The position numbers and the translations under genes are program-made. Shown piece after piece: positions 1 through 64,000 of a DNA stretch of 64,000 nt. Each line of letters begins with the position of its first letter. Position 1 is the first letter of the stretch. The DNA comes from Psychrobacter sp. P2G3 (GTDB taxonomy: Bacteria; Pseudomonadota; Gammaproteobacteria; Pseudomonadales; Moraxellaceae). The notes below the pieces were generated by a model that was not told the DNA's origin, searched no databases, and saw nothing but the letters and a program-made list of their open reading frames with translations. The DNA lies in NCBI RefSeq assembly GCF_001593285.1, contig NZ_CP012529.1, positions 248,001 through 312,000 on the forward strand, read 5' to 3'.

Positions 1-132
1 TATAAAAATACTATCTTTGTTTTCAACTCAAATTCTCTTTCTTTGTCTGTCTTCTCTTATCATAATGTACGATAAGTACCTGAATTACGGTACAATGGCA
101 GCACTATTCATTGCTTGCTATGAGCTTGTATC

Positions 133-786
133 ATGTCAAAAAGTACGTCGAAAGCTGCCATTAAGTCAAAGTCTCAAAAAAATACTCCTCAACAACAGGT
201 GCCTCATATTGAAGAGCCTACGATTGCCAAACCAATGGCACGTATCGTCGCTATTCTCTATGATGGGATGTTGATTTTGGCGTTATTGTTCTTAGTAGGG
301 ACAGTGCTAACGGTTATTGGGACGCTGCTCACCATGGAGACAGGGACGCAGTCTGAACAAGCACAATCGCTGCCGACATGGTATCAGAACTTTATTATGA
401 CCCCATCCTTTATACTGACGCTAGTGGCCTTTTACGGTTTATTTTGGCGTCGAGGGGGTCAGACACTAGGTATGCAGACATGGCGACTGAAAACCGTCAA
501 TAACGCCGGACATCTGTTAACGTGGGGTCAGTCATTTAAACGTATTCTAGCGGCTGCTTTGATGCCGTTGATTTTTGGCATTATTGGTAGTCTGATAGGT
601 GGCTCACGCGCTATTTTACTAACCAGCGCATTTCTGGGCTTGGTTTTTAACTACGTATTTTGCTTATTTAATCGCCGAGGCTTAGCGGTACAAGATATGT
701 TGTCAAATACCATTACTTTAAAAATGCCAAAAGTAGCGCATGAAGGTTTGTGGCGCGGCTTTAGAAACCGTAAGCAAAATAAGTAG
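133..786 (+). CDS. RDD family membrane protein
   Basis: A 217-residue inner-membrane protein of the RDD family. A basic, polar N-terminus (about residues 1-35) precedes the first membrane segment, which carries the family signature in the form ARIVAILYDGMLI (R and D present). A second hydrophobic segment lies near residues 95-112, followed by the amphipathic stretch RRGGQTLGMQTWRLK typical of the family. Two further segments span about 135-180. RDD proteins are small membrane proteins, a few linked to cation exchange, but most have no assigned substrate, so none is given here. The ATG at 133 is preceded by only a weak ribosome site. It converges with the antiporter gene on the other strand with 47 bp between the stops. 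The fold assignment is firm; the function is unknown. Confidence 0.85.
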   Translation: MSKSTSKAAIKSKSQKNTPQQQVPHIEEPTIAKPMARIVAILYDGMLILALLFLVGTVLTVIGTLLTMETGTQSEQAQSLPTWYQNFIMTPSFILTLVAFYGLFWRRGGQTLGMQTWRLKTVNNAGHLLTWGQSFKRILAAALMPLIFGIIGSLIGGSRAILLTSAFLGLVFNYVFCLFNRRGLAVQDMLSNTITLKMPKVAHEGLWRGFRNRKQNK

Positions 787-833
787 CTGAAAAATGTCAT
801 TGTTTGAGTAATAATTAATAAGTATACGATTGA

Positions 834-1895
834 TTATATATTTGCTGTTTGGATTAGCCATACAGTATAGCCAACAAAGAATAGTATCATTGTGATGCCA
901 GATGTACGGCCAAATTTGCGGTTGGAGATAAAGGCAAAGACACACATTACAAAGAGCAGCGAAGTAATCAGCCCCATTACCAGTACATCACGAGATAAGA
1001 TCATTGGATTTGTTGTAATCGGTGCAATAATTGCTGCCAGTCCTACTACCCCTAGCGTATTAAAAATATTAGAGCCGATAATATTACCAAGTGCCATATC
1101 GTGCTCACCATGACGAGCTGCGGCAAGACTTGCGACCAGCTCTGGCAAGGATGTGCCAATAGCAACAATAGTCAGCCCAATAATCAACTCACTCAATCCC
1201 CAAAATGTCGCTACCTCAACTGCGCCCCATACAATCGCACGTGAGCTCAAGACTAACATCAGCATACCTACGAACAAGCTCCCTAACCCGCGTGCTAAGC
1301 TTGGCTCTATATAGCCTGAGTCTGTAATTTTTGCTGTCGCGCCTTGTATTTCTGTTTCCGTACTTCTTATATCCTTGCTTTCTACTGCGACGTTGCCTTT
1401 GGCGAGATTGTTTTCTTCAGGGTTATCATTATATTCTAAGCTGCCCGTACGTAAGCTAAGCACGATTTGAACGCCTAAGACGATTACTAATAAGACTAAT
1501 AACAATATGCCATCAGCTAGGCTTAGTACGCCGTCACGCAACTGCCATGCTGCTAGAGCAGTAATCAGCAGCAGCATGGGCATGTCGCGCGCTATGATGC
1601 TCTTATGGATGATGATAGGGCTTATGAGGACTGTCGCGCCTAATACCAGCGCAATATTAATAATATTTGAGCCATAAGCATTACCCAAGGCAAGCTCAGG
1701 ACTACCGTCTAGTGCTGCCAATACCGATACCACCATTTCAGGTGCTGATGTCCCTAAACCTAAAATCAGAACCCCAATCAGAAAACTTGGTAGCCCCAGC
1801 TTTTTTGCTAATGCAGTTGCGCCATCAATAAAGACATCAGCGCTCCAAACGAGAATCGCTAAACCAACCAGTATTGCAATAACTGCCAACCACAT
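834..1895 (-). CDS. CaCA-family calcium/sodium antiporter (YrbG-like)
   Basis: A 353-residue inner-membrane exchanger of the Ca2+:cation antiporter superfamily. It shows the expected internal duplication. The first alpha repeat contains GLGTSAPEMVVSVLAAL and later GNAYGSNIINIALVLG. The second contains AIGTSLPELVASLAAA and GNIIGSNIFNTLGVVG. The acidic residue within each (A/S)PE motif is the ion ligand in known structures. The halves are joined by a hydrophilic loop (about residues 150-205) rich in Glu, Asp and Asn, which probably faces the cytoplasm. Its length matches YrbG-type proteins, which exchange Na+ or H+ for Ca2+; the exact ions cannot be read from sequence. It is a single gene, convergent with the RDD gene. 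Confidence 0.9.
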   Translation of the reverse strand: MWLAVIAILVGLAILVWSADVFIDGATALAKKLGLPSFLIGVLILGLGTSAPEMVVSVLAALDGSPELALGNAYGSNIINIALVLGATVLISPIIIHKSIIARDMPMLLLITALAAWQLRDGVLSLADGILLLVLLVIVLGVQIVLSLRTGSLEYNDNPEENNLAKGNVAVESKDIRSTETEIQGATAKITDSGYIEPSLARGLGSLFVGMLMLVLSSRAIVWGAVEVATFWGLSELIIGLTIVAIGTSLPELVASLAAARHGEHDMALGNIIGSNIFNTLGVVGLAAIIAPITTNPMILSRDVLVMGLITSLLFVMCVFAFISNRKFGRTSGITMILFFVGYTVWLIQTANI

Positions 1896-1946
1896 GAGTA
1901 CTTTCCTTTACGAATAATGAATGAGTAATTTGCTTTTAGTTGATAT

Positions 1947-1981
1947 AAAAAAAGCCGAACCACAATTTGGATTCAGCTTTT
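1947..1981 (-). terminator. Intrinsic terminator after panD
   Basis: On the minus strand, AAAAGCTGAA and TTCGGCTTTT form a stem with one G-T pair, closed inside by CCA/TGG, and a run of seven T follows. It lies downstream of panD and before the antiporter start, so the two genes are probably separate transcripts. Confidence 0.7.
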
Positions 1982-2081
1982 GGATAGGAATAAATATTTT
2001 GACAGATCCAATACTAGGACATGCCCTAGCTATTTATAAAGATAAGTACTTTTGAGTACCAACTTTAACGACTATTAAGTA

Positions 2082-2462
2082 TTAAGCCACTTGTACGGGG
2101 ATAATATTGGCTGTGTCTTTGACCGTATTATCTTCATTGCAATAGACCAGTTTTGGCTGATAAGTCTCGGCTTCTACTTCATCAAAGTGAGCATAGGCGC
2201 AGATAATGACGATATCGCCTAGGTCAGCCATATGAGCTGCGGCACCATTTAATGAGATGATACCAGAACCAGCTTCAGCGCGAATAGCATAGGTGCGAAA
2301 GCGCTTGCCATTGGTCACATTGTAGATGTCGATAGATTCATTTTCACGTAGACCAGCAAGATCTAGCAAATCACCATCGATACCGCACGAGCCTTCGTAA
2401 TGAAGCTCAGCATGCGTGACGCGGGCACGGTGCAATTTGCATTTAAGCATATTAAGTAGCAT
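2082..2462 (-). CDS. panD: Aspartate 1-decarboxylase (pro-enzyme)
   Basis: PanD converts L-aspartate to beta-alanine, the precursor of pantothenate and coenzyme A. The 126-residue product is made as an inactive pro-protein that self-cleaves between Gly24 and Ser25 in YEGSC, leaving a pyruvoyl group on the new N-terminus. That motif and the family stretches [20 protein letters not shown] and NGAAAH are all present. The start is the first ATG, because the four residues before MLKCKLHR match the E. coli enzyme layout. No other pantothenate gene adjoins it. An intrinsic terminator follows at 1947-1981, so it appears to be monocistronic. Confidence 0.97.
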
Positions 2463-2604
2463 GAATTGCTTCCTTAGCGTAACAAAAGTAATCAGTTAAT
2501 GGGGACAGATAGCTTTAAATAAAAGGTTAAGTAAAAATCTTGTTAGTTCAGTTTGCGTTATATGCCCACTTATAAAACACGAAATAGCGCTATTAACTAT
2601 TTAA

Positions 2605-2636
2605 TAAAAGCAGATATTTACAATAAAACGTCTGCT
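2605..2636 (-). terminator. Possible weak terminator after pth
   Basis: On the minus strand AGCAGA and TCTGCT pair, with an inner TTT/AAA extension, and are followed by TTTTATT. It lies about 70 bp past the pth stop. The stem is short and the T run is broken, so confidence is modest. Confidence 0.4.
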
Positions 2637-2706
2637 GTTTCTTGATAGTAAGCATCAAATTCCGAGTAAAAAAGTGACAAGTTTTGAACAGAAGGTATCA
2701 TACCGC

Positions 2707-3288
2707 TCAGTCGGGCAGTTTAAAACCATTAATCTGCGAACGCGCGCGTTCAATATCGCCATCTAATAATAAAGGCAGCGCCTCAAAAGCCGCAGTTAGC
2801 GCACTATCAATCGCGATTTGCTCATCGGGAGAAGCTTTTGAGAGCACATGTCCGCTTACTTTAGACTTATGACCCGGATGACCAATGCCGACACGCAAGC
2901 GATGAAAATCATTGCCAATATGCGGGGTGATATCACGCAAGCCATTATGTCCGCCATGGCCGCCATCTGTTTTGAGCTTAATGCTGCCAGCAGGAATATC
3001 TAGCTCGTCATGGGCAATCAGTAACTCGTCATTATCAATGCCATAAAACTTGACCATTGGTATCACAGACTGTCCAGATTTATTCATAAAGGTCGATGGC
3101 ATCAATAGGCGCACATCATGACCATGAATCTGCCCACGTCCTGTTACCCCGTGAAATTTTTTGTCAGGGGAAAGCGTAATATTGAACTGCTGCGCTAAAT
3201 GATAGACGAACCAAAATCCTGCATTATGACGCGTAAACATATACTGCTGCCCAGGATTTCCAAGACCGACGATAAGCTTTATGGACAT
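2707..3288 (-). CDS. pth: Peptidyl-tRNA hydrolase
   Basis: Pth hydrolyses the ester bond of peptidyl-tRNAs that drop off ribosomes, recycling tRNA in the cytoplasm. The 193-residue product begins MSIKLIVGLGNPG, the canonical N-terminus. It has the catalytic His21 in FTRHNAGF, the AHDELD segment and the GGHGGHNGLRDI loop that binds tRNA. The open frame extends upstream to a TTG at 3306, but the ATG at 3288 was chosen because it places the family N-terminus exactly and has an AGAG ribosome site before it. It is the last gene of the conserved hemA-to-pth block, 216 bp downstream of rplY and separated from it by a strong terminator. Confidence 0.96.
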   Translation of the reverse strand: MSIKLIVGLGNPGQQYMFTRHNAGFWFVYHLAQQFNITLSPDKKFHGVTGRGQIHGHDVRLLMPSTFMNKSGQSVIPMVKFYGIDNDELLIAHDELDIPAGSIKLKTDGGHGGHNGLRDITPHIGNDFHRLRVGIGHPGHKSKVSGHVLSKASPDEQIAIDSALTAAFEALPLLLDGDIERARSQINGFKLPD

Positions 3289-3410
3289 GAGAATACTCTG
3301 CTTCAATTCAATAAATAATCATGCACAAATAAGTGAGACTTGTATCATTCATTTGTTACATTCTGAAAAAATATAGTTTGCAATCCTAATATTCGCAAAC
3401 CGCACTTACA

Positions 3411-3446
3411 AAAACAGCAGGAGACATCAATCCCCTGCTGTTTTTT
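3411..3446 (-). terminator. Terminator after rplY
   Basis: A strong hairpin: CAGCAGG and CCTGCTG arms, with extra A-T pairs at the base and T runs on both sides. It lies after the rplY stop on the minus strand and before the pth start. The symmetric A and T flanks mean it could also act on the plus strand. Confidence 0.85.
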
Positions 3447-3504
3447 AATTAAACGAACCTTGTATTACATAGCAGACGTTAGGTCGCTATATAAAGGTTG
3501 TTTA

Positions 3505-4191
3505 TTATTCGCCGTCTTTGTCTTGATTAGTAGCTTCTGCGCCTTGCTCAGTGGCAGGTACGTCAGCTGCATCAACGTCTTCAGCGTCTTCGTCAACTTC
3601 TTCAACCGTTGGTGGCTGCATGTTAACGATAGTACGATCATGCGCGTCTTCCATATCAAGATCGAAGATAATAACGCCTTCAGGTAGTTTGATGTCTGAT
3701 AGACGGAACAAATCACCGATTTCCATACCAGATACGTCAACTTCTAGGTATTCAGGAAGCTGTGATGGTAGGCAAACGATTTCGATATCAGAAACTAGCG
3801 TAGATAAGACACCACCAGCTTTAGTGCCTGGCGCTTCTTCACGACCAGCGAAATGCACAGGAACGTTCATGTTAATTTTCTGACCTTTTACAACGCGCTG
3901 GAAATCAGCATGCATTGGGAAGCCTTTAGCTGGATGGCGTTGTAGGTCTTTGATAACAACTTGATGCGTTTCGCCGTCAACATTTAGAGTCAAAATGTGT
4001 GAGAAGAAAGCTTCGAATTCAAGTGATTTTACTAACTCGTTAATTTTGATAGAGATAGCTGTTGGCTCTTCACCACCACCATAAATGATAGCAGGAACAA
4101 GATTCTGCTTACGTAGGCGGCGGCTCGCACCTTTACCTTGTAGCTCAGCAGAACGATCAATTGCGTTTAGTTCAAAATGATTAATACTCAT
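3505..4191 (-). CDS. rplY: 50S ribosomal protein L25, long (Ctc/TL5) form
   Basis: L25 binds 5S rRNA in the large ribosomal subunit. This 228-residue protein is the long form: an N-terminal L25 5S-binding domain (about residues 1-95, beginning MSINHFELNAIDR and including ASRRLRKQNLVPAIIYGG) and a C-terminal TL5-type beta domain (about 100-190). The last 35 or so residues are very acidic (EEVDEDAEDVDAADV). The frame runs upstream to 4254, but the ATG at 4191 starts the family N-terminus and has AGGA eight bases before it. It stands between prs and pth as in pseudomonads. A promoter-like site at 4444-4472 and a leader hairpin at 4233-4259 suggest an independent, possibly regulated transcript. 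Confidence 0.95.
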   Translation of the reverse strand: MSINHFELNAIDRSAELQGKGASRRLRKQNLVPAIIYGGGEEPTAISIKINELVKSLEFEAFFSHILTLNVDGETHQVVIKDLQRHPAKGFPMHADFQRVVKGQKINMNVPVHFAGREEAPGTKAGGVLSTLVSDIEIVCLPSQLPEYLEVDVSGMEIGDLFRLSDIKLPEGVIIFDLDMEDAHDRTIVNMQPPTVEEVDEDAEDVDAADVPATEQGAEATNQDKDGE

Positions 4192-4232
4192 GGATATAAT
4201 CCTATAAAAAGAATGAGGAAGTGTCTGGTCAT

Positions 4233-4259
4233 AAAAAAGTGGATTTGCGACCAATCCAC
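4233..4259 (-). promoter_or_regulatory. Attenuator-like hairpin in the rplY leader
   Basis: On the minus strand a perfect 7-bp stem GTGGATT/AATCCAC with a 7-base loop (GGTCGCA) is followed immediately by TTTTTT. This has the form of an intrinsic terminator but lies upstream of the rplY start codon, inside the expected leader. Ribosomal protein genes are often controlled in their leaders; that role here is inference. Confidence 0.5.
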
Positions 4260-4443
4260 TAATAGGTGGTGATGGTTAAGATTTACAGTTAACAATAAAA
4301 TTCGTAACCAGTAAATTTAGCCATTTGCTTATTGTAATGATTTTTATGACATTAATTATCAATTTAATCGTTACTCTTAAGCATGATCAGCACTTTTGAG
4401 AATGCCAACCAGATTAAAAGACAAACGGTCGGCACAGGCGCGC

Positions 4444-4472
4444 ATTATACGTGGTTTTGTAGCAATAATAAA
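4444..4472 (-). promoter_or_regulatory. Candidate rplY promoter
   Basis: A perfect TATAAT -10 box (minus strand, 4449-4444) is followed by a GC-rich discriminator GCGCGCC, as in promoters of translation genes. The -35 position at 17-bp spacing is TTTATT, a poor match. It lies downstream of the prs terminator and would give a leader of about 245 nt before rplY. Apart from this site, the leader hairpin and the prs terminator, nothing else was seen in 4192-4611. Confidence 0.45.
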
Positions 4473-4507
4473 GACCTACGCAAAATGACTGTGCAATCCT
4501 AATAGGT

Positions 4508-4546
4508 AAAAAAAGCGCCAAGTGCTGACACTTGACGCTTTTTTTT
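4508..4546 (-). terminator. Terminator after prs
   Basis: A strong hairpin: AAAAAAGCGCCAAGTG pairs with CACTTGACGCTTTTTT around a CTGA loop with one mismatch. T runs occur on both strands, so it may work in both directions. It separates prs from rplY. Confidence 0.85.
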
Positions 4547-4611
4547 AAACTTAAGCAGTGTTTTATAACGAGCATTGCCAAAAGAAAGTAGGGCAAGTAC
4601 TCAGTAAAAAC

Positions 4612-5559
4612 CTAAGCATCAAACATAGCGCTGATAGATTCTTCGTTATTAATACGACGTAAGCTCTCAGCTAGCATTGGTGCGATAGAGATCTGACGGA
4701 TTTTGCTACAAGCTTTGGCCGCATCAGATAAAGGAATAGTATCGGTAACCACGACTTCATCTAATGCTGATTCAGAAATATTTTTGAGCGCATTACCTGA
4801 TAGTACAGGATGGGTAATATAGGCTAAGACACGACGTGCGCCACTTTCTTTTAGCGCTTCTGCTGCCTTGCATAGAGTACCTGCAGTATCAACCATATCA
4901 TCGACGATGACACAATCACGGTCACGTACATCACCGATAATGTGCATCACTTGTGATTCATTGGCACGCGCACGGCGTTTATCAATAATCGCCATGTCGG
5001 TATCGCCTAATTGCTTGGCCATCGCACGTGCACGAACAACACCACCAACGTCAGGTGAAACCACCATGATGTTGTCGTAATCTTGTTTTTTGAGATCATT
5101 CAATAGAACAGGGGTGGCATAGATGTTATCAACAGGAATATCAAAGAAACCCTGGATTTGATCTGAATGCAAATCGACAGTCATAACACGGTCAATGCTA
5201 ACGATGTTAAGCATATCAGCGACGACTTTAGCCGAAATAGGTACACGAGCTGAACGTGGACGACGATCTTGACGAGCATAACCAAAGTAAGGCATCACGG
5301 CGGTAATACGACCCGCACTTGAACGACGCAAAGCATCGGCCATCATCATGATTTCCATCAAATTATCATTGGTAGGTGCACAGGTAGGTTGCATGATAAA
5401 CACGTCTTTACCGCGTACGTGTTCTTTGATTTCTACAGCGATTTCGCCATCAGAAAAGCGAGTAACGTCAGCTTTACCAAGAGGAATGTGTAGGTGGTCG
5501 GCTACGGTTTTCGCTAATTCAGGGTGGGCATTACCCGTAAAAATCGCCAAATAAGGCAT
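4612..5559 (-). CDS. prs: Ribose-phosphate pyrophosphokinase (PRPP synthase)
   Basis: Prs makes 5-phosphoribosyl-1-pyrophosphate from ribose-5-phosphate and ATP in the cytoplasm; purine, pyrimidine, histidine, tryptophan and NAD synthesis all draw on it. The 315-residue length is standard for class I enzymes. Visible motifs are the N-terminal [12 protein letters not shown], the regulatory and ATP-binding loop around [17 protein letters not shown], the metal-binding [12 protein letters not shown], and the PRPP-binding loop [16 protein letters not shown]. The gene lies between the tRNA-Gln genes and rplY, the usual order in this lineage, and may be co-transcribed with the upstream tRNA. Confidence 0.98.
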
Positions 5560-5653
5560 GACTGAAGTCCTATTGATTGACTCAAGCAGCGACCGCTAAG
5601 CAGTGTCTAACTGCTCAAATAAAGAAAAGTGTGATGAACGTTACAGCAGAAAA

Positions 5654-5729
5654 TGGCAGGGGTAGCTGGACTCGAACCAACGGATGTCAGGATCAAAACC
5701 TGATGCCTTACCAACTTGGCTATACCCCT
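5654..5729 (-). tRNA. tRNA-Gln (anticodon TTG), copy nearer prs
   Basis: On the minus strand the 76-nt sequence folds as a cloverleaf. The acceptor stem is AGGGGTA/TACCCCT, the anticodon stem TCAGG/CCTGA encloses the loop TTTTGAT (anticodon TTG, reading CAA and CAG), and the T-arm contains GGTTCGAGTCC. A discriminator G and an encoded CCA end complete the gene. It is identical to the second copy 211 bp upstream. It lies about 95 bp before prs, a conserved association in gammaproteobacteria. Confidence 0.96.
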
Positions 5730-5940
5730 GTAATGTTTAGGTTTATCGAACGTTAGCTACTAATATAAAACATTAGCATAACGCTATTACCTAGGAGACC
5801 GTCTAAAAAAACGGCATTCCCTAACGGTGTTCGTTGCGAACTATACCGAAATTGGGAGGGTGTTGTCAATTACTATAAGCTAAGTAATTACTAATAACAG
5901 TACTTATTACCAATATAGATTGAGCAATACACTTAAAATA

Positions 5941-6016
5941 TGGCAGGGGTAGCTGGACTCGAACCAACGGATGTCAGGATCAAAACCTGATGCCTTACCA
6001 ACTTGGCTATACCCCT
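5941..6016 (-). tRNA. tRNA-Gln (anticodon TTG), promoter-proximal copy
   Basis: This is a 76-nt tRNA-Gln with the same sequence as the copy at 5654-5729, including the encoded CCA. It is preceded by a well-formed promoter at 6030-6057. The 211-bp spacer between the copies has no gene and no clear terminator, so both tRNAs and perhaps prs may be read from this promoter. Confidence 0.96.
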
Positions 6017-6029
6017 ATTGTGGCGACCT

Positions 6030-6057
6030 ATTATAAGTAATTTTTCAGATTTTGCAA
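6030..6057 (-). promoter_or_regulatory. Promoter of the tRNA-Gln genes
   Basis: On the minus strand a TTGCAA -35 box and a perfect TATAAT -10 box are separated by 16 bp. The sequence that follows contains the GC-rich discriminator GTCGCCAC common to growth-rate-controlled stable-RNA promoters. The first transcribed tRNA base lies 13 bp after the -10 box. The rest of the gap up to the next gene at 6377 shows only short fragments resembling the repeat at 6801-6857. Confidence 0.7.
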
Positions 6058-6376
6058 GTCATTTGCGGCTTTTTCTGGCTTTTATTCGTAAAGAGCAAAC
6101 TATGAAGTGAGTTCAGCAACTTAGTAGTGAAAATTGATAACAATTATCGGACGTAATTATTTCTAATTGTTTAATGAATTAAGTGCAGCCTACTTTGTAG
6201 TTAGAAAGGATGAGAAAATCGCGCCTCTCGCTTGTATCTATACATCCGAGCAGGGCGGTCGCTATTGATTGAGCGCAACCTACATTCCTACACACGTTTA
6301 GCGCACTAGTGTGAAGAAATTCAAGTAGTATGGATATGAATAGCGTCATCAACACGCATTAAACGAGGAGAATGAC

Positions 6377-6778
6377 ATGACTTATATTCTAACTCAGCCT
6401 AGTAAGCATCATATTGAATTGACCATCAATGGCAAAATTAGCAGTGATGATATGAAGCATCTACTTGATGAATGGATGCAAGCAACGGCTTCTATGACTG
6501 AGGCTGACCCAAATACCGAACTACAAAATGCTACCTTGCTTTATCGCATTAATAGCTTTGCAATGCCATCATTTTCGGCGGTAATGGTTGAGATGAAACG
6601 TATGCCTGAGTTGTGGGCAACAATGAAGTATTTTGGCAAAATGGCAGTGATTAGCGAACAGCAATGGCTACAAAAGGTGGCTGAAATTGAAGGCTGGATG
6701 ATACCAAATTTGGATATCAAAGGGTTTAATCCTGAAGACGAATCAGCTGCTAGGATTTGGTTAGGGATTCAAGATTAG
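6377..6778 (+). CDS. STAS/SEC14 (SpoIIAA-like) domain protein
   Basis: A 133-residue soluble protein with the composition and pattern of the SpoIIAA-like/STAS-SEC14 family: an N-terminal beta strand (MTYILTQPSKHHIELTINGKIS), an acidic helix, and a central segment with FSAVMVEMKRMPELWATMKYFGKMAVISEQQWL. The C-terminal part (GWMIPNLDIKGFNPEDESAA) matches the usual ending of the family. Members are often associated with stress or membrane regulation, but no biochemical role is established. A good ribosome site (GAGGAGA) precedes the ATG. It stands alone; the palindromic repeat at 6801 separates it from the convergent ispE. Confidence 0.75.
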   Translation: MTYILTQPSKHHIELTINGKISSDDMKHLLDEWMQATASMTEADPNTELQNATLLYRINSFAMPSFSAVMVEMKRMPELWATMKYFGKMAVISEQQWLQKVAEIEGWMIPNLDIKGFNPEDESAARIWLGIQD

Positions 6779-6800
6779 CCTGTAGATTGAGCTTGAGTAA

Positions 6801-6857
6801 GTGTGCCCAGCGCACTATTTTTAAAAAATGCGCATATTTCAGGTGTGCTGGACGCAC
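6801..6857. repeat. Imperfect palindromic repeat between convergent genes
   Basis: The arms GTGTGCCCAGCGCAC (6801-6815) and GTGTGCTGGACGCAC (6843-6857) are inverted copies with 3 mismatches in 15. Between them is a second palindrome, ATTTTTAAAAAAT. Related fragments (GAGCGCAACCTACAT and TTTAGCGCAC) occur upstream of the STAS gene near 6270-6310. It looks like a small dispersed palindromic unit that may also terminate both converging transcripts. Confidence 0.5.
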
Positions 6858-6880
6858 CCTACATCTATACAAGTTAGCGT

Positions 6881-7846
6881 TTAAGATGGTAAATTGTTTA
6901 CCATATAGGCTGGACAAGGCGCATCTGCAACCCAATTCGCCAAAAGCTTTTTATCAGTAATCACACTTGCATCCAGTGGCAGGAATACCGCGCTACCAGA
7001 GCCAGTCATGCGTGCTGTACCCAATGCTACTTCTTCTAAGCCTTGCAAATAACGTAACGCTTCATTAACGGCAGGGGCGAGGCTTTTCACTACGGAAGTA
7101 AAGACATTGTTGTAGGGTGCAAGTAGATTTTGCGTATAATTCCTAGACTGATTTTGGATAGTCTGTATTGATAGTGGTGCGATATCACGCTGTAATTTAG
7201 GATGAGCGAATAGCTTAGCAGTATTGACGTGGGCATCAGGAGTCAATATTAAATAATGCTGATCTGGCAAATCAATGGCTGTCAGCTCCTCACCAATACC
7301 CATCGCAATAGCATCTTGCCCAAAAATAAAGATTGGCACGTCTGCGCCAATCCTAGCACCAATTTTTATCAGCTCATTTTGAGTAAAGTTAAGCTGCCAA
7401 ATCTCATTTAATGTCAATAAAGTAGTCGCGGCATTAGAAGAGCCGCCGCCCAAGCCTGCACCCATCGGCAAATGCTTGTCTAAGGTTATTTTTACTTGGG
7501 GTAGCTGCTTAGGTAGCTTGTTTGACTGTATGGCAGTCGCTAGTAACGCACGTGTGGCTTTAAAGATTAGATTGTCTTCTATACTAGTAGTTATCGTTTC
7601 TGCGCCAGTTAACGCCAATAACTGACCACATAGCTCATTAATGTCTAACGAATCCTCAGCGCTAATAGCCATCGCGTTATCTGCGACCAAAAAATGCAAA
7701 TAATCGCCCCAATCGAGCAGTCGAAATACCGTTTGCAGGTTGTGATAGCCATCAGCGCGCTTACCAGTGATATGCAAAAATAAATTAATCTTTGCAGGTG
7801 ACAAACGGCTGATCACTTTATTGGCAGTGGTAGCATTCTTAATCAT
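6881..7846 (-). CDS. ispE: 4-diphosphocytidyl-2-C-methyl-D-erythritol kinase
   Basis: IspE phosphorylates CDP-ME at its 2-hydroxyl with ATP, the fourth step of the MEP isoprenoid pathway. The 321-residue protein has the GHMP-kinase layout: substrate-binding PAKINLFLHITG near residue 17, the ATP loop PMGAGLGGGSSNAAT in the middle, the acidic motif RIGADVPIF, and a C-terminal MTGSGSAVF. It is about 35 residues longer than the E. coli enzyme, mostly from loop insertions. It lies 28 bp after lolB on the same strand, so the two are probably one operon, as in Pseudomonas. Confidence 0.96.
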   Translation of the reverse strand: MIKNATTANKVISRLSPAKINLFLHITGKRADGYHNLQTVFRLLDWGDYLHFLVADNAMAISAEDSLDINELCGQLLALTGAETITTSIEDNLIFKATRALLATAIQSNKLPKQLPQVKITLDKHLPMGAGLGGGSSNAATTLLTLNEIWQLNFTQNELIKIGARIGADVPIFIFGQDAIAMGIGEELTAIDLPDQHYLILTPDAHVNTAKLFAHPKLQRDIAPLSIQTIQNQSRNYTQNLLAPYNNVFTSVVKSLAPAVNEALRYLQGLEEVALGTARMTGSGSAVFLPLDASVITDKKLLANWVADAPCPAYMVNNLPS

Positions 7847-7874
7847 AAATAGCAGTCATTATTCTTTATATTTA

Positions 7875-8507
7875 CTAACTACTTTGGTGGTTAATAGTCA
7901 TGATAACTTTGTGGCCTTCAGGCTGCACAGCGCTAATCTTAGCAGGTAATTTATCTGTACCCTTGTAAGTGAAGCTTGCCGTCCATTGACCATTGACCGA
8001 GCTGATTAACCTACCTTGCGCGTCTAGCTGTGGCGCAGTATCTGAAGGTGCTGAACGCCCAGATATCCAGTAGGGCATCTGCGAGATAGGCGCTTGCCAG
8101 CCAGTTGCTTTTTGTAGCAAGGTTTCAGGATTGTCAGCGGTTAACGTGCCTGTCTTTTCACTAACCAATGTTGCCGTTTGGCCGTTATATTCGATATTGG
8201 TTTTGCCAATGCCTAAGGCCCCAATTAACTCGATAGCAAAACGCTCGTTTTGCTGACCCCACGCATAAAAGGCGCTACCACCTTGCGCTTCGGCTGTCCC
8301 ATTGGCAGGAGTCGTTACCCCAATTTTGCCGGTGATATTAAAATTATCGAGCTTTTGTACTTGTACGATAGGAGAGGTGGGTTTATTCGTCGCACTTGTA
8401 CCCTGCAAAGACTGACAACCAGAAGTAATTAATAACGCAGCGGTAACTGCACCAAACACCGCTAACTTTTTAGGTTTATGGCTTATTGCTGTTGAGAAGG
8501 CTGACAT
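7875..8507 (-). CDS. lolB: Outer-membrane lipoprotein LolB
   Basis: LolB receives lipoproteins from LolA and inserts them into the outer membrane. The 210-residue product has a basic N-terminus, a hydrophobic signal and a lipobox ending ITSGC with Cys31 as the acylated residue. The mature part follows the LolB pattern: an early NFNITGKIGV strand, a central FAIELIGALGIGKTNIEYNG, and a late WTASFTYKGTDKLPAKI. The ATG has a strong GAGGA site. Its position between a TPR gene and ispE is the conserved gammaproteobacterial order and supports the assignment despite limited sequence conservation. Confidence 0.92.
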   Translation of the reverse strand: MSAFSTAISHKPKKLAVFGAVTAALLITSGCQSLQGTSATNKPTSPIVQVQKLDNFNITGKIGVTTPANGTAEAQGGSAFYAWGQQNERFAIELIGALGIGKTNIEYNGQTATLVSEKTGTLTADNPETLLQKATGWQAPISQMPYWISGRSAPSDTAPQLDAQGRLISSVNGQWTASFTYKGTDKLPAKISAVQPEGHKVIMTINHQSS

Positions 8508-8672
8508 AGGTGTTCCTCAAAAATTTACAAAATTAAAATCAAAATAAAGCGATGAAAAAATACTACGCTCAATTTGTTACCCAGTTATGCCCTGTTGTTA
8601 AAGACTTATTGGCGGCATGAGTAACGATTGTATATAACACAAGCAGATGAATACCGTTAAATCGACGAAACA

Positions 8673-10742
8673 TTAATAGAGCTGTACGCGATCATTGACG
8701 TTATGTTGTCCGAATGAAAAGCGCTGTTGCAAGTCCTCTAATAATGCATTGACCTTATCGCTTTCGCCTAATCCTTGATAAGCGCGCAGCAAGAGTACGC
8801 CTGAACGCAACGTTGGCAGCACATCATAAGGGGTTTGTAAGTAACTAATTACTTGCCCATAGTTTTCATTAGCCAAAGCACTGCTAGCCAATACGTTTAG
8901 AGCTTGCAGATGCAGCTCATTATCGTAACGTGGATCATCGAAACGAACTTGGACAATCGCTTGTGCAAGCTCTAACCCTTGTTCAGAGTTTTGATCATTA
9001 GATAACAGCAATTGTGCGTAGCTGAGCTGGTAAGATAGGTTGCTAGGATCTAGTGCTTGCAAATGATTGAGCAAAGTACGTTTAACGATATATTCATTGC
9101 GATCGTCAAGCAATTGGACCCGGGCGAATACTATCGTTTGGTTATTAGGGTACTTGCGACTGACGCGAGTCAATAGCTGTAAGGCTTCATCAGCCTTATC
9201 ATGCTGCCATAGGATATTCGCTTGTAAAACATAAGTTTCAGGCGCGAAGACTGCAAATTGTTCACGGAGCTTGTCTAAGATTTTTATTGCAGCATCAATA
9301 TTGCCATCTAGGAGCTCAAAGTCGACGACTTTTTTACGTGCAGCCAGTACCAAGTCTTCTTGCATGACGCTATTTAAGTAGGACTTGGCCTGCTCGAAGC
9401 GCTGTTGACGCTCCGCACTAATACCTAAATAATAGTAAGCTTGATCAAGATAGGTAGGAGTTTTTGCCAACATGTTAAGCAGTTGATCAGCGCTACGATA
9501 TTCTTCAATATCTAAGCTGACTAAAGCAGCCAATAAAGTAATCTCTGCATCATCATTAAAGCGTTGATGGGCATCAAGTAGTAATTGCCACGCTTCTTGG
9601 CTTTGCTTTAAATCAAGCAAATAGCGAATTTCATATAGGTATAAACTCTTACTATCAGGATTACGCAGGCGTGCTTGGCTGACATAATTGATTACCGTCT
9701 CTGCCGGTTCGATCTTGCGCAAGATATCGGCTTTTAAGGTAATAAAGGGAACATAATCAGGCTGACCTAATAAGGCTCGATTGATATGGACAATTGCTAT
9801 CTCAGGCTCATTAAACTGATAGAGTAAACCTGCTTTTAATACTGAGAGCGAGGCATTTTGTTCACTATTAATTGGCTGTAAGGCTTCTAGAAGCTCACGT
9901 TGATCTTTGTCTGTCGTTGGATAAATACCAATCAATATATCACTCAAATCGGTACGTGGATCATAGCGTAAAATACGGTTTAAGGACTCACCCGCCAAAG
10001 TGTAATCATGAGCTTTAAGCGCTAAATGCGCCACATAGAACCAAGCAGGAACATGGTCAGGGTTCTGATCTTGCCACATTTTGGCAAATTGTAATGAATC
10101 ACCCACATTATCATGACGCAACGATAAACTAAGCGCGCGCTCAAATACCGCTGTCGCATCTTCTTTAAAAGACTGCTGTTTATAAAGCGTTAATGCACGC
10201 TCAATATTACCGCGATCAGCAGCAAATTCAGCGTCTAGTAGCGCATATAGGCTAGGCTCGCTAAGCTTTGGTTGTAATACAGTCGCTGGCGGTAAGCTAG
10301 CAATGTTGACTGTGCTATTTGGGTATTGCTCCTCTGACTTATCTTCTAACTCATCACTATCATCAAAACTATTATCAAAGCTATCAATATCGTCAGTATC
10401 TTCAATTATTGAGCTAGGCATCAATGGAGATGTTGTCACCTCGGCACTGTTTCTATGAAACACAGCATGTTGAGTGCTGTTGTTTTTGATAGAGCTATCA
10501 TCAGCATCATTAGCAATATCTACTATTACTGTCTCAGGTGTACATAACAATGACGGCGTATCGACGAAATTTGCATGAGCAGAAGTTCCCAGGCACAGCC
10601 AAGCGGCTAATAATAAGGTTAGCTTGCGGCGCTGACGTAGACGAGACAAAATGCTGTCTAACAAATCCTGAATACTAAGCTGACTGTCATATGCAAGTTG
10701 CAGCGCGAGTTTTGATTGAAATAACAACCCAAAAAAAATCAT
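8673..10742 (-). CDS. Tetratricopeptide-repeat protein of the hemA-lolB block
   Basis: A protein of about 689 residues made largely of helix-turn-helix TPR units from roughly residue 160 to the end. Examples are AEFAADRGNIERALTLYKQQ, AWFYVAHLALKAHDYTLAGE and AYYYLGISAERQQRFEQA. A hydrophobic segment with an apparent cleavage site (LLLAAWLCLGTSAHANF) lies about 35-58 residues in and suggests export. It is followed by a low-complexity acidic linker (DIDSFDNSFDDSDELEDK). The frame continues to a TTG at 10808; the ATG at 10742 is used, but a start just before the signal-like segment is possible. In Pseudomonas the equivalent TPR gene also stands between hemA and lolB. Its role is unknown; periplasmic scaffolding is inference. 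Confidence 0.85.
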   Translation of the reverse strand: MIFFGLLFQSKLALQLAYDSQLSIQDLLDSILSRLRQRRKLTLLLAAWLCLGTSAHANFVDTPSLLCTPETVIVDIANDADDSSIKNNSTQHAVFHRNSAEVTTSPLMPSSIIEDTDDIDSFDNSFDDSDELEDKSEEQYPNSTVNIASLPPATVLQPKLSEPSLYALLDAEFAADRGNIERALTLYKQQSFKEDATAVFERALSLSLRHDNVGDSLQFAKMWQDQNPDHVPAWFYVAHLALKAHDYTLAGESLNRILRYDPRTDLSDILIGIYPTTDKDQRELLEALQPINSEQNASLSVLKAGLLYQFNEPEIAIVHINRALLGQPDYVPFITLKADILRKIEPAETVINYVSQARLRNPDSKSLYLYEIRYLLDLKQSQEAWQLLLDAHQRFNDDAEITLLAALVSLDIEEYRSADQLLNMLAKTPTYLDQAYYYLGISAERQQRFEQAKSYLNSVMQEDLVLAARKKVVDFELLDGNIDAAIKILDKLREQFAVFAPETYVLQANILWQHDKADEALQLLTRVSRKYPNNQTIVFARVQLLDDRNEYIVKRTLLNHLQALDPSNLSYQLSYAQLLLSNDQNSEQGLELAQAIVQVRFDDPRYDNELHLQALNVLASSALANENYGQVISYLQTPYDVLPTLRSGVLLLRAYQGLGESDKVNALLEDLQQRFSFGQHNVNDRVQLY

Positions 10743-11145
10743 AGAATAATGGTATTCACCAGTAAAAAAAGACACTTTATTATAAAAGCGGATGACTACA
10801 GTAAACAATAGTACTCATGTTAACTGAAAGCCAAAATAACCGCTATTAGCATCATGATAAGATGTTCAACTGCTCTGAAAAAGCAAACGTATTAAAAAGT
10901 CTGCCTTAATAATAGCATACTGATTGTTGTTATCAGTTTGAGATTGGCTACCCTCAATTTTTACTTCAGACTAGTCTACTAGGTTCGTCTATATAGAATA
11001 ATAAGTCTCTATATTGGGTATCAATATAGTAGATATTAATGATAATAATTAAAAGCAGATATTGCGGTTGATTTGTTGTTCATGTGCCCAGATACAAGCA
11101 AACAGCTATCGCAGATAGGTGAGTGTTAAATAAAACCAGTAACAA

Positions 11146-11154
11146 TGATATAAT
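11146..11154 (+). promoter_or_regulatory. Candidate extended -10 promoter for hemA
   Basis: TGATATAAT is a perfect -10 box with the upstream TG of an extended -10 element. No good -35 box is present at normal spacing. It would give hemA a leader of about 175 nt. The rest of the divergent region 10743-11333 is AT-rich with no other clear element. Confidence 0.4.
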
Positions 11155-11333
11155 AAGCGGTTTTATATTCATAGCATCTGCTATATAACCTATTTAAATC
11201 AATAACGTCACGTCATTTATGCATCGGCTAACGTCCGACTGTGGTGTGTCTGAGCATGTTTTTGTCAGCTGCTTTTTGACACCTTGTGACAGTTGATGAT
11301 ATCAGTGAGCGTTATGTTTATGGTCTATCGATA

Positions 11334-12740
11334 ATGAGATTAGTGGTCATTGGGGTTAATCACAAAACTGCACCAGTCGCTCTACGAGAGCGTTTGGCGC
11401 TTGTGGGTGAAGATGTGAACATCGCTCTTGAGCAGTTAGAGGTCTTTACTGATGGTAGCGTGATTGTTTCAACTTGCAACCGTACTGAAATCTACGCTCT
11501 AGTGCCTCAAACAACATTGCCTCACTCATCAGCCTCGCAAATTCCAGAGTTACCAGTTATCGATAATGATTTTGCATCAGATGATAACACGCTTAGTAGC
11601 GACACTATTGCCAGCTCCAGTGTTTCCTCAGCTGCCATTAGCGCTCACGTTATGCAGATTAAAACATGGCTTGCCAACTTTAAGCAGTTGTCGTTAACTG
11701 AGATTGATCCTTATCTATATGTGCATCGTGATACGCATGCGCTTACCCATTGGCTACGAGTCGCCGCTGGCCTTGACTCAATGATATTGGGCGAACCGCA
11801 AATTCTCGGTCAGATAAAACGGGCCGTGCATCTTGCGCAAGATGAAAATGCATTGAGCAATCAATTGGGCTGGGTTGTCGATCAGGTGTTTGCAGCGGCT
11901 AAACGCGTCCGCAATGAAACCCAAGTTGGCGCTCAAGCTGTATCGCTCGGCTTTGCAGCGGCCAAACTGGTCACCCAAATCTTTGATGATTTGCCTAGTC
12001 GCACCTTGTTGGTGGTGGCAGCAGGTGAGATGAACCGCTTAGTGGCGACCCATATTGCAGGGCTTGGGGTAGGGCGCATTATCATTTGCAACCGTAATCC
12101 TGAGCGTGCCGAGGCCTTGGCGGCTGAGCTACGTAATCCCAACCGCAGGGTGGAGGTCAGATCCTTACAAGAGCTGCCACAAGTATTGGCAGAGGCTGAT
12201 ATTGTGAGTAGCTGTAGTGGTAGTATGGATTTATTGATTGATAAAACGATGGCCATACAAGCGCTAAAACGTCGTCGTTATCGGTCGATGCTGATGATAG
12301 ACTTGGCAGTACCGCGTGATATCGATTCAACCATCAGTCGGATAGATGATGTTTACCTCTATTCTGTCGATGACCTGCAACATGTAATCGCAGGCAATCT
12401 TGAACAGCGTAGGCAAGCGGCTGTCGATGCTGAGCTGCTAGTCAGCCAACTGGTCGTTGAGATGGAGCGAAGCTTCCAAGTACGGCAAGTAGGGAAAGAT
12501 ATTCAGCATTATCGGATGTCCACTCATACCCAAGTTGATAAGCTGCTGCATGAGTCTATTGCCAAGCTTGAGCAAGGTGATGCGAGTGCTGAAGATATCA
12601 TTACTGAACTATCACGGCGTCTCAGCCAAACGTTAACCCACGCGCCATCGAAGCTTATGCGTAAGGCCGCCCGCGAAGGCGATAGTGAATTGCTAGACTT
12701 TGTGGTATCGGGTCTGCATGATGCCTATCGTAAACGCTAA
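11334..12740 (+). CDS. hemA: Glutamyl-tRNA reductase
   Basis: HemA reduces glutamyl-tRNA(Glu) to glutamate-1-semialdehyde, the committed step of C5-pathway haem synthesis. The 468-residue protein begins MRLVVIGVNHKTAPVALRER. The catalytic thiol Cys48 lies in STCNRTEIYAL, and the signature GLDSMILGEPQILGQIK, the NADPH-binding domain (LLVVAAGEMNRLVATHI) and the helical dimerisation tail are all present. A GTG 48 bp upstream is in frame, but the ATG at 11334 gives the family N-terminus. After residue 55 there is an extra stretch of about 40 residues rich in Ser, Asp and Ala, absent from E. coli HemA. It is divergent from the TPR gene, matching the pseudomonad layout. Confidence 0.96.
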   Translation: MRLVVIGVNHKTAPVALRERLALVGEDVNIALEQLEVFTDGSVIVSTCNRTEIYALVPQTTLPHSSASQIPELPVIDNDFASDDNTLSSDTIASSSVSSAAISAHVMQIKTWLANFKQLSLTEIDPYLYVHRDTHALTHWLRVAAGLDSMILGEPQILGQIKRAVHLAQDENALSNQLGWVVDQVFAAAKRVRNETQVGAQAVSLGFAAAKLVTQIFDDLPSRTLLVVAAGEMNRLVATHIAGLGVGRIIICNRNPERAEALAAELRNPNRRVEVRSLQELPQVLAEADIVSSCSGSMDLLIDKTMAIQALKRRRYRSMLMIDLAVPRDIDSTISRIDDVYLYSVDDLQHVIAGNLEQRRQAAVDAELLVSQLVVEMERSFQVRQVGKDIQHYRMSTHTQVDKLLHESIAKLEQGDASAEDIITELSRRLSQTLTHAPSKLMRKAAREGDSELLDFVVSGLHDAYRKR

Positions 12741-12920
12741 TAAGCGGCTATTAGTTGCGAGAAAATCGTAAATTGCGCAGGCTATATCGTTACATGAACA
12801 AACCGTTGTCAACCGTCATTATCAGTGCTAATATCAAGCTGTCATGTTGGTATTAAATGATAATAAGGCGGTCTTAGCTATCAGTATTACCGCGCTTATT
12901 TTAGTTTAATATGTTTTGCT

Positions 12921-12976
12921 TTGACAAGTTGTCAGTGACCATTATTACCCGCCTACCGCCGCGTAGCACCTATAAT
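12921..12976 (+). promoter_or_regulatory. Promoter/operator-like region upstream of the aminotransferase
   Basis: The 547-bp gap after hemA contains a perfect TTGACA (12921-12926) with TATTAC 16 bp on, and a separate perfect TATAAT at 12971-12976. The first -35 box overlaps the palindrome TGACAA-G-TTGTCA (12922-12934), a plausible regulator site. Which box is used cannot be told from sequence. Confidence 0.4.
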
Positions 12977-13196
12977 GGCGCAAACGTCATGTATGATTTC
13001 GTTTTTCATAAAACCTAAGATGTACAAGACACAATCACCAACGGCAATAGCGCTAGGACAAAGTGCTATATCGTCAATCCTATGTCATACCCTCTATCAT
13101 TATTTGGTATTCATTAGTTGATATCTGTTATTCAGCGATTACTCAACCATGATTCAACATTGTTACCTAGTTAGTTATATCTATATTAGCGCCTAA

Positions 13197-13246
13197 ACTT
13201 AGTAGCTAAGTTATGCTGTAACCAAGCTTTGTCACAACCAAAGCTT
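13197..13246 (+). repeat. Two adjacent perfect hairpins in the aminotransferase leader
   Basis: ACTTAG-TAG-CTAAGT (13197-13211) and AAGCTTTG-(7 nt)-CAAAGCTT (13224-13246) are perfect inverted repeats 12 bp apart, ending 41 bp before the start codon. No T run follows, so they are not terminators. They could be operator sites or leader RNA structures. Confidence 0.5.
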
Positions 13247-13287
13247 AATAACATCTAAATAATCTAACAACAAACAAGGAATGTCCC

Positions 13288-14424
13288 ATGACTGCATTAC
13301 GTCAAGATATCGACCCAGAAGGTTTATTAGAGTATTCAGTGGTCTATACTGACCGCGCCCTTAATCATATGTCCAAAGTCTTTCAGCAAGTAATGAATGA
13401 CTTATCTAGCGAGCTCAAATCAGTTTATAATGCTGACGCAGTCGCCATCGTTCCAGGCTCTGGTACTTATGGCATGGAAGCAGTTGCCGCGCAGTTAGCA
13501 AAAGATCAAGACTGTCTAATCATCCGTAACGGTTGGTTCAGCTATCGCTGGACGCAAATTTTAGAAAAAGGCAATATTGCCAAGTCGTCTACGGTTTTAA
13601 CCGCTGATCGTACTGAAGATACCGATGCGCCAAAACCGTTTGCACCCGTCGATATCGAAACCGCCGTTGCTAAGATTAAAGAACAAAAACCAGCGATCGT
13701 TTTTGCTCCGCATGTCGAGACATCAGCCGGTATTATTTTGCCAGAAGACTATCTCAAAGCGTTAGCAGATGCGACTCACAGCGTTGGCGGCTTATTAGTG
13801 ATTGACTGTATTGCTTCAGGTTGCGTCTGGCTCGATATGAAAGCGTTGGGTATTGATGTGCTTATCAGCGCCCCGCAAAAAGGCTGGAGCAGCACTCCTT
13901 GTGCCGGTCTCGTTATGCTAAGCGATGCTGCTGTTAAAAAAGTAGACAGTACCGAATCAAATAGCTTTAGCCTTGATTTAAAGCAGTGGTTAAATATCAT
14001 GCGCGCCTATGAGAATGGCGGTCATGCTTATCATGCCACGATGCCAACTGATAGCTTGCGTCAGTTCCGCGATACGATTAATGAAGCGAAAAAAATCGGC
14101 CTTGATAAATTGTGTGACGCGCAGTGGGAATTGGGCAAACGTGTCCGTAAAGTACTAGAAGATAAAGGCATTGAGAGCGTCGCTGCCGATGGCTTTAAAG
14201 CTCCTGGGGTGGTCGTTTCTTATACTGAACGTGACGATATGCATAAAGGTAGCGCCTTCGCTGAAGCTGGCATGCAGATTGCCTCTGGCGTACCATTGAA
14301 AGTGGGTGAGCCTGAGAGCTTCAAAACCTTCCGTTTAGGATTATTCGGCTTAGATAAGCTGACGGATATTGACGGTGCGGTACAGCGTTTTGAGTCAGTG
14401 CTTGACGAAGTATTGGCTAAATAA
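13288..14424 (+). CDS. Class V aminotransferase, alanine-glyoxylate/serine-pyruvate type
   Basis: A 378-residue PLP-dependent enzyme of fold type I, class V. The Schiff-base lysine is Lys198 in SAPQKGWSS. Asp173 in VIDCIAS is placed to bind the PLP ring nitrogen, and PGSGTYGMEAV (near 56-66) forms the phosphate-side loop. This subgroup includes alanine-glyoxylate, serine-glyoxylate and serine-pyruvate transaminases, so it probably transfers an amino group from a small amino acid to glyoxylate or pyruvate; the exact pair is not determined. The ATG has an AAGGAA site. It is monocistronic, ending at the terminator at 14454, with an unusually long and structured upstream region. Confidence 0.88.
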   Translation: MTALRQDIDPEGLLEYSVVYTDRALNHMSKVFQQVMNDLSSELKSVYNADAVAIVPGSGTYGMEAVAAQLAKDQDCLIIRNGWFSYRWTQILEKGNIAKSSTVLTADRTEDTDAPKPFAPVDIETAVAKIKEQKPAIVFAPHVETSAGIILPEDYLKALADATHSVGGLLVIDCIASGCVWLDMKALGIDVLISAPQKGWSSTPCAGLVMLSDAAVKKVDSTESNSFSLDLKQWLNIMRAYENGGHAYHATMPTDSLRQFRDTINEAKKIGLDKLCDAQWELGKRVRKVLEDKGIESVAADGFKAPGVVVSYTERDDMHKGSAFAEAGMQIASGVPLKVGEPESFKTFRLGLFGLDKLTDIDGAVQRFESVLDEVLAK

Positions 14425-14453
14425 TACCTCTATCTAATAAGATACTTCTAGCT

Positions 14454-14497
14454 AAAAAATACTGAGCCTTTGTAATACTGGGTTCAGTATTTTTTTA
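14454..14497 (+). terminator. Terminator after the aminotransferase
   Basis: AAAAATACTGA pairs with TCAGTATTTTT, with further GCC/GGG pairs inside, and seven T follow. It begins about 30 bp after the stop codon. Confidence 0.85.
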
Positions 14498-14583
14498 CCT
14501 TTTTATTATGTTTTATAATATAATATATTTTAATAAATCATAAACCAAGTAAATACTTAATAAAAACTGATAGGTAATGCGTT

Positions 14584-15021
14584 ATGAGTATACAAGTAGA
14601 CTGGCAAGCATTTACTCCAATCTCCCTAGTAGGTGGTTTAATGCTAGGGGCAGCGACCGTCATCCTGCTACTGGGTATTGGACGTATTGCAGGTATAAGT
14701 GGTATTTTTTCAAGCCTGCTCAAACCCAAGCGCGTCGAGATGTGGCAGGTATTATTCATACTTGGTCTCGTTGCCTCGCCATTGCTGTATAAGCTGGCAA
14801 GACCGCTCCCTGATGTGGAAGTCAGTACTTCTTTACCATTATTAATCGGCGCAGGTTTGCTGGTTGGCTTCGGTACGCGTCTAGGCTCAGGTTGTACGAG
14901 TGGCCATGGTATTTGCGGTAATGCGCGCATGTCACCACGTTCTATGGCGGCAACGGCAACTTTTATGTTCTTTGGTATCGTGACCGTCTATATTGGTCGA
15001 CATGTACTAGGGCTACTGTAA
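14584..15021 (+). CDS. YeeE/YedE-family transporter, first half-protein
   Basis: A 145-residue, very hydrophobic inner-membrane protein with about four membrane segments. It carries the family signature SGCTSGHGICGNARMSPRSM, whose cysteines lie on the sulfur-transport path in the related thiosulfate transporter TsuA. In many bacteria the double-length YeeE is encoded as two short proteins; this and the next gene (77 bp on) form such a pair and probably act together. Imported sulfur compounds such as thiosulfate are the likely substrate by family, but no sulfur gene adjoins to confirm this. The ATG follows a TAGGTAA ribosome-site-like stretch. Confidence 0.85.
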   Translation: MSIQVDWQAFTPISLVGGLMLGAATVILLLGIGRIAGISGIFSSLLKPKRVEMWQVLFILGLVASPLLYKLARPLPDVEVSTSLPLLIGAGLLVGFGTRLGSGCTSGHGICGNARMSPRSMAATATFMFFGIVTVYIGRHVLGLL

Positions 15022-15098
15022 ATGTTAAGCGGTATAGGTAGCATATTGCACAGACGGCGCTCAACACTGTTAATAAAAGATAATAGCGAGATACAACA

Positions 15099-15518
15099 AT
15101 GCTAAAAAATATAATTGGATTACTGGCAGGGTTATTGTTCGGGTTTGGATTACTGGTATCAGGTATGACCGATCCTGTGAAAGTACAAGGGTTCTTAGAT
15201 GTCTTTGGTGCGTGGGATATTTCTCTAGCACTGGTGATGGGTGGTGGTCTTGCGGTGGCGATTGTCGGCGTACGCTTAGCCAAGCGTCAACAGACCAGCT
15301 GGATTGGCACCTCAATTGATATGCCCAGCAAGACGGTTATCAATAAAAAGCTATTAATCGGGGCGATGTTATTTGGTATCGGTTGGGGTTTGGTGGGTAT
15401 TTGCCCAGGGCCAGGTATTGTACTGCTTGGTACCGGACAGTGGCAGGCTTATGTATTTATTCCAGCGATGATAATAGGGATGCTGGTTTATCAATGGCTT
15501 GAGCCAAAGCTTAATTAG
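15099..15518 (+). CDS. YeeE/YedE-family transporter, second half-protein
   Basis: A 139-residue membrane protein with about four membrane segments, the partner of the preceding gene. It begins MLKNIIGLLAGLLFGFGLL, contains SGMTDPVKVQGFLDVFGAWD typical of the DUF6691/YeeE second half, and ends with the Cys-containing GLVGICPGPGIVLLG that mirrors the SGCTSGHG motif of the first half. The two genes are probably co-transcribed and end at the strong terminator at 15601. Sulfur compound uptake is the family expectation. Confidence 0.85.
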   Translation: MLKNIIGLLAGLLFGFGLLVSGMTDPVKVQGFLDVFGAWDISLALVMGGGLAVAIVGVRLAKRQQTSWIGTSIDMPSKTVINKKLLIGAMLFGIGWGLVGICPGPGIVLLGTGQWQAYVFIPAMIIGMLVYQWLEPKLN

Positions 15519-15600
15519 CATGGGCTTGGTTGATAGCTCTCAAAAATATTATAAGAAATAATAGCCTTACTTATTATAGAGTCAATGCAGTGTTAACAAC

Positions 15601-15637
15601 AAAAGGTCAGCCTAAATTCAATTAGGCTGACCTTTTT
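15601..15637. terminator. Bidirectional terminator between convergent genes
   Basis: A perfect 15-bp stem, AAAAGGTCAGCCTAA with TTAGGCTGACCTTTT, around a six-base loop, with A and T runs at the base. It serves the YeeE pair on the plus strand and probably the acyl-CoA synthetase on the minus strand. Confidence 0.9.
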
Positions 15638-15653
15638 TATGACTTCAATTTAA

Positions 15654-15697
15654 TAGCCAATAACTTAGAATGTTACTGGCTATTAAGTTATTGGCTA
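15654..15697 (-). repeat. 44-bp inverted repeat covering the stop codon of the acyl-CoA synthetase
   Basis: A perfect 14-bp inverted repeat, TAGCCAATAACTTA (15654-15667) and TAAGTTATTGGCTA (15684-15697), with a 16-bp middle. Its right arm includes the TAG stop codon of the minus-strand gene. A stable mRNA 3' end structure or a recent insertion is possible. Confidence 0.75.
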
Positions 15698-17359
15698 TGT
15701 TGCACTTGGAGTTACTTTTGGGGTTTCATGAGCCAATGACTTAGCCGCTTGACGCAGCTCAAATTTTTGTACTTTACCCGTACTGGTTTTTGGAATTTCA
15801 GCAAAGATGATGTATTTAGGTACTTTGAAACCCGCTAAATGCTGTTTACAATGCTCCATCACGGTATCGCGCTGCAAGGTGCTGCCTTCATGAATCTCGA
15901 TAAAGGCCACTGGTACTTCGCCCCATTTATCATGCGGGGCAGCAACGACAGCACAGCTTTGAATCGCAGGCAACTTATACAAGACGTTTTCGACTTCGAT
16001 ACTAGAGATATTTTCGCCACCTGAGATGATAATATCTTTGAGCCTATCCATAATTTTGATATAGCCGTCAGGGTATTTGACACCCAAATCACCGGTGCGG
16101 AACCAGCCATCAGCAAACGCTTCTTCGGTCGCCTTACGGCTCTTTAGGTAGCCTTTCATCACCATATTGCCGCGTAATGCCAGCTCGCCCATTTCCTCAC
16201 CATCAGCCGCAACTGGTTCAGTCGTGCCTTGTTTAAACACCTCAAAGCCAGTCATTAGATGCGAAGTCACGCCTTGACGCGATTTTTTCTGCGCACGTGC
16301 AGCAACATCAAGCTCATCCCACTCTTCTTGTTCAGCGCAGACAGTGACTGGTCCATATACTTCAGTGAGACCATAAACATGAGAGATATGAAAACCCATG
16401 GCTTCCATCTCTGCCAGCATGGTTTCAGACGGTGGCGCCCCAGCGACCCAACCATTAACTTGATGGTTAATCGCTTCTTTATACTCAGGCTTGCCACTTG
16501 CGATCATATTATGTACGACAGGCGCTGAGCAATAATGAGTCACTTTATGCTTAGCAATCAGCTGCAAAATCAAATTGCCGTCAATTTTACGCAAGCAGAC
16601 GTTGACGCCAGCACGCTCAGCGATAGTCCACGGAAAGCACCATCCATTGCAATGAAATAGTGGGAGCGTCCATAAGTACATTGGATGTTTGGGCATATCC
16701 CAATCTAAAATGTTGGATACAGCATTGAGAGTGGCACCGCGATGATGGTAGACCACACCTTTAGGCTTGCCTGTGGTACCAGAAGTATAATTGAGCGCGA
16801 TAGCTTCCCATTCGTCTGCTGGCTTTTCCCAATTATCTAAGCTGTCTGAGCTGGCAACCAACTCTTCATAGCTCATCTGTCCAAAACGCTCGACATCGAC
16901 AGCAGCATCTGTCGCATGAATAACAATTAAGTTTGGAAAAGCTTCGTCGATAATCTCAGCATGCTCAGAAAATTCGCTATCTAAAATTAACACTTTTGCT
17001 TCTGAATGCTGTAAACAAAAGGTAAGAGCATTGATATCGAGACGCGTATTTAGGGTACAAAGTACGCCGCCTGACATCGGTACACCAAAGGCACACTCGA
17101 CCATCGCTGGGGTATTCGGCATCATGACCGCGACCGTATCATTCTTATCAATACCAAGCTTACGCAGGCCATCAGCCAATTGTCTGCAACGATCATAAGT
17201 TTGTTGCCACGTTTGGGTGAGATCATTTTGCTCTAAATCGTCATAGATGATAGCGGTCTTGTCAGGATAGACTTGCGCACTACGGATAATAAAATCAATT
17301 GGGGTAAGCGGTTGGTAGTTGGCTGCATTTTTGCCGAGACCCGTGTGAAAGTCGGTCAT
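15695..17359 (-). CDS. AMP-forming acyl-CoA synthetase (medium-chain/DmdB-like)
   Basis: A 554-residue adenylate-forming ligase that activates a carboxylic acid with ATP and CoA. The P-loop NYTSGTTGKPKGV (near residue 187), the core motif HVYGLTEVYGP, the hinge FRTGDLGVKYPDGYIKIMDR, and the C-terminal PKTSTGKVQKFELR with its catalytic lysine are all visible. The active-site stretch LPLFHCNGWCFPW is typical of the medium-chain and methylmercaptopropionate (DmdB) ligases, so a short or medium-chain fatty or thio-acid is likely. It is divergent from the FadH-like gene at 17814, which points to fatty-acid breakdown. The ATG at 17359 is preceded by AGGAC. Confidence 0.9.
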   Translation of the reverse strand: MTDFHTGLGKNAANYQPLTPIDFIIRSAQVYPDKTAIIYDDLEQNDLTQTWQQTYDRCRQLADGLRKLGIDKNDTVAVMMPNTPAMVECAFGVPMSGGVLCTLNTRLDINALTFCLQHSEAKVLILDSEFSEHAEIIDEAFPNLIVIHATDAAVDVERFGQMSYEELVASSDSLDNWEKPADEWEAIALNYTSGTTGKPKGVVYHHRGATLNAVSNILDWDMPKHPMYLWTLPLFHCNGWCFPWTIAERAGVNVCLRKIDGNLILQLIAKHKVTHYCSAPVVHNMIASGKPEYKEAINHQVNGWVAGAPPSETMLAEMEAMGFHISHVYGLTEVYGPVTVCAEQEEWDELDVAARAQKKSRQGVTSHLMTGFEVFKQGTTEPVAADGEEMGELALRGNMVMKGYLKSRKATEEAFADGWFRTGDLGVKYPDGYIKIMDRLKDIIISGGENISSIEVENVLYKLPAIQSCAVVAAPHDKWGEVPVAFIEIHEGSTLQRDTVMEHCKQHLAGFKVPKYIIFAEIPKTSTGKVQKFELRQAAKSLAHETPKVTPSAT

Positions 17360-20003
<2,644 letters not shown>

Positions 20004-20040
20004 AGTCTGGTTTTTTAAAACAATAGTCAGAATAATGAGA

Positions 20041-20070
20041 CGGTAGGGTAGCGATCTCCTACCGTTTTTT
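20041..20070 (+). terminator. Terminator after the FadH-like gene
   Basis: CGGTAGG and CCTACCG form a stem around a short loop, followed by six T. It lies 38 bp past the stop codon. Confidence 0.85.
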
Positions 20071-20098
20071 GCTTCGTAAATTGTGGCTATATTTAATT

Positions 20099-20890
20099 CT
20101 ACAAAGGTTCTTCAATATCACCCAATGTGAGACCAGTTTCTTGAGTACTATAGATAGTGATGCCAGTATCGTCAATTTTATCATTCATGACCAATCTACC
20201 AATGCGATTACTGGCTTCTTGATTGCCTTGATCAGCCGCTTTTTTATACCATTCAAAAGCGGTGTCATAGTCTTGTGGCACACCATAACCATTTTCATAG
20301 AGACCACCGATATTAAGTTGTGCCACATCTAACTCTTGATCAGCAGCTTTGGTATACCACTCTAAAGCCATGTCATAGTCTTGCGGTACGCCGTAACCAT
20401 TCTCGTAAAGACCACCAATATTGAATTGTGCTATGCCTACATCTTTGTCAGCGGCTTTGGTATACCAGTCCAAAGCTTTAGCATAGTTCTGATCTACGCT
20501 CTTACCAAAATAGTAGAGTGAGCCTATATTATTTTGAGCATCAAAATCTCCATTATCAGCTGCTGATAAATACGACTGCATTGCTTTTTTGTAGTCTTGA
20601 TTAACACCTACTCCATTTTCGTACATCACACCGAGATTGAATTGAGCTTCAACGTACTCTTGATCAGCGGATTTTTTGAATAAGCTAAAGGCTTTTTCAT
20701 AATCCTGAGGAACTGAGTCGCCCTCGTAGTAGGCTAGCCCGAGTTCATATATTTCAGCAGCAGTGTTTTTATTGGATAAAATCGTTGTGTTTGATGATTC
20801 TGCTGAACAAGCAGAAACGATTAATACATTTGATAGTAGAGTAGCTAATAGCAAAGATTGAATGAGATTAGTAGTTTTTCTTTGATACAT
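20099..20890 (-). CDS. Sel1-repeat lipoprotein
   Basis: A 263-residue exported lipoprotein: signal peptide, lipobox VSAC with Cys28, then five full Sel1-like repeats of 36 residues (units ending in the pattern KAADQ) and a partial sixth. The fourth and fifth units share the stretch NIGGLYENGYGVPQDYD, suggesting recent unit duplication. Sel1 repeats are protein-binding helical solenoids. Sel1 lipoproteins are found among the immunity proteins of some type VI effectors; the PAAR toxin 0.9 kb away makes that worth testing, but it is inference. The C-terminal 30 residues lie outside the repeats. Confidence 0.85.
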   Translation of the reverse strand: MYQRKTTNLIQSLLLATLLSNVLIVSACSAESSNTTILSNKNTAAEIYELGLAYYEGDSVPQDYEKAFSLFKKSADQEYVEAQFNLGVMYENGVGVNQDYKKAMQSYLSAADNGDFDAQNNIGSLYYFGKSVDQNYAKALDWYTKAADKDVGIAQFNIGGLYENGYGVPQDYDMALEWYTKAADQELDVAQLNIGGLYENGYGVPQDYDTAFEWYKKAADQGNQEASNRIGRLVMNDKIDDTGITIYSTQETGLTLGDIEEPL

Positions 20891-20992
20891 TAAACTTCCT
20901 TTTGATAACTCATTGTGTTATCTATTTTCGTGCTTAATTTTTAATATAGCAGCTTTAAATTTTAATTTTTCATCACTCAAAATACTATTCTT

Positions 20993-21523
20993 TTACTCAT
21001 TTAAATCGTAGCAAGGAAGATTATAATCGTACTTAAGCTCCACCAAAGTACGTGCTTTGAATAAATCAATAATATAGTCATTTTGCATGTCAGTCATATA
21101 CATAAAGATAGTAGATTTTCTATTACACAAAATATGAACATACTTAGAAGTTTCTTCTGATTGACTTGCAGTTTTCGCTATATACTCTTCTTTGTCGACT
21201 CTACTAGTAATATCTACCCAGCCCTTTTTTATAAGATAGCTATATAATCTTGATAGTTTATATTCATCATACTCAGGACTTACATATCTAGATGTATACC
21301 ACACGTCCCTATTAAAGTATCTATGATCGCTTTCTCTAAAATTCATGAATCTAGCGATATCGTCAAGCTCTGATATAAGCCAGTCTTCCTTTTTAATCAA
21401 CTTTTGTTGTTATATTTCAAGATCTTTATTTGGTTCTAGGTCTACAGTCCATATAAATAAAATAATAACGAAAGCAATAAGTGAAATATCAGATAATTTA
21501 TATTTTTTACCTCTTATTTTCAC
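20993..21523 (-). pseudogene. Membrane-anchored hypothetical protein broken by one in-frame TAA
   Basis: From a GTG at 21523, with AGGA nine bases upstream, the frame encodes a basic N-terminus, one membrane segment (ISLIAFVIILFIWTV) and a short linker, then TAA at 21412-21410 after 37 codons. The same frame continues without further stops for 138 codons to 20993, giving a soluble domain with many aromatic and charged residues (MNFRESDHRYFNRDVWYTS). Only the second part is seen by a simple ORF caller, starting at a TTG with no ribosome site. The arrangement reads as one gene of about 175 codons with a nonsense change. The function is not recognised. The AT-rich composition matches the neighbouring PAAR-toxin unit, so a former immunity gene is possible. 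Confidence 0.6.
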
Positions 21524-21566
21524 TGATTATTTTCCTACATACTCAATAATATTTTTCAAAACTAGG

Positions 21567-21824
21567 TTATTTAATCTGTTTTAAATATTCCAAGTAGTTA
21601 ACTAATTGCTCTCTATATTTCTCATTCGATTTAAATTTTGGAGATTCAATCCACTTATTACGATTATGAATAATGGATTCTAAGGTAAAGTCCTCATAAC
21701 CAGACTCCGCTTCACAACAAGGACATATTTCATATAATGGGAATTCACCGTCAAGACCCCATGGCAAGAAATCCTCATCATAGTAACCGCATATTTTACA
21801 ACTGTGTAACTCTCTATTGAGCAT
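21567..21824 (-). CDS. Cysteine-rich (CxxC/CPCC) putative immunity protein
   Basis: An 85-residue cytoplasmic protein beginning MLNRELHSCKICGYY and containing CPCC (near residue 34), together a likely zinc site, then a charged helical C-terminus. Its ATG lies 11 bases inside the end of the PAAR-toxin gene in another frame, so the two are translationally coupled. Small Cys-rich proteins of this kind, with DFLPWG and YEICPCC motifs, are common directly after polymorphic toxin genes, and the overlap supports an immunity role; that role is inferred. The longer frame reported up to 21953 overlaps the toxin without a ribosome site and was not used. Confidence 0.75.
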   Translation of the reverse strand: MLNRELHSCKICGYYDEDFLPWGLDGEFPLYEICPCCEAESGYEDFTLESIIHNRNKWIESPKFKSNEKYREQLVNYLEYLKQIK

Positions 21825-22821
21825 GAAAATATTCCAAATTAGTTGAGTAGGGATGTGTGGAAGCATCAGGCTTAAAAATTGTTCGAGGTGCACCATCTTT
21901 CGTTTTGACAGCAAATGTGTTTGTTTTCGGATTATATAGAACCGTATCACCATTCTTTCTGGTTTTATTTAAAGTTCCACGCGGAGGGTCACTGACAAAT
22001 TCTTGAGCATGACGATAGTAGTCATTTTGAGATTTTAGCTCAGGAAATTCTTTGCTATGTTTACTCCAATGCTCTGCTAGGTTTGTATTAGGAGCTCTTT
22101 TCTTAGTAGAAGTCCAGTCGAAACCTTTTTCAGAGTCTCTGTAGATATTGTTATTACTTACCGCTCGTTTTCGAATCACGTACTGTCCAGCTTTAACGCT
22201 AGTCTTAGCAGATAGAGCACCCCAACCTAGCGGAAATGACATAATGTCAAAAACCAATCCCGCTTCATCTCCAATTTTTTGCACACCTTCATGGTATTTC
22301 GCACGATCACCATTGACATCTATCCATAGAGAATTAAGACGTTCTTGATAAATTAGCTCTTCAGGAGTACCTGCTCCTGCCCAAAGCCCACTGTCTTTCA
22401 ATGCTTGTTCAGTAGATACGTCAACCCAAATCCCTAACTCCTCATCAGACATTTCATCTTCAGAATCTTTATTGTCAGAAGCTGCAAAGCTAGCAAACAT
22501 ACTATCTGGATCCGACTTCGGAAACACCAGCGCCGCCTGCTCAACCCCAAACACCTCAAAGTCCGACTCAGCAAACGACTGTTGATTAGCAATCAGCTTT
22601 GCGCCGCAGCTGGTCACATCGCCGCCACGTGCGATGGGTGCACCATCGACAATAAACGACGGGTCACCACTAAGAATAGTAGTGACCTTTTTGCATTTCT
22701 TACAGATGACTTTATCGCCTTTACGCGAGACTGGGATGCCGTTATGAGTGGTATGCGGTGAGCCGGAGATTACCGTCCCACCATGAGAGGTCTTTGCGCC
22801 AACGGTGATATAGGCTGCCAT
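21814..22821 (-). CDS. PAAR-domain polymorphic toxin (type VI secretion effector)
   Basis: A 335-residue protein. Residues 1-95 are a PAAR domain with the usual pattern (GAKTSHGGTVISG, VICKKCKK, GGDVTSCGAKLI) that caps the VgrG spike of a type VI secretion needle. The middle (about 96-230) is a linker region. The last 100 or so residues (from DWTSTKKRAPNTNLAEHW through TVLYNPKTNTF to TIFKPD) match a C-terminal toxin module common in Rhs, CdiA and PAAR proteins, probably a small RNase of the BECR type; that activity is inferred from the sequence pattern. The overlapping downstream gene is a likely immunity protein. No T6SS structural gene is in the window, so the machine must be elsewhere. Confidence 0.85.
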   Translation of the reverse strand: MAAYITVGAKTSHGGTVISGSPHTTHNGIPVSRKGDKVICKKCKKVTTILSGDPSFIVDGAPIARGGDVTSCGAKLIANQQSFAESDFEVFGVEQAALVFPKSDPDSMFASFAASDNKDSEDEMSDEELGIWVDVSTEQALKDSGLWAGAGTPEELIYQERLNSLWIDVNGDRAKYHEGVQKIGDEAGLVFDIMSFPLGWGALSAKTSVKAGQYVIRKRAVSNNNIYRDSEKGFDWTSTKKRAPNTNLAEHWSKHSKEFPELKSQNDYYRHAQEFVSDPPRGTLNKTRKNGDTVLYNPKTNTFAVKTKDGAPRTIFKPDASTHPYSTNLEYFHAQ

Positions 22822-23037
22822 AGTGCTACCTTGCTTAAATGCCCGAAGTTTAGATTTTAAAAAAATCTATTATTTGCGTGACATTATAGATGGCAAAAGC
22901 ACTAAATATCAAACTTAAGTCTGTTTAAATATATAGTATAGATGGTGAGCTTAGTCCATGTTGAGCATAAAAGCGTTTGAGCGCTTGACTGTACCAAAAA
23001 CCCGACTATTTTTTTAGTATCAATAACGAGCAAAAAT

Positions 23038-24057
23038 CTAACCTTCCATCTCGCTAGTCAACCACTCAGACACATCGTCAATATGCGTTGCCAAATCAGA
23101 ATGCGCTTTGCCGAGCTCAGCAAGCTTGGCTTTTACTTCATGTCTATCATATTTAATATCAGTCAACGTCTCTTTTAATAGATCGATCAATTCAACATTT
23201 AGCGCATCAGAGAAGATGACTACCTCGCTAATGACTGCGTGCTTCACATCAAGATGCAAATCAATAATACCCCAATCAAAGCGCGTCTTAATGTGATGAG
23301 TAAATTCAGGGGTCTTGCCAAAGCGCCAATCCCAATCTGCCATTTGCTGATAGTATTTATTCAGGTTAGGTTGCTTGGCGAGACTGGCTTCATCCAATTC
23401 TTCTACGGGCGCGGTGTCGCCATAATCAGTGTCACGATAGTATTCACAAAATGCCTCGATAATCGCACCGGATAAAGTCTCGTGATTGATGTCTGCATTA
23501 AACTCAACTAAGTTAGCGACGCGCGCACGCACGGACTTAATACCTTTGGCTTTGAGTTTAAGCGGATGCGGATTGAGATAATCGCCCAGCTTTTGCATGT
23601 TGGCATTCACCAGTAAAGTCCCGTGATGAAAGCTACGATCAGCCGCATGTTTAAAGGCGCTGCCTGATATCTTCTTATCACCGACTTGCATATCATTACG
23701 ACCAGATAACTCAGCGTCGATGCCTAATTTTCTTAACGCGTTAACGATAATGGTAAAGTTCGCTTCTTGGTCGTAGTCGTCTTTGGGCGATAAAAAGGTA
23801 AAGTTGGTATTACCCAAATCATGAAACACCGCGCCGCCGCCACTCTGACGCCGTGCCAAAAATACATCGTCTTCTTCCATCTTATCGATTTTGCATTCTA
23901 CCCACGGGTTTTGCGAGCGCCCAATGACCACAGTCTCGCTATTGAGCCATAGAAATAGCGTGTGCGAGTCGGGATTGAGGGTATTAAATATCCAATCCTC
24001 GGTCGCGAGGTTAAACCAAGGGTTGGTCACGGCAGACTTTAAGATGCGCAGTTTCAT
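23038..24057 (-). CDS. lplA: Lipoate-protein ligase A
   Basis: LplA activates free lipoate with ATP and attaches it to lysines of the lipoyl domains of pyruvate and 2-oxoglutarate dehydrogenases and the glycine cleavage H protein. The 339-residue length equals the E. coli two-domain enzyme. Visible motifs are FNLATEDWIF, the lipoyl-adenylate loop RRQSGGGAVFHDLGNTN, the catalytic lysine segment KKISGSAFKHAADRSFHHGTLL, and a C-terminal small domain (from about residue 245). The ATG has an AGGATAA site. It is probably monocistronic. Confidence 0.95.
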   Translation of the reverse strand: MKLRILKSAVTNPWFNLATEDWIFNTLNPDSHTLFLWLNSETVVIGRSQNPWVECKIDKMEEDDVFLARRQSGGGAVFHDLGNTNFTFLSPKDDYDQEANFTIIVNALRKLGIDAELSGRNDMQVGDKKISGSAFKHAADRSFHHGTLLVNANMQKLGDYLNPHPLKLKAKGIKSVRARVANLVEFNADINHETLSGAIIEAFCEYYRDTDYGDTAPVEELDEASLAKQPNLNKYYQQMADWDWRFGKTPEFTHHIKTRFDWGIIDLHLDVKHAVISEVVIFSDALNVELIDLLKETLTDIKYDRHEVKAKLAELGKAHSDLATHIDDVSEWLTSEMEG

Positions 24058-24430
24058 TATTTATCCTTTTTATTATTAAGATTATTAATAGAAGCTATTG
24101 TTGCTGATGCGAGGTTGGAATTCAATGGGGGTGTGGTAGGGAGGATGGTTTTGGGGATTTAAATATTGTGATATAGCGGGGAGTTTTGGTTAGATTTTGA
24201 GAATACGATTTATAGGTTTTTGAGGAATAATTAGTAGCTGTAGCTAATCCTGCTATCCGCTTATATCTAACTTATCGATGGCGTGCGTACTGGTTTGTCT
24301 GGTGGCGTTCCAACATTCGAGCGACCACCCCCAACCATAGTCCGCATCGCCATCGTCGGCGTCAGGATACCGCTACTATCAGGGCTAAAACACTCCTCAA
24401 GTTGACTATCGATAATTAAAATTCAGGTAT

Positions 24431-24464
24431 AAAAAAAGGCTACTATTTTCAATAGGAGCCTTTT
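24431..24464 (-). terminator. Terminator of a short minus-strand transcript
   Basis: On the minus strand AAAAGGCTCCTATT and AATAGTAGCCTTTT pair with one mismatch around a short loop, followed by seven T. It lies 159 bp downstream of the RelA/SpoT-domain stop, past a 9-codon ORF, so it may end that gene's transcript or a separate small RNA. Confidence 0.8.
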
Positions 24465-24497
24465 CTGATATAAAATGGATTCTGTAGCAATGACTTT

Positions 24498-24527
24498 CTA
24501 AGCATCACCCTTTGGTAACATAGTCAT
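24498..24527 (-). CDS. Possible 9-codon ORF in a small structured transcript
   Basis: The peptide MTMLPKGDA is preceded by a strong ribosome site (CGGAG, 7 bases before the ATG) and followed within 35 bp by a terminator. The ORF can fold on itself: ATGACT pairs with AGTCAT after the stop, and GTTACC with GGTGAT around an AAAG loop. A ribosome site this good in front of so short a frame suggests a leader peptide, small toxin or remnant. No family is recognised. Confidence 0.35.
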   Translation of the reverse strand: MTMLPKGDA

Positions 24528-24622
24528 AGTAATTCTCCGTAGTAGTGGTTTTAGCCTCCACGCTTATAATTTGTTTGGATGAAGACTAGGTTATAGTTTA
24601 GACTAATTTACATCCCTGTCAA

Positions 24623-26320
24623 CTACTCCTTAGTCACTAAATCGTTTACTTTATCGACCAGCTCCAACATGTCTAGAGCTTCACTATCATCAAAATCGTA
24701 GCTCTTTTTAAAAATTTTAGTTTTAAGTAACTGAGAATATATTCTACATTTATCAATGTCTTCAAGCATATAATATGAGCTAAGAAGAGTATCTAAAATT
24801 GTAGCATCTATGTCCTCTGGACTTTTGTAACTATCTTCGATTGCAATTAATTTCTCTCTAATTAATTCACGATTCTCTTCTGTATCTTGAATCTTGTTAA
24901 TCTCTGTAAGATAGAAAACTAAATTATTTTGATAGTCAATATACTCTTCAGCATGATTATCTTCATTTAAAGCCTTAAAGCCTTCAAGTGTAAATTCGTA
25001 AGCTTCTTGATACAAATTTTTAATATACTCATTTTCCAATGATTTGTCTGAATTATATATTTTTAACCAGATATAGTAGCCAACTGTTTTTGGAACTTTA
25101 GACAAAATGTATTTAATATCTGTCTCTTTGACTTTAAACTTTGATTTTCGATTAATTGCTTTAGTATAAGACTCTTTGATTAAAGATATAGAGTCGTCAA
25201 ACTCTCCTATTCTACCCATAGTCTGACCGAGTCTCATCAATATTAAACTATTGTCTGGATCTACTTCTTTTAAAGTTAAGTACATATCTTTAGCGTTTTT
25301 CACACCCTTCTCAGTGTTGTTAACAAGATTACAGAAGGCATAATTGAGACTACAATAGAATGAAAAAGTATCGTTTTCTAAGTCAGCTTTCTGCTTTAAA
25401 TAATCATTTTTGATACTCAGAAAGTGATCGGCACATCTTATAAGTTCTTTACCATTACTTTCTTTTATCGCTTTATTTTTTGCTTGTATGGCATCGCCAT
25501 ATTCGTACAGGTATTTTTCTTCAATATTTAAGTCACTAAATAATTCAGATAAACTTTCGGAGCCTTCGGGTATATTCAAAACTTTAGAAAAATCAGTCGG
25601 ATTTAATTCAATTTCAGATTCTTCAACTATCAAATCTGCATAGTCAACACAAGCATCTACAAACTGTTTTAAGGTTTGTAGATGCTTGTCTAGTGTTGGA
25701 TGGAACGAGTTACTATCTCTCCTAGCTTTATAGCCATATTTGTGATCAATTTCGCCCCAAGCATCTTCAAAAATTGTTCTAACCTGAATCTCCACTGGGA
25801 TTTTATAGTTTTCAGGTAATACGTCACTATATTCAGTACTAAGGTTGCAAACTATATGGATACTAGAATAGCCTTCTCGAGAGTTTCTCTCTTTGATATC
25901 CATTCCTATTGAGGAGAAACTATCGCGCACCTTATGAGAAATATTAGAAAGTGAAACATTACCTTTGTAATATATTAGCTCTTCAATACTGCAATTATGG
26001 AAAGGATTCTTACTATCATTATCTTTAGTTAAAAGACTTATTATTGAATTTATAACAGGAATAACGTCCTGTTTGAATAGTACAATGAATCTCAAACCTA
26101 TTACATCTGAAATATCTTCGATTTTATAACCTTTCTTATCAGGATCAGTTTTTTTCCTATTGTACTTACCAAGAATATCCTTCTTACTTTTTACTCTAGA
26201 TTTCCTCGCATAACATAAATTCTGAAGCTCATGATCGTTTAAGTAGCTAACAATATTATGATGATAGGATGTTGCCTTATAGCTAATAGACTCAGCTGTA
26301 CCTCTGTCAATCTTTTCCAT
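24623..26320 (-). CDS. RelA/SpoT-domain protein with C-terminal helical repeats
   Basis: A 565-residue protein. The N-terminal 210 residues are a RelA/SpoT nucleotide pyrophosphokinase domain: basic RVKSKKDILGK (42-52), DVIGLRFIVLF (72-82), GYSSIHIV (150-157), and EIQVRTIFEDAWGEIDHKYG (177-196), which carries the catalytic-type Glu. There is no HD hydrolase, TGS or ACT domain, so it cannot be a housekeeping Rel enzyme. The rest is helical and TPR-like (MYLTLKEVDPDNSLILMRLG). Such stand-alone proteins include toxSAS toxins and phage-defence proteins that modify nucleotides or tRNA; which applies is not decidable here. It is AT-rich compared with neighbours, suggesting transfer. Confidence 0.85.
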   Translation of the reverse strand: MEKIDRGTAESISYKATSYHHNIVSYLNDHELQNLCYARKSRVKSKKDILGKYNRKKTDPDKKGYKIEDISDVIGLRFIVLFKQDVIPVINSIISLLTKDNDSKNPFHNCSIEELIYYKGNVSLSNISHKVRDSFSSIGMDIKERNSREGYSSIHIVCNLSTEYSDVLPENYKIPVEIQVRTIFEDAWGEIDHKYGYKARRDSNSFHPTLDKHLQTLKQFVDACVDYADLIVEESEIELNPTDFSKVLNIPEGSESLSELFSDLNIEEKYLYEYGDAIQAKNKAIKESNGKELIRCADHFLSIKNDYLKQKADLENDTFSFYCSLNYAFCNLVNNTEKGVKNAKDMYLTLKEVDPDNSLILMRLGQTMGRIGEFDDSISLIKESYTKAINRKSKFKVKETDIKYILSKVPKTVGYYIWLKIYNSDKSLENEYIKNLYQEAYEFTLEGFKALNEDNHAEEYIDYQNNLVFYLTEINKIQDTEENRELIREKLIAIEDSYKSPEDIDATILDTLLSSYYMLEDIDKCRIYSQLLKTKIFKKSYDFDDSEALDMLELVDKVNDLVTKE

Positions 26321-26455
26321 GAATTTAATACCAAAATTTAAATTGCTTAAAGAGTAACTGAAGAATACAAACTTTAAAAGATTTGATTTAACTAAAGTTC
26401 AGTGGATAACTAAGATAGGAGCAAAAAACAAGAGTAGCTCCCGCAAACCCAAACC

Positions 26456-26482
26456 AAAAAAACGCTCCTCAAGAGCGTTTTT
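26456..26482 (-). terminator. Terminator after the GMC oxidoreductase
   Basis: AAAAACGCTC and GAGCGTTTTT form a perfect stem around TTGAG, with further T on the minus strand. It starts about 22 bp after the stop codon. Confidence 0.85.
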
Positions 26483-26504
26483 CATCTAACCAACTTCCAA
26501 CCAC

Positions 26505-28103
26505 CTAACCAAAATCTTCCTTCAAAATATTCGCCATATTACGCTCAGCAAGTCCGGTGATAAACACATACGGATTGACGCCAGCACTGCCGGGGATTAA
26601 CGCGCCATCTTGCACATAGATATTTTTGTGCCCTTTGACGCGCCCAACTTCGTCGGTCGCCAAGCCCAACACGCAGCCACCAAGCGGGTGATAGCAAAAG
26701 TCATAACCGAAGCCTTTAGTGAACAGCAAGCTTGAGGTCGAGCCACCATTTACTTTGGCGAGTTTTTCAATCAGCTCTTTAGCAGCATTTACTGAGTATT
26801 CGTTTTGCTCACGTTTCCAGTTTAGTTTGACGGTTTTGGTGGCTTTGTCATAGTAGTAATTACCACGTTCTGGATTGTCCGTGATGGCAAGATATAGTGT
26901 CGTCCACGTCTCAAGCCCTAGCGGCAATGGCGCGAGTTCGGCAAAGATTTTGTACTTTGAACCGTCTCTATCGCCGTCCCACATGTTGATGCCTTTGACC
27001 GGGATAGTGGATTGAGTCGTGCCCGCCGCATGAACGAAATTGCGACCCGTCATGATATTACCATTGGGTCCCCAATGTTGTCCGATATGCTCGTTTAGAT
27101 TATTTAGTTTACTTTCAGCTTGGCTTTTGAGTAGCAGCTCTGAGGTACCTGTACTTCCTGCATTTAGAAATAACTTATCGCATGTGTAATGCTCAATTTT
27201 ATCAATGCCGCCTGTGGTATTGAGCACATGAACTTCTAATCTGAGTTGATCATTATCGAGGGCTTGAATGCTATTGACTTTGCGTAGGGTTTTCACCGTG
27301 ACATTACCCGTCGCTTCAGCGTCTTTTAGGTAGGTTAAGTCGAGTGAGAACTTGCCAGCGTTATTACCGTAGATGACTTCGCCGCCGAGTCCCGATTTAT
27401 AGACTTCACCTTTGGCTTCACGTTGCATATAGTCAAAGTCGTAGCTATTACCGAAGAATTCAGTTTTCATGCCGGCTTTTTCTGCTTGGCGTTCCGCAGC
27501 GCGGGTAAATTCGTAATGCTCGGATTGATTAAAAAAAGATTCAGGAATTTGACTGACTTTTAATTCCTTCATGGCACGGGGAAAATAAGTGTCGTACATC
27601 TCGTCGCTATCTATCCAAGGAAACACTGCTTCAAAGTGCGCGCGCCTCGGCTGAATGGCAATCGCGCCATTGACGATAGAGCCGCCACCGTAGGCGCGTC
27701 CTGCGAAGACTTTCATGTCATCATATTCGATTAAATCCAAAACGCCGGGGTATTTTTTGATAGGGATTGGAATCGGGATAGGGGCGTTTGGCATATTGCT
27801 AAACCAGCTCGAGCGTTTATCCGCAGTAATCATTTTGCAAAAAGTATCGTGCTTGGGCGTTCTATCCCAGCGCATACCCATCTCAAGTATCAGCACTTTA
27901 TGCCCTTTTTCGCTTAATCGCAGGGCCGATACTGCGCCTCCGTAACCACTACCGACGATAATATTAGGAAAATGTCCAACTTGGGTGACGGTCGTAGGCA
28001 GTTTTGGCTGCTTGGCAAGCGTTTGGCAACCACTCATCGCCGCGGATGTACTGACTGCCGCTACACCTAAGCCCATTGATTTAATAAACTGTCGTCGTTG
28101 CAT
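26505..28103 (-). CDS. Exported GMC-type FAD oxidoreductase (cholesterol-oxidase-like)
   Basis: A 532-residue flavoenzyme of the glucose-methanol-choline family. After the signal, FAD is bound by NIIVGSGYGGAVSALRLSE (about 48-66) and by AGRAYGGGSIVNGAI (about 133-147), as in bacterial cholesterol oxidases. The C-terminal CYHPLGGCVLG and PGSAGVNPYVFITGLAE contain the conserved catalytic His and Asn positions. The N-terminus has a twin-arginine motif (RRQFIK) and also ends in a lipobox-like MSGC with Cys26, so it may be a Tat-exported, folded lipoprotein. Sterols or other bulky alcohols are likely substrates by family. It is monocistronic with a terminator at 26456. Confidence 0.85.
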   Translation of the reverse strand: MQRRQFIKSMGLGVAAVSTSAAMSGCQTLAKQPKLPTTVTQVGHFPNIIVGSGYGGAVSALRLSEKGHKVLILEMGMRWDRTPKHDTFCKMITADKRSSWFSNMPNAPIPIPIPIKKYPGVLDLIEYDDMKVFAGRAYGGGSIVNGAIAIQPRRAHFEAVFPWIDSDEMYDTYFPRAMKELKVSQIPESFFNQSEHYEFTRAAERQAEKAGMKTEFFGNSYDFDYMQREAKGEVYKSGLGGEVIYGNNAGKFSLDLTYLKDAEATGNVTVKTLRKVNSIQALDNDQLRLEVHVLNTTGGIDKIEHYTCDKLFLNAGSTGTSELLLKSQAESKLNNLNEHIGQHWGPNGNIMTGRNFVHAAGTTQSTIPVKGINMWDGDRDGSKYKIFAELAPLPLGLETWTTLYLAITDNPERGNYYYDKATKTVKLNWKREQNEYSVNAAKELIEKLAKVNGGSTSSLLFTKGFGYDFCYHPLGGCVLGLATDEVGRVKGHKNIYVQDGALIPGSAGVNPYVFITGLAERNMANILKEDFG

Positions 28104-28229
28104 ATGTTTTCCGATTTTGTAGCTGATTTTGGAATGAGTTTTCTATAAGCAACACTTTAACGAACATAAGTTTCTTTATTATTACGCTGACGGAATTTGT
28201 TTAACACTTGTTAGTCACTTATCAAGGTT

Positions 28230-28541
28230 TTATAGATCAATCCCTTCACTAATATCAGGTAGCAATTCATTAACTTGATGTTGCCCAAATACCTTAGCAC
28301 CGCGGGACACGGTTGCAATACCGACACCTAGCTTTGCACTAATCTCTCTTTGCGTGACGCCTTGCTGTAGTAGGCCAAAGATGGTTAAGCGATTGGCCAG
28401 CTCTGTTTGCTCTTTTTCTGTCATGAGCGCATCAAATATCGCTGATAGACGTTCTGTATTATCAGTTTCGACCAGTAACTTAAGTAGATAATCATAAGCG
28501 TCGCTTGCCTGATTTTTTGCCTGATGGTCATCTTGTAGCAT
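28230..28541 (-). CDS. trpR: Trp operon repressor
   Basis: TrpR binds DNA as a dimer when loaded with tryptophan and represses trp genes. The 103-residue protein has the full helical pattern: DYLLKLLVETDN, LSAIFDALMTEKEQTELANR, and the helix-turn-helix QQGVTQREISAKLGVGIATVSRG. The ATG follows an AGAGGA site. It is divergent from trpB at 28772, and the 230-bp gap between them contains a half-matching trp-box-like dyad, so control of trpB and of itself is plausible. Confidence 0.95.
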   Translation of the reverse strand: MLQDDHQAKNQASDAYDYLLKLLVETDNTERLSAIFDALMTEKEQTELANRLTIFGLLQQGVTQREISAKLGVGIATVSRGAKVFGQHQVNELLPDISEGIDL

Positions 28542-28641
28542 TTCAACATCCTCTTAAATGAATCAAACCCGCTAATAAATACTTTCGGATCAATTCTAGT
28601 TATTGACCTTAAACAGGACTTAACTTAAAATATGTTTCAGT

Positions 28642-28659
28642 GTACTAGAACATAGATAC
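28642..28659. promoter_or_regulatory. Possible degenerate TrpR operator
   Basis: GTACTAGAACATAGATAC lies midway between trpR and trpB. The left half GTACTAG matches the half-site of the E. coli trp box, but the right half fits poorly (last three bases plus a shifted CTA). The location favours it and the sequence match is weak. Confidence 0.3.
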
Positions 28660-28705
28660 AATGGACTTATTATAACGCCACAAAAATAATTTGCTTGGAT
28701 AATTT

Positions 28706-28765
28706 TTCAAATACCAAAACTTCACATACTAGAATTTCAAATATCATAATTTCAAATACTAAGGT
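28706..28765 (+). repeat. Four tandem 15-bp repeats directly before trpB
   Basis: Units of exactly 15 bp begin at 28706, 28721, 28736 and 28751 with the consensus TTCAAATACTANAAT. They end six bases before the trpB ATG, and the last unit supplies the ribosome site (TAAGG). The phase is perfect and variation between units is limited to a few bases. Confidence 0.8.
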
Positions 28766-28771
28766 TTAACG

Positions 28772-29998
28772 ATGACAACAGAAAATATGACAGACAGCTA
28801 TGGCCTACATCAATCTATTTTGCCAAGTAGCGAGGGCTTATATGGCGAGTTCGGTGGCAAAATAGGCCATCCAGAGCTTGCCAAAGCTATGGAAGAAATC
28901 GAAGTAGGGTTTCGCGAGATTATCAAAGACGAAGATTTTATCGCTGAGATGAAGCGTTTGCGCGAGACTTACGTTGGCAGACCAAGCCCGATATTCCATG
29001 CCAGACGCTTAACAGAACATTGCGGCGGCGCGCAGATTTATTTTAAACGTGAAGACCTAAACCATACTGGCGCGCATAAGATTAATCACTGTTTGGGTGA
29101 AGTGTTATTGGCGAAAAAGCTCGGCAAAACCAAAGTCATCGCGGAGACAGGTGCAGGGCAACATGGTGTGGCATTAGCAACCGCAGCGGCATTGATGGGT
29201 CTTGAGTGTGAGATTCATATGGGCGTGGTCGATATTAAAAAAGAGCATCCTAATGTCAGTCGTATGAAAGTATTGGGCGCTAACATCGTCCCTGTATCAC
29301 GCGGGGCAGGGACGCTAAAAGAAGCAGTCGACAGCGCCTTTGAGACCTATCTTAATGAGCTTGATAGCAGTATGTTCGCCATTGGCTCAGCTTTGGGCCC
29401 TGCACCATATCCTGAGATTGTCAGCTATTTCCAATCAGTCGTTGGACGTGAAGCCCGCGTACAATTTTTAGATACCACTGGTAAATTGCCTAATAAAGTG
29501 GTCGCCTGCGTCGGTGGTGGCTCTAATGCTATCGGTATATTCAGTGGCTTTTTGGGCGATGAGAGCGTTGAAAAAGTAGGAGTGGAGCCAGCTGGAGAGG
29601 GTTTAGATACGCCCAATCATGCTGCAACGATGACATTGGGTGTGAAAGGTGAGATTCATGGCTTTAAGTGCTATGTCTTGCTGGATAAGGATGGCGAGCC
29701 AGCCCCCGTACACTCGATTGCCTCTGGTTTGGACTATCCTGGCGTTGGGCCACAGCATTCACTGTTACGTGATATGAAATTGGCCACTTATGAATCGGCG
29801 ACAGATGCAGAGTGTCTAGAGGCCTTTATGGCGCTATCACGATTAGAAGGTATCATTCCCGCTTTGGAAACCGCCCATGCCATTGCCTATGCGATGAGAG
29901 TGGCCAAAGATATGTCACCTGATGACACTATTTTGGTTAATTTATCAGGGCGCGGCGATAAAGATATTGATTTTATTTTGGATAAAGTAAAGTTATAA
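28772..29998 (+). CDS. trpB: Tryptophan synthase beta chain
   Basis: TrpB condenses indole with L-serine to give tryptophan, using PLP. The 408-residue length and motifs are standard: [17 protein letters not shown], the PLP lysine in [26 protein letters not shown], and the phosphate loop [10 protein letters not shown]. The catalytic glutamate lies in AETGAG. No trpA follows; the next gene is an unrelated transporter, so the alpha subunit must be encoded elsewhere or this copy works alone. It is divergent from trpR, an unusual but sensible regulatory pairing. Tandem repeats occupy its leader. Confidence 0.95.
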
Positions 29999-30163
29999 AT
30001 AATTAATTACCGACAAATACATAAAACAGCCCCTATCAAGCGATTAAAAAGTTATCATCGTGACGTTTTTAACGACATAATGTTTTTCACAAATTAGCAT
30101 TCTTCACGACACAACTTTTTACGACTTAGCAAATGCAGTCTAAACGCTTAATAGGATTGACCA

Positions 30164-31072
30164 GTGACTAAACGCGACCTCATCATCTTTTTCACCCTCT
30201 CTTTTATGTGGTCGCTGTCTTTTATATTTTATCGCGTTGGTGTGCCTGAGTTTGGCTCGATAGCATTTGCGAGCCTACGGGTGTTATTTGCAGGGTTGAC
30301 CATGCTAGTTTTCGTTTTGCTCAGCTCAGAAAATCGACGCGGCATTCGCGAAAACTGGAAGCTACTGACCGTTGTTGGTCTATTCTCTACTGCCATTCCA
30401 TTTGTGCTGTTTTCATTCTCAGCACAGACAGTGAACGCCGGTGTATTAGCGGTGCTGAATGCCTCCGTGCCGATGATGAGTGGCTTTATCGCCAGTACGT
30501 TTTTTAATGATAAGCTTTCAAAAAAACAAATCCTTGGCTTGTTTATTGGCCTTGTAGGTGTCGTCATTTTGATGAGTGAAAGCTTGTTTGCTGGTAGTGA
30601 TCAAGATTCAAGTCTGATGGCGGGATTATTGCCGATGGGCTACGCGCTATTGGGCTGCGTCGGTTATGCGACAGGGGCGAATATTACCAAAAACTATTTG
30701 CAAGGCTTATCACCGATTGCTATCACTGCAGGCTCGACCATTATTGCGAGCATAGTCATGTTACCCATTGGCCTGTATGCGTTTCCGTATGGCAAGAGCA
30801 TTAGTCTACAAGCTTGGGTATCTGTCATCTGCATCGGGGTATTTTCGACGGCAATCGCACTAATCTTTATGAACCAGCTTATTAAAAATATTGGTCCAAT
30901 GCGAGCTACGAGTATTACCTTAGTCATTCCAATTTTTGCGATATTCTTTGGTTATGTATTGCTGGGTGAAGCGTTAGATTTGGGCGCAATTATTGGCTCA
31001 GTAGTGATATTGGTTGGTACGTATTTGTCTTTAAACTTGTCATTAACTATATTTAAGAAAAAGACGGTTTAG
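30164..31072 (+). CDS. EamA/DMT-family transporter
   Basis: A 302-residue inner-membrane protein with ten predicted membrane segments arranged as two EamA repeats, the drug/metabolite transporter layout. The N-terminus DLIIFFTLSFMWSLSFIFYRVGV and the second-half LLGCVGYATGANITKNYL fit the repeats. Many members export amino acids or metabolites, but the substrate is not predictable. The start is a GTG with AGGA eight bases upstream. It converges with the LOG-family gene, with 31 bp between the stops. Confidence 0.88.
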   Translation: MTKRDLIIFFTLSFMWSLSFIFYRVGVPEFGSIAFASLRVLFAGLTMLVFVLLSSENRRGIRENWKLLTVVGLFSTAIPFVLFSFSAQTVNAGVLAVLNASVPMMSGFIASTFFNDKLSKKQILGLFIGLVGVVILMSESLFAGSDQDSSLMAGLLPMGYALLGCVGYATGANITKNYLQGLSPIAITAGSTIIASIVMLPIGLYAFPYGKSISLQAWVSVICIGVFSTAIALIFMNQLIKNIGPMRATSITLVIPIFAIFFGYVLLGEALDLGAIIGSVVILVGTYLSLNLSLTIFKKKTV

Positions 31073-31103
31073 TTATGGAGCGTTAGACTGCTTTTACTTA
31101 GCG

Positions 31104-31667
31104 TTAAGTTGTCCATTTAGGTTTAGGTGGCGTATAAGCTGCCATTTTATCAAAGAGTTCTATGATATCGTCTGATATTATCAGCATATCCAGATACTCT
31201 TGCTTCATAAAACCACCAGTAACCATGGTCTCAAAAAAGGTAAATAGGCCATCAAAATAACCGTTCACATTTAGGAAGCCACAAGGTTTATTGTGCAGTC
31301 CTAACTGGCCCCAAGTCCAGACTTCCGAAATTTCCTCTAATGTTCCAGGACCTCCAGGTAAAGCGATAAAACCATCGGCAAGATTTGCCATAATGGTTTT
31401 GCGATCATGCATGCTTTTTACCAAAATAAGTTCGTTGACCCCAGTATGAGCCAGCTCCTTATCTGCCAAATGATCTGGAATAACGCCGATGATATGCACA
31501 CCAGCAGCGATGGCTGTATCGGCCAGTGTACCCATCAGGCCGATCTTACCGCCTCCGTAGACGATATTCAGCTTCTTGATTGCCATTACTTGAGCCAACT
31601 CAATTGTTTTTTCTACATGCTTTGGATCAGCTCCTTGTCTTGAGCCACAAAAAACGGCAATACGCAT
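31104..31667 (-). CDS. LOG-family protein (TIGR00730, nucleoside monophosphate phosphoribohydrolase type)
   Basis: A 187-residue Rossmann-fold protein with both LOG motifs: YGGGKIGLMGTLAD near residue 37 and the catalytic PGGPGTLEEISE near residue 103. Characterised members release free base from nucleoside 5'-monophosphates, including cytokinin ribotides in plants, and AMP or related nucleotides in bacteria. The physiological substrate here is unknown. The ATG has an AAGGAA site. It is a single gene. Confidence 0.88.
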   Translation of the reverse strand: MRIAVFCGSRQGADPKHVEKTIELAQVMAIKKLNIVYGGGKIGLMGTLADTAIAAGVHIIGVIPDHLADKELAHTGVNELILVKSMHDRKTIMANLADGFIALPGGPGTLEEISEVWTWGQLGLHNKPCGFLNVNGYFDGLFTFFETMVTGGFMKQEYLDMLIISDDIIELFDKMAAYTPPKPKWTT

Positions 31668-31741
31668 TAGGTTCCTTAAGTGTTTTTTTGCATAAGTTTT
31701 TTTACATCAATGTTCTGTTTATCGATATTTGAGCATTGTAA

Positions 31742-32884
31742 TTATTGCCCAGTCTCGTCTACACAAATGACCCCGTTAAAACAGTTTCTATCTTTAACTG
31801 TATCACGCAGCGAAGGTATGTCTAACGCTTTATTTAATTGATAATGCGCCACTTCCCATTCGTTTATTTTATGACCGTTTTCATCTTTATCAGGTACAGG
31901 GTATAACTGATGACGTTCGCTATCTGACTGCTCCATAAATACTAAGAGTTTTTGTACATCTTCAGCTAGTTGACTGTCAGTACGCTCAGCCAGCTGCATC
32001 ATCAAGCGTTCATCTTTTAAGAGATAGAATTTACGTATATCGTCATCGATCCATTGAACGTTCTCTGAACCAAAAAAGAGTAGATAGCGACAGGTATCTA
32101 ACAAAGCGTTGGCATCATCATAGAATCTACTATCTGGATAACGGCTTATAAAATCTTCCCAAAATACAGCACGTTCAACCAATTCTTCAAGAGATATAGC
32201 AATCGCAGCATCAAACCAAAATATCTCTTGATTGTCTTGCGCCATGCGCTGGATAAATTCACTTTGGTCATCTGGTAGATAGGGGGTGAACATATTAGCC
32301 ATGGCCGTTAGGTCGTGATGAAATTCAAAATGACCTTCGCCCATGTACCGTACACTAACGTCAGCTCTGCTCCTTACTAAGCTAATAAGGTATCGCACAC
32401 GAGGATTGACCTGCCTTAATTGTGCCACAGTCAATTTTCCGTCTTGGTCAATATTATTCATTACGGTGAAAAATGCTTCATCATACATAGAGCTATCAGC
32501 ACTCAAAAAACGTCCATACATCGCTTGGTAGTATTCTAGCCATCGCAGTATCTCAGCGTTGTCAGCCACTGGCAAGCAAGCATCTATTTGGCGCTGAACT
32601 GTATGAATATCTTCGATTTCACTCTTATTATCAATAGCATTTATCGTGTCATCGAGCTTGGTACAAATGAGCTGCTCTTTTAATGTTTTTTCAGATAACT
32701 TTACCAATGCTTTAGTGAGTGCTTTTGGCGTTTTTGCTTCCACGAGAGGTTGGGTACTTGGTGACTCTACAGATTGTGCTGACGTTGAAGTCGTATCTGA
32801 TGAATCGTTTTTATCTGAAGGGGGCTGACAAGCAGTGATGCCAAGCAATAAGTTTGCACCTATGATAAGTGTCGTTTTGTTCAT
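31742..32884 (-). CDS. Hypothetical lipoprotein
   Basis: A 380-residue exported lipoprotein of unknown function: MNKTTLIIG signal, lipobox GITAC with Cys19, then a low-complexity Ser/Thr/Asp linker and a mostly helical domain rich in acidic and aromatic residues (VQWIDDDIRKFYLLKDERLMMQL). The frame is open up to 32914. The ATG at 32884 was chosen for the signal peptide, though the AGAGG ribosome site is better spaced for a GTG two codons upstream (32890). A 22-bp perfect palindrome lies just upstream at 32904. No domain is recognised. Confidence 0.75.
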   Translation of the reverse strand: MNKTTLIIGANLLLGITACQPPSDKNDSSDTTSTSAQSVESPSTQPLVEAKTPKALTKALVKLSEKTLKEQLICTKLDDTINAIDNKSEIEDIHTVQRQIDACLPVADNAEILRWLEYYQAMYGRFLSADSSMYDEAFFTVMNNIDQDGKLTVAQLRQVNPRVRYLISLVRSRADVSVRYMGEGHFEFHHDLTAMANMFTPYLPDDQSEFIQRMAQDNQEIFWFDAAIAISLEELVERAVFWEDFISRYPDSRFYDDANALLDTCRYLLFFGSENVQWIDDDIRKFYLLKDERLMMQLAERTDSQLAEDVQKLLVFMEQSDSERHQLYPVPDKDENGHKINEWEVAHYQLNKALDIPSLRDTVKDRNCFNGVICVDETGQ

Positions 32885-32903
32885 TTGCACAGACTGCATC
32901 CTC

Positions 32904-32925
32904 TTAGTACTCAATAGAGTACTAA
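32904..32925. repeat. Perfect 9-bp palindrome upstream of the lipoprotein gene
   Basis: TTAGTACTC and GAGTACTAA are perfect inverted arms with a 4-bp centre, starting 20 bp before the lipoprotein start and adjoining its ribosome site. It could be an operator or a leader hairpin that masks translation. Confidence 0.6.
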
Positions 32926-33164
32926 TCTTAGTTTTTTGAAAAAATTATTTTGCCTATCAAATATACAAAAAATTGGCTTAAGTATGCAAAGAATAGATAA
33001 CCCCTAATGAGTTAATGTAGAACTATTGTTTGTTTATATTTATTCTACTATTTTATAGTCTTTTGAGATAGCCAATGTAGCCCTCTTTAAGCATTAAATA
33101 GATGTGGAAAGGTGTTTCTGTTTGTAAAGCTTGCTTGAATAATAGTAGATATCCCCTATAAAGA

Positions 33165-33292
33165 GAACGGTCGTTCAATATAGGTTCTTATTCAATAGGC
33201 ACTTACTTATTGACTAAGCAAACATACATTTTGTTGACCTAATGACTCATAAAGATTTCATAGTTGTCAGTAAATTACTTTATAGTTATGAA
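33165..33292 (+). promoter_or_regulatory. Operator-like palindrome and candidate promoter of the old yellow enzyme gene
   Basis: GAACG-GT-CGTTC (33165-33176) is a perfect short palindrome of the kind bound by TetR-family repressors. A candidate promoter, TTGTCA (33264) and TATGAA (33287) with 17 bp between, lies about 90 bp further on. NemA-type genes in other bacteria are repressed by TetR-type NemR; no such gene is present here. The remainder of the gap 32926-33337 shows nothing else. Confidence 0.3.
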
Positions 33293-33337
33293 TACCACTT
33301 TTACCCATATTTTTTATAACAACAAACAAGGCATATC

Positions 33338-34450
33338 ATGGCTTACGATAATTTATTTGAACCAGTAAAAATGGGCACTCAAACCCTAAAAAACCGTATT
33401 ATTATGGCACCACTAACTCGTCTGCGCGCTGTTGAGCCCGGCGATGTACCGACTGCATTGGCAGGCGAATACTATTCGCAGCGTGCGGCAGGAGCAGGCT
33501 TGGTCATCGCAGAGGCGACGCAAGTCTCTTTTCAAGCAAAAGGCTATGCAGGTGCGCCTGGTATCCATACTAAAGATCAAATGACCGCATGGAAAGCCAT
33601 CGTAGATAATGTCCATGCTAAAGGCGGAAAAATCGTCGTACAGCTATGGCATACGGGTCTTGTGGCGCATGAAAGCGTACAGCCTGATGGCAAAGCACCT
33701 ATATCAGCATCAGACGTCGAAGTCGGTGCTCGCACCTCTTTACGTGATAGTGACAACCAAGCGATTCGCGTTGAAACGACGCCACCACGCCCAGCCACCG
33801 CTGATGAAATAAAGCAAGTCATCAAAGATTTCGCTCATGCAACCAAGACGGCACGTGAAGCAGGCTTTGATGGCGTAGAGGTTCATGGGGCACATGGCTA
33901 TCTATTGCATCAATTCTGGGTTGAGCAAACCAACAAGCGTGATGACGAATACGGCGGAAGTCGTGAGAACCGCGCACGCTTAACCCTTGATGTCGTTGAC
34001 GCTTGTGTTGAGGCTTGGGATAACGATCACGTCGGTATACGTATTTCGCCACAAGGCACGTTTAACGCTGTAGAAGCAGGCTACGATGAAGATGATAACA
34101 TCTGGCTGGTTGAACAGATTAACAAACGCGGTTTGATGTATCTCCATCTATCTGAGCCTGATTGGGCAGGTGGTACGCCATATAACGATGGTTTCCGTCA
34201 GCGTATTCGTGATGCCTTTGACAATACGATTATCGCCGCAGGTGGCTATACTGCCGAAAAAGCAGAAAGAAACGTACGCGAAGGGTATATCGATGCAGCC
34301 GCCTTTGGTCGTGATTTTATCGCCAATCCTGATTTGGCAGAACGTATCCGTCAAGATGCTCCGCTCAATGAGCAGCATCCAGAGAGTTTCTACGGTGGCG
34401 GCGCTGAAGGCTATACCGATTATCCGTATTTGGATCAAAAACAAGCTTAA
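33338..34450 (+). CDS. Alkene reductase of the old yellow enzyme family (NemA-like)
   Basis: A 370-residue FMN-dependent TIM-barrel enzyme. It reads as a typical bacterial old yellow enzyme: LFEPVKMGTQTLKNRIIMAPLTR at the start, QLWHTGLVAH for the flavin, the substrate-binding His pair in VEVHGAHGYLLHQF, and DEYGGSRENRARL. These enzymes reduce activated C=C bonds with NADPH and often also nitrate esters, nitroaromatics or N-ethylmaleimide. The ATG has an AAGG site. It is monocistronic with a strong terminator at 34482. Confidence 0.93.
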   Translation: MAYDNLFEPVKMGTQTLKNRIIMAPLTRLRAVEPGDVPTALAGEYYSQRAAGAGLVIAEATQVSFQAKGYAGAPGIHTKDQMTAWKAIVDNVHAKGGKIVVQLWHTGLVAHESVQPDGKAPISASDVEVGARTSLRDSDNQAIRVETTPPRPATADEIKQVIKDFAHATKTAREAGFDGVEVHGAHGYLLHQFWVEQTNKRDDEYGGSRENRARLTLDVVDACVEAWDNDHVGIRISPQGTFNAVEAGYDEDDNIWLVEQINKRGLMYLHLSEPDWAGGTPYNDGFRQRIRDAFDNTIIAAGGYTAEKAERNVREGYIDAAAFGRDFIANPDLAERIRQDAPLNEQHPESFYGGGAEGYTDYPYLDQKQA

Positions 34451-34481
34451 GTGTACGCTTAGTTTTAAATGTTAAGACAAT

Positions 34482-34518
34482 AAAAAGCCGCCTTACTGTC
34501 ATAGTAAGGCGGCTTTTA
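34482..34518. terminator. Bidirectional terminator between OYE and pirin genes
   Basis: AAAAGCCGCCTTACT and AGTAAGGCGGCTTTT form a perfect 15-bp stem around GTCAT, with A and T tails. It serves both convergent genes. Confidence 0.9.
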
Positions 34519-34552
34519 TTGAGCTTGTATTAACGGTTAAACGTTTTAGTTA

Positions 34553-35524
34553 TTAGCCAAAGTTACCCGTTTGATAATCACGGAAGGTTTGTTGAATCTC
34601 ATCTTGGGTGTTCATGACGAATGGACCATAACCTGCTACTGGCTCGCCAATAGGTTCACCGCTCATAAGTAAAAGTTTGGTAGGTACCGAATCGCTACCG
34701 CCTGCTTGATAAGTTAACGTAATGGTATCGGTAGTACTTGTATTGATGCTACTTGTATTAATAGTATTCTGCTCATCTTTAGCGTCTATTCCAGTAGGCT
34801 CAGCAAACTGAACCAGCTTGCCCGCGTCAACCAGAGTATCGTTGATGAGTAGCTCACCTTGTTGCACCAATATCATAACATTATGGGTGTTCGGCACTTG
34901 TAACATCGTTGATCCTTCGCTATCAAGCTCAATATCCCATAAGTTGATTGGCGTAAAGGTAGAGGCAATACCGGCTTCCCCTTGCAACTCACCTGCGATA
35001 ATAGCCGCTTTACCAATCGCCTTATCATTACTATCGGTTAGATTAACCACAGACATCTCATCGCGTTTAAGCGTTTGATATTTAGCATCAGTTAGCTTGT
35101 CTTTTTTGGGTAGATTGACCCACAGTTGCACCATGCTAAAGACGCCGCCATGCTGTCCAAAATTTGGCGAGTGAAATTCTTCATGAATGATACCACTGCC
35201 AGCGGTCATCCATTGCACATCACCTTTTAGGATATCACCGCGACCACCGGTTGAGTCCGCATGGCTAATCTCGCCTTCATAAGCGATGGTTACCGTTTCA
35301 AACCCTTTGTGCGGATGCTGACCGACACCATGTGGCTGGGTCTCATAGTTTGGATTGGGGGCAAAGTTCATTGGTTCGCTATAATCCAGCATTAAAAACG
35401 GATCGCTATGAGCGTAATTAAACTCAGGGTTGGATTCAGAGTAGTTAATAAAGGGCTTCACATAAAAACCGTCACCGACCCAGTGAGAAGGTTTGTCGCC
35501 GTGAATGTGTTTAATTTGACGCAT
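34553..35524 (-). CDS. Pirin family protein
   Basis: A 323-residue bicupin. The N-terminal metal site is visible as HGVGQHPHKGFETVT (two His) and GIIHEEFHSP (His and Glu), the usual iron ligands. Pirins include quercetin dioxygenases and redox-sensing cofactors; bacterial ones have few proven roles. Residues about 230-275 contain an insertion of Thr, Ser and Asn repeats (NTSSINTSTTDTITL). The ATG has a GAGGTG site. It is single, converging with the old yellow enzyme gene. Confidence 0.9.
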   Translation of the reverse strand: MRQIKHIHGDKPSHWVGDGFYVKPFINYSESNPEFNYAHSDPFLMLDYSEPMNFAPNPNYETQPHGVGQHPHKGFETVTIAYEGEISHADSTGGRGDILKGDVQWMTAGSGIIHEEFHSPNFGQHGGVFSMVQLWVNLPKKDKLTDAKYQTLKRDEMSVVNLTDSNDKAIGKAAIIAGELQGEAGIASTFTPINLWDIELDSEGSTMLQVPNTHNVMILVQQGELLINDTLVDAGKLVQFAEPTGIDAKDEQNTINTSSINTSTTDTITLTYQAGGSDSVPTKLLLMSGEPIGEPVAGYGPFVMNTQDEIQQTFRDYQTGNFG

Positions 35525-35701
35525 ATTTCACCTCGTAATCTTATTTATTTGAAGTATTATTAAAATAACTACTATTAATAATATCTACATATATAAAGTG
35601 TTATATAGTGCATAACTACACAATTATCAAGAGGCTATTATCGAAAATCTATTATCAAAATCAATTTAATATTAAGCGCTACTTCTGCTTAAATCACTTC
35701 T

Positions 35702-35840
35702 TATAGTGGGTTTACCTTAAAACCGATACAGTGCGACTGGGATGAATTTTTCGTAGCCTCTGTGATAGCAGCAAGCAAGGAAAATTTATACCAGTCGCAC
35801 GTGGCGATTAACGTATCGATTTTATTTCGAACCGACTATA
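35702..35840 (-). repeat. Dispersed hairpin repeat, copy A
   Basis: A 139-bp element with ends TATAGTGGGTT and AACCGACTATA (10 of 11 paired). Inside, GTGCGACTGG (35731) and CCAGTCGCAC (35791) pair perfectly and extend as a 20-bp stem with three mismatches. The loop contains the reverse complement of the core (CTTGCTTGCTG, then CAGAGGCTAC). It is the reverse orientation of copies B and C and ends 4 bp from the stop of the HI0933-family gene. The remainder of the gap 35525-35701 is AT-rich with no other feature. Confidence 0.85.
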
Positions 35841-35844
35841 CTAA

Positions 35845-37119
35845 TTAAACCACTTCACCGCAGACAAAGCCGCTCGCCCAAGCCCATTGGAAGTTATAGC
35901 CGCCAAGCCAGCCTGTGACATCGAGCACCTCACCAATAAAGTATAGCCCGTCTTGAAAGTTGCTTTGCATCGTTTTTGAAGACACCTCATCGGTTTTTAT
36001 GCCGCCGCGCGTGACCTCAGCCGTACGATAGCCTTCCGTACCAGAGGGCTTGAGTTGCCAACCATTGATAGTAGCCCCAAGCTCAATTAAACGCTCATCT
36101 TTAATATTGGCAAGCTCTTTATCTTTAATATCGTCCCATAGTGTCGTTTGTAGAGCCACAAGTAGCTTTTTAGGTAAAGCGTTATCCGTATAATCAGCCA
36201 AGACGGTACGGATGAGCTGTTTGGGGTGTGACTTTTTATGAGAGAGTAGGAGGGTGGTGATATCGGTATCAGGCAGCAAATTAATACTGATGTATTCGCC
36301 CGTCTGCCAATAATTGGACAGCTGGAGCATGGCAGGACCAGATAGACCGCGATGGGTAAATAGGAGCGGCAGCTTAAACGAGATGCGCTCGTTACTGGCA
36401 ATCACCGGCAGGCTAATGCCAGACAAAGCACGGATGAGCTCACCCGTCTTATCAGTGAAAGTAAAGGGAACAAGGCTGGCATCGGTGGACATAAGCTGAT
36501 GCCCAAACTGCTGCGCTAGCTCGTAGCCAAGACCACTCGCACCCATTGTTGGAATAGATAAGCCACCAGTCGCAACGACTAACGATTCACAGCTGTATTT
36601 GGTTTGCGAGGGTTTAACGTCATTGGCAATATCTTTTTTACTGAGTTTTTTGGTGGTCAATAACTCAAAGCGCGCGCTATTCTTGTTCGCATTAGCATCG
36701 TTAACATTGACTTTATCAATCTGCGTATTAATGCGTATCTGCACACCTACTGCGGCGCATTCATCAAGTAGCATGGTTAAGATATCTTGTGCTGAATCAT
36801 CGCAAAACAGCTGACCGTGCTCACGCTCATGATAAGCAATTTTGTGTTTCTCAACCATGCCAATGAACTCCCAGCTGGGATAACGGCTCAGAGCTGACTT
36901 ACAAAAATGCGGATTGGCACTGATAAAGTGTTCAGGCTCGACGAAGTAATTGGTAAAGTTACAGCGTCCACCACCCGACATCAGGATTTTCTTGCCGACT
37001 TTATTTGCATGATCGAGCACCAATACGCGACGGCCTCGACGACCAGCGGTGAGCGCGCAGTATAGCCCTGAGGCCCCTGCGCCAATAATGATGACATCGT
37101 AATGGGTGTTATTGTCCAT
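35845..37119 (-). CDS. HI0933-family NAD(P)/FAD-dependent oxidoreductase
   Basis: A 424-residue flavoprotein of the HI0933/YhiN family. It shows the dinucleotide fold YDVIIIGAGASGLYCALTAGRRG, the family motif KKILMSGGGRCNFTN near residue 47, a middle beta-rich insert domain, VVATGGLSIPTMGASGLGY, and the closing GGYNFQWAWASGFVCGE. Members bind FAD but no substrate is known. The frame is open to a TTG at 37155; the ATG at 37119 (MDNNTHYDV) is the standard start. The gene is bracketed by inverted copies of the hairpin repeat: copy A 4 bp after the stop and copy B 62 bp before the start. Confidence 0.92.
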   Translation of the reverse strand: MDNNTHYDVIIIGAGASGLYCALTAGRRGRRVLVLDHANKVGKKILMSGGGRCNFTNYFVEPEHFISANPHFCKSALSRYPSWEFIGMVEKHKIAYHEREHGQLFCDDSAQDILTMLLDECAAVGVQIRINTQIDKVNVNDANANKNSARFELLTTKKLSKKDIANDVKPSQTKYSCESLVVATGGLSIPTMGASGLGYELAQQFGHQLMSTDASLVPFTFTDKTGELIRALSGISLPVIASNERISFKLPLLFTHRGLSGPAMLQLSNYWQTGEYISINLLPDTDITTLLLSHKKSHPKQLIRTVLADYTDNALPKKLLVALQTTLWDDIKDKELANIKDERLIELGATINGWQLKPSGTEGYRTAEVTRGGIKTDEVSSKTMQSNFQDGLYFIGEVLDVTGWLGGYNFQWAWASGFVCGEVV

Positions 37120-37181
37120 GGCGGTTTTGGTCCATAAAGCGCTGCTTTTAAACAAACGTAAAGATAAGGTAGAAGCAATGA

Positions 37182-37327
37182 TATAGTCAGATCAATATAA
37201 AAAAGATACAGTGGTATTGGGACAAGTTTTTCTTGCTTGCTGTGCCTACACCGACAGAGGCTACAAAAAATTTGTCCCAATACCACGTCATACTATCGTG
37301 TATCCATTTTATTTAGTATCGACTATA
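37182..37327 (+). repeat. Dispersed hairpin repeat, copy B
   Basis: A 146-bp element with ends TATAGTC and GACTATA. GTGGTATTGGGACAA (37211) and TTGTCCCAATACCAC (37272) are a perfect 15-bp inverted repeat, extended by T/A pairs, around the core CTTGCTTGCTGTGCCTACAC and GACAGAGGCTAC. Outer GATACA/TGTATC arms also pair. It sits immediately upstream of the HI0933-family gene, in opposite orientation to copy A. Confidence 0.85.
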
Positions 37328-37760
37328 GGAATATGCTGATATAAATATCATTTAAAAAAATGTATTTGGTGTGGCTATTGTCCATATTTAACCTATGGTT
37401 ACAAGGGTTAAATGCTTATCAAATTTTTGCTCTGCAAAAGTAATAGAGCGTATAAATACATAAGTAAACAGCTGTACATTGGAATTGTTGTAATTAGTAG
37501 TTGGTGTCTTGCATCACTTGCCCTTATTTGTCAAACTAGAATCAAGGCGTCACTCATTATGGAAGATGATAGCCTGTTGTCTGCAACCACCGTCGTTACT
37601 GATTAGCTGCCGATTATCACTGTCTGATAGTAATGTTATCGCTTCAGTTTCAGTCAGTCTATTAGATAGTTTTTTCTTTTATTCTCGGTATTTTTTATTC
37701 TCAATATCTTTTATTTTCGATATTTTATGCAGACAATAATAATTAAAAAAGGAATATTTT
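37328..37760. other. Upstream region of acs, no gene accepted
   Basis: A 433-bp AT-rich spacer between repeat copy B and acs. A 64-codon frame at 37412-37606 has no ribosome site and was rejected. The acs ribosome site (AAGGAA) is at the right edge. No promoter could be placed with confidence. Confidence 0.4.
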
Positions 37761-39731
37761 ATGACTCAGAAATCTTTTCCTATTACGGCTGAATTTATCG
37801 CCGCTGCCAATACCACCGCCGAGCAGTACGCTCACGACTACAAACGATCTGTTGAATCACCTGAGGCCACTGATGCATTTTGGGCCGAGCGTGCCGAGCT
37901 GATTGATTGGATAAAAAAGCCGACTATCATTAGCAACGTCAGTTATGATTTGGACGACTTTCGTATTAAATGGTACGAGGATGGTGAGCTAAATATCTCA
38001 GTAAACTGCCTCGATCGACATCTTAAAACTAACCCCTATAAGCCTGCCATTATTTGGGAAGGGGACCATCCTTCTTTACACAAGATTATCTCCTTTAAAG
38101 AGTTGCACGCTGATGTTTGTCGCTTAGGTAATGCTATGCGCAAGCTTGGGGTCAAAAAAGGCGATCGCGTTACCTTATATATGCCAATGATACCTGAAGC
38201 GATGATAGCGATGCTGGCATGTACGCGTATCGGTGCGGTGCATTCGGTCGTGTTTGGTGGTTTTTCTGCTGAGAGCTTAGGTAACCGTATCGTTGATAGT
38301 CAATCCAAAATCGTGATTACGGCTGATGAAGGTCTGCGCGGTAATAAGCATACGCCCCTTAAAGTCAATGTCGATCGTGCGCTAGATATGGATGGCACTG
38401 ATAGCGTTGAAAAAGTCATTGTCGTACATCGTACAGGTAGTTCGATCCCAATGAGTGGTCGCCGTGATGTTTGGTATCACTCTTTAATCGCTGGCGAGCA
38501 AGAGCAGTGCGAGCCTGAAGTCATGAATGCCGAAGATCCATTATTTTTGTTATATACCTCTGGTTCGACCGGAAAGCCAAAAGGCGTACTGCATACAACT
38601 GGCGGTTATATCACTTATGCGCTATCAACCTTTCGCGATGTCTTCGATATCAAAGACGATGATGTCTATTGGTGTACAGCGGATGTTGGCTGGGTGACCG
38701 GTCATACTTATTCCACTTATGGGCCGCTTGCCAGTGGCACGACGACGGTAATGTTTGAGGGCGTGCCTGAATATCCAACATGGGCGCGGATTGGTCATAT
38801 TATCGATAAGCATAAAATTACGGTTTTATATACGGCACCGACTGCTATCCGCTCGATGATGAAAGAAGGCGATACCTTTGTCCGTGAGTCTAATCGCTCA
38901 AGTCTACGCTTGCTCGGTACCGTTGGAGAACCCATTAACCCTGAGGCGTGGGATTGGTATTATGATGTCGTTGGCGGTGGTCGTTGCCCAATCGTAGATA
39001 CATGGTGGCAGACTGAAACGGGTGGTATCTTGCTCGCCCCAATACCAGGTACGGTAGCGCTTAAACCGGGTGCCGCGATGAACCCTCTATATGGCATCAT
39101 ACCGCAAGTTATCGATACCGATGGCACCGCACTCGAAGGTCCCGCTGAGGGCAATCTCGCTATTAGTAATAGCTGGCCGGGACAGATGCGTACTATTTAT
39201 AATGACCATGAGCGCTTTTTGGAGACCTACTTTACTGAGTATCCGGGCTATTACTTTACTGGTGATGGGGTACAACGCGATGAAGATGGGCACTATTGGA
39301 TTACTGGTCGTGTCGATGATGTCCTCAATGTTTCAGGGCACCGTTTAGGTACTGCAGAAGTTGAAAGTGCAGTAGATGCGCATCCTTCTACTGTCGAAGC
39401 AGCCGTCGTTGGTATGCCCCACGAGATTCGCGGTGTGGGCATTGCAGCCTTTATTATTCTCAGTATGGGCGAGGTCGCCAGCGATCAGCTAAAAGCCGAG
39501 CTAAATCGTCATGTGCGCACTGAGATTGGCCCAATTGCTAACTTAGATGCTATCTATATCGTTGAGGCGTTACCAAAAACGCGTTCTGGTAAGATTATGC
39601 GTCGAATATTGCGTAACCTTGCTGCAGGGCAGTATGTCGGACTAGGCGATCTATCCACCCTTGCTGATAGTTCGGTTATTAATAAGATTATCGAAGTGGT
39701 CAAAGCTGAACGTGAGGCCAAGCGTTGCTAG
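37761..39731 (+). CDS. acs: Acetyl-CoA synthetase (AMP-forming)
   Basis: Acs activates acetate with ATP and CoA through acetyl-AMP, the high-affinity route for acetate use. The 656-residue protein has the acetate/propionate ligase N-terminal domain ([15 protein letters not shown]), the P-loop [16 protein letters not shown], the acyl-pocket region [20 protein letters not shown] whose Trp and Val choices favour acetate, the motif [11 protein letters not shown], and the C-terminal [11 protein letters not shown] with the lysine that is acetylated to switch the enzyme off. It complements pta-ackA at the other end of the window. It ends at a terminator at 39785. Confidence 0.96.
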
Positions 39732-39784
39732 CAAATAACCACTAGCGCCACTGTCTGCAATGGCTAACTATTAATCGTCACAGA

Positions 39785-39817
39785 AGCCATGCTATTTAGA
39801 ACAGCATGGCTTTTTAA
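39785..39817 (+). terminator. Terminator after acs
   Basis: AAGCCATGCT and AGCATGGCTT pair perfectly around a nine-base loop, followed by TTTTAAT. It is followed by a short direct repeat (AATATAAGTGCT twice, 39816-39850) of no obvious role. Confidence 0.85.
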
Positions 39818-39952
39818 TATAAGTGCTACTCATTAATATAAGTGCTGCTAAACAAAATAGAAATCATGCTTTTTGCTTAATGTTTTGCTCAACATTTTCG
39901 TTTAATAAGATTTTTAATTATTGCTCAATTTTTAATAAGGCCTACTGTTCTC

Positions 39953-41230
39953 ATGACTGACCATATTTTGCCAGCTACTGATAAGTTTACTGATAATAGC
40001 TCAAAGCAAACTAACCATGACAATCAGGCTACCTTGAATAATGGCCTGAACACCGATCTGAACACTGCGCCGAAAGTAGCCATCATTGGTGGTGGTTTGA
40101 CAGGTCTATTTACGGCGACATTGTTAGAACGCGCCTTTCTTAAGCAACAAACTAAACCTTCTGTTAATTCTTCAGCACTGCAAATTACTATCTTTGAAAA
40201 ATCACGTAGCGTTGGTCGCCTAGCTACGCGCTATCTCACCGATAGCAATACCAATAAAAACTGGCAATGGGCATTCGGGGCGCAGTTTTTTACGGCAAAA
40301 ACTTCCAGCTTTAAGCAATTTATCGCGCCTTGGCTAGATTCAGAATTACTGCAACCGTGGTGCGCTCAAGTGGTTAATTTGACGCCAACCAATGCCAATT
40401 CTCAAAATGCTCATTCACCTAATGTAGAGAGAAAAGAGCAATGGGACACCAATCACGCGCGTTATATTAGCACCCCTAAAATGACCAGTTGGGGTCGCGC
40501 ATTGGCTGATGATTTACAGCATACAACTATAAAATTTAAGACCCGTGTTGCTCCAATTAATAAAGCGCAAACGAATAGCGCACAAGATAATAAAGCTATA
40601 AAAACTGAGCTGTTTGATGAAACTGGCAGCAGTCTGGGCTGGTTTGATTGGGTTATTTGTACTGCGCCAAACGGTCAGGCAGTAGAGCTGATGGCAGACA
40701 GTGGCTTTACGAAGCAAGCCAAAATTATCGAACCAGAAATGCTGGCTTGCTATACGCTTATGTTAGGCTGGGATAACTTAGAGCAATTACCAAAAACGTT
40801 AAGTAATGACATTCAATCAGCATTGGATGTGGCTTATGTAAATGCCTCAATACTCGATAGAATATTTATCGAGCATCAAAAGCCTGCTCATGATGACCTA
40901 CTTCCAAGTGTCACTATTCACGCGCGCAACGACTGGTCCGAAGAGCACGTCGATGATGATATTGAAACGGTTAAAGCGCAATTGCTAGCAGCCGCACAGC
41001 AAGCACTAAATTGGCATGAGGGTTATGCACCCAGTCAAATAGATTGCCATCGTTGGCGTTATGCAGCGACAGTGATTGATGTGAAAAATAGAGGCAGCAG
41101 TGAGGCGTTAGGAATATTGATTGATACTCAACATCAATGGATCGTCAGTGGTGATTGGTGCGGGCAAGGCAATATCGAGAGCTGCTATCAGGTGGCAAAA
41201 GAGACGGTAAAAGTACTTTGCGCCTCCTAA
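39953..41230 (+). CDS. Renalase-like FAD-dependent oxidoreductase
   Basis: A 425-residue flavoprotein. After a 40-residue polar extension comes the FAD Rossmann motif VAIIGGGLTGLFTATLLE, then EKSRSVGRLATRY, where amine-oxidase-type flavin enzymes bind FAD, and QWAFGAQFFTAKTSSF as in bacterial renalases. The C-terminal VSGDWCGQGNIESCYQ closes the FAD site. Bacterial renalases oxidise dihydro-isomers of NAD(P)H formed by mis-reduction; whether this one does is inferred from family. The start follows an AAGG site. It is a single gene. Confidence 0.8.
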   Translation: MTDHILPATDKFTDNSSKQTNHDNQATLNNGLNTDLNTAPKVAIIGGGLTGLFTATLLERAFLKQQTKPSVNSSALQITIFEKSRSVGRLATRYLTDSNTNKNWQWAFGAQFFTAKTSSFKQFIAPWLDSELLQPWCAQVVNLTPTNANSQNAHSPNVERKEQWDTNHARYISTPKMTSWGRALADDLQHTTIKFKTRVAPINKAQTNSAQDNKAIKTELFDETGSSLGWFDWVICTAPNGQAVELMADSGFTKQAKIIEPEMLACYTLMLGWDNLEQLPKTLSNDIQSALDVAYVNASILDRIFIEHQKPAHDDLLPSVTIHARNDWSEEHVDDDIETVKAQLLAAAQQALNWHEGYAPSQIDCHRWRYAATVIDVKNRGSSEALGILIDTQHQWIVSGDWCGQGNIESCYQVAKETVKVLCAS

Positions 41231-41329
41231 AATGCAAATATTATTCTAATCACGTAGATAGTAAAATATCCAATGCACCCATTGTTAGAGTTTAAATGCG
41301 TTTTCTCTAAAAAGGGAGGGTAGTAAACC

Positions 41330-41755
41330 ATGTTTGGATTCGATTTAGATTTAGACTTAATGGGATACCATTTTTTCCAACTGAGTATTGCCTTTATATT
41401 ATCACTGCCGATTGCGCTTAATCGTGAGATGAAAGATAACGGCGCAGGGCTTAGAACCTTTCCATTGGTAACTATTGCTTCGTGTGCCTTCATGTTGGTG
41501 GGCATGGATATTTACGATGCCACTGGTGAAGCGAGAATCATGTACGCCATTATTACAGGCATGGGTTTTATCGGTGGTGGTGCCATTTTTAAAAATGAGA
41601 AAGGCTCAAAAGGGACAGCAACGGCAGCCAGTTTATGGAATACGGGTGCTATCGGTATTTCAGTTGCCTATGGTCGTTACGAGATAGCAATTATATTGTC
41701 TGTGGTTGGTTTTTTAATACTTCAATTTTCGGAGCCATTTAAAGTTAAAAAATAA
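41330..41755 (+). CDS. MgtC/SapB-family membrane protein
   Basis: A 141-residue inner-membrane protein with four membrane segments corresponding to the MgtC N-terminal domain. The conserved motif NREMKDNGAGLRTFPLV follows the first segment, and GMGFIGGGAIFKNEKGSKGTATAASLW matches the family core. The C-terminal cytoplasmic domain of Salmonella MgtC is absent, as in most SapB-type members. MgtC proteins affect survival at low Mg2+ and inhibit the F-ATPase in some pathogens; no such role is proven here. A GGGAGGG stretch lies upstream of the ATG. Confidence 0.88.
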   Translation: MFGFDLDLDLMGYHFFQLSIAFILSLPIALNREMKDNGAGLRTFPLVTIASCAFMLVGMDIYDATGEARIMYAIITGMGFIGGGAIFKNEKGSKGTATAASLWNTGAIGISVAYGRYEIAIILSVVGFLILQFSEPFKVKK

Positions 41756-41932
41756 TTGATAGTAGCCGAACATCAACGTTTGCTAACTCTATAAATATGG
41801 TGACCAACTCAATTAAAAAATAACTTTTTCAAGACTAATCAATACAAGGTTTTTTTAGTAATCGAATAGTTGCTTTTTATTCTTGAATAAGGCGATTTTG
41901 CTAAACAATGCCAATTGACTATCTTCTTTTTT

Positions 41933-41955
41933 TGACCTATGGTCAGTAATATAAT
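41933..41955 (+). promoter_or_regulatory. Promoter with operator palindrome before the amidase cassette
   Basis: A perfect TATAAT (41950-41955) is preceded by the palindrome TGACC-TAT-GGTCA (41933-41945), which fills the spacer where RNA polymerase binds. No good -35 box is at normal spacing (TTTTTT). The predicted transcript start is about 25 bp before the GTG start codon of the first gene. This suggests the cassette is under repressor or activator control. Confidence 0.5.
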
Positions 41956-41985
41956 CTCAAAAAAATCAATAACATGGAGTGGATT

Positions 41986-43356
41986 GTGAGCAAAATTACC
42001 AAAGATTCTGTTTCAGCGGTAGATATGGCAGCCCGCCTCGAAAAAGGCAGCCTTTGTCCGGTTGAGCTTATTGAAGAGACGTTTGAAAACATCCGAGCTT
42101 CTGATCCCGCTATTTTTACAGAATTGCTCGAAGAACGAGCGCTAAAAGAAGCCCATGCTTCTAGGCAACGCCGCCGTGAAGGCAATCCACTTAGTGCGTG
42201 GGATGGTATCCCTATCGCATGGAAAGACCTCTTTGATATAGAAGGTCGAGTAACCACCGCAGGATCTGTGGTACTTAAATCCAATGCGCCTGCGACTCGT
42301 GATGCCGATGTGGTTGCCAATGCCACTCGAGCTGGCCTTGTATCCATTGGCTGTCTTAATATGACTGAATTTGCTTATTCAGGCCTTGGTCTCAATCCAC
42401 ATTTTGGTACTCCTAAAAACCCACATGGTACGGGCCCAGATCGCATTCCTGGCGGCTCGTCTTCTGGTTGCGGTGTTGCTGTCTCCCGCGGACTAGTGCC
42501 ACTGGCCATCGGCAGTGATACTGGGGGTTCGATACGTATTCCAGCTGGGTTAAATGGCGTAGTCGGCCATAAAGGTTCTAGTACAGCGTTTCCAAAAGGG
42601 GGTACGTTTCCACTCTCACCGACATTGGATACCTTTGGTCCGCTTGCTGCTGACCTAAAAAGCTGCATCGGTGTGGCAGAAATTCTAAACGGCCGAGCGG
42701 TCGCAACGCCCAAGCCAACACCTATCAGTCAACTCAACTTCTTTATTCCTACCAATGTTGTTTTTAAAGGTGCGCAAGAGGCGGTGATTAACAATTTTGA
42801 AGCAGCTGTGCGTGCTCTAGAGATGGCTGGGGCGAAAGTCACTCGTGGAGTCTGTAGCGAGTTTGACGAAATAGGCACGCTTGCTCGTGAGCACGGCTAC
42901 TTAGTTGGTCCAGAAGCCTTAGATCTACACTGGGATCTGGTACATTCTGAGCGTGCGGCGCAGATGGATCCACGGGTTCTTGCTCGCATTCTTGATGCTG
43001 GAGATATGTCGGCTCGTGACTTGCTTGTTATTTTAAGAGCGCGCGCCAGATTGATTCAGCAAAATCGCCAACTGTTAGGTGATCAAATTGTGCTATTTCC
43101 GACCACGCCTATTACTGCCCCTGAACTTAAACCCCTTGAAGAAGACGATGATTTGTATCTGCGTACCAATAAATTGATGCTGCGCAATACCGCGCTTGGC
43201 AACTTTCTGGACTGGTGCGGCGTTGCCTTACCAAATGGCATAGATGAAAACCAGATGCCTACCAGTATTTTGCTATCGATGTCTGGTGGTCGAGAAGGCG
43301 ATCTATTAGCTGCGGCACTTTCTATCGAAAATTTATTAACTCAAAACTTATCATAA
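41986..43356 (+). CDS. Amidase-signature family enzyme
   Basis: A 456-residue hydrolase of the amidase-signature family. The Ser-cisSer-Lys triad is visible: Lys in IPIAWKDLFDIEG (near residue 80), the serine loop GGSSSGCGVAVSRG, and the nucleophile Ser in GSDTGGSIRIPAGLNG. Members hydrolyse amides, ureas or carbamates; the substrate here is unknown. The start is taken as the GTG at 41986 because GGAG lies seven bases before it; the ATG at 41974 has no ribosome site. It is the first gene of a four-gene cassette, 77 bp before the deacetylase. Confidence 0.88.
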   Translation: MSKITKDSVSAVDMAARLEKGSLCPVELIEETFENIRASDPAIFTELLEERALKEAHASRQRRREGNPLSAWDGIPIAWKDLFDIEGRVTTAGSVVLKSNAPATRDADVVANATRAGLVSIGCLNMTEFAYSGLGLNPHFGTPKNPHGTGPDRIPGGSSSGCGVAVSRGLVPLAIGSDTGGSIRIPAGLNGVVGHKGSSTAFPKGGTFPLSPTLDTFGPLAADLKSCIGVAEILNGRAVATPKPTPISQLNFFIPTNVVFKGAQEAVINNFEAAVRALEMAGAKVTRGVCSEFDEIGTLAREHGYLVGPEALDLHWDLVHSERAAQMDPRVLARILDAGDMSARDLLVILRARARLIQQNRQLLGDQIVLFPTTPITAPELKPLEEDDDLYLRTNKLMLRNTALGNFLDWCGVALPNGIDENQMPTSILLSMSGGREGDLLAAALSIENLLTQNLS

Positions 43357-43365
43357 CCATCTAAC

Positions 43366-43430
43366 GAAGGAGTAAAACAGAGCTAAAACCCCAAAGGAAT
43401 AAAACCAAACTAAAAATATCAAAGGAATGA
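43366..43430 (+). promoter_or_regulatory. Three tandem ribosome-binding-site-like repeats before the deacetylase gene
   Basis: GAAGGAGTAAAAC (43366), AAAGGAATAAAAC (43393) and AAAGGAATGAAAT (43421) are spaced 27 and 28 bp. Only the last is at working distance from the ATG at 43434. The repeat likely arose by duplication of the leader. Confidence 0.6.
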
Positions 43431-43433
43431 AAT

Positions 43434-44336
43434 ATGTCTAAAACTATCATATGTGGATTCGGCACGGACGTTGATTCAGTGGCCGGTCAAATCGGCTCGT
43501 ACGGCGGCGGCGAAAGCCCGTCTGACATTCAGCGCGGTGTCTGGGCCTCTGAAGTTGGCGTCCCACGCTTATTGCGTCTGTTTAAAAAATACGATCTACG
43601 CACCTCGTTCTTTATCCCCGGTCATAGCCTCGAGACATTCCCTGACATTGCCAAAATGATTGTCGATCATGGTCATGAAGTAGGGGCACATGGCTACTTA
43701 CATGAAAACCCCATTGCCATGACCCGCGCTCAAGAAGAAGCGGTCATGGAGAAATCAGTTGAGCTGATTACCAAGCTGACGGGTCAAAGCCCGCGTGGTT
43801 ACGTGGCACCGTGGTGGGAGATGTCAGCCGCGACCCCTGAGATCTTAGCAAAATACGATTTCAAATATGATCATAGCCAAGGCTACCGCGACTTCCAGCC
43901 GTTTTATGCTCGGGTGGGTGATAAATGGAATCTCATCGACTACTCTAAAACAGCAGAAGAATGGATGCATCCCATGACCCATGGCGACGAGATTGATTTG
44001 GTTGAAATCGCTGCCAACTGGTATATGGATGATTTGCCGCCGATGATGTTTATGAAAAACGTCCCCAACAGTCATGGTTTCGTCAATCCACGCGATATCG
44101 AAGAGATGTGGCGTGATCAGTTCGATTGGGTTTATCGCAATATGGACTATGCAGTATATCCGTTCACCATTCACCCTGATGTGTCAGGGCGTCCGCAAGT
44201 GCTGATGATGCTTGAACGTTTAATCGACTATATTAACAGTCATGAAGGTGTGGTTTGGATGCCGTTTGAAGATATTGCTGAAGATTTCCGCAAGCGCTTC
44301 CCGTTTGAAGGTGGTAAGCGTCCAGAAGTCATTTAA
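43434..44336 (+). CDS. NodB/PuuE-type polysaccharide deacetylase family protein
   Basis: A 300-residue metal-dependent hydrolase of the NodB family, closest in pattern to PuuE allantoinases and HpPgdA. Metal and catalytic residues visible are Asp12 and Asp14 in GTDVDS, the His86/His90 pair in HGYLHENP, and [12 protein letters not shown] after residue 119. The C-terminal [13 protein letters not shown] carries the second catalytic His. Members act on cyclic ureides or N-acyl groups. Beside an amidase, a nitrogen compound is likelier than a polysaccharide; that is inference. Unlike exported deacetylases it has no signal peptide, so it works in the cytoplasm. Confidence 0.85.
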
Positions 44337-44421
44337 AAGCTCTTGAAAATAGCGGTGTTTAACATTGGCTTTGGCGTCTTTAGCAGTATTGTCGCTAAAG
44401 TCAGTAATAAGGAGAAGAATC

Positions 44422-44709
44422 ATGTGTAATGCATGTGGCAACCCAGCAGCTCCAGGGCATTGGACGGAAGCGGGCGCACAAAAGGGTGGTATCCGCCTCA
44501 GAGCAATGTTTCACCGAATATCGATATTAAAGCGAGTACTAAAACCTTATGGGTTCTCAGTTTATGCTGATGGGGTGATCCCGCAGATACAGCTGATATG
44601 TCCAGGTGGGGCCCGCGTCATGGTCAACAACTTAACCGAGCTGTGGGCTGAAGTAGAACGCCGTCAAGGTTTTGCAATCGACCCCTTAACAACGCATGCA
44701 GTGGCTTGA
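44422..44709 (+). CDS. Small CxxC protein of the amidase cassette
   Basis: A 95-residue protein beginning MCNACGNPAAPGHWTEAGA, with an N-terminal CxxC that could hold zinc or another metal, a basic middle (LRAMFHRISILKRVLKPYG) and a third Cys in IQLICPGG. No named family is recognised. A strong AAGGAGAAG site precedes the ATG; the longer frame from 44365 has none. It overlaps the next gene's open frame and lies 12 bp or less from its start, so the two are coupled. A metal-handling partner for the following GTPase is the obvious guess. Confidence 0.75.
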   Translation: MCNACGNPAAPGHWTEAGAQKGGIRLRAMFHRISILKRVLKPYGFSVYADGVIPQIQLICPGGARVMVNNLTELWAEVERRQGFAIDPLTTHAVA

Positions 44710-44714
44710 GTTTA

Positions 44715-45683
44715 ATGCAAATATTTCAAGACAACCGTCTCGATATCGTTCTACTAAGTGGCTATCTGGGTTCAGGTAAGACCACATGGCTGCGTCATGC
44801 GCTTTTTACTAAGACGTTTGGTCGTGCGCAAGTCTTCACCCAAGAAGCGGCAGAACAACCTGTTGACGACCTGCTGTTGGGTGAGGCGATGAGTGTCAAA
44901 GTGCTGACCGGAACCGCGGGCACCCCAAAAGGCAAAGAAGAATTAATATCAGCACTACTTGCGGTTGCCGAGTCTCGAACAAACGGACGATCAATCGGTT
45001 TGACTACTGCTCAGCCAGACACGCTTATAATAGAAACCAGTGGCTTAGCTGATCCCGAAGAAATTATAGTCGCTATCAAAGAACATCCTATTCTGGTGTA
45101 CCATTTTGCGCTCAAAGAAATCATCATTATGGCTGATGCGCTACATTTCCACGTGGCACTAAAGACTGACGCTTTATGTCGTCAGCAAATCTTGTCGGCT
45201 GATCGCGTTGTGATTGCAAAATCAGAGGAAGTATCCGAGCAGTCCTTATCGAACCTCGTTTCAACCATCAGCAAAATCAATCCAGCCGCACCAATTTCAT
45301 TATCCGCATTCGGTGTCGAAAGCTCTGTTCCGCAACTCCCTCCACCTACTGAAATCTACGAATCGACTCTCGTTAATATGGGAACACCAACGACTGTGGT
45401 TTCGCTGCCGATTCCCAAAGAAGTAGACTGGGTCGAATTTACCGTTTGGCTATCGGCGTTGTTGCACGCTCGGGGTGATACGATTCTACGAGTCAAAGGC
45501 GTTTTACAGACAGACGAAGGTGCGCTATTACTACAATCTGTACGTAAGGTCATGCAACAGCCGGAGATTCTGCCGCCTGAGAAAGGCGACTCTAGGCTTG
45601 GAGAAATTGTGTTTATAGGGGAGGGTATGAATCAGGAGGCTTTGCTCATGTCTTTATTTTCCTTTCTTGGAAAAGAAAGTTAG
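44715..45683 (+). CDS. COG0523/CobW-like GTPase lacking the CxCC motif
   Basis: A 322-residue G3E-type P-loop GTPase of the CobW/COG0523 metallochaperone family. Walker A is GYLGSGKTT (residues 16-24) and the family Walker B is ETSGLADPEEI. The base-recognition region reads VIAKSEEV rather than the usual NKxD. Between Walker A and B, where COG0523 proteins have a CxCC metal site, there is no cysteine at all. A C-terminal CobW_C-like domain (from about residue 235) is present but divergent. The ATG at 44715 is used; a TTG at 44706 overlaps the previous stop. It probably supplies metal or GTP-driven assembly to the deacetylase or amidase, which is inference. Confidence 0.8.
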   Translation: MQIFQDNRLDIVLLSGYLGSGKTTWLRHALFTKTFGRAQVFTQEAAEQPVDDLLLGEAMSVKVLTGTAGTPKGKEELISALLAVAESRTNGRSIGLTTAQPDTLIIETSGLADPEEIIVAIKEHPILVYHFALKEIIIMADALHFHVALKTDALCRQQILSADRVVIAKSEEVSEQSLSNLVSTISKINPAAPISLSAFGVESSVPQLPPPTEIYESTLVNMGTPTTVVSLPIPKEVDWVEFTVWLSALLHARGDTILRVKGVLQTDEGALLLQSVRKVMQQPEILPPEKGDSRLGEIVFIGEGMNQEALLMSLFSFLGKES

Positions 45684-45778
45684 AGGCAGCTTATAGATTG
45701 ATATAAACTTTGAAAAATAACTGCTAGATTGACAAGAAAATTATCATGCTATGATATCAGCTAACAAAATTTTAGGAC

Positions 45779-45807
45779 AAAAAAAGACCCACAGAGGAAA
45801 CTGTGGG
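45779..45807 (-). terminator. Orphan minus-strand terminator in the gap before pgsA
   Basis: CCCACAG and CTGTGGG form a perfect stem around a six-base loop, and on the minus strand TCTTTTTTT follows. Both flanking genes are on the plus strand, so this terminator has no known gene. On the plus strand the loop reads AGGAAA, like a CsrA/RsmA site. The rest of the gap 45684-46193 is AT-rich with only a 7-codon minus-strand frame near 45873-45893. Confidence 0.6.
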
Positions 45808-46193
45808 CTGAGGAAAACTGGCGATGTAGATAGGCTACAGATACAGTCTTTGTTTATTATTGTTATTAGAACTTTGGTACAGCTTTCATTTATAAACCTG
45901 AGTGTACAACTGTTTTCGTAATATATTCATAATAGCGGAAGCTAAGTGTTTTTTGTTACTCCAGTTACATGACATTACGTTTAAGAGTGTTTTGATACAA
46001 TGTCATACTTTGAAACAGTTTTATATCATGATGAACATGCTTAGAATTTTCTATTCAGAATAATTTCGAGTCATTTGAACAATAATTAGATAATTAGTTA
46101 GTATTTATTAACTTGCAGAAGATGGCATGACGAGAAGGGCGAAAAATGCTAAGCTAGCAACCATTCTTATGTCTATATCAAACTAGGCTTGCC

Positions 46194-46874
46194 ATGACCG
46201 AAAGCACACAACTGCATACGCAAAAACCGCTACAGCCGCAAAATAATAAAAGTATTTTTAATTTACCCAATAATCTTACTATTGCGCGTATTTTGATGAT
46301 TCCATTATTTGTAGCGATTGCCTATTGGCCCCCAGCCATGGGTATTGGCATGCCTGCGATTTCAAATAACGTCATCGCACAGGTAGGGATGAGTGAGTTC
46401 AGCGATAGCTTATTGCGACATTTGCTATTGACGGCCGTCTTTATTATTGCTGCTATTACCGATTGGCTTGATGGCTATTTTGCCCGTAAGCTCAACGTAA
46501 TGTCAGCATTTGGGCGTTTTTTAGATCCCGTCGCTGATAAGCTGATGGTCGCAGCAGCACTTATTATCTTAGTGCAATGGCATCCCAATATTATTATGGC
46601 AATAGCAGCAATTGTGATTATCTCGCGTGAGATTGCAGTATCAGCATTACGTGAATGGATGGCAGAGCTGGGCAAAAGCACCAGTGTGGCAGTATCCTAC
46701 GTTGGCAAGCTCAAAACAACCTTTCAGATGATAGCTATTACGGTGCTCTTATTAAACTGGGAATCACTTGAGCTTATTGGTTATGGTCTGATGGTCGCAG
46801 CGGTGATTTTAACCTTATGGTCAATGTTCATTTATCTAAAGGCAGCATGGCCTTATCTTAAACAGAGCGGTTAA
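46194..46874 (+). CDS. pgsA: CDP-diacylglycerol-glycerol-3-phosphate 3-phosphatidyltransferase
   Basis: PgsA makes phosphatidylglycerol phosphate from CDP-diacylglycerol and glycerol-3-phosphate at the inner membrane, the committed step to phosphatidylglycerol and cardiolipin. The 226-residue protein has the CDP-alcohol phosphotransferase signature in full, DG-x2-AR-x8-G-x3-D-x3-D, as DGYFARKLNVMSAFGRFLD followed by PVADK. The N-terminal NLPNNLTIARILMIPLF is diagnostic of PgsA. About 20 polar residues precede it and an insertion lies in the first periplasmic loop, making it longer than E. coli PgsA. An AGG site precedes the ATG. It is monocistronic. Confidence 0.95.
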   Translation: MTESTQLHTQKPLQPQNNKSIFNLPNNLTIARILMIPLFVAIAYWPPAMGIGMPAISNNVIAQVGMSEFSDSLLRHLLLTAVFIIAAITDWLDGYFARKLNVMSAFGRFLDPVADKLMVAAALIILVQWHPNIIMAIAAIVIISREIAVSALREWMAELGKSTSVAVSYVGKLKTTFQMIAITVLLLNWESLELIGYGLMVAAVILTLWSMFIYLKAAWPYLKQSG

Positions 46875-46926
46875 ATTCGCGGTTAAACCCATAGTATTGC
46901 TACTTTTCGAATAAAACTTAGACAAA

Positions 46927-46964
46927 CAAAAACGCCAGTCGCATCTAGCCACTGGCGTTTTTTT
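46927..46964. terminator. Terminator between pgsA and the convergent stress gene
   Basis: AAAAACGCCAGT and ACTGGCGTTTTT pair perfectly with extra pairs inside and a T run after; A and T tails allow both directions. Confidence 0.88.
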
Positions 46965-46990
46965 ATTTATCACACTTAACTGTTAAGACA

Positions 46991-47485
46991 TTACAGCTCT
47001 ATCGAAAAATTCTCACCTAAGCTTTTCTCAATAGCGGTATCTGTTACCGCAGCGGCTGTCATTTTAAAGGCACTAGCAATGGCATTACCGTTAGCCCAGT
47101 ATTCAGCACCATGAGGGACGACTTTAATCAGCTGAACTTTAGGATCTTCTTTGCCTTGTTCAAAATAGGCGTTGTACAGCACTGACCACAGCTCATCAAG
47201 TTTTTCTTTATCCTCTACCAACTCAGCTTTACCAGTGATAGATAAATAGTTTTTGTCATCTTGACTGACATAAGCCAGGTTCACTTCTGGATTCTTCTTA
47301 ATATTATCGACTGTCTCAGAAGGACTATGACCGATAAACCAAATCTCTTTAGCACCGATGCTAGTTTCGGTGGTATTCATCGGGCAAGAATGTAGATGGT
47401 CCTCATGAGTACGAGTAGTCATCATTGTATATTTAATATCGTTTACCATCGCTTGGAGTTTATCCATCTGCTCTTGTTTACTCAT
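46991..47485 (-). CDS. Pyridoxamine 5'-phosphate oxidase-like stress protein, paralogue 1
   Basis: A 164-residue split-barrel flavin-binding protein of the general-stress-protein-26 type. The pattern MTTRTHEDHLHSCPMNT, KEIWFIGHSPSETVDNIKKNP, VNLAYVSQDDKNYLSITGKAEL and the late WANGN match the family. Members bind FMN or FAD and have a protective or unknown role. About half the residues are shared with the 164-residue gene at 47956, and both end in the same pattern (GENFSIEL, GEQFSVSL), so this is a tandem duplication. The ATG has an AAGGATAA site. Its upstream region carries hairpin repeat copy C. Confidence 0.88.
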   Translation of the reverse strand: MSKQEQMDKLQAMVNDIKYTMMTTRTHEDHLHSCPMNTTETSIGAKEIWFIGHSPSETVDNIKKNPEVNLAYVSQDDKNYLSITGKAELVEDKEKLDELWSVLYNAYFEQGKEDPKVQLIKVVPHGAEYWANGNAIASAFKMTAAAVTDTAIEKSLGENFSIEL

Positions 47486-47562
47486 AATAGTTATCCTTTA
47501 CTATTTAAAATTTCGGAGTTTAAAAGTCATTAAAAAAGCTACTTCAACATAAATCAAAACGT

Positions 47563-47707
47563 TATAGTCAGTCCTAAATAAAATAAATACAAATATTACA
47601 ACTCGCTACTGGTATAAATTTTCCTTGCTTGCTGTGCCTGCGCAGACAGAGGCTGCACAAAATTTATCCTAGTAGCACTGTGCTTATTCTATAGTGAATC
47701 AACTATA
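47563..47707 (+). repeat. Dispersed hairpin repeat, copy C
   Basis: A 145-bp element with ends TATAGTC and AACTATA. GCTACTGGTATAAATTTT (47605) pairs with AAAATTTATCCTAGTAGC (47659), 16 of 18 positions, around the core CTTGCTTGCTGTGCCTGCGC and GACAGAGGCTGC. It has the same orientation as copy B. It lies upstream of the first stress-protein paralogue and is absent from the matching place upstream of the second. Confidence 0.85.
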
Positions 47708-47875
47708 TGAACATTACTTGTCTTCAACGACAGTTCTTATAAATCCATAACCAGTTATTAATATAGCTAAATCAGCTAATAGAACTATACAGGTGCTCTG
47801 TAATGCGCTGTGAAGGTTTGTAATTTTGTATTTATAGGCCATCTTATTGAACAGTATCATCGAAGTTCGGTATAT

Positions 47876-47911
47876 AAAAAACGCCAATAAACGGATGCTT
47901 ATTGACGCTTG
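47876..47911 (-). terminator. Terminator after stress-protein paralogue 2
   Basis: On the minus strand GCGTCAATAA and TTATTGGCGT pair with one mismatch and are followed by TTTTTTATA. It lies 45 bp past the stop, so the two paralogues are transcribed separately. Confidence 0.75.
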
Positions 47912-47955
47912 AAATTATTGAATTACTTTATGGGTTTATCCTAGATATTTTTTTA

Positions 47956-48450
47956 CTACAAAGATACTGAGAACTGCTCGCCGATATTTTCAGCAGTTTT
48001 GCCGTCTTGTAAGGCAGCAGCAGCCATTTTAAACATATTGACAGTGGAACTACCGCTTAACCAGCACTCTACACCATGTGGTACGACTTTGATTAACTGC
48101 ACGTTCTCATCTTCTTTACCATGCTCAAAGAATGCATTGTAAACTGGTGACCATAGCTCATCTAATTTGTCTTTATCGGTTGGCAACTCTGCATTGGCAC
48201 TGATAGAGACATAATCTTTTTCGTCTTGGGAAGCATAAGACAGACCAATTTTCGGGTTATCTTGAATATCTTTTACCACGTCCGATTTTTTATCACCGAT
48301 GAACCAAATCTCTTTACCACCGATGCTTGCCTCGCTAGTCGTCATTGGCCAAGCATGAATATCACCTTTGCTATTCACGGTGCTCATCATGGCAAATTTT
48401 ACGTCTTTGATCACATCTTGAATCTTGTCGATATGTTCTTGCTTACTCAT
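47956..48450 (-). CDS. Pyridoxamine 5'-phosphate oxidase-like stress protein, paralogue 2
   Basis: A 164-residue split-barrel protein of the same family and length as the gene at 46991, with MMSTVNSKGDIHAWPMTTSE, KEIWFIGDKKSDVVKDIQDNP and the shared IKVVPHG block. It keeps the family tryptophan (HAWPM) where paralogue 1 has HSCPM, so it is probably the less altered copy. The ATG has an AAGGATAT site. It ends at its own terminator and is divergent from purL. Flavin binding is expected from the family; the role is unknown. Confidence 0.88.
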   Translation of the reverse strand: MSKQEHIDKIQDVIKDVKFAMMSTVNSKGDIHAWPMTTSEASIGGKEIWFIGDKKSDVVKDIQDNPKIGLSYASQDEKDYVSISANAELPTDKDKLDELWSPVYNAFFEHGKEDENVQLIKVVPHGVECWLSGSSTVNMFKMAAAALQDGKTAENIGEQFSVSL

Positions 48451-48783
48451 AATATATCCTTATTACATTAAAGTTATGATGGTTTTAAATTGATGGGGCG
48501 CTTCTTGTTTTGAATTACAAGTTATTTTGAATGACTCTCGCCGTTAATCGTTATAATTATTAGCTGGTTGTAGAATAACGATAGGCACCCGCCCAGTTAT
48601 ATAGGTTGCCCGTAATACGATGTGAGCGTTTGTAAGGTATACAAGTGTTAAGTAAAAAATGTGTCAAGTCAGTCAAAAGCTTGCTGCTATAAAAAGGCTT
48701 AGTATAAAAAACATATTTGCATTCAATTTATAGGAGCTACAGGCAATTTATCGCGGTTTATACCTGCTTATTATGGGGCTTCT

Positions 48784-48792
48784 TGTTATAAT
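48784..48792 (+). promoter_or_regulatory. Candidate extended -10 promoter of purL
   Basis: TGTTATAAT is a perfect TATAAT with an extended-minus-10 TG. It lies 58 bp before the purL start. The -35 region is weak, and no PurR-type palindrome was seen. The rest of 48451-48783 shows only a block (48599-48635) shared with the upstream region of the other stress-protein paralogue. Confidence 0.5.
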
Positions 48793-48849
48793 ACGCGGAC
48801 CATTTACTTTGCATGGCAGAGATGCCTTGATCTTACGGATTATGCCTTT

Positions 48850-51800
48850 ATGATGACTATCGCCGGACAACCGTTTCTTACCGATTTTCAGACGCAGCAA
48901 CTCATCAGTCAGTTTCAGCAAAAAACCGAGCTAAATGTCAGCCACATCAATACTCAGCAAGTTTATGTGCTATCACGAGAACTAAAAGGTGATGAGCAGA
49001 AAAAAGCGCTGGACCTGTTTGGTATTAAAGAAGATACCCAACTTGCCGCCCCGCAAGACAATCAATTACAAGTCATCGTGAGCCCACGTTTTGGTACGAT
49101 TTCGCCGTGGGCAAGTAAAGCGACCGATATCTTTAATAACTGTGATATTGAGATTAACCGTGTCGAGCGCGTTATTGTTTATACCTTAACCCTTGATGGT
49201 GAAGTAGGCGAGAAACTGCCAGTAAACGCTGAGCAATTATTGTTTGATCGTATGACTCAGAGCTTGGTTTATGATTTAAATGACGTGAATAAATTGTTCG
49301 ATGATGAGCAACCAGCGTCGCTTAATCATATTGATGTGATTGGACAAGGTCAGTCAGCATTAGAATCGGCCAATACAGAGTTTGGTTTTGCGCTATCGAG
49401 CGAAGACATTGATTATCTAATGAATGCTTACGTCAATGAGCTCAAGCGTAATCCAACGGACGTTGAGCTAATGATGTTTGCACAAGCAAACTCAGAGCAT
49501 TGCCGTCACAAGATTTTCAACGCTGAATGGACGGTCGATGGAGAAGTACAGCCAAAGTCACTGTTCCAAATGATTAAGAATACTTATAAAGCCAATCCAC
49601 AAGGCATTTTATCTGCTTATAAAGATAATGCGGCAGTAATGGCAGGGTCGGAGGGAATGCGTTTTTACTCGATTCCTACTGACGCTCAAGATCCTAATTC
49701 TGCGCATCCTTACAATTTTCATCAAGAAGAAATCGATATCTTAATGAAAGTCGAAACCCATAACCATCCAACGGCGATTGCCCCTTATGCCGGTGCTGCA
49801 ACAGGTGCTGGTGGTGAGATTCGTGATGAAGGCGCAACAGGCCGTGGTGGTAAACCCAAAGCAGGTCTGACAGGCTTTCACGTATCACATTTGCATATTC
49901 CAGAGCTTGCTGAAAAATGGGAGCAGTCAGGTCAACTGAGTACTCAGGCTTATGGTACGCCGGATCGTATGGCAACCAGTCTTGAGATTATGACTGAAGC
50001 GCCACTCGGCTCAGCCAATTTCTCTAACGAATTTGGTCGTCCAAACCTTTGCGGTTATTTCCGTAGTTTCCAATTGGATACTTCAGCGGTAAAAGACGGC
50101 AGCGAGATGCGCGGCTATCATAAGCCTATCATGCTGGCAGGTGGTTACGGCAATATCAAACGCAACCTGATTGAAAAAAATTCGATTCGCCAAGGCGATT
50201 TACTCATCGTCCTTGGTGGCCCTGCGATGCAAATTGGTCTTGGTGGCGGTGCGGCATCTTCGGTCGATAGCGGCTCACTCGATGAAGGTTTAGACTTTGC
50301 CTCAGTTCAGCGTGATAACGCTGAGATGGAGCGTCGCTGTCAAGAGGTTCTCGATCGCTGCTGGGCACTAGCGGGTAACGATATTGATGTAAGCAACAAC
50401 AGTAAAGACGGCAACCCAATCGTCTCATTACATGACGTCGGGGCAGGCGGTCTATCCAATGCCATGCCAGAACTGGTCAATGACCATGAAATGGGCGCGG
50501 TGCTCAATCTACGTAAGATTCCGTCGTTAGAAGCGGGCATGTCACCAATGGCGATTTGGTCAAACGAAGCGCAAGAGCGTTACGTATTGGCGATTCGTCC
50601 TGAAAGCAAAGATCAGTTCGATGCCATCTGTGCTCGTGAGCGTTGCCCATATGCCATCTTAGGGGAAGCTACTGAAGTGCGTCAGCTCGTCGTTAATGAC
50701 GAATTGCTCCCTGAGCAGCCAGTCGATATGCCGATGCAAGTATTGCTCGGTGGTACGCCGCAGATGCAGCGTAGCTTTAACGTACAAGCGAACGAGTTGC
50801 TACCGCTTGAGCTTAATGACTTTGACCTAAAAGAATCTATCAAGGATGTATTACGTCATCCTACCGTCGCGAGCAAGTCATTCCTCATTAGCATTGGTGA
50901 CCGCTCTATCACGGGTATGGTGGTGCGTGATCAATATGTTGGTCGTTACCAAGTCCCCGTCGCAGATTGCGCTGTTACGGCGTCAGGCTTGATTGCGCTT
51001 GACGGTCAAGTCATGACGGGTGAAGCGATGAGTGTCGGTGAGCGTACGCCTGTTGCGCTGATTAGTCCAAAAGCTTCTGCACGACTCGCAGTCGGTGAAG
51101 CGATAACCAATATCGCCGGTGCGCGTATTACTCAGTTATCTGATATTACGATGTCAGCGAACTGGATGGCAGCCTGTGGTGAAGACGTAGAAGATGCTGC
51201 ATTATTTGACGCGGTGCATACGGTTGGTGAAGAGCTATGCCCAGCACTTGGTATCGCTATTCCCGTCGGTAAAGATTCGCTATCGATGCGTGCCAACTGG
51301 AGTGACGAAGACGCTAATAATCAAAACCAAGACAAATCAGTCGTGTCGCCAATGAGCCTAGTGATTACAGCATTTGCGCCTGTCGTTGATGTGGCAAAAA
51401 CTTTAACGCCTGAGCTAATCAATGGTGATAGCGCCTTCTACCGTATTGATTTATCTAAAGGTCAATTGCGTTTGGGCGGTTCAATCCTTGCGCAAACGCT
51501 TAGCCAATTAGGTAACGACTGCCCAGATTTAGCGCAGCCAAGCGACTTGATCGACTTCTTTAACTTTATCCAAGCGGGCAACGAACAAAGCGTCATCAGC
51601 GCCTATCACGATATCGGTGATGGTGGACTACTCGCGACTATCGCTGAGATGCAATTCACTAGCCGCCAAGGTATCAAGCTGTCATTGACCGATGATAATT
51701 TGCTCGGTCAATTATTCAGTGAAGAGCTAGGCGCAGTCATCCAAGTATTACCAGAAAACGTCGCCGCGTTAATGCAACTGGCAGAAGAGTTTAACGTCAG

Positions 51801-52851
51801 CGACATGATGAGCCTCGTTGGTCAAAGCTCGGAAGAAGACAGCTTAATCATCCAAACGCCAACACTCATGGGTGACGATACTCTACGCTTTAAGCGTTCT
51901 GAGTTGCAACAAGAATGGAGTCAGGTCAGCTATCAAATCGCGCGTCGCCGTGACAACCCAGCTTGCGTCCAACAAGAGTATGACTTGATTGCTGATGCGA
52001 GCTATCAAGGTCTTATCGCTGCACCAAACTTTGACCTCAATCAGAAAGTTGAAGAACCGTATCTAAACAGCCGTGAAAACAAACCAAGAGTCGCTATCCT
52101 GCGTGAGCAAGGCGTCAACGGTCAGTCAGAGATGGCAGCAGGCTTTACGCAAGCTGGCTTTGAAGCAGTTGACGTGCATATGAGCGATTTGCTTGAAGGT
52201 CGCATCAATCTACGTGACTTCGACGGTCTGGTCGCTTGTGGTGGCTTTAGCTACGGTGACGTACTGGGCGCAGGCTCTGGCTGGGCGAACTCTATTTTGT
52301 TCCATGACGAGTTGCGCATGCAGTTTGTGCGCTTCTTTGCTCGTCCTGACACCTTCTCACTTGGTGTCTGTAACGGTTGTCAGATGATGGCGCAGCTCAA
52401 AGATTTAATCCCCGGCGCAGAGAACTTCCCTCGCTTCATCGCCAACCAGTCGGCGCGTTTTGAAGCGCGTACCGTCAACGTCAAAGTCGAGCGTACCAAA
52501 TCCATCCTGTTCAAAGGCATGCAAGACAGCATCTTACCTATCGCTGTGGCGCACGGTGAAGGCTACGCCACGCTGGACAACACCGAGATCGACGGTATGG
52601 CAAAACACGGTCAGCTCGCCATGCGTTATGTCGATAGCCAAGGTCATCCAACCGAGACCTATCCGCTCAATCCAAACGGTTCGCTCGGCGGTGTCACGGG
52701 TCTGTGTAGCACCGACGGTCGCGTCACTCTTATGATGCCGCATCCTGAGCGTACGTTACGTGCCTACAATCACAGCTGGAAACCAGAAGAATGGGACGAG
52801 GACGGCGCGTGGATGCGTATGTTCCGTAATGCGCGGGCTTGGTTGCGTTAG
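48850..52851 (+). CDS. purL: Phosphoribosylformylglycinamidine synthase
   Basis: PurL converts formylglycinamide ribotide, glutamine and ATP to the amidine, the fourth step of purine synthesis. The 1333-residue protein is the large single-chain proteobacterial form: N-terminal PurS-like domain, FGAM-synthase linker (about 170-220), two AIRS-type ATP/substrate domains, and a C-terminal class I glutaminase domain (from about 1080) with the catalytic Cys in LGVCNGCQMM and the His/Glu pair in MPHPERTLR. KVETHNHPTAIAP marks the ATP site. Two adjacent ATGs (48850, 48853) are possible starts; the first is used. A 3-codon frame (ATG at 48842) ends on the start codon. A terminator lies at 52985. Confidence 0.98.
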   Translation: MMTIAGQPFLTDFQTQQLISQFQQKTELNVSHINTQQVYVLSRELKGDEQKKALDLFGIKEDTQLAAPQDNQLQVIVSPRFGTISPWASKATDIFNNCDIEINRVERVIVYTLTLDGEVGEKLPVNAEQLLFDRMTQSLVYDLNDVNKLFDDEQPASLNHIDVIGQGQSALESANTEFGFALSSEDIDYLMNAYVNELKRNPTDVELMMFAQANSEHCRHKIFNAEWTVDGEVQPKSLFQMIKNTYKANPQGILSAYKDNAAVMAGSEGMRFYSIPTDAQDPNSAHPYNFHQEEIDILMKVETHNHPTAIAPYAGAATGAGGEIRDEGATGRGGKPKAGLTGFHVSHLHIPELAEKWEQSGQLSTQAYGTPDRMATSLEIMTEAPLGSANFSNEFGRPNLCGYFRSFQLDTSAVKDGSEMRGYHKPIMLAGGYGNIKRNLIEKNSIRQGDLLIVLGGPAMQIGLGGGAASSVDSGSLDEGLDFASVQRDNAEMERRCQEVLDRCWALAGNDIDVSNNSKDGNPIVSLHDVGAGGLSNAMPELVNDHEMGAVLNLRKIPSLEAGMSPMAIWSNEAQERYVLAIRPESKDQFDAICARERCPYAILGEATEVRQLVVNDELLPEQPVDMPMQVLLGGTPQMQRSFNVQANELLPLELNDFDLKESIKDVLRHPTVASKSFLISIGDRSITGMVVRDQYVGRYQVPVADCAVTASGLIALDGQVMTGEAMSVGERTPVALISPKASARLAVGEAITNIAGARITQLSDITMSANWMAACGEDVEDAALFDAVHTVGEELCPALGIAIPVGKDSLSMRANWSDEDANNQNQDKSVVSPMSLVITAFAPVVDVAKTLTPELINGDSAFYRIDLSKGQLRLGGSILAQTLSQLGNDCPDLAQPSDLIDFFNFIQAGNEQSVISAYHDIGDGGLLATIAEMQFTSRQGIKLSLTDDNLLGQLFSEELGAVIQVLPENVAALMQLAEEFNVSDMMSLVGQSSEEDSLIIQTPTLMGDDTLRFKRSELQQEWSQVSYQIARRRDNPACVQQEYDLIADASYQGLIAAPNFDLNQKVEEPYLNSRENKPRVAILREQGVNGQSEMAAGFTQAGFEAVDVHMSDLLEGRINLRDFDGLVACGGFSYGDVLGAGSGWANSILFHDELRMQFVRFFARPDTFSLGVCNGCQMMAQLKDLIPGAENFPRFIANQSARFEARTVNVKVERTKSILFKGMQDSILPIAVAHGEGYATLDNTEIDGMAKHGQLAMRYVDSQGHPTETYPLNPNGSLGGVTGLCSTDGRVTLMMPHPERTLRAYNHSWKPEEWDEDGAWMRMFRNARAWLR

Positions 52852-52984
52852 TCGTAAACCTAAAGGCTTGATTAGCGTCGTCAAACCTGCTGAGCTTACG
52901 ATATGTAGTGCTTGCGCATGTTTTCCTCGTTACTCAAATCTCTAGCAATTGCTTATAGTTTTAGACAGCTGTTTTTTTAAATAA

Positions 52985-53012
52985 GAAGGTGAGCGTAAAG
53001 CTCACCTTTTTT
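52985..53012 (+). terminator. Terminator after purL
   Basis: AAGGTGAGC and GCTCACCTT form a perfect stem around GTAAA, followed by TTTT. It lies about 135 bp past the stop. Confidence 0.88.
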
Positions 53013-53074
53013 GTGTTTGGGGTTAGATTTCATGGTAAACAAGTGATTAACGCATAGAAAAGCTTTTCAATCGA

Positions 53075-53272
53075 TTACTTATTCTCTGAACCCTTCTGAG
53101 CCTCAGCAATCAACTCATGAATCTTAGCACTTTCTTTTAACACACAAGCGTCATACGCAGAAAGCTGCTTAGCTTCTTGTTCTTTCTGCTTTTCCTGCTC
53201 CTGCTCTTGTCTGGCTTTTTCTTCTAAATACTTTTGAAGCTCGTCTTGTTCGTTAGGTTGTGAGTCACTCAT
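53075..53272 (-). CDS. Small coiled-coil hypothetical protein
   Basis: A 65-residue, highly charged protein of Glu, Lys and Gln heptads (LQKYLEEKARQEQEQEKQ), predicted to form a coiled coil, with a single Cys and a helical tail. No family is recognised. A strong AAGGAGA site before the ATG supports real translation. It lies 19 bp after the glutamine-amidotransferase gene on the same strand and is probably in its operon. Confidence 0.65.
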   Translation of the reverse strand: MSDSQPNEQDELQKYLEEKARQEQEQEKQKEQEAKQLSAYDACVLKESAKIHELIAEAQKGSENK

Positions 53273-53291
53273 GATTTATTCTCCTTACTAT

Positions 53292-54035
53292 TCAGTTTGC
53301 AGCTATCCGATTTAGCATAGCGGATAGCATTGCGTTATTTGCTTCGATATATTTATCACCCAGCGCGATGATCTCAGCGGGTGATTGTACGGTGATTGGA
53401 TAATCTTTCAGTCCACTTTGAATGGCGTTATTGCCATTTACTACCATCTTGGCAAGGCTCTCTTTGGTCACTTCGAAGTGACACTGCCACGCCAGTATCC
53501 AAGTACCTAGCTCTTTATGCAGCGGCGTTTGATAGACAAAGCCTTGATTCGCCCAAGCATCCGTCGATGCAATAATGCTAGCACCTTTTGGACAGTCAAA
53601 ACCGTCACCATGAAAGTGAAACACGGTAAAATCCTGCTTGGGCAAATCTTGTAATAGAGGATGCGCCTGACCTGCGGGCGTCAGTCGAATTGGTAACCAA
53701 CCGATTTCTTTTACCCCAGACGGCTGCACGCTAGCACCCAAACAATGGGCGATAAGCTGCGCCCCTAAGCAAATACCGATGACCGTTTTGCCAGCATCGA
53801 TACTTTGATTAATTAGGCGTTTTTCTGCGATGAGCCAAGGGTGCTTTTCCTCGTCATGGACGCTCATCGGTCCACCCATCACAATCAGCCAATCAAAGCT
53901 TTCTAGCGCTGGCAGGGCATCATCATCGTAAGAACGACTGACATTAAGAGTATGATTGTGACTATTTGCCCACTGCTTGATGAAGTTAAAGTCTTCATAA
54001 TCGGTGTGGAATAGAGCGTGAATACGTAGCGTCAT
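53292..54035 (-). CDS. Class I glutamine amidotransferase (GMP-synthase-like)
   Basis: A 247-residue stand-alone class I amidotransferase-fold protein. The catalytic Cys is in GICLGAQLIAH, with the His in LAWQCHFEVT and an adjacent Glu completing the triad, and MGGPMSV forms the oxyanion strand. Proteins of this type annotated as GMP-synthase-like hydrolyse gamma-glutamyl or glutamine amide bonds; the partner or substrate is unknown. The frame extends to 54071, but the ATG at 54035 has GAGGT eight bases before it and gives the family N-terminus (MTLRIHALFHTDYED). Confidence 0.88.
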   Translation of the reverse strand: MTLRIHALFHTDYEDFNFIKQWANSHNHTLNVSRSYDDDALPALESFDWLIVMGGPMSVHDEEKHPWLIAEKRLINQSIDAGKTVIGICLGAQLIAHCLGASVQPSGVKEIGWLPIRLTPAGQAHPLLQDLPKQDFTVFHFHGDGFDCPKGASIIASTDAWANQGFVYQTPLHKELGTWILAWQCHFEVTKESLAKMVVNGNNAIQSGLKDYPITVQSPAEIIALGDKYIEANNAMLSAMLNRIAAN

Positions 54036-54117
54036 AAGATACCTCATTAGCAAATATCGATTAACAAACATCGTTTTGCAAAGGTTTTAAAACTAGGGTT
54101 TTTTCTAGAAACCAATC

Positions 54118-54999
54118 TTAATAAAAGTCATCACGACCAGCATACTTCTTATTGAGTGCCTTTAAAATAGCATAAGTTTCTAAATCTAGCTCGCCCGTTG
54201 GACGCAGCGGTCTGAAATGCAATTGAAACGCATAAACCACATTACGACTGGCTTTATCCCATTCATCGCTATCGTTGATTTGATAACCGTAATCACGAAA
54301 GGCTTGCTTAATCTCAGGTATCGTTGCTGCTGCAAACTCGTCTTGATTCATAATAAATTGCTTATCAAATTCATCATACCAAGCGCCAATACCGTACTCG
54401 AAATACAGTCGTTTCCAAGGGAACTTGGCACCGGGGTCGATTTTGCGTGACGGCGCTATATCAGAGTGACCAACGATGTTTTTTGGAGAGATGTCATATC
54501 TTTTTGCCAAATCTTGCACCAGCTGCGCGACCTTTTTAATCTGCAACTCATCAAATTCCACGTAGTGCTCATAAGGACGGTATTCTAGCTCGCTATTCCT
54601 GAGCGCGTCTCGATATTCAGGTTTAATGCCAGCATTGACAATTTCGATGCCGATAGAGGTGTCGTTGAGGATGGTTCTACCTGCAAACCCACTGTTACCC
54701 GCATGCCAAGCGCGTTCGCTTTCTGGCACCAAGTTATAAATCTTATCGTCGTCGTTGGATAAGATTAGGTAGTGCGAGCTGACCTGACCAGTGGTTAATG
54801 TTTTTATCGATCGGTCATTATCTGAGACCGTATAGTGCAGGACAATGGTTTTGATGCGCTCACTTTTGCCTTGGGCTTGATAGGTTTCACTGTCGATAAT
54901 ATAACGCGGCGTCGATGTTGCGACGCAGCCGATGAATGAAAATGTCATGAACGATGTTAATACTGATGTTAATACTAAAGAGGTAATATTTTTTGCCAT
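54118..54999 (-). CDS. amiD: N-acetylmuramoyl-L-alanine amidase, lipoprotein (AmiD type)
   Basis: AmiD cleaves the amide between MurNAc and L-Ala in muropeptides and cell wall, anchored in the outer membrane. The 293-residue protein has a lipobox FIGC (Cys25), an amidase_2 zinc domain with ligands in IVLHYTVSD, AWHAGN and GHSDIAPSRKIDPG, and a C-terminal peptidoglycan-binding helix bundle (LRPTGELDLETYAILKAL). This is the E. coli AmiD arrangement. It is single, with a 46-residue lead before the first zinc ligand. It probably takes part in peptidoglycan recycling or remodelling. Confidence 0.92.
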   Translation of the reverse strand: MAKNITSLVLTSVLTSFMTFSFIGCVATSTPRYIIDSETYQAQGKSERIKTIVLHYTVSDNDRSIKTLTTGQVSSHYLILSNDDDKIYNLVPESERAWHAGNSGFAGRTILNDTSIGIEIVNAGIKPEYRDALRNSELEYRPYEHYVEFDELQIKKVAQLVQDLAKRYDISPKNIVGHSDIAPSRKIDPGAKFPWKRLYFEYGIGAWYDEFDKQFIMNQDEFAAATIPEIKQAFRDYGYQINDSDEWDKASRNVVYAFQLHFRPLRPTGELDLETYAILKALNKKYAGRDDFY

Positions 55000-55126
55000 G
55001 AAATGCTCTGTATTGAAGGGAGTACTATTAAATAAATAGGAAAAAACTATAACAGTCGTGCGTTTTAATCTTTATATCTGTTTAATTTTAAACCGCCTAT
55101 ATTATTACTCATAACCGCCACTATTT

Positions 55127-56485
55127 TTAACCAAGACTGACGCTACTAATAGGAATTATCCTCTTATAACCAATCGCACCTAAAATGATAAATACCGCCA
55201 ATAATATATAAGCATTCAACGATAAAGCAGCAGGTGAGAAGGGCAGTAGCAACAGCGATATAAAGATGATGCTGACCAAGACTGCGAGATAATTTAACAG
55301 ACCAGCCTGATTTTTTCTGCGCTCATTAATCAAATCTGCTGACGTCACATAAGCGAAGCCGACGGTAATACCCAGCGATGCCATACTGACGATATCAAGT
55401 AGATAGTTTCTACCCAGCCAAGGAGAAAACAGGCAAACTACAGCGATCAGTACTACGGTTTTAGTCTTACTAAAATGATGGTTTTTATCGGTAAAAATAC
55501 TGGGTAATAAAGACGAATCGCCCATAGATTCTAATAGCTTGACTGAGGATAGTATAAAGCCATTGATACCGCTAAGGATGGAGCCAATCATAGCGATGGA
55601 CAGTAGCCAAATGCCAATGCTACCAATACGATTATCTATCCCCTCACCAGTAGCCCAATTGCTATCTTTGATCGCTTGATAATCAAAATTCATATTTAAG
55701 GCAGTAAAATAATTGATCAAAAAATAGAATAAAACACCAGCGATAAGCGAAATTAAAATAATGCTTTTGGTCTTGGTTTTCGAATCACTAATAGATTTGG
55801 ATATCTGCGGTGTGGTCTCGAATCCGACGTATGCCCAAGGCATGACGGCAAGAATAGGTAACCATGCCAAACTGGTGATGGAGCTACTTTGCATATCAGT
55901 GGGCAAAAAGGTTTGGGTCGCCGGAGTCGCCCAAAGCGAGCCGAAAAACAGTGCAGTGACTGACACAATCATAAACAGGGCAATATACAATTGGATTTTG
56001 GCGCCGACCTGTACCCCGCGCAAATTGATATAGCTAAATAAAATGATGGCAGCACTACATAAGAATACTTCACTGGCGTAGACCTCCCAACCAGCAATCG
56101 TGTACAGATAGCCTATCTGTAAGCTACTGGGCAATAAATACCTTAGTAGCAATGCGACGGCTGATATGTTGAGCGCCACGATAGAGATATAACCTATTGC
56201 CACGCCCCAACCATAAATATATGCGTGTTTTCTACTGATGTATTTTTCAATCCAATAGATACCGCCTGATTCGTTTTCTGGCGTTTGGGTCAATAAATTA
56301 ATATAGGCTTGCGCGACCATATAGATGGCTAAAGTACCAATGATGATGGCGACAGAAGAGCCTAATAGCTGCGACTGCGGCAAAAATAAATCGCCAGGCA
56401 TCACATAAGCACCCCATCCTATAATCGCCCCTACGCTAATCGCTATCGCTTGCAGGTAGCTGATGCTCTCAGTTTTTTCGCTCAT
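55127..56485 (-). CDS. APC-family amino-acid permease
   Basis: A 452-residue inner-membrane permease with twelve membrane segments of the amino acid-polyamine-organocation superfamily. The first segment has the unwound glycine motif SVGAIIGWGAYVMPG, and the sixth region MPWAYVGFETTPQISKSI matches the family. It is of the YjeH/basic amino-acid type by pattern, but the substrate is not certain. The frame is open to 56521; the ATG at 56485 is preceded by AGAGGA. It is a single gene between amiD and the MOSC gene. Confidence 0.88.
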   Translation of the reverse strand: MSEKTESISYLQAIAISVGAIIGWGAYVMPGDLFLPQSQLLGSSVAIIIGTLAIYMVAQAYINLLTQTPENESGGIYWIEKYISRKHAYIYGWGVAIGYISIVALNISAVALLLRYLLPSSLQIGYLYTIAGWEVYASEVFLCSAAIILFSYINLRGVQVGAKIQLYIALFMIVSVTALFFGSLWATPATQTFLPTDMQSSSITSLAWLPILAVMPWAYVGFETTPQISKSISDSKTKTKSIILISLIAGVLFYFLINYFTALNMNFDYQAIKDSNWATGEGIDNRIGSIGIWLLSIAMIGSILSGINGFILSSVKLLESMGDSSLLPSIFTDKNHHFSKTKTVVLIAVVCLFSPWLGRNYLLDIVSMASLGITVGFAYVTSADLINERRKNQAGLLNYLAVLVSIIFISLLLLPFSPAALSLNAYILLAVFIILGAIGYKRIIPISSVSLG

Positions 56486-56674
56486 ACAATCCTCTTTGAG
56501 AGCCAAATATTTAATGCGCAAACATACTCACTATGCAGTCAGTTTTACGCAAAAAAGACTTTTAACTATTGTTATAACTTATTTGAAATCACTATTATAA
56601 ATGTTAAGAGATTAATCAAATTTTTAGCTTTAATTTGGGAAATGATATTAAAGGTTTTTTCTTAGAAAATCTGT

Positions 56675-57430
56675 TTAATCCTTCCGGATCTTTTTAGCCA
56701 AAACGGTTTTCCAACTATCCTCCAAACACTCAATCGCTAGCCAAGGTTCAATCACCTCAGCATCGAACTTTTCTTTTGCATTCGACAGTTGCCACAGCTT
56801 TTCAAGGGTGGCGAACGGATAAGGACGTTCGATTAAATACACAGGCAAGTCAGCGTCAATCATGCCGTCGCGTACCACTTGGAAATACCAACCAGCGATA
56901 CCTTGTTTGCTGACCCAAGCGGCGATGTTCGGTACTTTGGTAAACTGTCCGATTTGGTCATTAATTTTATAGCAGGGACGACGCGGTTGTACGATGCGTA
57001 ATTGCACGCTATTACTATTGTCGATATCGCTATACTGAAAAACGTCACCAATACAAACGATGGACTCATCCATCTCTGGCAGACCATCTACAGCTTCGGT
57101 GGTCAGATTTTCACCCAGTGTGCCGATGCGCACTTTTAAGTTGAATTCTGCATTAATCTTTTCATAACTAGCAGGTGGCAGTTGATGCACAGCTTTTAGC
57201 GGGCCACCATGATGACGTCGATCCGCTTGTTCATCGGTGGTCAAACCCATAAAGTTGATGGCAACGGGTGCTTTAATCGGCGCTTTATCAATAGCGCTCA
57301 TCTGCTCACGCGCGAATGGCATGGCTTTGCCAGCACGCACGCAGGTTAAGTTGGCGATATGTAGGGGCAGATCTTGGTTAAAGTCAGCTTTGTTGTTTTG
57401 GGTAGAATATTCTATCGATTGTATGCTCAT
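56675..57430 (-). CDS. MOSC-domain protein (YiiM-like)
   Basis: A 251-residue protein with a MOSC domain in the first 180 residues: GLTTDEQADRRHHGGP, GTLGENLTTEAVDG, and QPRRPCYKINDQIG, whose Cys is the ligand of the molybdenum cofactor sulfur in related proteins. The C-terminal 70 residues are the YiiM-type helical tail. E. coli YiiM reduces N-hydroxylated bases such as 6-hydroxylaminopurine with the molybdenum cofactor. An AGGAAA site precedes the ATG. It is monocistronic. Confidence 0.88.
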   Translation of the reverse strand: MSIQSIEYSTQNNKADFNQDLPLHIANLTCVRAGKAMPFAREQMSAIDKAPIKAPVAINFMGLTTDEQADRRHHGGPLKAVHQLPPASYEKINAEFNLKVRIGTLGENLTTEAVDGLPEMDESIVCIGDVFQYSDIDNSNSVQLRIVQPRRPCYKINDQIGQFTKVPNIAAWVSKQGIAGWYFQVVRDGMIDADLPVYLIERPYPFATLEKLWQLSNAKEKFDAEVIEPWLAIECLEDSWKTVLAKKIRKD

Positions 57431-57586
57431 GAATTTTCCTAATCTATAGGGAGTTATTAGGCGAGTGGTTATGTCATTGCTGGCATTAATGCTGGGTATT
57501 AATGATTGGTATTATCTTAGCTTAATCATTTATCTGATTATACGGTCTTAGTATTTTAAAATTTATCAACATCTTAAAATTTAAAC

Positions 57587-57618
57587 AAAAAAAGACCAGA
57601 ATAGATATCTGGTCTTTT
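57587..57618 (-). terminator. Terminator after rsfS
   Basis: AAAAAGACCAGA and TCTGGTCTTTTT form a perfect stem with a seven-base loop and a T tail on the minus strand. It ends the nadD-rsfS unit. Confidence 0.9.
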
Positions 57619-57664
57619 TAATAGTAGTTTTTTCAATGTTTGACGATTATCGCAATTAACAATC

Positions 57665-58078
57665 TTATTTATTTTTATTGCGGCGACCGGCTGTTTTCTT
57701 TTCACGTGGCGTGGCGACCAGCTCAGCCAATTGCTCAGGTGATGACCATAGACCTTCTAAGTCATAGAACTCACGCGCTTGCGGGGTCATCATGTGCACG
57801 ACGACAGAGCCCAAATCAATCAAAGTCCAGTCAGAGTCTGTGCCGCCTTCACGACCAAGTGGCATAAAGTCAGCTTGCTTAGCTTCAGCACCGACGCTAT
57901 CAGCCATCGCGCGGACATGACGCTTAGACGTACCTTCAGCGATCACAATGCGTTCCATTACATCAGTCAAATCTTCTACATTTATTACAGTGATGTTCTT
58001 AGCTTTCATATCTTCTAAAGCGCTTTCGACAACGGTTAAGCACTCTTTTAAGCGTTCGTCAGTCATGGTGTTGATCAT
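57665..58078 (-). CDS. rsfS: Ribosome silencing factor
   Basis: RsfS binds L14 on the large subunit and blocks subunit joining when nutrients are scarce. The 137-residue protein has the family core DMKAKNITVINVEDLT, MERIVIAEGTSKRHVRAMADSV, DWTLIDLGSVVVHMMTPQAREFYDLEGLW. A basic C-terminal tail (PREKKTAGRRNKNK) extends beyond E. coli RsfS. It lies 131 bp after nadD on the same strand, the widespread nadD-rsfS order. The first ATG is used though its ribosome site is weak. Confidence 0.95.
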   Translation of the reverse strand: MINTMTDERLKECLTVVESALEDMKAKNITVINVEDLTDVMERIVIAEGTSKRHVRAMADSVGAEAKQADFMPLGREGGTDSDWTLIDLGSVVVHMMTPQAREFYDLEGLWSSPEQLAELVATPREKKTAGRRNKNK

Positions 58079-58209
58079 AAATTTTAATCTCTTGAATCGT
58101 AAATATTAAAAATAAAGTGGTAAATCGTCAGTTTGCAGCCGCTAACTGGTCATATATAGCCAGTCGTAAATAGAGATAGGATATGCAAAATGACAAAGAT
58201 AAGATGATT

Positions 58210-59172
58210 TTAACGGAATTGAGCAGCAGAATATAGCTGATGGGCGATAATATATTGATAAACAGCAGGATTTAGCCATTTAGCTAATGGATTGGATTCA
58301 GTATTGCTCATGATATCATTTATTGGCTGTACAGATGTGATTTGCGTTTCGGCTATGGGCATTATATTTAATCGATTTTCCGTGTTTTGTAATTTCTGGT
58401 GCGGTAGTTGCTGGCGTATTTGCGTACTTGATACGGCTACGACAGGGCGCGGGTCTATGTAAATGCGTCCTTGATTGCTGTTTTTCAAGACAGCGTTATT
58501 CGAAAGTGTTTGCGCAGTTGGCGTTATCAATTCAGTAGGCGAATTGGTGATTAAATCTTGCAGTTGAGAGGGGAGTTGGGCCACTAGCTGAGGTTGTAGG
58601 ACAGTGGAGTGTTGCGCTATTGAATTCTTATCAATGAGATTTTCATTTTCGTCAGTGCTGTTTGTTTCAGCAATGCTAAAACGGTTAAAAATCCAAAGGT
58701 TTACATAATCTGTCAGTTGTAAACCATCTTTCCATTTATCCAAACTACGCGCGCTGTCCATACCCATGATAAATATCAAGCAGTCATTGGGGTAGCGCTC
58801 ACGTAATGTCTGCACACTATTGATTGTATAGACGGGCGGCGTTTGCCATAGCTCAAGCTCACTAATCTTTAGCGGTGTATTTTGCGTAGCCAGTTTTAAC
58901 ATGGTTAAGCGATGCTCAGGATTGGTGCTTTCGTCTTTAAAAGGCGAGCGCGCATTGGGTAGCAATGACACATGCAGTTTGCGCTGTTGCTCCTCAGCTA
59001 TCGGTAATAAATCCTGATAGACATGCATCGCCATTTGCAAATGACCTTCATGTACCGGATCAAATGAGCCACCGAGATAAGCACGAATAGCAGGTGCAGC
59101 CTCTTTATCAGCTGAGCTAATATCATTTTTTAAATCAGAGTTTATATCAGTGGCTTGAGCTGAGTGCGGCAT
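58210..59172 (-). CDS. nadD: Nicotinate-nucleotide adenylyltransferase
   Basis: NadD joins nicotinate mononucleotide and ATP to give deamido-NAD, an essential step of NAD synthesis. The signature YLGGSFDPVHEGHLQMA, the substrate strand LPNARSPFKDE, FIMGMDSARSLDKWKD and the C-terminal SSTQIRQQL are all in place. At 320 residues it is about 100 longer than E. coli NadD because of a 30-residue N-terminal extension, a central Asn/Ser/Thr-rich insertion (about 180-245) and a second one after the SSTQIR motif. These do not interrupt the catalytic motifs. It is upstream of rsfS. Confidence 0.94.
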   Translation of the reverse strand: MPHSAQATDINSDLKNDISSADKEAAPAIRAYLGGSFDPVHEGHLQMAMHVYQDLLPIAEEQQRKLHVSLLPNARSPFKDESTNPEHRLTMLKLATQNTPLKISELELWQTPPVYTINSVQTLRERYPNDCLIFIMGMDSARSLDKWKDGLQLTDYVNLWIFNRFSIAETNSTDENENLIDKNSIAQHSTVLQPQLVAQLPSQLQDLITNSPTELITPTAQTLSNNAVLKNSNQGRIYIDPRPVVAVSSTQIRQQLPHQKLQNTENRLNIMPIAETQITSVQPINDIMSNTESNPLAKWLNPAVYQYIIAHQLYSAAQFR

Positions 59173-59269
59173 AATAATTGAGATTGTTACCTGTAGATAA
59201 GTTTGTATTGATTCAGCATATTAAAGCACGATTGTAATGGGCAGGTGCGTACTTGTCATTAAAAGCAAT

Positions 59270-59299
59270 AAAAAAACCGACCATCATGACGATAATCGG
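59270..59299 (-). terminator. Terminator after pta
   Basis: On the minus strand CCGATTATC and GATGGTCGG pair (with two G-T pairs) around GTCAT, followed by TTTTTTTA. A related half repeat, AACCGACTAT, lies just upstream. Confidence 0.75.
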
Positions 59300-59355
59300 C
59301 TGAATAAAAATAGTCGGTTGAATAAAATAAGGCTTTTAAGCGTGTGTTTAGATAA

Positions 59356-61500
59356 TTAAATCAGGTCGCTATGTGCTTGAATAGCGGTCAGAGCGATGGT
59401 GTAGACGATATCATCGATCAGCGCGCCACGGGATAGATCGTTGACAGGCTTGTTTAGACCTTGGAGCATCGGACCCACACTAATGACATTGGCGCTACGT
59501 TGCACCGCTTTATAAGTAGTGTTGCCTGTATTTAAGTCTGGGAAGATAAACACATTAGCTTGTCCAGCGACTGGCGAGTCTGGGGCTTTTTGCTTACCAA
59601 CGCTCATGACCGAAGCAGCGTCATATTGCAATGGGCCATCAACAGCGAGATTGGGGGCGCGTTCGCGAACGATCTCCGTGGCGCGAGTGACTTTTTCAAC
59701 ATCAGCACCCGTACCCGATGCACCGGTTGAATAGCTAATCATAGCAACTTTTGGCTCGATACCGAATGCTGCGGCAGATTGCGCAGACTGGATAGCAATC
59801 TCAGCCAATTCCTCAGCGGTTGGGTCTGGGTTAATGGCACAGTCACCATAGACAACGACTTGCTCAGGCAATAGCATAAAGAAGATCGACGATACTAATG
59901 AGTACTGCGGTGCCGTCTTAATCAGCTGAAATGCAGGGCGTACCGTGTTGGCAGTAGTATGAATCGCACCAGAGACTAGACCATCGACTTCATCCATCTG
60001 CAGCATGATCGTGCCTAAATAAACTGTATCTTGCAGATATTCAGCAGCCACGTCTGCGGTGGTTTTACCTTTACGGCGTTCAACGACCGCCGCGATATAT
60101 TTACTCATATCGAGCGTATCAGGATCGATAATCTCAAGCCCTTCTGGCAAGATTAAATCGCGGTTTTTGGCGACTTGTTCGACATCTTCGCGCTTAGCCA
60201 ATAGTACACAGTTTGCGATACCGCGGCTTTGGCAGATACATGCTGCTTCTACAGTACGTGGTTCCGAGCCTTCTGGCAGTACCACACGCTTTTTAGCATT
60301 TTGTGCTTTTAAGACAACTTGATGACGAAAAGCCGCTGGAGATAAACGCGGTTTATGATCACCACTGAACTGCTCTTTAATCCAACTTAAGTCCAAATGC
60401 GCCGCTACATAACGGGTAACGTCTAACGCGCGCTCGGTATCATCACTTGGAATCTCAGCGCTCATATGCATGAGGTTCTGTACTGTCTCGTAGCTATCCG
60501 TCTCGACACTCATGACAGGAATGCCCGTTTTGAGTGCAGATTGCCATAATTCAGTGACGGTCTCGTTCGGCATGACACCGCCCGTTAATACTAAACCTGC
60601 TAATGGAACGCCATTAATACAGGCCAAAGCCGCCGCCAATAATAAGTCATCACGGTCGCCTGGTACGACAATCAAAGTGCCACGATTGAAGACTTCATCG
60701 ACACGTGCAATTGAGCGAGCCGTTAAACTAATATGATTAATTCGGCGCGTTTTAGCTTCGCCCACGTTCAACCAAGTAGCATCAAGCTCAGCAGCGATAT
60801 CCCAAGTACGAGGTACCGATAACGAATCGCTAAATGGCACGACACCGATTAAGCGAAATTGCTCGGTGTCGAAATGTGGTGACAAACGCTGTACTTCTTG
60901 AATGAAGCTCTTATCAAGGGTAAAGACAGCTTCACCAGGAGCAACTGGTTGATTATCAAAGGTATTTGGCACATCGACGCGCATCAAGATGCAGCCCAAG
61001 GTACGCTCGCTTGCGATACCGCCAAACTCACGCGCATGCATATCAAGCTTGTCAGCAAGATGGGCAGGGTTTTTGGTATCAGCCGTACTGACGAAGATGA
61101 TTTTGGCATCAAGTGCATGGGCGATAGCACGGTTAATTTGCGCGGCATAAGAGGCTTCAGTCGTCGAGACCAAGCCTTCGCAGATGACAACATCCTGATC
61201 ACCGCCAATAGTGTGATAATTAATGACCACTTCTTCCATCAAGTCATCAAGGTTACCATCACCAATCATACGCTCAACGCGCTGACGGTTGATAGACTTA
61301 GGCGGGGTTAGGCCAAACGCATGCATGGTCAATGCGCTTGAGCTGTCCAAGCTATTTTGTTTATCGAGCGTATCATCTTGCAAAAAAGGCTTCATAAAGC
61401 CAGCTTTGATACCGTTATAATCTAATGCGCGGATCAGGCCTAGTGCCGCTGATGTCACACCGATACCGCGACTGATAGGAACAAGTAATATGGTTTGCAT
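59356..61500 (-). CDS. pta: Phosphate acetyltransferase
   Basis: Pta interconverts acetyl-CoA and acetyl phosphate. The 714-residue protein is the long proteobacterial form: an N-terminal BioD-like P-loop domain (SRGIGVTSAALGLIRALD), a middle DRTGG domain (about 215-330), and a C-terminal catalytic domain (from about 390) with DGLVSGAIHTTANTVRPAFQ and YSTGASGTGADVEKV. The catalytic pair of the family lies in those segments. It follows ackA by 100 bp on the same strand and is probably co-transcribed. An AGGA site precedes the ATG. Confidence 0.96.
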   Translation of the reverse strand: MQTILLVPISRGIGVTSAALGLIRALDYNGIKAGFMKPFLQDDTLDKQNSLDSSSALTMHAFGLTPPKSINRQRVERMIGDGNLDDLMEEVVINYHTIGGDQDVVICEGLVSTTEASYAAQINRAIAHALDAKIIFVSTADTKNPAHLADKLDMHAREFGGIASERTLGCILMRVDVPNTFDNQPVAPGEAVFTLDKSFIQEVQRLSPHFDTEQFRLIGVVPFSDSLSVPRTWDIAAELDATWLNVGEAKTRRINHISLTARSIARVDEVFNRGTLIVVPGDRDDLLLAAALACINGVPLAGLVLTGGVMPNETVTELWQSALKTGIPVMSVETDSYETVQNLMHMSAEIPSDDTERALDVTRYVAAHLDLSWIKEQFSGDHKPRLSPAAFRHQVVLKAQNAKKRVVLPEGSEPRTVEAACICQSRGIANCVLLAKREDVEQVAKNRDLILPEGLEIIDPDTLDMSKYIAAVVERRKGKTTADVAAEYLQDTVYLGTIMLQMDEVDGLVSGAIHTTANTVRPAFQLIKTAPQYSLVSSIFFMLLPEQVVVYGDCAINPDPTAEELAEIAIQSAQSAAAFGIEPKVAMISYSTGASGTGADVEKVTRATEIVRERAPNLAVDGPLQYDAASVMSVGKQKAPDSPVAGQANVFIFPDLNTGNTTYKAVQRSANVISVGPMLQGLNKPVNDLSRGALIDDIVYTIALTAIQAHSDLI

Positions 61501-61600
61501 AGCGTATCCTACTATTTATTTATTATATCCTTAAGGAGGTTTATTAAATCCTTTAGGAAGTCATAAAAAGCGCTTACTTCTCGTAGAAGCAGTCTCCTTT

Positions 61601-62836
61601 TTAAGCAAGGCCTAGCGCTAGGCGGGTCTCTTGCGCAATACGGCACTCTTCATCGGTTGGCACAACCCAAAGCTCAATGCTGCTATCATCGCTATGGAAG
61701 CTACCTTCGCTACCACCGACTAGGCTTGCGTTTTTGTCGGCATCAAACTTAATACCGAAATGACGCATGACATCTAAGATGCGTGCACGAGTAGTTTTTG
61801 AGTTTTCACCAATACCACCAGTGAAGACAATACCAGTAAAGTCAGGTAGCGCACAGCTTAGGCTGGCTAGATATTTACCAACGCGATAACAGAACATCTC
61901 AATGGCAAGCTGCGCATCTTTATGGCCTTCGTTGGCCGCTTCCTCGATGGTACGTAAGTCATTAGATAATCCTGAGATACCGAGCAGACCACTTTCGCTG
62001 TTGAGCATCTTATCAATCTCTTCTAAGCTCAAACCAAGCTGACGCTTTAAATGAATATGTAAGCTTGGATCAACATCACCGCTACGCGTACCCATCATCA
62101 GGCCTTCAAGCGGTGTTAGTCCCATACTGGTATCCAAGCTTTTGCCATCATAGACGGCGGTCGCAGAGCAACCATTGCCTAAGTGTGCGGTTAACCAACC
62201 ATGAGGGCCTTTGGCATCTGTAATCTGGCTAGCACGTTCTGAGACGTAAGCATGCGAAGTACCATGGAATCCATAACGACGAATTTTGTGGTCTTCATAT
62301 AATGATTTCGGCAGCGGATAACGGAAGGCAACTGGCGGCATAGTTTGGTGAAAGGCAGTGTCAAATACGACGACTTGTGGAATTTCAGGATAGATAGCTT
62401 GCACAGCTTCAATGCCAAGCGCGTTGGCAGGATTATGTAGCGGTGCTAATACTTTTAGGCGTTTTACTTCTGATAGCACATGCTCGTTCACACGAACAGC
62501 TTCTGAATATTCACGGCCACCATGAACCACGCGATGACCGACTGCAATGAAGTGATACTGCTCAAGTAGCTCAAGGATTTTTTGTAAGGCTAATTCATGA
62601 CGACCACCTGCAATGGCAATTTCAAGCTTTTTGCCATCTAACGTATTGTGTTTAATACGGGCAGTATCCAGACCTAGGTTTTCGGCCAGACCAGTGATAC
62701 GGGTTGATTCATCTTCGCTGATTAATGCATATTTGATAGAAGACGAACCACAGTTAAGTACCAAGGTGGGGTTAGTCAATGTTGATGTCGTAGTATTTTC
62801 ATCGTTAAAAGCGGGATTAATGGCGCTGTCGCTCAT
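61601..62836 (-). CDS. ackA: Acetate kinase
   Basis: AckA makes acetate and ATP from acetyl phosphate and ADP, and works in reverse for acetate uptake. The 411-residue protein has all ASKHA motifs: NCGSSSIKYALI, GHRVVHGG with the substrate Arg, FDTAFHQTMP, HLGNGCSATAV, and FTGGIGENS. A 20-residue polar extension precedes the first strand. It is upstream of pta and heads the operon. An AAGGATAG site precedes the ATG. Together with acs it lets the cell release and reuse acetate. Confidence 0.97.
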   Translation of the reverse strand: MSDSAINPAFNDENTTTSTLTNPTLVLNCGSSSIKYALISEDESTRITGLAENLGLDTARIKHNTLDGKKLEIAIAGGRHELALQKILELLEQYHFIAVGHRVVHGGREYSEAVRVNEHVLSEVKRLKVLAPLHNPANALGIEAVQAIYPEIPQVVVFDTAFHQTMPPVAFRYPLPKSLYEDHKIRRYGFHGTSHAYVSERASQITDAKGPHGWLTAHLGNGCSATAVYDGKSLDTSMGLTPLEGLMMGTRSGDVDPSLHIHLKRQLGLSLEEIDKMLNSESGLLGISGLSNDLRTIEEAANEGHKDAQLAIEMFCYRVGKYLASLSCALPDFTGIVFTGGIGENSKTTRARILDVMRHFGIKFDADKNASLVGGSEGSFHSDDSSIELWVVPTDEECRIAQETRLALGLA

Positions 62837-62947
62837 GCTCTATCCTTAGATTATTTTTAATGAGGAGGTGTTGCTATGTTTATCAAGCAAGTAGTGAATC
62901 AATAGGATTACCACTCGTTAAATAAACACAAACTAGCTACACCTATG

Positions 62948-62961
62948 TTGACACCTGTCAA
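62948..62961. promoter_or_regulatory. Palindrome upstream of ackA
   Basis: TTGACA-CC-TGTCAA is a perfect palindrome 111 bp upstream of the ackA start. Read on either strand it contains a consensus -35 box, but no good -10 box is at the right spacing toward ackA. It could be a regulator site. Confidence 0.35.
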
Positions 62962-63125
62962 ACAAGAAGGTCGCTGATTTGCTGATCATCTTGGGCTATA
63001 ATTTTCTGTGTTTCGCATGCTAGCGTATCTGTGAGCTACACGCTAAAGCATTATTACAGCCATACGGTCTGAATATAATGTAACACATTCTTAGTACTAC
63101 ACCACGATAACTATAAGGTTAAAGA

Positions 63126-63305
63126 TTGGCGCTCGTCAAGGCACTACAACAACTGTTCACCGAGTACAGCTATAGGGCTTCAGTTGCTATAGCAAGTGCT
63201 ATAAAGGCAGGTTTAGTAGTAATCAAAATTGTAAGAAAGTTTGTCAGTACAACTCTAAACGTCTCTTTTAACCACTTTTTAAATATTAAAGCTGAGAATA
63301 ACTAA
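63126..63305 (+). CDS. Possible 59-codon ORF in the ackA-lptM gap
   Basis: A frame from TTG at 63126 to TAA at 63303-63305 has AAGG seven bases upstream. The product would be 59 residues with a hydrophobic amphipathic centre (YRASVAIASAIKAGLVVIKI) and no recognised family. No transcript signal was found and the start is a rare codon, so this is weak. The rest of the 740-bp gap 62837-63577 contains the palindrome at 62948 and otherwise no feature. Confidence 0.25.
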   Translation: MALVKALQQLFTEYSYRASVAIASAIKAGLVVIKIVRKFVSTTLNVSFNHFLNIKAENN

Positions 63306-63577
63306 CGTGGTACAAACTAGAAATAATCGAAAAGATAGATGTAAATTAAGCTTATATTTTAGGTTGATTTGGACAAAAAATAGATAAAATTGTCAGTCAA
63401 TAAAACTCAAGGCGAGCACAGCTTTACTGAATAATGCTATGATTGGAGCGTGCTGAATTTCAACGATTTTTAGTCATCAGTAGTTAGCCGCTTTTTACTT
63501 ATAATTCTTCGTTTATAACGAGTCACTTATAGCTATCCTTTGTATAGCATCTTCACCGTTGCAAGGTCATCTGCCAT

Positions 63578-63910
63578 ATGTTTACTATACGCCGCTTTTT
63601 AGATACTAAACGCATTCAAAATTTATCTACCAACTCTGGTCGTCATGCTATCTGGACTTTGATGATCGGCAGCGCTGTTATGCTTGGATTGTCGGGTTGC
63701 GGACAAAAAGGGGATCTTTATATAGCAGCGCCGAGTAGTCAGACGGTTGCAGGCAATGCAGAGTTGCCAGCCTCAGATCAACTAGATAGCACCAGCCACC
63801 CACAAGATGCTGCCTTTGCTAATATCGGTGATGACAACTATGACAAGAGCAGTTACTTAGAGCAGCAGCAAGTGCTGCCCGCTGCCAGTAACGATCCCAA
63901 CGATTACTAG
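63578..63910 (+). CDS. lptM: LptM (YifL)-type small lipoprotein
   Basis: A 110-residue lipoprotein with lipobox LSGC (Cys41) followed by GQKGDLY, the diagnostic LptM start (CGQKGxLY). LptM binds the LPS translocon LptD-LptE in the outer membrane and helps its disulfide maturation. The mature part is short, polar and disordered-looking, ending in Asp/Asn residues, as in the family. The pre-sequence of 40 residues is longer than in E. coli. In many gammaproteobacteria lysA follows; the window ends before that can be seen. Confidence 0.85.
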   Translation: MFTIRRFLDTKRIQNLSTNSGRHAIWTLMIGSAVMLGLSGCGQKGDLYIAAPSSQTVAGNAELPASDQLDSTSHPQDAAFANIGDDNYDKSSYLEQQQVLPAASNDPNDY

Positions 63911-64000
63911 TTTTATTTTTTCCAATGACGCCTTTTCCAATGAAGAGTTTAATAGTGAAGTTCTGTTCCCTTTGAACTTAAGTCTTTTGAAATTAACACT

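What the first reader, a model, noticed from the sequence alone, without database searches (positions are those of the whole stretch)
35702..47707. Three-copy repeat whose stem covaries between copies
The copies at 35702-35840, 37182-37327 and 47563-47707 share ends (TATAGTC... and ...ACTATA) and the core CTTGCTTGCTGTGCC...CAGAGGCT. The flanking stem differs in sequence but stays paired. Copy A pairs CGAC with GTCG where copy B pairs GTAT with ATAC, and copy C pairs GCTACT with AGTAGC. Compensating changes mean the pairing itself is selected or rebuilt, pointing to a structured RNA or a DNA hairpin recognised by a protein. Each end has TA outside TAGT..., as in TA-targeting MITEs.
Basis: seen in the sequence. 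Interest (0 to 1): 0.75.

Follow-up and report, generated by a model that had tools for sequence, protein, structure and literature searches.

The report
Mobile DNA repeat with flipping core
The three repeats are copies of a small mobile DNA element scattered through this bacterium's genome; its two arms stay matched while its central block sometimes turns around in place, so the matching stems do not by themselves prove a working RNA.

Summary
Copies A (minus strand), B and C belong to a ~145-bp family with 77 places in this genome and matches in 58 of 60 genomes sampled from the genus. All 120 loci fetched by its core (a capped list) are titled Psychrobacter. Stem covariation is real: 75 cells changed on both sides against 19.8 in shuffles.

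It is best read as a non-autonomous IS630-type element (a MITE): TA insertion, ends partly like those of Psychrobacter IS630 elements, 318 copies of one end in another genome.

New point: the central block inverts relative to the outer arms. Of 312 distinct copies, 13 are clearly flipped, 279 not, 20 unclear. At one orthologous site two species carry exact reverse complements of a 60-bp inner segment. B is flipped; A and C are not.

RNA is not favoured: G·T mismatches do not exceed A·C (32 against 42); no strand bias against genes (11 to 11). I favour rare DNA template switching between arms. Against it: most recent changes are one-sided. Transcription and transposition were not tested; the core's role is unknown.

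The parts
35702..35840 (-). copy A, whole element (139 bp), core unflipped
35702..35729 (+). A, outer end (frame right)
35731..35740 (+). A, inner stem arm
35755..35779 (-). A, core (shortened, 25 bp)
35791..35800 (+). A, inner stem arm
35801..35812 (.). A, unpaired spacer
35813..35840 (-). A, outer end (frame left)
37182..37327 (+). copy B, whole element (146 bp); core flipped relative to the outer arms
   Evidence: u 77, f 128
37182..37209 (+). B, outer end (frame right)
37211..37220 (+). B, inner stem arm
37232..37262 (+). B, core (31 bp)
37277..37286 (+). B, inner stem arm
37287..37299 (.). B, unpaired spacer, on the other side of the core than in A and C
37300..37327 (-). B, outer end (frame left)
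47563..47707 (+). copy C, whole element (145 bp), core unflipped
47563..47590 (+). C, outer end (frame left)
47591..47604 (.). C, spacer
47605..47612 (+). C, inner stem arm
47624..47654 (+). C, core (31 bp)
47669..47676 (+). C, inner stem arm (one mismatch)
47680..47707 (-). C, outer end (frame right)

Best explanation
A Psychrobacter family of ~145-bp non-autonomous IS630-type elements (MITEs): outer ends TATAGT...ACTATA, an unpaired spacer (12-14 nt in A, B and C) on one side, an inner inverted repeat, and a core of about 31 bp. Shown from sequence: dispersed copies, TA insertion, ends partly like IS630 ends, covarying inner stems, and core inversion, once at an orthologous site. Inferred: an IS630 transposase moves them in trans; during replication the inner inverted repeat now and then lets the polymerase switch template, which copies one arm onto the other (keeping the stem matched) or inverts the segment between the arms. 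That the core serves mobilisation or binds a host protein is a guess.
For: 77 places in this genome. TA insertion: one element inside another with TA on both sides (L142, read by eye) and an orthologous locus with the element at two different TA sites in two genomes (L145/L153). Recent spread: in G114, 41 places listed at 96-100% identity (40 of 381 candidates scored) and 318 places for the left end with up to 3 mismatches, control 0. Ends: best match of the six A, B, C ends to 12 chosen IS630 ends 16-19 of 25 positions beyond TATAGTC, shuffle p from 0 of 20000 to 0.006. Own IS: larger ORF above cut-off for NF033545. Inversion: 13 of 312, in arms of three subfamilies, exact 60-bp inversion at the L006/L402 site, that exact segment found nowhere else in the fetched loci. 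Flipped copies have longer perfect arms (median 10 against 8; p 0.025; own genome alone p 0.062). L152/L314, one insertion in two genomes, differ in the element only by one compensated pair. The same two footprints, arm matching and spacer inversion, are described for template switching (PMC8604942, PMC8794818; abstract and passages).
Against: Among close copies, 262 differences hold only 3 compensated pairs (0.75 expected, up to 5 in 2000 draws) and 201 one-sided changes at paired positions: matching is rare per change. 0 of 19 young G114 copies read had a flipped core (by eye), so inversion is slow. End similarity is partial, the 12 IS ends were picked by eye, p values are uncorrected, and two end types are weak (G114 right 0.011, glacincola right 0.068). 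The outer-arm tree is poorly resolved. B and C site alignments with relatives were too diverged to show a clean empty junction.
Confidence: 0.6

Rival explanations
1. The hairpin is a functional structured RNA (for example an mRNA processing site, as reported for Correia elements), and selection on the RNA keeps the stem paired.
For: Strong covariation; A and B fold far better than shuffles as RNA; elements at some orthologous sites are more conserved than their flanks (94-100% against 64-94% for L307/L371).
Against: G·T 32 against A·C 42, p 0.30 (30 against 44 when read on the frame strand); no strand bias in 22 tandem settings; a core that inverts; no Rfam family. An RNA made from either strand would escape the first two tests.
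Confidence: 0.12
2. Pairing is kept by selection on the DNA itself: only elements whose inner arms pair can form the hairpin or cruciform needed to move, and template switching adds little.
For: No strand signal; pairing kept across subfamilies although single changes break it often.
Against: Does not by itself explain the exact core inversion.
Confidence: 0.15
3. Flipped cores and matched arms come from gene conversion or recombination between different copies paired in inverted register.
For: Many copies share similar arms and cores.
Against: The exact 60-bp segment inverted in L402 was found only at that site in the fetched loci; only parts of each genome were fetched.
Confidence: 0.12
4. 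A site-specific recombinase inverts the core.
For: Inversion recurs; the A+T-rich arm next to the core is fairly conserved.
Against: Flips occur with different stem sequences; no recombinase was looked for.
Confidence: 0.04

Closest known systems
Correia repeat enclosed elements (CREE/NEMIS) of Neisseria
   Same: Size, TA at the termini, ends that begin TATAGTGG, over 100 copies, intergenic, hairpin; whole-element inversion is reported (title cited in PMC9778887; statement in PMC10969869; passages seen). One Correia end variant resembles the right end of copy A (uncorrected p 0.0002).
   Different: Two of the four Correia variants show no significant similarity; said to be unique to Neisseria (PMC5039591, passage). 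Core sequences were not compared. Here only the core turns.
RUP of Streptococcus pneumoniae with IS630-Spn1
   Same: A ~107-bp element, TA target, ends like those of a resident IS630 element (PMC2229807, PMC3049150; passages).
   Different: Other sequence; core inversion is not mentioned in the passages seen.
Template switching between inverted-repeat arms
   Same: Matches the arms and inverts the spacer; in yeast genes spacer inversion was seen only with arms over 9 bp (PMC8604942, passages); loop inversions and multiple compensatory changes in RNA genes (PMC8794818, passages).
   Different: There the inverted spacers are a few bases; here the inner segment is 60 bp at L402, within a dispersed mobile family.

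Membership tests
bacterial MITE | Short, dispersed, many copies | tested here: met
   A, B, C are 139-146 bp; 77 places
bacterial MITE | Terminal inverted repeats and target-site duplication | tested here: met
   TATAGT/ACTATA ends; TA at a nested insertion and at an orthologous locus, read by eye
bacterial MITE | Recent movement | tested here: met
IS630-mobilised element | Ends matching an IS630 element | tested here: inconclusive
   Partial: 16-19 of 25 for the A, B, C ends; IS ends picked by eye; G114 and G033 lack an intact match
IS630-mobilised element | Moved in trans by the transposase | not testable with these tools
   needs an assay
Correia element | 26-bp Correia repeat at the ends | tested here: inconclusive
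   two of four variants similar, two not
Correia element | Correia core region | not tested
   no Correia core was fetched
structured RNA | Covarying stem | tested here: met
structured RNA | G·U favoured over A·C on one strand | tested here: not met
   32 against 42
structured RNA | Described Rfam family | tested here: not met
   window at gathering threshold: two tRNAs only; copy C at E up to 1: one match at 0.44, 17.4 bits against a cut-off of 100
template switching at inverted repeats | Spacer inversion with arms kept | tested here: met
template switching at inverted repeats | Simultaneous changes on both arms | tested here: inconclusive
   3 compensated pairs against 0.75 expected; L152/L314

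The most novel reading that the evidence does not exclude
The core is a reversible DNA switch: a module carried by elements with several kinds of IS630-like ends, held between arms that are kept matched, and turned around often enough to change what it does to neighbouring genes.
Probability: 0.12. Interest if true: 0.75.

Novelty: new variant of a known kind. Interest (0 to 1): 0.5.

Why it matters
Compensatory changes are commonly taken as strong evidence of a functional RNA. Here a mobile family shows strong covariation together with in-place inversion of its core and no strand-specific RNA signal, so part of such covariation may come from how DNA is copied. With 77 places in one genome and 318 copies of one end in another, it is a natural test bed. 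No listed title described the family in the searches made (open-licence papers, listings seen, hits not opened except PMC10969869).

Tried and rejected
Rfam: nothing. Plasmids: 4 records with partial matches, 3 Psychrobacter (two of them versions of one accession) and 1 Acinetobacter variabilis; phages: no match. Correia membership: partial end similarity only. Simultaneous double changes: weak. The outer-arm tree used 164 of 292 classified rows and 81 columns and is poorly resolved. A first frame test gave 10 of 73 own and 4 of 60 other copies flipped, several by small margins; the stricter replaced it, with 20 copies left unclear and copies scoring under 70 dropped uncounted. Of the 15 pairs I did not use L005/L325, L074/L338, L105/L334, L117/L294, L160/L310 and L273/L309, which read as different insertions. 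That the core is more conserved than the outer arms is biased, since copies were found by their core. B and C junctions against relatives were uninformative.

Full report
Observation. The three copies exist as described, with corrections: A is on the minus strand and has a shortened core; C has a mismatch and folds weakly. Genome-wide there are 77 places at E <= 1e-9. One search listed 137 rows at E <= 0.1, many of them the same palindromes read on the other strand.

Covariation. On the 77 own copies all 8 pairs of the inner helix 1 change on both sides in some copy; 75 both-side cells against 19.8 in shuffles and 7 to 23 in slid registers. The alignment was made with the model and the rows are related, so these counts lean upward.

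Anatomy. Read by outer arms and spacer, the core stands in either direction: in B, L002 and L003 it is turned relative to L019-like arms, in L004 relative to A-like arms, in L005 and L008 relative to C-like arms. Of 312 distinct copies from 426 sequences held, 279 are unflipped, 13 flipped and 20 unclear. On an outer-arm tree of 164 of the 292 classified copies the 13 flips need 13 changes, as for shuffled labels (12.7), at least 5 of them forced by starred branches; the tree is poorly resolved.

Direct case. L006 (this genome), L338 (Psychrobacter sp. APC 3426) and L402 (an uncultured Psychrobacter) carry the same insertion; L006 and L402 align over about 2.5 kb at 82%. The 60-bp inner segment of L402 is the exact reverse complement of that of L006; L338 is like L006 with one substitution; turning the segment raises identity from 151 to 179 of 183. 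In the four other sets that I read as one insertion (L087/L335, L152/L314, L307/L357/L371, L324/L424) no inversion is seen; L424 was unclear by score but reads like L324.

Mobility. One element sits inside another with TA on both sides (L142). At one locus two related genomes have the element at two different TA sites. In G114, 41 places were listed at 96-100% identity, and 318 places match the left end with up to 3 mismatches, control 0. A and B were not found beside the orthologous gene in 24 same-genus loci, apart from one model match about 1.4 kb from the gene in L228. The family scan gave 63 of 199 genomes in 2 of 16 genera, with at most 23 candidates scored per genome.

Partner. 48 of 60 genomes of the genus match PF13358. 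This genome has three elements of 918 bp with the same ends and ORF lengths; the larger ORF matches NF033545, the smaller nothing. The six ends of A, B and C match the best of 12 hand-picked IS630 ends at 16-19 of 25 positions; two other end types are weaker.

RNA or DNA. G·T 32 and A·C 42 among non-Watson-Crick cells of helices 1 and 2, each about half to three fifths of the shuffled 63 and 70, with 41 other mismatches. Of 35 own copies with long flanks (of 77) none lies in an ORF of 90 aa or more kept by a simple caller; 22 lie in tandem gene pairs with 11 cores on each strand, 7 convergent, 5 divergent, 1 at an edge.

Mechanism. Template switching between inverted-repeat arms is reported to match arms and invert spacers (PMC8604942: abstract, introduction, passages) and to create and maintain hairpins (PMC8794818: abstract, passages). 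Flipped copies have longer perfect arms, and the L152/L314 difference is one compensated pair. But among close copies 201 of 262 differences are one-sided at paired positions and only 3 pairs are compensated, and 0 of 19 young G114 copies read are flipped. So switching, if it is the cause, is rare, and selection for pairing at the DNA level may contribute. This step is inference.

Verdict. A known kind of element (a MITE) with an unusual feature seen directly in sequence, an invertible core between covarying arms, and a caution against reading covariation alone as RNA function. The role of the core is unexplained.

Noticed in passing
window 46991-47485 and 47956-48450: Copy C lies between two tandem genes of the same family (Pyrid_ox_like, PF16242).
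   Followed up: no
window 5654-5729 and 5941-6016: Two tRNA-Gln genes with the same anticodon, about 210 bases apart, with equal Rfam scores.
   Followed up: no
L278-L296 (G114): A burst of near-identical copies in a 2.65-Mb genome, 318 matches to one end, without an intact IS630 match.
   Followed up: partly
L307, L357, L371; L006, L338, L402: At some orthologous sites the element is more conserved than its flanks; in L006 it lies 5' of an ORF that reads to me like panB (not searched).
   Followed up: partly
L118 and L203: Some elements have ends of the GTTAT type, like the resident IS630 elements, with the same core, so different IS-like ends may share one core.
   Followed up: partly
H2, NZ_CP078030.1:16155-16238: A partial copy on an Acinetobacter variabilis plasmid record.
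   Followed up: no
L120 (G000:C1:2585590-2586190): A copy whose core has extra CTTG units.
   Followed up: no
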